Positions 1-17,429 of a stretch of DNA of 17,429 bases are shown piece after piece. Both the position numbers and the translations under genes were made by a program. The stretch lies in the NCBI GenBank assembly GCA_902767285.1, contig CACXHC010000004.1, positions 1 to 17,429 of the forward strand, read 5' to 3'. Position 1 is the stretch's first letter, and each line of letters begins with the position of its first letter. Source of the DNA: an uncultured Ruminococcus sp. Lineage in GTDB: Bacteria > Bacillota > Clostridia > Oscillospirales > Acutalibacteraceae. A model generated the notes under the pieces. The model did not search any database, was not told where the DNA came from, and worked only from the letters and a program-made list of their open reading frames with translations.

Positions 1-25
1 CAAATAATAACTTCATCGCTCTTTT

Positions 26-54
26 ATTATAACATATTGCCTTCAAAAAGTCAA
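26..54 (-). promoter_or_regulatory. Predicted sigma-A promoter reading out of the left edge
   Basis: On the minus strand a TTGACT -35 box (54-49) is separated by exactly 17 bases from a perfect TATAAT -10 box (31-26). Transcription would start near position 19 and leave the window at its left edge, so the gene it serves is not visible. Its position means the small gene at 105-461 and the next gene to the left are probably separate transcription units. Confidence 0.7.
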
Positions 55-67
55 TTTTTTATAAGTT

Positions 68-98
68 ATGCCGTGCAGAAAACCTCTCTGCACGGCAT
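68..98. terminator. Perfect 12-bp hairpin downstream of the small secreted protein gene
   Basis: The arms ATGCCGTGCAGA and TCTGCACGGCAT pair perfectly around a seven-base loop. It lies 7 bases past the stop codon of the 105-461 gene. On the plus strand it is followed by ATTTTCATTT, a weak T tract; on the minus strand the following bases are not U-rich. It is therefore a better terminator for a plus-strand transcript arriving from the left, but its location also suits a 3' end for the minus-strand gene. Direction is unsettled. Confidence 0.6.
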
Positions 99-104
99 TT
101 TCAT

Positions 105-461
105 TTATGTCTTGATATGTAGTCTCTCGGCTATATCTCTCATAGCATTATAGAACGCATACTCGGGTGTCAATGATTTCAGTAAGTTGTCGGCTTCATG
201 TATGTACACGCTTGAGAGAAAACGCTGTCCACTCGTTAAGTAAAGCGACTGTTCTTTAGCGTGACTGAGATAAATGGTTTTAGTGTTGTGGTCGTACCTA
301 TACTTTGTTATGCCGAAAATGCCCTCGTCATAATATACATCTTCATCTCCCGGAACAGTCACCGCCTGAGCGGTGAGTTTCGATGGCACTGCTATTAACA
401 AAACGAGCAACAGCGAAAAAAGTGCAAGCGTGAATGAGCGTAATTTTGTTTTTGATCTCAT
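105..461 (-). CDS. Small secreted or membrane-anchored protein of unknown function (118 aa)
   Basis: I do not recognise this family. The start is taken at the ATG at 461-459 because GGGAG stands six bases upstream and a textbook signal peptide follows at once: a basic N-terminus (RSKTKLR), a hydrophobic core of about 16 residues (LALFSLLLVLLIAVP), and a possible AQA cleavage site near residue 33. Extending upstream adds residues that would bury the signal peptide. The predicted mature part is about 85 residues, polar, with many aromatic residues (VYYDEGIFG, KYRYDH) and an acidic start; no cysteine pairs, metal motif, LPxTG anchor or repeat is visible. It has its own promoter (521-549) and is separated from the nitrogen operon by a hairpin, so a functional link with those genes is not implied. 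Confidence 0.7.
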   Translation of the reverse strand: MRSKTKLRSFTLALFSLLLVLLIAVPSKLTAQAVTVPGDEDVYYDEGIFGITKYRYDHNTKTIYLSHAKEQSLYLTSGQRFLSSVYIHEADNLLKSLTPEYAFYNAMRDIAERLHIKT

Positions 462-520
462 ATTGATCTCCCTTGCTTTGATTTTTGTTTTAGGAGTACA
501 CAAAGAATGTACCCATATTA

Positions 521-549
521 ATTTTACCACACCCTTTCGGATAATACAA
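521..549 (-). promoter_or_regulatory. Predicted promoter of the small secreted protein gene
   Basis: On the minus strand TTGTAT (549-544) lies 17 bases before TAAAAT (526-521). The -35 box is weak, but TGG directly precedes the -10 box, giving an extended -10. Transcription would begin near 514, about 50 bases before the chosen start codon at 461. Confidence 0.5.
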
Positions 550-587
550 TTAAGAAAAACGCCCGATAGTTTTGTGCATCACCAACA

Positions 588-638
588 AATAAGCCACTAC
601 GCAGGCAGATTTACCGTCTGCTTGCGGAGTGGCTTATT
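588..638 (-). terminator. Strong hairpin after dapL, probable end of the large operon
   Basis: The outer arms AATAAGCCACT and AGTGGCTTATT pair perfectly over 11 bp. The stem continues with mismatches through CGCA/TGCG and GCAGA/TCTGC. It lies about 60 bases past the dapL stop codon. The sequence after the stem on the minus strand (TTGTTGG) is only moderately U-rich, so termination strength is uncertain, but no other candidate lies between dapL and the next gene's promoter. Confidence 0.6.
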
Positions 639-695
639 CAAATTATGATGTTTATTCGTCAATTATCTTATACATCAACCTCATTGGCAATGTCA

Positions 696-1895
696 TCAAC
701 GTAAGAAATAACTTCTTCCGTCAAGGCACTTAGCGATTCTGTCCATAGCTTCTTTTGTTGCTTCGAATGATGCAAACGATGTAAAACGCATACAGCCCTT
801 GCCACAATCGCCGAAACCTTCGCCGGGTGTTGCCACTACATTAGCTTTTTCGAGAAGATAGTCAAAAAATTCCCAGCTTGACATTCCGTTCGGGCAAGTT
901 ATCCATATATACGGAGAATTTTTTCCGCCCGTATATTCTATTCCGAGTTTCTCCATTGTTTCGGTTATAATTTTTGAGTTGCGTTTGTAGTACTCGATAT
1001 TCTTACGAACAGCTTGCTGTCCATCGGGTGAAAAAACTGCTTCTGCGGCACGCTGTACCGGATATGATACTCCGTTAAATTTTGATGACTGACGTCTGTA
1101 CCAAAGTTTTTTGATATTGTGTCCGTCACGTTCAAGCTCATTTGGAATAACAGTATATCCGCAACGCATACCTGTGAAACCTGCTGTTTTAGAAAGCGAG
1201 CAGAATTCTATTGCACAGTTTCTTGCTCCCTCTACGGCAAAAATACTTCTCGGCAGGTCGTCCGTAATAAATGATTCGTATGCCGCATCATAAAGGATAA
1301 CAGCATCATTTTCGACAGCATACGCTATCCACTCTTTGATCTGATCTGCGGTGTATGCCGCACCTGTGGGGTTATTCGGAGAGCAGAGATAAATAATATC
1401 TGCGTGAACGTTCTTATCGGGTAAAGCACAAAAACCGCTTGATTTGTCCGAACGAGCATAAATAATCTTTCTGCCTGCCATTATGTTTGAATCTACATAA
1501 ACAGGATATACGGGGTCGGTAACAAGAACAGTGCAGTCATCCGAAAAAATATCTCCTATATTACCGCAGTCACTTTTCGCACCGTCATTTACGAATATCT
1601 CATCAGTCGATATTTTAACACCGAATGAATCATAATATCCGCTTATTGCATTTCTCAAAAACTCGTATCCTTCGTAGCTGGGGTAGCCTTTGAATGTATT
1701 TATGTCCGCCATTTCATCGGCGGCTTTTTTCATGGCTTCGGTTATGACAGTTGGCAGAGGCAAAGTTACATCTCCAATACCCATGCGGATAATTTTTTTA
1801 TTGGGATTTTGTTCTGCATATTTTTCGGTGCGGGAAGCGACCTCCGCAAACAGATAGCTCTCGACAAGATTATCAAAATTACGATTTATTTTCAT
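696..1895 (-). CDS. dapL: LL-diaminopimelate aminotransferase
   Basis: A PLP-dependent class I/II aminotransferase that converts tetrahydrodipicolinate to LL-2,6-diaminopimelate in one step, with glutamate as amino donor, bypassing the succinylase or acetylase routes. The 399 residues match the usual DapL length. Visible marks are the N-terminal MGIGDVTLPLP segment, SPNNPTGA in the cofactor domain, the YDAAYESFI stretch, and the PLP lysine K236 in SLSKTAGFTGMRCGY. The ATG at 1895 follows a GGAGGTG ribosome site that overlaps the end of dapF, two bases past its stop codon. Being the last gene of the pyrG-gltBD-dapF-dapL run, it is probably cotranscribed with glutamate synthase, the enzyme that makes its amino donor. 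The C-terminus after RIAKCL is unusual (see findings). Assignment as DapL rather than a general aspartate aminotransferase rests on these motifs and on adjacency to dapF. Confidence 0.93.
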   Translation of the reverse strand: MKINRNFDNLVESYLFAEVASRTEKYAEQNPNKKIIRMGIGDVTLPLPTVITEAMKKAADEMADINTFKGYPSYEGYEFLRNAISGYYDSFGVKISTDEIFVNDGAKSDCGNIGDIFSDDCTVLVTDPVYPVYVDSNIMAGRKIIYARSDKSSGFCALPDKNVHADIIYLCSPNNPTGAAYTADQIKEWIAYAVENDAVILYDAAYESFITDDLPRSIFAVEGARNCAIEFCSLSKTAGFTGMRCGYTVIPNELERDGHNIKKLWYRRQSSKFNGVSYPVQRAAEAVFSPDGQQAVRKNIEYYKRNSKIITETMEKLGIEYTGGKNSPYIWITCPNGMSSWEFFDYLLEKANVVATPGEGFGDCGKGCMRFTSFASFEATKEAMDRIAKCLDGRSYFLR

Positions 1896-1897
1896 GT

Positions 1898-2707
1898 TTA
1901 CACCTCCGCAGTTCCGTCAAACACGAACTCGGCACCGCCGGTCATAAGAACATTCTCGCCCGTGTATTTTATGGTTAAAACTCCGCCACGCAGATGAACA
2001 TTTATGTTTTCGTTGATTGGCGAAATCCCGTTCACAACAGCCGCTGTAACGGTTGCACACGCACCCGTACCGCAAGCAAGAGTTTCTCCGCTTCCTCTTT
2101 CCCAAACTCTCATTTTAAGATCTTTTTCTCCGAGAACATTTACAAACTCGATATTTGCTCTATCGGGAAAAAATTCATGACATTCAAGCGGTCTGCCGAT
2201 TTTTTCGAGATCCAACAAATCGATGTTTTCTTCTGTAAATATAACGCAGTGGGGATTTCCCATATCAACATAAGTATAAATGTAATTTCCGAAAGCGGTT
2301 GATATAGGTGCAGACACCGCACCTATAATCGGTTTACCCATATCCACCGTAATTGTTTGAGCAGTATTTTCGATGACATTTATATCGAGTTTCTTTATTC
2401 CCGATTTTGTTTCGAGAGTAATATGCGTTTTGTTTGTAAGTCCTCTCTCGTAAACGTATTTTGCTATACATCGAGACGCATTTCCGCACATAGCCCCCTC
2501 GCTGCCGTCAGCGTTGAACATTCTCATTCTGAAATCGGCTTTATCCGATGGCATAATAAGAACAATACCATCTCCGCCCACTCCGAAATGGCGGTCGGAA
2601 AGCATAACAGATAATTTCTCGGGTGATTTCGGAACAGTGTTTCTCACACAATCAAAGTAGATATAATCATTACCGAGACCGTGCATTTTTGTAAATTGAA
2701 CATTCAT
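1898..2707 (-). CDS. dapF: Diaminopimelate epimerase
   Basis: A PLP-independent epimerase that converts LL-diaminopimelate into the meso form used for lysine and peptidoglycan. The ATG at 2707 is chosen because GGAG stands eight bases upstream and the product then starts at the conserved N-terminus (NVQFTKMHGLGNDYI); a TTG seven codons upstream has no good ribosome site. The 269-aa length is normal. The two catalytic cysteines are present: C74 in MCGNASRC and C212 in ACGTGACAT. The substrate-binding GVGGDG and NADGSE motifs and the ERGSGET loop are also visible. It starts 17 bases after the gltD stop and its stop lies two bases before dapL, so it sits in the middle of one operon and works directly on the DapL product. 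Confidence 0.95.
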   Translation of the reverse strand: MNVQFTKMHGLGNDYIYFDCVRNTVPKSPEKLSVMLSDRHFGVGGDGIVLIMPSDKADFRMRMFNADGSEGAMCGNASRCIAKYVYERGLTNKTHITLETKSGIKKLDINVIENTAQTITVDMGKPIIGAVSAPISTAFGNYIYTYVDMGNPHCVIFTEENIDLLDLEKIGRPLECHEFFPDRANIEFVNVLGEKDLKMRVWERGSGETLACGTGACATVTAAVVNGISPINENINVHLRGGVLTIKYTGENVLMTGGAEFVFDGTAEV

Positions 2708-2724
2708 ATCAAACACTCCATATT

Positions 2725-4212
2725 TCAAATCATGTTTGTGTATCTCATCAAGAACTCGTCAACTTCACGAGCTGCGGCTCTGCCCTCGGATATAGCCCAT
2801 ACAACAAGGCTCTGCCCACGGTGCATATCGCCTGCGGTGAAAACTTTGTTTGCAGTTGTCTTGTATTTTTCCGGTTCTGTGGCAACATTGTTACGAGGAT
2901 TTGTTTCAACACCAAACGATGATGTTACATATTCTTCAGCTCCAAGAAATCCTGCGGCAATAAGAAGCAAATCACATTCAACAGTATAAACGCTTTCCTC
3001 TATCGGCGTCATGACCATTCTTCCCGAAGTTTCGTCCTTTTTCGGTTCGAGTTTAACGAGTTCGGCTGCTCTGAGATTGCCGTTTTCATCACCGATAAGT
3101 TTTCTGATGGTTGTCTGATAAACTCTGGGGTCGTGACCAAATACGGCGGCTGCCTCCTCCTGACCGTAATCTGTTTTGCAAATTCGGGGCCACTGAGGCC
3201 AAGCGTTGTCGGCGGTTCGTTTATCGGGGAGTTTCGGCATCATTTCAAGTTGAGTTACATTTTTACAGCCGTGGCGGATACATGTTCCTACGCAGTCGTT
3301 GCCCGTATCGCCACCGCCGACAACAAGAACATTTTTATCTTTTGCACTTATAAAATTGCCGTTGTCGTATTGATCGTTCAAAAGAGCTTTTGTTGTGGAT
3401 TTCAGAAAATCAACCGCAAAATGTACGCCGTTGAGTTCTCTGCCTTCGATATTCAAATCACGGGGTTTTGATGCACCACAGCAGAGTACGACCGCATCGT
3501 AATCAGACAAAATTTCATCAACCGAAATATCGGAACCCACGTTGCAGCTTGTTCGGAACACAATGCCTTCTTGCTCCATAAGGTGAATACGGCGGAGAAC
3601 AACGCTTTTATCGAGTTTCATGTTCGGAATACCGTACATAAGAAGTCCGCCGGGACGGTCTTCTCTTTCAAATACAGTAACGTTATGACCTCGTTTGTTG
3701 AGCATCTCGGCACAAGCAAGACCGGACGGCCCCGAACCTATTACAGCTACTTTCTTATCGGTGCGAACAGCAGGCGGATTTGGTTTCATATAGCCGTTTG
3801 CGAATCCGTACTCAATTACAGCAAGCTCGTTGTCGTGAACAGTAACCGGTTTGTCGTTGAGTCCGCAGGTACAGGCAGCCTCGCACAGTGCCGGACAAAC
3901 TCTGCCTGTAAACTCCGGAAAACAGTTCGTTTTGAGCAGACGGCTGAGGGCGTGTTCGTAATGTCCTTTGTATAACTCTTCATTCCATTCGGGGATAAGA
4001 TTATGCAAAGGACACCCCGACACCATACCATTTAATCTTATTGCCGATTGGCAGAACGGCACACCGCAGTTCATACAGCGAGCAGCCTGCTTTTTTCTTT
4101 CCTCCATTGAGAGCGGAGCGTGAAACTCGTTGAAATTTTTTATTCTGTTTTCGGGAGATACAGTCACCGAAGTGACTCTTTCATACTCCATAAATCCGGT
4201 TGGCTTACCCAT
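2725..4212 (-). CDS. gltD: Glutamate synthase (NADPH), small subunit
   Basis: The FAD- and iron-sulfur-containing beta subunit of glutamate synthase, which passes electrons from NAD(P)H to the large subunit. The start is the ATG at 4212, which overlaps the gltB stop by eight bases and follows GGGAG; the longer reading frame upstream lies inside gltB. The product is 495 residues, normal for GltD. Visible in order: an N-terminal cysteine cluster (C46, C49, C54, C67) and a second group near residues 97-116 (NCFPEF, CPALCEAAC) for 4Fe-4S clusters; the FAD dinucleotide motif GSGPSG at about 159-164; the NADPH motif GGGDTG at about 299-304; and the C-terminal AGDMHRGQSLVVWAI segment that closes the FAD site. 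The overlap with gltB suggests translational coupling that keeps the two subunits balanced. Confidence 0.96.
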   Translation of the reverse strand: MGKPTGFMEYERVTSVTVSPENRIKNFNEFHAPLSMEERKKQAARCMNCGVPFCQSAIRLNGMVSGCPLHNLIPEWNEELYKGHYEHALSRLLKTNCFPEFTGRVCPALCEAACTCGLNDKPVTVHDNELAVIEYGFANGYMKPNPPAVRTDKKVAVIGSGPSGLACAEMLNKRGHNVTVFEREDRPGGLLMYGIPNMKLDKSVVLRRIHLMEQEGIVFRTSCNVGSDISVDEILSDYDAVVLCCGASKPRDLNIEGRELNGVHFAVDFLKSTTKALLNDQYDNGNFISAKDKNVLVVGGGDTGNDCVGTCIRHGCKNVTQLEMMPKLPDKRTADNAWPQWPRICKTDYGQEEAAAVFGHDPRVYQTTIRKLIGDENGNLRAAELVKLEPKKDETSGRMVMTPIEESVYTVECDLLLIAAGFLGAEEYVTSSFGVETNPRNNVATEPEKYKTTANKVFTAGDMHRGQSLVVWAISEGRAAAREVDEFLMRYTNMI

Positions 4213-7200
4213 TTTGCATTTCTCCCTTCTTTGATGCGTAAAATGCCTCCAAAACAGCCTGTTCCGCATCAAGACCCTTTTCTTCAAATTTTCCGATAAG
4301 ACCTAACATTGTGTTATAGTCGTTAGGTGTTATCTTTTTGAAATTAGGCAGATAAACATCAAAATTATCAAGCATTCTTTTTGCGAGCAGAGAACCTGTT
4401 GCGGCAAAATGCTTTTCTATCATAGTGTGAAGTTCTTCTATATCGTGTTTCTCCGTGACTTTTCCCATTGTGACAAGTTCCTTGTTAAGTTTCAAATAAA
4501 GGTCGTGGGCCTCATCGTAAACGTATGCGAGTCCACCGCTCATTCCTGCGGCGAAATTTCTGCCTGTTTTGCCGAGAATTACGACTCTTCCGCCTGTCAT
4601 ATACTCACAGCCGTGGTCACCTACACCCTCGCAAACGGCGTATGCACCCGAATTTCTCACGCAGAAACGCTCTCCGGCGATACCATTAACATAAGCCTCG
4701 CCGCTTGTTGCTCCATAAAGAGCGACATTTCCGATAATTATATTATCCTCGGCTTTGAATCTGCTTTCTTTCGGCGGATAAACAATTAATTTGCCTCCGG
4801 AAAGACCTTTTCCGAAATAGTCATTTGAATCGCCTTCGAGTTTCAGCGTAAGCCCCTTCGGAATAAACGCACCGAAAGACTGTCCGCCGCCGCCCATGCA
4901 CTGTACGGTATAGAAATCGTCCTCAAGAGAGTTTCCGAATTTCTCTGTAATAACAGAACCGAATATTGTACCAAATGCACGGTCGGTACTCGAAATATCA
5001 ACTTTAACGGTTTTCTTTGTATGATTTTTGATTGCCTTTGCAAATTCCGGCAGAAGTTTGCTTTCATCGGCTGTTTTTTCAAGACCAAAATTATATATAT
5101 CCTGCGGATCGAATTTTGTTTTCTCGCCGTTTGAAAAATCATGGCTCAATATTCCCGAAAGATCTATCATCTCGGCTCTGTGTGTAACCTGATTTTTCTT
5201 CACACTGAGCAAATCGCATCTTCCAACAAGCTCTGCCACTGTTCTAATGCCAAGACGTGCCATTATTTCTCGCAGTTCTTCCGCAATAAACATCATAAAG
5301 TTTACGATATACTCGGGTTTTCCCATAAAACGCTTTCTGAGTTCGGGATTCTGCGTTGCGATACCTACGGGACAGGTATCGAGATTACAAACACGCATCA
5401 TAACGCAGCCCATAGTAACAAGAGGTGCTGTCGCAAAGCCAAATTCATCGGCTCCAAGCATAGCGGCGATAGCCACATCTCTTCCGCTCATGAGTTTTCC
5501 GTCCGTTTCGATTATGACTCTCGAACGCAGACCGTTTTTGATAAGCGTCTGATGTGTTTCGGCAAGACCAAGCTCCCACGGAAGTCCCGCATTGTGAATA
5601 GAACTTACGGGAGCTGCACCCGTACCGCCGTCATAACCCGATATAAGAACAACTTCCGCACCGGCTTTGGCAACACCTGCGGCGATGGTTCCTACTCCGG
5701 CTTCCGATACCAGCTTAACCGAAATTCTCGCTTTTCTGTTGGCATTTTTCAGGTCGTAGATGAGCTGAGCCAAATCTTCGATAGAGTAAATATCGTGGTG
5801 CGGGGGAGGGGAGATGAGCGACACACCGGGTGTTGAGTATCTGTTTTTAGCTATCCACGGATAAACTTTGTTTCCGGGCAGATGACCACCCTCGCCGGGT
5901 TTTGCTCCTTGAGCCATTTTTATTTGTATTTCTTTGGCACTTAACAAATATTCGCTTGTTACGCCGAATCTTCCCGAGGCAACTTGTTTTATGGCACTGT
6001 TTTTGTTGGTGCCGAGTCTTTCGGGCATTTCACCGCCTTCACCGGAGTTGGATTTTCCTCCGAGCATATTCATAGCTTCAGCCATACACTCGTGAGCCTC
6101 CTGAGAAATAGACCCGTAACTCATAGCACCCGTTTTAAATCTCTTTACGATCTCGCTTGCGGGTTCAACCTCATCTATCGGGATAGGAGTACAGCTGTCG
6201 AAATCAAACGCCATAAGTCCTCTGAGCGTGTGCGGAACGCTTTCGCTGTCCACCATGGAGGTGTATTCCTTAAAACGGGAATAACTTCCTGTTTGAGTTG
6301 CCTCACGCAGAGCGATTATAGTTTCGGGATTGTACATATGATCTTCTTTGTCGTGACCCGAGCGGAGTTTATGAGTGCCTACGCTGTCGGTTGCGGTGTC
6401 AACGCCGAGTCCGAGCGGATCAAAAGCGTGGTCGTGACGCCACTCCACACCTTCGCCGATTTCCTCAAGACCAATGCCGCCCACTCTGCTTACAGTATTT
6501 GTGAAATACTTGTCTATAACATCTTGTCTGATGCCGACTGCTTCGAATATCTGTGACGATTGATAAGAGTGTATTGTAGATATACCCATTTTTGACGCTA
6601 TCTTTACAATGCCGTGAAGAACTGCCGAGTTGTAATCTCTTATAGCTGTGTGATAATCCTTATCGAGCAAGCCTTTGTCGATAAGTTCGGATATACACTC
6701 TTGTGCAAGATACGGGTTGACTGCTCTTGCACCGTAGCCGAGAAGTGCCGCAAAATGATGAACCTCGCACGGCTCCGCACTTTCGAGAATTATCGAAACG
6801 GCGGTACGCTTTTTTGTTCTGATGAGATACTGCTCCATAGCCGAAACAGCAAGCAAAGACGGAATGGCAACATGGTTTTCGTCAACGCCTCTGTCTGACA
6901 AAATAATTATGTTTGCCCCTTTGCGATACTCACGGTCACATGAAACAAAGAGTCTGTCGATCGCACGTTCCAGCGGAGTATTTTTGTAGTACAAAAGCGA
7001 TACCGTTGCCGCTTTGAATCCATGACGGCGAATAGCTTTGATTTTCATTAAATCAACGCTTGTAAGTATTGGGTTGTGTATTTCGAGCATATTGCAGTTT
7101 TCGGCTTTTTCCTCCAGCAGATTACCGTCCGAACCGACAAAAACGGTTGTATCCGTAACTATTTCCTCACGGATAGCGTCTATCGGAGGATTGGTTACTT

Positions 7201-8743
7201 GTGCGAAAATCTGCTTAAAATACGAAAAAAGTGATTGATGTTTCTCTGAAAGAACGGCGAGGGGAATATCGGTACCCATAGCCGCAGTAGGTTCACTTCC
7301 GTTTTTCGCCATAGGCAAAATAGAGTCTTTGATTTGTTCGTAAGTGTATCCAAACGCCTTATAAAGTCTGTCACGCTGTTGTTGAGTGTGGTTTTCGACC
7401 TTATGATTTGGAATGGGCAAATCGGCAAGTTGTACAAGATTTCCGTCAAGCCACTCGCCGTAAGGTTTCTCCATAGCATATCTGTGCTTGCACTCTTCGT
7501 CCGATATAACTTTACGGTTGATAAGATCAACAAGAAGCATTTTGCCCGGACGAAGTCGGCTTTTTGTTATTATATGCTCATTTTCGATTGGCAGAACTCC
7601 GACTTCGGAGGAGAGAATCAGCATATCATCATCGGTGATGTAATAACGTGAGGGGCGAAGTCCGTTTCTGTCAAGCACAGCACCCACCGTATCGCCGTCC
7701 GTGAAAAGAATAGCGGCAGGGCCGTCCCAAGGTTCCATCATAGTGGAGTAGTAATGATAAAAATCACGCTTTTCTCGTGTGATAGTCTTGTCGTTCGCAT
7801 ACGGTTCGGGGATAGTCACCATTACCGCTTTCGGAAGTTCCATTCCGTTCATCATTAAAAATTCGAGCGTGTTGTCGAGCATAGCCGAGTCTGAACCGTT
7901 TGCATTTATGACGGGCAAAACTCTGTCGAAATCGTCCTGCATAACGGGGCTTGTCATAGTTTCCTCACGGGCGAGCATTCTGTCAAAATTGCCTCGTATA
8001 GTGTTTATTTCGCCGTTATGAAGAATCACACGGTTTGGGTGAGCTCGTTCCCAAGACGGATTAGTATTTGTAGAAAATCTTGAGTGAACGAGAGCCAATG
8101 CACTTTTGTAATTTTCGCTCTGAAGGTCGGTGTAGAACTTGCGAAGCTGATCAACAAGAAACATTCCCTTATAAACTATCGTTCTTGATGAGAAAGAGCA
8201 AACATAAGTATTGTCGTTGGATTGCTCAAACTCACGGCGGATAATGTAAAGTTTGCGGTCAAACTCGATACCCGTATTAACATCGAGCGGTTTTTTTACA
8301 AAACACTGCATAATGCGGGGCATACAGTCCAGAGCTTTTTTGCCGATTACCGAACTGTCGATTGGAACATCTCTCCAGCAAAGAAGCTGAACTCCCTCTT
8401 TTTTGCAGATTATCTCAAGCATTTTTTTAGCCTGACTGCGTTTTAGTTCGTCTTGAGGAAAGAAGAACATTCCCACGCCGTATTCTCTTTTTTGAGGAAG
8501 TTCGATTCCCAGCTCCTGTACAGCCGAAAAAAAGAAATCGTGAGATATTTGTACGAGTATCCCAACACCGTCACCTGTTTCGCCCGATGCGTCCATGCCT
8601 GCACGGTGCTGAAGTTTCTCTACAATAGAGAGTGCATCGCTTACTATCTTGTGACTCTGCTCGCCTTTAATACTGACTACGGCACCTATTCCGCAAGCGT
8701 CATGTTCAAATTCGGGTCTGTATAATGTATGTGTTTCATTCAT
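4205..8743 (-). CDS. gltB: Glutamate synthase (NADPH), large subunit
   Basis: The alpha subunit of glutamate synthase: it releases ammonia from glutamine and adds it to 2-oxoglutarate to give two glutamates. At 1512 residues it is full length. A 16-residue propeptide precedes catalytic C17 in HDACGIGAV, so N-terminal processing is expected. The glutamine amidotransferase domain (class II) fills about residues 17-430, with HSRFSTNT and HNGEINT visible. The FMN-binding synthase domain contains [18 protein letters not shown] and GEGGHLPG. The 3Fe-4S cysteines C1113, C1119 and C1124 keep the family spacing (x5, x4). The C-terminal beta-helix has the expected Gly-rich repeats ([19 protein letters not shown]). 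The ATG at 8743 overlaps pyrG by eight bases and has AGGT upstream. No key residue is missing. Confidence 0.97.
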
Positions 8744-10355
8744 TTTTATCTACCTCACTTTGCTGATGTAAAGCGGTTTCAATAAGCCCCTTGAAAAGAG
8801 GATGAGCCTTGTTGGGACGGCTCTTGAACTCGGGGTGAAACTGCACTCCTATATAAAAATCATTTTCGGGAATTTCTATTGTTTCAACTATTTTTTTGTC
8901 GGGAGATGTACCGCCGATAACAAGTCCGTTGCTTGTCATAATATCCGAGTATTCGTTGTTAAATTCGTAACGGTGGCGGTGACGCTCCGATATTTCGGAT
9001 TTGCCGTAGCACTCGTAAAGTTTAGTATTTTCGGTTGTTATGCACGGATACGCCCCGAGTCTGAGCGTACCGCCCTTGTTTACGGAATCGCTTTGATCCG
9101 GCATAAAATCTATTACCTTATACGGTGAATTTTCATCAAATTCGTGTGAATTTGCGTTTTTGAGTCCACACACGTTTCTTGCGTATTCTATAACGGCTAT
9201 CTGCATACCAAGACAAATTCCGAGATACGGCACGTTATTTTCACGGGCATATTTTGCCGAAATTATCATGCCCAATATACCTCTGCTCCCGAACCCTCCG
9301 GGAACTATGATACAATCGCACTTGCCAAGAATCTGCGATACATTGTCGTCTGTTATCATTTCGCTGTCTATCCACTCTATATCGGTATGCGAACCGCAGG
9401 CACATCCGGCATGATGTATCGCCTCGGCTACCGATAAATATGCGTCATGTAGTTGAACATATTTTCCTACTATGCCTACCGTGACATTTTTGCTTCGGCT
9501 TTTGATGCTGTTCAACATTTTTATCCATTCGTCAAGATCGGGTTTAGGAGCATTTATACCGAGCTTTCGACATACCATTCCCGAAAAATTCGCTCTTTCG
9601 AGCATTATTGGAGCTTCGTACAAAACGGGAACGTTTAGATTTTCGATAACGCAATCTTCGGGAACATTACAAAAAAGCGATATTTTTTTGAATATACTGT
9701 CATCAAGCGGTTCATCACATCTCAGCACAATTATATCCGGTTTTATTCCCATTCCCTGAAGTTCTTTTACAGAGTGCTGAACGGGTTTTGTTTTATGCTC
9801 CTGTGAGCATTTCAGATATGGTACAAGCACAACGTGTATGTAACAAACATTTTCGCTTCCGACTTCCAGCCCTACTTGTCGTATTGCTTCGATAAACGGT
9901 TGGCTTTCAATATCACCTGCTGTTCCGCCGATTTCGGTAATTACGATGTCAGCCTCGCTCTTTTTTCCTACATTATATATGAAATGTTTTATTTCGTTTG
10001 TGACGTGCGGTATTACCTGAACGGTTTCGCCAAGAAACTCGCCTCTTCGCTCTTTATTGAGGATATTCCAGTAAACTTTTCCCGTTGTCAAGTTTGAATA
10101 TTTATTTAAATCTTCATCTATAAAACGTTCGTAATGACCGAGATCAAGATCGGTTTCCGCACCGTCCTCGGTTACATAAACCTCACCGTGCTGATACGGA
10201 CTCATCGTCCCGGGATCTACATTTATGTACGGGTCGAGTTTTTGTGCCGCAACCTTTATTCCTCTTGATTTCAGCAGTCTGCCGAGCGATGCTGCTGTTA
10301 TTCCTTTGCCAAGACCGGAAACAACGCCGCCGGTCACGAAAATGTATTTTGTCAT
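8736..10355 (-). CDS. pyrG: CTP synthase
   Basis: Makes CTP from UTP, ATP and glutamine in the cytosol. The product is 539 residues with the expected two parts. The N-terminal amidoligase domain begins [18 protein letters not shown], including the P-loop-like GLGKG segment, and has the [10 protein letters not shown] and [10 protein letters not shown] motifs. The C-terminal class I glutaminase has nucleophile C381 in GICLGMQ and a His-Glu pair in VQFHPEF near residue 515. Two ATG codons stand in tandem (10358 and 10355); the second is preferred for spacing to a weak GGAAAG site. The gene overlaps gltB by eight bases, so it is translationally linked to glutamate synthase, an uncommon partnership. 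Its leader has an inverted repeat and a possible own promoter. Confidence 0.96.
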
Positions 10356-10363
10356 CATCTTTC

Positions 10364-10444
10364 CGTTACTGAAAACTTATAAAGTGAACTTTGACGAATA
10401 GGCGATTTACTCTTAAAAGTCTTCTTTCACTTTTTACAGTAACG
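10364..10444 (-). promoter_or_regulatory. Inverted repeat in the pyrG-gltBD leader
   Basis: The outer arms (10364-10371 and 10437-10444) are a perfect 8-bp pair, CGTTACTG with CAGTAACG, and an inner 7-bp pair, AAGTGAA with TTCACTT (10382-10388 and 10426-10432), sits inside them. On the minus-strand transcript this could form a long stem-loop ending nine bases before the pyrG start. A strong ribosome-site-like sequence, AGAAAGGAG (10454-10446), stands just outside the 5' arm, about 90 bases from pyrG, with no convincing start codon after it. Function unknown; no U tract, so it is not a simple terminator. Confidence 0.5.
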
Positions 10445-10488
10445 CTCTCCTTTCTGGTTTTTTGAATCTCTACTTTGCATCGATGAGG

Positions 10489-10494
10489 ATTGTA
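10489..10494 (-). promoter_or_regulatory. Possible extended -10 promoter of pyrG-gltBD-dapFL
   Basis: TACAAT on the minus strand is directly preceded by TGA, giving an extended -10 element. No good -35 box lies 16-18 bases upstream. Transcription would begin near 10482, about 60 bases after the ANTAR gene stop and 125 bases before pyrG. The operon could also be reached by read-through from the ANTAR gene, since no terminator is visible between them. Confidence 0.4.
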
Positions 10495-10551
10495 TCAGTT
10501 TTTCTAATTTCACAGCTATATTGCTATTTATACTTTGAAATGTCTTAACTC

Positions 10552-11136
10552 TTAAATGTCATCACCCGAAAGCTCTGCTATTATACTGCGGGCGACTTCT
10601 ATTTTTTTTCGGCTTGTATCCATAGCCATTTTTTCGATGTACCTGTGTGCTTCTTCCTCCGTAAATCCTTTCTCCGAAACAAGAAGTAATTTCGCCTTTG
10701 ATACAGTTTTTATTTCTCTCAGTTTTGCCTTGAGATTTTCCGAATCATCACGCAGCATTTTCATTTTGGTGACCGATGATGCAAGCAGCGTGAGAGTTTG
10801 ATAAAAAACCGTTTTGTAAAGTGTACTCGGTAAAGTAACTACACCATAAGGCTCCAGATTATAGGCGGTTTTTTCGGTAAGCTCCGAACGAACAATTATA
10901 GCAACGGCACATTCACGAGATAAATCCCGTGCGAGTTTTGTTCCGAACTCATCTGTCAAAGGCGTGTATATTATTACTATATCAATATGAACGGCAAGCA
11001 CTGTACGCCGTGCCTCTGCCGCACTTGCAACGGTATACACAGGCGAAAATTTTTCGGACGGCATTGTCGATTTTATAAAATCAAGCATTTTACATTTTCT
11101 TGAAACGATCATGACGCTTCTTTGATCGTACTGCAC
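10552..11136 (-). CDS. ANTAR-domain RNA-binding antiterminator with degenerate receiver domain
   Basis: A 194-residue two-part regulator. Residues 1-120 have the size and strand-helix pattern of a response-regulator receiver, but the phosphoacceptor position at the end of strand 3 (DIVIIY) is Tyr57 instead of Asp, the acidic pair after strand 1 is Ser-Arg, and the strand 5 Lys is absent, so classical phosphorylation is unlikely. Residues about 122-145 are probably coiled coil. Residues about 135-188 are a good ANTAR domain (KLREIKTVSKAKLLL, GFTEEEAHRYIEKMAMD, EVARSII). ANTAR proteins bind paired hexaloop hairpins in leader RNAs and prevent termination. The start is GTG at 11136, with GAGGAGG seven bases upstream. 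It lies between glnA and pyrG-gltBD, and candidate hexaloop leaders occur before glnA, glnN and amt. The signal sensed is unknown. Confidence 0.88.
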   Translation of the reverse strand: MQYDQRSVMIVSRKCKMLDFIKSTMPSEKFSPVYTVASAAEARRTVLAVHIDIVIIYTPLTDEFGTKLARDLSRECAVAIIVRSELTEKTAYNLEPYGVVTLPSTLYKTVFYQTLTLLASSVTKMKMLRDDSENLKAKLREIKTVSKAKLLLVSEKGFTEEEAHRYIEKMAMDTSRKKIEVARSIIAELSGDDI

Positions 11137-11166
11137 TGCCGCACCTCCTCAAATGAGCAAAAAACA

Positions 11167-11246
11167 TTTTCTCTTCTTTTTTTTGAAAAAAAAAGAAGCA
11201 AAAAAAACTTTTACTATATAAAATTTATGTGTTTCAACGAACATTC
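11167..11246 (+). repeat. 80-bp AT-rich dispersed repeat, copy A
   Basis: Nearly identical to 17310-17388 in the same orientation: the copies differ by one A in an A run and one A/T in the ATATAAA(A/T)TTTATG section. It holds a near-perfect inverted repeat of CTTCTTTTTTTT against AAAAAAAGAAG, then CTTTTACTATATAAA and ends in GTGTTTCAACGAACATTC. It lies in the leader of the ANTAR gene, 30 bases before the start codon, in antisense orientation as written here. Confidence 0.85.
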
Positions 11247-11342
11247 TATATTATTATTCCGCAGGTGTAAGTTTATGAACATACAAACTAAAGTGCGAGT
11301 TAGGTACAGGCACCGCCTGCCACAATTAAAGTTTTTTGGAAA

Positions 11343-11389
11343 GGGTTTGGGAAAACCTTTTTTTCAAAAAAGGTTTTCCCAAGAAACCC
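11343..11389. repeat. Long perfect hairpin between glnA and the ANTAR gene
   Basis: The arms at 11347-11363 and 11366-11382 are perfectly complementary over 17 bp (TTGGGAAAACCTTTTTT with its complement) around a two-base loop, and GGGTTT/AAACCC extend the pairing at the base after a small bulge. On the minus strand it starts about 37 bases past the glnA stop. It has no clean U tract after it, so it may attenuate or stabilise the glnA transcript rather than end it. It resembles the hairpin-rich intergenic elements scattered through Clostridia genomes. The rest of the 290-base gap between the two genes holds copy A of the 80-bp repeat and an AT-rich stretch without a convincing gene. Confidence 0.7.
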
Positions 11390-11425
11390 AATTTCTGTGA
11401 AGTTTAATGAAAAAATGCTCATTTA

Positions 11426-12625
11426 TTAATATATTAAAAATCCTAACGGAATATTTGCTTTTATAAAATCGCTCTTCCGTGCAAGAGATACCGCTTTTTC
11501 GTAAGAATCGGGAAGAGCCGTCAGCGTATCCGTTATTTCGCTTTCCGCCGTATAAAGATTTATATTGAGCGGTTCGGGAGGAAGCATATTTTTTTCGATG
11601 CCGTCAAGTGCCGCATTTATCAACAAAGAGTATACGACATAAAGATTTGCTGTCGGGTCGGGAGAACGAAGCTCCATTCTTTTGTATTCGCCCTTTGCTG
11701 CGGGTATTCTTATAAGCTGAGATCGGTTCTCGTGTGACCACGAAACATACTTCGGAGCTTTGTCACACCCGAATCTTTTGTACGACTGCTCGCATGGATT
11801 CAGAAATGCAGTCATCTCGGCAACGTGTGAAAGCACTCCCGCAAGTATTTGCTGAGAATAGTCTGTTCCGTCAGCCGATTTCACCGACATATTTATATGC
11901 AGACCGCTTCCGCTTTTGTTTTCGATCGGTTTTGGCGAGAAATCGGCATAAAGTCCGTTTAAATCGGATATTGAAGAAACAACCGATTTGAACGTCACCG
12001 CATTGTCGGCAGATGTAAGTGCATCGCTGTATCTGAAATCTATCTCGTTTTGTCCCGGCCCCATCTCATGATGCGAACTTTCAGGGAAAATATCCATATC
12101 AAGAAGAGTCAGACATATTTCACGGCGAATATCCGCCCCCTTGTCCTTTGGAGCTATATCCATATACCCCGCATTATCGAAGGGGATTTTTGTTGGATTG
12201 CCGTTTTCATCGCACTTGAACAAATAAAATTCAAATTCGGCACCAAAGTTAAACGTAAGACCTTTTTTTCTTGCTTTCTTGACGGTACATTCGAGCAAAC
12301 GGCGGCTGTCAAGTTCGAACGGCTCGCCGTTCGGTCTGTAAATATTGCAGAACATTCTTGCCACACGTCCTTCGGAAGGTCGCCAAGGCAGAATTTCAAT
12401 TGTCTGCGGAAGCGGTTTTAGGAACAAATCAGATGAAAGCTCATCTCCGAACCCATAAATACTTGATGCGTCAAATGCGATTCCGTACTCAAAAGCTCGC
12501 TCAAGTTCCAACGGCATAATTGAAATATTTTTTTGAGTTCCTGCAATATCAACAAATGCCAATCTGATGAATCTAACATCTTCATCTTCAATGAAATTTT
12601 TTATTTCATTCAAATCATCATACAT
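11426..12625 (-). CDS. glnA: Short type I glutamine synthetase homologue
   Basis: The 399-residue product is clearly of the GS I fold: the N-terminal beta-grasp (FIRLAFVDIAG), catalytic Asp52 in FDASSIYGF, metal ligands E130 and E132 (GAEFEFYLF), E187 and E194 (HHEMGPGQNEIDF), H243 in GSGLH, and ENRSQLIRIP and MELRSPDP in the active site. The ATG at 12625 has GGAGG ten bases upstream and gives the normal N-terminus. Three departures from Bacillus-type GS: the flap motif, usually KRLVPGYEAP, reads KRFGCDKAP, placing Lys289 where the flap Glu stands; the Arg of GFVRIEESD is replaced (GFGDELSSD); and the C-terminus stops about 27 residues early. It may be a divergent enzyme or a regulatory homologue. 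It is followed by the ANTAR gene and preceded by its own promoter and attenuator. Confidence 0.85.
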   Translation of the reverse strand: MYDDLNEIKNFIEDEDVRFIRLAFVDIAGTQKNISIMPLELERAFEYGIAFDASSIYGFGDELSSDLFLKPLPQTIEILPWRPSEGRVARMFCNIYRPNGEPFELDSRRLLECTVKKARKKGLTFNFGAEFEFYLFKCDENGNPTKIPFDNAGYMDIAPKDKGADIRREICLTLLDMDIFPESSHHEMGPGQNEIDFRYSDALTSADNAVTFKSVVSSISDLNGLYADFSPKPIENKSGSGLHINMSVKSADGTDYSQQILAGVLSHVAEMTAFLNPCEQSYKRFGCDKAPKYVSWSHENRSQLIRIPAAKGEYKRMELRSPDPTANLYVVYSLLINAALDGIEKNMLPPEPLNINLYTAESEITDTLTALPDSYEKAVSLARKSDFIKANIPLGFLIY

Positions 12626-12713
12626 ATAAAGCAGACCTCCGTAATATATTAGAATATTGAGTTTTTGTATTTTGATTAAGCCGAATATTCCGCAGTAATT
12701 CGCATTTTTCGGC

Positions 12714-12771
12714 AAAAATAAAATAGACGTTCACTGCACAAGGGGACACTTTCCCCTTTGTACAATGAACG
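12714..12771 (-). terminator. Intrinsic terminator (attenuator) in the glnA leader
   Basis: On the minus strand the arms beginning CGTTCATTGTACAAAGGGG (12771 down to 12753) and ending TCCCCTTGTGCAGTGAACG pair along their length with two G-U pairs and one bulged A. The U-rich run TCTATTTTATTTTT (12727-12714) follows. It stands between the predicted glnA promoter and the start codon, so it would stop transcription before glnA unless prevented. Its apical loop can also be drawn as a hexaloop AAAGTG, with A at 1 and G at 4. Confidence 0.75.
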
Positions 12772-12784
12772 CCTTTGCTCATCG
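12763..12784 (-). promoter_or_regulatory. Candidate ANTAR-binding hexaloop hairpin, glnA leader
   Basis: On the minus strand CGATGAGC and GTTCATTG pair over 8 bp (two G-U pairs) around the six-base loop AAAGGC, with A at position 1, G at position 4 and a closing C-G pair. These are the known features of ANTAR RNA targets. It begins about seven bases after the predicted start of transcription. Its 3' arm is the 5' arm of the terminator at 12714-12771, so the two structures exclude each other. The loop at the top of the terminator could be the second hexaloop. Confidence 0.6.
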
Positions 12785-12797
12785 ATTCAACTCCTAT

Positions 12798-12826
12798 ATT
12801 GTACTATCATATTGAAGTTTTGTCAA
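12798..12826 (-). promoter_or_regulatory. glnA: Predicted sigma-A promoter of glnA
   Basis: On the minus strand a perfect TTGACA (12826-12821) is followed after exactly 17 bases by TACAAT (12803-12798), one mismatch from consensus. The transcript would begin near 12791, giving a leader of about 165 bases. Confidence 0.8.
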
Positions 12827-13116
12827 GATTTCGCATAAAAAAATACTCTTATACACGGCTTTTATTTTTGTACAGTTAGACGAATTTTTAGATTGATTTT
12901 GCAGGATTTGATTTTAAGAAATGCAAAACCGCATTTGTTTGGTATATTTTACATCAAAAATTTACAAAAAAATGTTTTGCTTTACGTTTCATTATATATT
13001 GGATAATCAATTTGAAAGATTGATTTAATTTCTATGCAAAATTGCATTAATTTTCGGCTGCTTAATGATAATATTTCTATAATTTGCAAGAAGATAAAAA
13101 AATATTTCATATTCTC
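12827..13116. other. AT-rich region between the divergent glnA and glnN promoters
   Basis: No convincing gene is seen in these 290 bases. Three short inverted repeats are present: AAATGC/GCATTT around six bases (about 12919-12936), AATCAAT/ATTGATT around seven bases (about 13003-13023), and ATGCAA/TTGCAT around two bases (13034-13047). They could be protein-binding sites for control of either promoter, or simply reflect the AT-rich composition. Confidence 0.4.
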
Positions 13117-13145
13117 TTGACAAAAATAATACGAGGGCGTATAAT
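13117..13145 (+). promoter_or_regulatory. glnN: Consensus sigma-A promoter of glnN
   Basis: A perfect TTGACA (13117-13122) and a perfect TATAAT (13140-13145) are separated by exactly 17 bases. Transcription would start near 13152. The spacer contains ATACG-AGGG-CGTAT, a small inverted repeat that could be an operator. Such a strong promoter followed by a strong terminator implies that control acts mainly after initiation. Confidence 0.88.
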
Positions 13146-13156
13146 GCAGTTGTTGA

Positions 13157-13175
13157 TACGGCAAGGACGTCGGTA
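13157..13175 (+). promoter_or_regulatory. Candidate ANTAR-binding hexaloop hairpin, glnN leader
   Basis: TACGGC pairs with GTCG(G)TA, leaving one bulged G, around the six-base loop AAGGAC (13163-13168), which has A at 1 and G at 4 and a closing C-G pair. It begins about five bases after the predicted transcript start and lies wholly within the 5' arm of the terminator at 13158-13210, so forming it would block the terminator. A second hexaloop was not found here. Confidence 0.5.
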
Positions 13176-13210
13176 AGGCATAACGCTTACGACATCCTTG
13201 CCGTTTTTTT
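13158..13210 (+). terminator. Intrinsic terminator (attenuator) in the glnN leader
   Basis: ACGGCAAGGA pairs with TCCTTGCCGT over 10 bp; the stem continues through GTCG/CGAC and TAAG/CTTA with one mismatch and one bulge to a loop containing CATAAC. Seven T follow directly. It lies between the consensus promoter and the glnN ribosome site, with about 40 bases left to the start codon, and no gene precedes it on this strand, so its only plausible role is control of glnN. Confidence 0.9.
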
Positions 13211-13247
13211 GTATCAAAATAATTAAATTTATTGAGGAGTGTTGATC

Positions 13248-15335
13248 ATGGCAACCGTACCTGAGATTTTCGGAAGCATGGTATTTAATGACAGAAAAAT
13301 GGAGGAAAGACTTCCTCACGCAACATACAAGGCTCTCAAACGTACCGTTCAAAACGGTGAGCCGCTTGATTTGAGCGTTGCGAACAGCGTTGCAAACGCT
13401 ATGAAAGAATGGGCGGTCGAGATGGGCTGTACCCACTATACACACTGGTTTCAGCCTATGACGGGTATTACAGCGGAGAAACACGACAGCTTCATTTATC
13501 CCGCAAGCGATGGTCAAGTTATTATGGAATTTTCCGGTAAAGAGCTTATCAAAGGCGAGCCTGACGCATCAAGCTTCCCTTCGGGCGGTATCAGAGCTAC
13601 ATTCGAAGCAAGAGGATATACGACATGGGATCCCACATCGCCGGCATTTATCCGTGACAAAACACTTTATATTCCTACTGCATTTTGTTCATATACAGGC
13701 GAGGTTCTCGACAAAAAAACACCTTTGCTCCGTTCAATGGAGAAACTCAGTTCCGTTGCCGTTGATGTACTCCACATTTTGGGCAAGACCGATGTTACAA
13801 GAGTTACAACAACAGTAGGCCCCGAGCAAGAGTATTTTCTTATTGACAAAGAAATGTATGACAAGCGTCCCGACCTTATTTATACAGGCAGAACTCTTTT
13901 TGGTGCGTCTGCTCCGAAAGGTCAGGAACTGGCAGATCATTATTTCGGTTCCATCAAAACAAGAGTTGCCGCATTTATGGCAGATCTTGACGAGGAACTT
14001 TGGAAACTCGGTGTTATGGCTAAAACAAAGCATAACGAGGTTGCCCCCTCACAGCACGAATTAGCCCCCATTTTTGCAACATCTAATATTGCGACAGACC
14101 ACAACGAGCTTACAATGGAAGTTATGAAGAAAACAGCAGAAAAGCACGGTCTTGTTTGCCTTCTTCACGAGAAACCGTTTGCAGGCGTTAACGGAAGCGG
14201 TAAGCACAATAACTGGTCTATTTCGACAAACACAGGCGAGAACCTTCTTGATCCGGGCAAATGCCCCGAAGATAATTTGCAATTCCAGCTTTTCCTTGCA
14301 GCTATCGTAAAAGCTGTTCACGAATATCAGGATTTGTTGAGATTGACTGTTGCCTCCGCAGGCAACGACCACAGACTCGGTGCAAACGAAGCTCCTCCGG
14401 CAATCATTTCGATGTATCTCGGAGATGATCTCGGTGCATTGGTTGATTCAATTATCAGCGGTACCGAATATCACAGTGCAGGCAAAACAAATATGCTCAC
14501 AGGCGTTGACGTTCTGCCCGATTTCCGCAAAGATACTTCGGATCGTAACCGTACATCTCCGTTTGCATTCACGGGCAACAAATTTGAGTTCCGTGCTCTC
14601 GGCTCGTCGCTCAATATCGGCTGTCCGAACTATATGCTAAACACAATGGTTGCCGATGAACTCGCCCAATTCCGTGATGAACTCGCAGGTGCGGAAGATT
14701 TGGATGCCGCTGTTAGGTCTCTTGTTAAGAGAACTTTGACTGAACATCAAAATATCATCTTCAATGGTGATAACTACTCCGATGAGTGGGTAGCGGAAGC
14801 CGAGAGAAGAGGATTGTGCAATTATCGTTCTCTCCCTGAGGCTATGGCTCACTATGTTGACCAAAAGAACATCGACCTGTTTACAAGAAACGGTATTGTA
14901 TCCAAACAAGAGATGTATGCCCGTTATGAAATCGAACTGGAAACTTATTCGAAACAACTTCATATCGAAGCACTTACAATGATTGACATGGCTGAGAAAA
15001 ACATCACTCCGGCAGTAATCGAGTTTGTACGTTCCTTGTCTGATGCCGTGTTTGTCAAGAAATCGTTAGGTGCATATTCGGTATATGCCGAAACATCGCT
15101 TATTGAAGAGCTTTCGGAAAAACTCGAAGCTTTCGTTAAGAAAACAGACGAATTGAAAACAGCAGTTGACAATGCAGCTAAAATCAATGACGATTTGGAG
15201 CTTGCCATGTACTACCGCAAAACCGTATTCGAGCTTATGAATGAGCTTCGTGCAATCGGTGACGCTATGGAAACAAAAACCTCGGCTAAATATTGGCCTT
15301 ATCCTTCATACGGCGATATTCTTTTCGGAGTTTGA
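13248..15335 (+). CDS. glnN: Glutamine synthetase type III
   Basis: Makes glutamine from glutamate, ammonium and ATP; type III enzymes are large cytosolic homododecamers found in Bacteroides, cyanobacteria and many Clostridia. The product is 695 residues, the normal length. Family marks are the N-terminal PEIFGSMVF and [17 protein letters not shown] (about residues 66-82), [24 protein letters not shown] carrying metal-binding residues, the [12 protein letters not shown] loop, and [21 protein letters not shown] near the active site; a helical C-terminal region follows. The ATG at 13248 is chosen because GAGGAG stands eight bases upstream; an in-frame GTG three codons earlier overlaps that site. 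It is preceded by a consensus promoter and an attenuator, and followed by amt, probably as one operon. No key residue appears missing, so it is likely the main glutamine-forming enzyme of this locus. Confidence 0.96.
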
Positions 15336-15384
15336 CCGTATTTAAATAAAAAATCAGCTTATTACTATCATACTCATTTTTAAA

Positions 15385-15439
15385 GACGGCAACGGTGCTG
15401 TCGGGTCTATAACCAAAAGACCGACGGAATCGTTGCCGT
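15385..15439 (+). promoter_or_regulatory. Hexaloop hairpin nested in a long stem-loop before amt
   Basis: GACGGC pairs with GCTGTC over 6 bp around the loop AACGGT (15391-15396), with A at 1, G at 4 and a closing C-G pair. The alternative long stem pairs ACGGCAACGGT (15386-15396) with ATCGTTGCCGT (15429-15439) and has an inner stem GTCGG(G)TCT/AGACCGAC. The layout and several blocks (ACGGCAA, GTCGG, ATAAC, TTGCCGTT) match the glnN attenuator. Unlike glnN, the long stem is followed by TAGCCATTTTCATT, a poor U tract. A possible -10 box TATCAT (15366-15371) would start a transcript about seven bases before the hairpin, but there is no good -35 box. Confidence 0.55.
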
Positions 15440-15503
15440 TAGCCATTTTCATTAAAAGCACATAACAACAAAATAAAAATTTCAAAGAAAAGAAGGGATT
15501 CTT

Positions 15504-17249
15504 ATGTCAGATTCAAATGTAACGGTATTGTTCTCTGATGTCAATACCATGTGGACGCTCATCGGAGCGGCACTCGTGTTCTTTATGCAGGCGGGATTTG
15601 CGGCAGTGGAAGCCGGATTTACTCGTTCAAAAAACAGCGGAAATATTATTATGAAAAACCTTATGGATTTTTCGATTGGAACACCGCTTTATTGGCTTGT
15701 AGGATTCGGTATAATGTTCGGTACAAACTCGGCGATATTCGGAGGCATCGACCTTTTTACAAGAGGTGATTATACCGCAATACTCCCTGATGGAGTAAGT
15801 TTTCCTGCTTATTTTATTTTCCAGACTGTATTCTGTGCCACAGCTGCAACGATTGTTTCTGGTGCTATGGCTGAAAGAACAAAATTTTCTTCATACTGCA
15901 TTTATTCGGCAATTATAAGCCTTATTATATATCCTGTTTCGGGACATTGGATTTGGGGCGGCGGCTGGCTTGCTCAGCTCGGATTCCATGATTTCGCAGG
16001 TTCCACAGCGGTTCACATGCTTGGCGGACTTTGTGCGTTGATTGGTGCGGCTATCCTTGGGGCTCGTATCGGCAAGTACGGTAAAGACGGCAAGCCGAGA
16101 GCTATTCCCGGTCATAATATCCCGCTTGGGGCTTTGGGGGTATTTATTCTTTGGTTCTGCTGGTTTGGATTCAACGGCGGTTCAACGGTTTCTATGACAA
16201 ACGGAGGAGCAGAGCTTGCATCGGTAGTATTTGTAAACACAAACCTTGCGGCGGCTGTTGCTACGCTCGCAACTATGATAATCACATGGATTAGATACAA
16301 AAAGCCTGATGTTTCAATGACTCTCAACGGTTCTCTTGCAGGACTTGTAGCTATAACTGCAAGCTGTGACTGCGTGAATACATGGGCAGCAGCAGTTATC
16401 GGTATTATTTCGGCATTTGCGGTAGTATTCGGAATCGAATTTGTTGATAAAGTGCTTAAGATAGACGACCCCGTTGGTGCAGTAGGTGTTCACTTTGTAA
16501 ACGGACTTTTGGGAACAATTTTAACGGGTGTATTCGCTTCAAATGAGTTTCTGAAAGAAAACGGCATGACAAGAGGATATTTTTTCGGCGTACAGTGTCT
16601 CGGAGCATTAGCAGTAATTCTTTGGGGCGGTGTTATGATAACAATAACATTCCTTATTATAAAGAAAACTGTGGGACTTCGTGTTACTCGTGAAGAAGAA
16701 CTTCAGGGACTTGATTTGCCCGAACATGGTCTTATAAGTGCATACGCAGATTTCCAGCCGATATTCGCAACAATGTCTGCACCGGTAAAGAACGACCTCG
16801 CATTAAACACAGATGCACCGAAAGCAGATATAGACGAAGCTGTTCCGGTTGTTCTCAAAACTCCGAAGTCGGTTACAGCATCCGATGTGAAGATGACAAA
16901 AATCGAAATATTTGTCCGTCAGGAGTGTTTCGAGTCGCTCAAGCAGGCTATGCTTGATATTGGAATTACGGGCATGACCGTAACCAATATTCTCGGCTGT
17001 GGTGTTCAGAAGGGCAGACCGTCTTATTACAGAGGTGCTGTTCAGGAGATAACACTTCACCCCCGTGTTCAGGTTGAAATCGTTGTCAGCAAGATACCGG
17101 TAAGAAAGGTAATCGATGCGGCAAAGAGCGTTATGTACACAGGTCACACGGGTGACGGAAAAATTTTCATTTACGATGTCGAAAACGTAATAAAAGTTCG
17201 TACAGGCGAAGAAGGCGTTGACGCTCTTCAGGACGAAGAACAGTATTAA
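15504..17249 (+). CDS. amt: Ammonium transporter fused to a C-terminal P-II signalling domain
   Basis: A 581-residue membrane protein in two parts. Residues about 10-410 are an Amt channel with about eleven hydrophobic segments: the pore twin histidines H171 (TAVHMLGG) and H330 (VGVHFVNG), the structural Asp163 in HDFAGS, W149 in the periplasmic ammonium site (SGHWIWGGGW), and the phenylalanine-rich gate segments FQTVF and WFGFNGGS. A polar linker follows. Residues 464 to about 575 are a complete P-II domain: QKGRPSYYRGA T-loop with a Tyr at the place of the E. coli uridylylated Tyr51, VQVEIVV, and TGHTGDGKIF for nucleotide binding. P-II proteins normally bind Amt as separate subunits to close the channel when nitrogen is plentiful; here the regulator is tethered. 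ATG 15504 has AAGGGA upstream. Probably cotranscribed with glnN. Confidence 0.95.
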   Translation: MSDSNVTVLFSDVNTMWTLIGAALVFFMQAGFAAVEAGFTRSKNSGNIIMKNLMDFSIGTPLYWLVGFGIMFGTNSAIFGGIDLFTRGDYTAILPDGVSFPAYFIFQTVFCATAATIVSGAMAERTKFSSYCIYSAIISLIIYPVSGHWIWGGGWLAQLGFHDFAGSTAVHMLGGLCALIGAAILGARIGKYGKDGKPRAIPGHNIPLGALGVFILWFCWFGFNGGSTVSMTNGGAELASVVFVNTNLAAAVATLATMIITWIRYKKPDVSMTLNGSLAGLVAITASCDCVNTWAAAVIGIISAFAVVFGIEFVDKVLKIDDPVGAVGVHFVNGLLGTILTGVFASNEFLKENGMTRGYFFGVQCLGALAVILWGGVMITITFLIIKKTVGLRVTREEELQGLDLPEHGLISAYADFQPIFATMSAPVKNDLALNTDAPKADIDEAVPVVLKTPKSVTASDVKMTKIEIFVRQECFESLKQAMLDIGITGMTVTNILGCGVQKGRPSYYRGAVQEITLHPRVQVEIVVSKIPVRKVIDAAKSVMYTGHTGDGKIFIYDVENVIKVRTGEEGVDALQDEEQY

Positions 17250-17260
17250 TATTTTAAATA

Positions 17261-17285
17261 GGGGCTGTGAAAAAACAACAGCCCC
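17261..17285 (+). terminator. Hairpin after amt, possible terminator
   Basis: GGGGCTGT and ACAGCCCC form a perfect 8-bp GC-rich stem with a nine-base loop, 11 bases past the amt stop. It is followed by GGGAAATTTCC, another small palindrome, and not directly by a U tract; T-rich sequence comes only at about 17300. It may act as a weak terminator or as a 3' end stabiliser. Confidence 0.45.
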
Positions 17286-17309
17286 GGGAAATTTCCGATT
17301 TGTTGTTTA

Positions 17310-17388
17310 TTTTCTCTTCTTTTTTTTGAAAAAAAAAGAAGCAAAAAAACTTTTACTATATAAATTTTATGTGTTTCAACGAACATTC
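17310..17388 (+). repeat. 80-bp AT-rich dispersed repeat, copy B
   Basis: Second copy of the repeat at 11167-11246, same orientation, 79 bases, from TTTTCTCTTC to CGAACATTC. Outside these limits the two surroundings have no similarity. It lies in the 3' region of amt, while copy A is in the ANTAR leader, so position relative to genes is not conserved. Confidence 0.85.
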
Positions 17389-17405
17389 CTTAAACTTAAA
17401 CAAAT

Positions 17406-17429
17406 CCGACTGCACAAGTACGCAGTCGG
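17406..17429. repeat. Hairpin at the right edge of the window
   Basis: CCGACTGC and GCAGTCGG form a perfect 8-bp stem with an eight-base loop ending exactly at the window edge. It may be the base of a terminator for a convergent gene or for amt, but the sequence that would follow is outside the window. Confidence 0.4.

What the first reader, a model, noticed from the sequence alone, without database searches (positions are those of the whole stretch)
12714..12826. glnA leader is a candidate ANTAR antitermination switch
Seen: a near-consensus promoter, then within about seven bases an 8-bp hairpin with loop AAAGGC, then an intrinsic terminator whose 5' arm reuses the hairpin's 3' arm (12763-12770). 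The terminator top can also fold with a second hexaloop, AAAGTG. Known: ANTAR proteins (NasR, EutV) recognise hexaloops with A at position 1 and G at position 4, usually in pairs, and prevent termination. Inference: the ANTAR protein encoded directly downstream of glnA binds this leader and turns on its own operon, a positive autoregulatory loop.
Basis: partly seen in the sequence, partly recalled or inferred. Interest (0 to 1): 0.75.

Follow-up and report, generated by a model that had tools for sequence, protein, structure and literature searches.

The report
Single-hairpin ANTAR switch before glnA
The start of this ammonia-assimilation operon's messenger RNA carries one small hairpin that very probably lets an RNA-binding ANTAR protein switch off a built-in stop signal; the same one-hairpin design recurs across many Clostridia, whereas the well-studied ANTAR targets use two hairpins.

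Summary
On the minus strand a promoter (12826-12798) is followed by an 8-bp hairpin with loop AAAGGC (12784-12763); its 3' arm and loop bases 4-6 form the foot of a strong terminator (12774-12714) before glnA. The proposed second hexaloop (AAAGTG) can be drawn but is not conserved. All 13 same-genus glnA leaders that could be fetched carry the hairpin. A model built from 18 leaders matched 118 of 394 genomes of the order and 81 of 391 of the class; 112 of 118 and 78 of 81 of these encode an ANTAR protein. The genes behind it are mostly glutamate synthase, glnA-ANTAR and pyrG. In 101 of 106 leaders with a scorable promoter fewer than 15 nt lie between predicted start and hairpin, so no upstream P1 hairpin fits; 12 of 107 have a downstream A1/G4 hexaloop of 4 bp or more. 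The glnA-ANTAR circuit is known (NitR); I found this single-hexaloop leader class in none of my paper searches. Binding and antitermination are inferred, not shown.

The parts
12798..12826 (-). promoter: TTGACA 12826-12821, 17 nt, TACAAT 12803-12798
   Evidence: 11 of 12 matches; 106 of 107 aligned leaders have a promoter scoring at least 9 of 12 at this place
12791..12791 (-). predicted transcription start (7th base after the -10 box), 7 nt before the hairpin
   Evidence: prediction only
12763..12784 (-). hexaloop hairpin (antiterminator): arms 12784-12777 and 12770-12763, loop AAAGGC 12776-12771 with A1 at 12776 and G4 at 12773
   Evidence: conserved
12714..12774 (-). intrinsic terminator: stem 12774-12725, U-rich tail 12724-12714; shares 12774-12763 with the hairpin
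   Evidence: covarying stem; not listed by the simple scanner
   Evidence: 4-bp register; not conserved
11426..12625 (-). glnA, type I glutamine synthetase, 399 aa
   Evidence: PF00120 and PF03951
10552..11136 (-). ANTAR protein, 194 aa: pseudo-receiver, long helix, ANTAR domain; the proposed antiterminator
   Evidence: PF03861 E 9.1e-16; model like RNA-bound EutV
8736..10358 (-). pyrG, CTP synthase, probably the same operon
   Evidence: PyrG follows ANTAR in many relatives
4205..8743 (-). gltB, large subunit of glutamate synthase
2725..4287 (-). gltD-like small subunit of glutamate synthase (name from reading the translation)
   Evidence: open frame; no family search run

Best explanation
This is an ANTAR-type transcription-antitermination leader with a single hexaloop at the very start of the RNA. 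Shown: promoter, 8-bp A1/G4 hexaloop hairpin, and a terminator that reuses the hairpin's 3' arm and the 3' half of its loop, so that the two folds exclude each other; conservation of all of this; co-occurrence with ANTAR proteins. Inferred: as RNA polymerase leaves the promoter the hairpin folds first. Without active ANTAR protein the later, far more stable terminator strand invades the 3' arm by branch migration from its upper stem and RNA polymerase stops. With active ANTAR protein bound to the loop (G4 in the aromatic pocket) the hairpin is locked, the terminator foot cannot form, and glnA-ANTAR-pyrG-gltB-gltD is transcribed, including the regulator's own gene. The signal is unknown; the receiver domain lacks a usable phosphate site in most relatives, so a partner protein is likelier than a kinase.
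For: Hairpin in 13 of 13 same-genus glnA leaders and 18 of 27 glnA upstream regions in all, window included; in 5 of the other 9 the element heads the same cluster before glutamate synthase genes. Model R1: 118 of 394 genomes of the order, 81 of 391 of the class. ANTAR present in 112 of 118 element genomes against 121 of 276 others; outside the order sample 67 of 70 against 112 of 303. Loop position 1 is A and position 4 is G in 107 of 107 leaders, 89 of them not used to build the model, while position 3 takes all four bases. The four hairpin pairs next to the loop hold in 107 of 107. Loop G4 is paired in the terminator fold in 105 of 107. Terminator stem covaries strongly. The ANTAR residues aligned with EutV's RNA contacts are kept, and the predicted model is closest to RNA-bound EutV, TM 0.79.
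Against: No binding or transcription data. Hairpin covariation is weak because the hairpin hardly varies (95 of 500 shuffles reach its pairing level; 6 of 500 on the larger set). Six of 118 and three of 81 element genomes have no ANTAR match, among them two of one genus with strong elements. 121 ANTAR-bearing genomes of the order gave no element. Fisher tests ignore relatedness. EutV needs both hairpins in its own system (PMC3369931, PMC8934654), so a single one is not known to suffice.
Confidence: 0.83

Rival explanations
1. A classical dual-hexaloop ANTAR leader: the 5' hairpin is P1 and the terminator top (AAAGTG in the window) is P2.
For: In the window a 4-bp hairpin with loop AAAGTG follows after 6 nt. 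A downstream A1/G4 hexaloop of at least 4 bp is in 12 of 107 leaders against 6.4 +/- 2.3 in shuffles, and of at least 3 bp in 27 against 14.8 +/- 3.4. AGTG is in the terminator top of 10 of 14 same-genus glnA leaders.
Against: 95 of 107 leaders lack it; shuffles destroy the terminator's own hairpin, so some excess is expected; AGTG is in only 15 of the other 93.
Confidence: 0.08
2. The hairpin is recognised by something other than an ANTAR protein, or the leader is a protein-free attenuator.
For: Nine element genomes in the two samples without an ANTAR match.
Against: Strong co-occurrence with ANTAR in two samples; A1/G4 rule; ANTAR gene beside glnA; no Rfam match in the leader.
Confidence: 0.06
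3. A leader peptide: the hairpin's ATG (12782-12780) starts a short frame and translation controls the terminator.
For: AGGAG lies 8 nt before an ATG in the window; ATG, GTG or TTG is at this place in 98 of 107 leaders.
Against: An SD-like string is near it in 4 of 107; frame lengths range from 6 to over 200 codons; 9 of 107 have no start codon there; the window's AGGAG overlaps the predicted start of transcription.
Confidence: 0.02
4. Only a terminator with a conserved foot; the hairpin is incidental.
For: Terminator foot and hairpin 3' arm are the same bases.
Against: The hairpin's 5' arm and loop A1 lie outside most of the terminator stem and are conserved with pairing kept; loop positions 5 and 6 change together with the terminator arm while position 4 stays G.
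Confidence: 0.01

Closest known systems
EutV/NasR/AmiR dual-hexaloop ANTAR leaders (Ramesh 2012, PMC3369931; Walshe 2022, PMC8934654)
   Same: Hexaloop with A1 and G4; the hairpin excludes a terminator; ANTAR protein; genes of nitrogen metabolism; glutamine and glutamate synthase leaders already predicted in the 2012 covariance search (its text).
   Different: There P1 recruits and P2, 5-12 nt further on in eut, overlaps the terminator, and both are needed. Here one hairpin, usually at the first bases of the RNA, with 5-9 bp in 101 of 107 leaders, overlaps the terminator.
NitR of Clostridium saccharobutylicum (Stutz 2007; seen only as described and cited in PMC6316151)
   Same: ANTAR protein with the GS/GOGAT gene cluster, reported to act by antitermination under nitrogen limitation. 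Clostridium loci here have the order glnA-ANTAR-gltB.
   Different: I could not see what that paper says of the leader; no hexaloop is mentioned in the passage seen.
NmPAL, an ANTAR-containing light receptor (domain content recalled; PMC11381354 passages)
   Same: Binds a single small RNA hairpin.
   Different: The cases seen are engineered circuits acting on translation, not a natural antitermination leader.
glnA RNA motif of cyanobacteria (PMC2864571 passages)
   Same: Nitrogen-gene leader.
   Different: A different RNA; no Rfam match in this leader.

Membership tests
ANTAR target RNA, dual hexaloop (Ramesh 2012) | hexanucleotide loop with A1 and G4 on a stem of at least 3 bp | tested here: met
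   window; 107 of 107 leaders
ANTAR target RNA, dual hexaloop (Ramesh 2012) | two tandem hexaloop hairpins joined by a short linker | tested here: not met
   weak 4-bp candidate in the window only in part of the genus; absent from 95 of 107; no room upstream in 101 of 106
ANTAR target RNA, dual hexaloop (Ramesh 2012) | hairpin overlaps and excludes an intrinsic terminator | tested here: met
   loop G4 paired in the terminator fold in 105 of 107
ANTAR target RNA, dual hexaloop (Ramesh 2012) | bound by an ANTAR protein | not testable with these tools
   only co-occurrence
ANTAR antiterminator protein | ANTAR domain PF03861 | tested here: met
   57.8 bits, cut-off 27.3
ANTAR antiterminator protein | residues aligned with EutV RNA contacts (K143, K147, Y164, M172) | tested here: met
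   window K143, K147, H164 (H also in AmiR), M172 by the alignments, chain numbering shifted by 2 by me; H164 and M172 invariant in 20 sequences
phosphorylated response regulator (EutV type) | receiver aspartate | tested here: not met
   Y in the window; N in 16, D in 3, Y in 1 of 20; pseudo-receiver as in AmiR
NitR / glnA-ANTAR circuit of clostridia | ANTAR gene next to glnA and glutamate synthase genes | tested here: met
NitR / glnA-ANTAR circuit of clostridia | read-through rises on nitrogen limitation | not testable with these tools
   none

The most novel reading that the evidence does not exclude
A widespread class of single-hexaloop ANTAR leaders exists in Clostridia: one hairpin, made of the first bases of the transcript, both recruits the ANTAR protein and blocks the terminator. 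It coordinates a regulon of ammonia assimilation and amino-group or glutamine-using steps (glutamate synthase, glnA-ANTAR, pyrG, carA, purA, purB/purC, dapF-dapL), which would show that the second hexaloop is not needed for antitermination on a transcribing polymerase. A bolder add-on, for which there is only gene adjacency: glutamine synthetase itself is the partner that holds or frees the pseudo-receiver, as AmiC does for AmiR.
Probability: 0.6. Interest if true: 0.75.

Novelty: new variant of a known kind. Interest (0 to 1): 0.62.

Why it matters
The EutV structure paper (PMC8934654) asks why two hairpins are required if a dimer holds only one, and says more work is needed on what single hexaloops do, expecting them where the time limit of a transcribing polymerase is absent. 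A conserved class of terminators guarded by one hexaloop at the RNA's 5' end speaks directly to that question and offers natural templates to test it. It would also give one shared switch for nitrogen assimilation in a large group of rumen and gut bacteria, and a search model that dual-hairpin searches would miss.

Tried and rejected
Rfam on the whole window at E up to 5 gave 8 weak matches, none in the leader; following Phe_leader in the own genome led nowhere for this question. A pattern search of the own genome found one exact copy and otherwise 3-mismatch hits at control level (15 in all against 14 in the reversed control); R1 found only this copy with weight (next 0.139, its own antisense). 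Leader peptide: rejected. Second hexaloop as conserved element: rejected. Leaders not found upstream of glnA in 9 of 27 regions; 5 of those have the element further upstream in the cluster, one is weak (L060, E 0.03), three have none (L064, L066, L074). Rows dropped: the 37 weakest rows (E above 3.5e-5) were not fetched or read; L154 repeats L118 and was left out; the 107 leaders hold 78 distinct 22-mers, so they are not independent. From I read 40 leaders; two of the 40 have the loop shifted by an insertion but keep A1/G4. A homologue search in the protein database was not possible.

Full report
What is in the sequence. The finding lies on the minus strand upstream of glnA (start 12625). Promoter TTGACA-17-TACAAT at 12826-12798; a hairpin CGATGAGC-AAAGGC-GTTCATTG at 12784-12763; a terminator stem 12774-12725 with a U-rich tail to 12714. 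The hairpin's 3' arm, and loop bases 4 to 6, are the 5' foot of the terminator. The leader folds 5.26 standard deviations below shuffles, and an A1/G4 hexaloop on 8 pairs or more turns up in 0.55% of 2000 shuffles. The simple terminator scanner missed the terminator. No Rfam family matched the leader even at E up to 5.

Surroundings. Downstream on the same strand: glnA, a 194-aa ANTAR protein, pyrG, gltB and a gltD-like gene, then frames read by eye as dapF and dapL. Divergently: type III glutamine synthetase and an ammonium transporter fused to a P-II domain. The glnA-ANTAR gap (11137-11425) holds no terminator-like site, and only promoter-like sites at the level of shuffles.

Conservation. 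I fetched 26 glnA upstream regions from relatives by following the ANTAR protein. With the window, 18 of 27 have the hairpin directly upstream of glnA, including 13 of 13 of the same genus; in five of the other nine the element heads the same cluster in front of split glutamate synthase genes. On the 18-sequence alignment the terminator stem covaries strongly (32 cells with changes on both sides, no shuffle as high). The hairpin is nearly invariant, so its covariation is uninformative there (95 of 500 shuffles reach the pairing level) and modest on 78 sequences (6 of 500). In the larger set of 107 leaders the four pairs next to the loop hold in 107 of 107, with A-U, G-U and five G-C versions of the third pair. 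Loop position 1 is A and position 4 is G in 107 of 107; position 3 takes all four bases; positions 5 and 6 vary a little, and in the alignments they change together with the terminator's 3' arm. That is what one expects if positions 1 and 4 are fixed by a protein and 5 and 6 by the terminator. The model was built from 18 sequences that obey the rule, so the 89 others are biased towards it, though not forced.

Distribution and partner. Model R1 matched 118 of 394 genomes of the order. ANTAR (PF03861) occurs in 233 of the same 394: in 112 of 118 genomes with the element and 121 of 276 without. In a class-wide sample the element is in 81 of 391 and ANTAR in 196, 78 of 81 against 118 of 310; leaving out the 18 genomes shared with the order sample, 67 of 70 against 112 of 303. 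The p-values (1e-24, 2e-21) ignore relatedness and should be read as a strong trend only. Exceptions: G041, G059, G117, G133, G309, G323 and G634, G687, G703. G133 and G309, one genus, have strong elements before a purA-like gene yet no ANTAR match.

Genes behind the element. First recognisable gene within 1900 nt: in 107 leaders, glutamate synthase parts 75, glnA 24, pyrG 3, unassigned 5; in 119 named loci, 74, 23, 2 and 20 (10 of the 20 have under 800 nt downstream); in 40 class leaders, 22, 9, 1 and 8. Of the unassigned, Pfam named one each as adenylosuccinate synthetase (L106), GATase_2 (L120), DAP epimerase (L172), carbamoyl-phosphate synthase small chain (L221) and SAICAR synthetase (L236), and nothing for L191 (the last three entries were pieces of 130 residues). 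By eye only, from translations: purA in L149, L194, L287; carA in L234, L272, L278; purB-purA in L339; purC-purB in L334; an asparagine synthetase in L335; MurT-GatD in L342. G054 carries three elements, before glnA-ANTAR, gltB and dapF: genes that lie in one cluster in the window.

One hexaloop, not two. I scored a promoter in 106 of 107 leaders. The predicted +1 lies a median of 1 nt before the first paired base of the hairpin; in 101 of 106 fewer than 15 nt are available, the least a 3-bp hexaloop hairpin plus a 3-nt linker would need. So an upstream P1 is excluded unless the promoter is misread in nearly all. Downstream, an A1/G4 hexaloop of at least 4 bp is in 12 of 107 (shuffles 6.4 +/- 2.3), of at least 3 bp in 27 (14.8 +/- 3.4). 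That is an excess, told here against my reading; shuffling destroys the terminator hairpin, and most leaders still have none. AGTG recurs in the terminator top of 10 of 14 same-genus glnA leaders but 15 of 93 others, so a genus-level second contact is not excluded.

Protein. The ANTAR protein matches NasR, AmiR and EutV in the PDB by sequence. Aligned with EutV it keeps K143, K147 and M172 and has H164 where EutV has Y and AmiR H (the shift of two between chain and paper numbering is mine). In 20 relatives the receiver aspartate position is N in 16, D in 3 and Y in the window. A model with mean pLDDT 95.4 is most like RNA-bound EutV among the solved structures listed (TM 0.79; AmiR 0.60). ANTAR follows glnA on the same strand in 27 of 27 fetched loci with both and 29 of 29 complete cases in the named loci.

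How it probably works. The hairpin folds as soon as it leaves the polymerase. Without protein the more stable terminator takes over its 3' arm. Bound ANTAR protein locks the hairpin, including the G4 that would otherwise sit at the terminator foot (105 of 107 folds), and transcription goes on into glnA and the regulator's own gene. The order of events and the protein's role are inferred from EutV (PMC3369931 sections 7 and 10; PMC8934654 abstract, sections 23, 24 and 26). The signal is unknown.

Known and new. That an ANTAR protein governs GS/GOGAT genes in a Clostridium by antitermination is in print (NitR; passages of PMC6316151 and PMC4676874; the primary paper was not available), and the 2012 search already reported dual-hairpin hits before glutamine and glutamate synthase genes. 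What I did not find in searches is a leader class with one hexaloop at the 5' end that guards a terminator. PMC8934654 itself defines the minimal binding motif as one hexaloop and leaves open what single ones do. Hence: new variant of a known kind.

Noticed in passing
L069:3660-4241 (own genome, contig C280): A second ANTAR protein, about 30% identical, follows frames that read as aroA, aroC and a chorismate mutase/prephenate dehydratase and precedes a diacylglycerol-kinase-like frame (names by eye): a possible ANTAR regulator of aromatic amino acid synthesis.
   Followed up: partly
window 13117-13145 (+): The divergent glnN (type III glutamine synthetase) has a perfect 12 of 12 promoter about 90 nt before its start; model R1 finds no element there.
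   Followed up: no
window 17267-17429 (-): An A/T-rich hairpin region after the amt gene matches Phe_leader weakly (E 0.15); eight similar weak places in the own genome, several close to contig ends, suggest a repeated hairpin.
   Followed up: no
L106 and L149: A genus with strong elements before purA (L106 by Pfam; L149 by eye) but no ANTAR match in its two genomes: a lost or very diverged regulator, or another protein reading the hairpin.
   Followed up: partly
L342, L335, L339, L334: Class-level elements precede frames that read by eye as MurT-GatD, asparagine synthetase, purB-purA and purC-purB: the regulon may reach glutamine-using steps of cell-wall and purine synthesis.
   Followed up: partly
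L046, L048, L049, L054: In four same-genus loci the ammonium transporter-PII gene lies near glnA; in three of them it is on the same strand.
   Followed up: no
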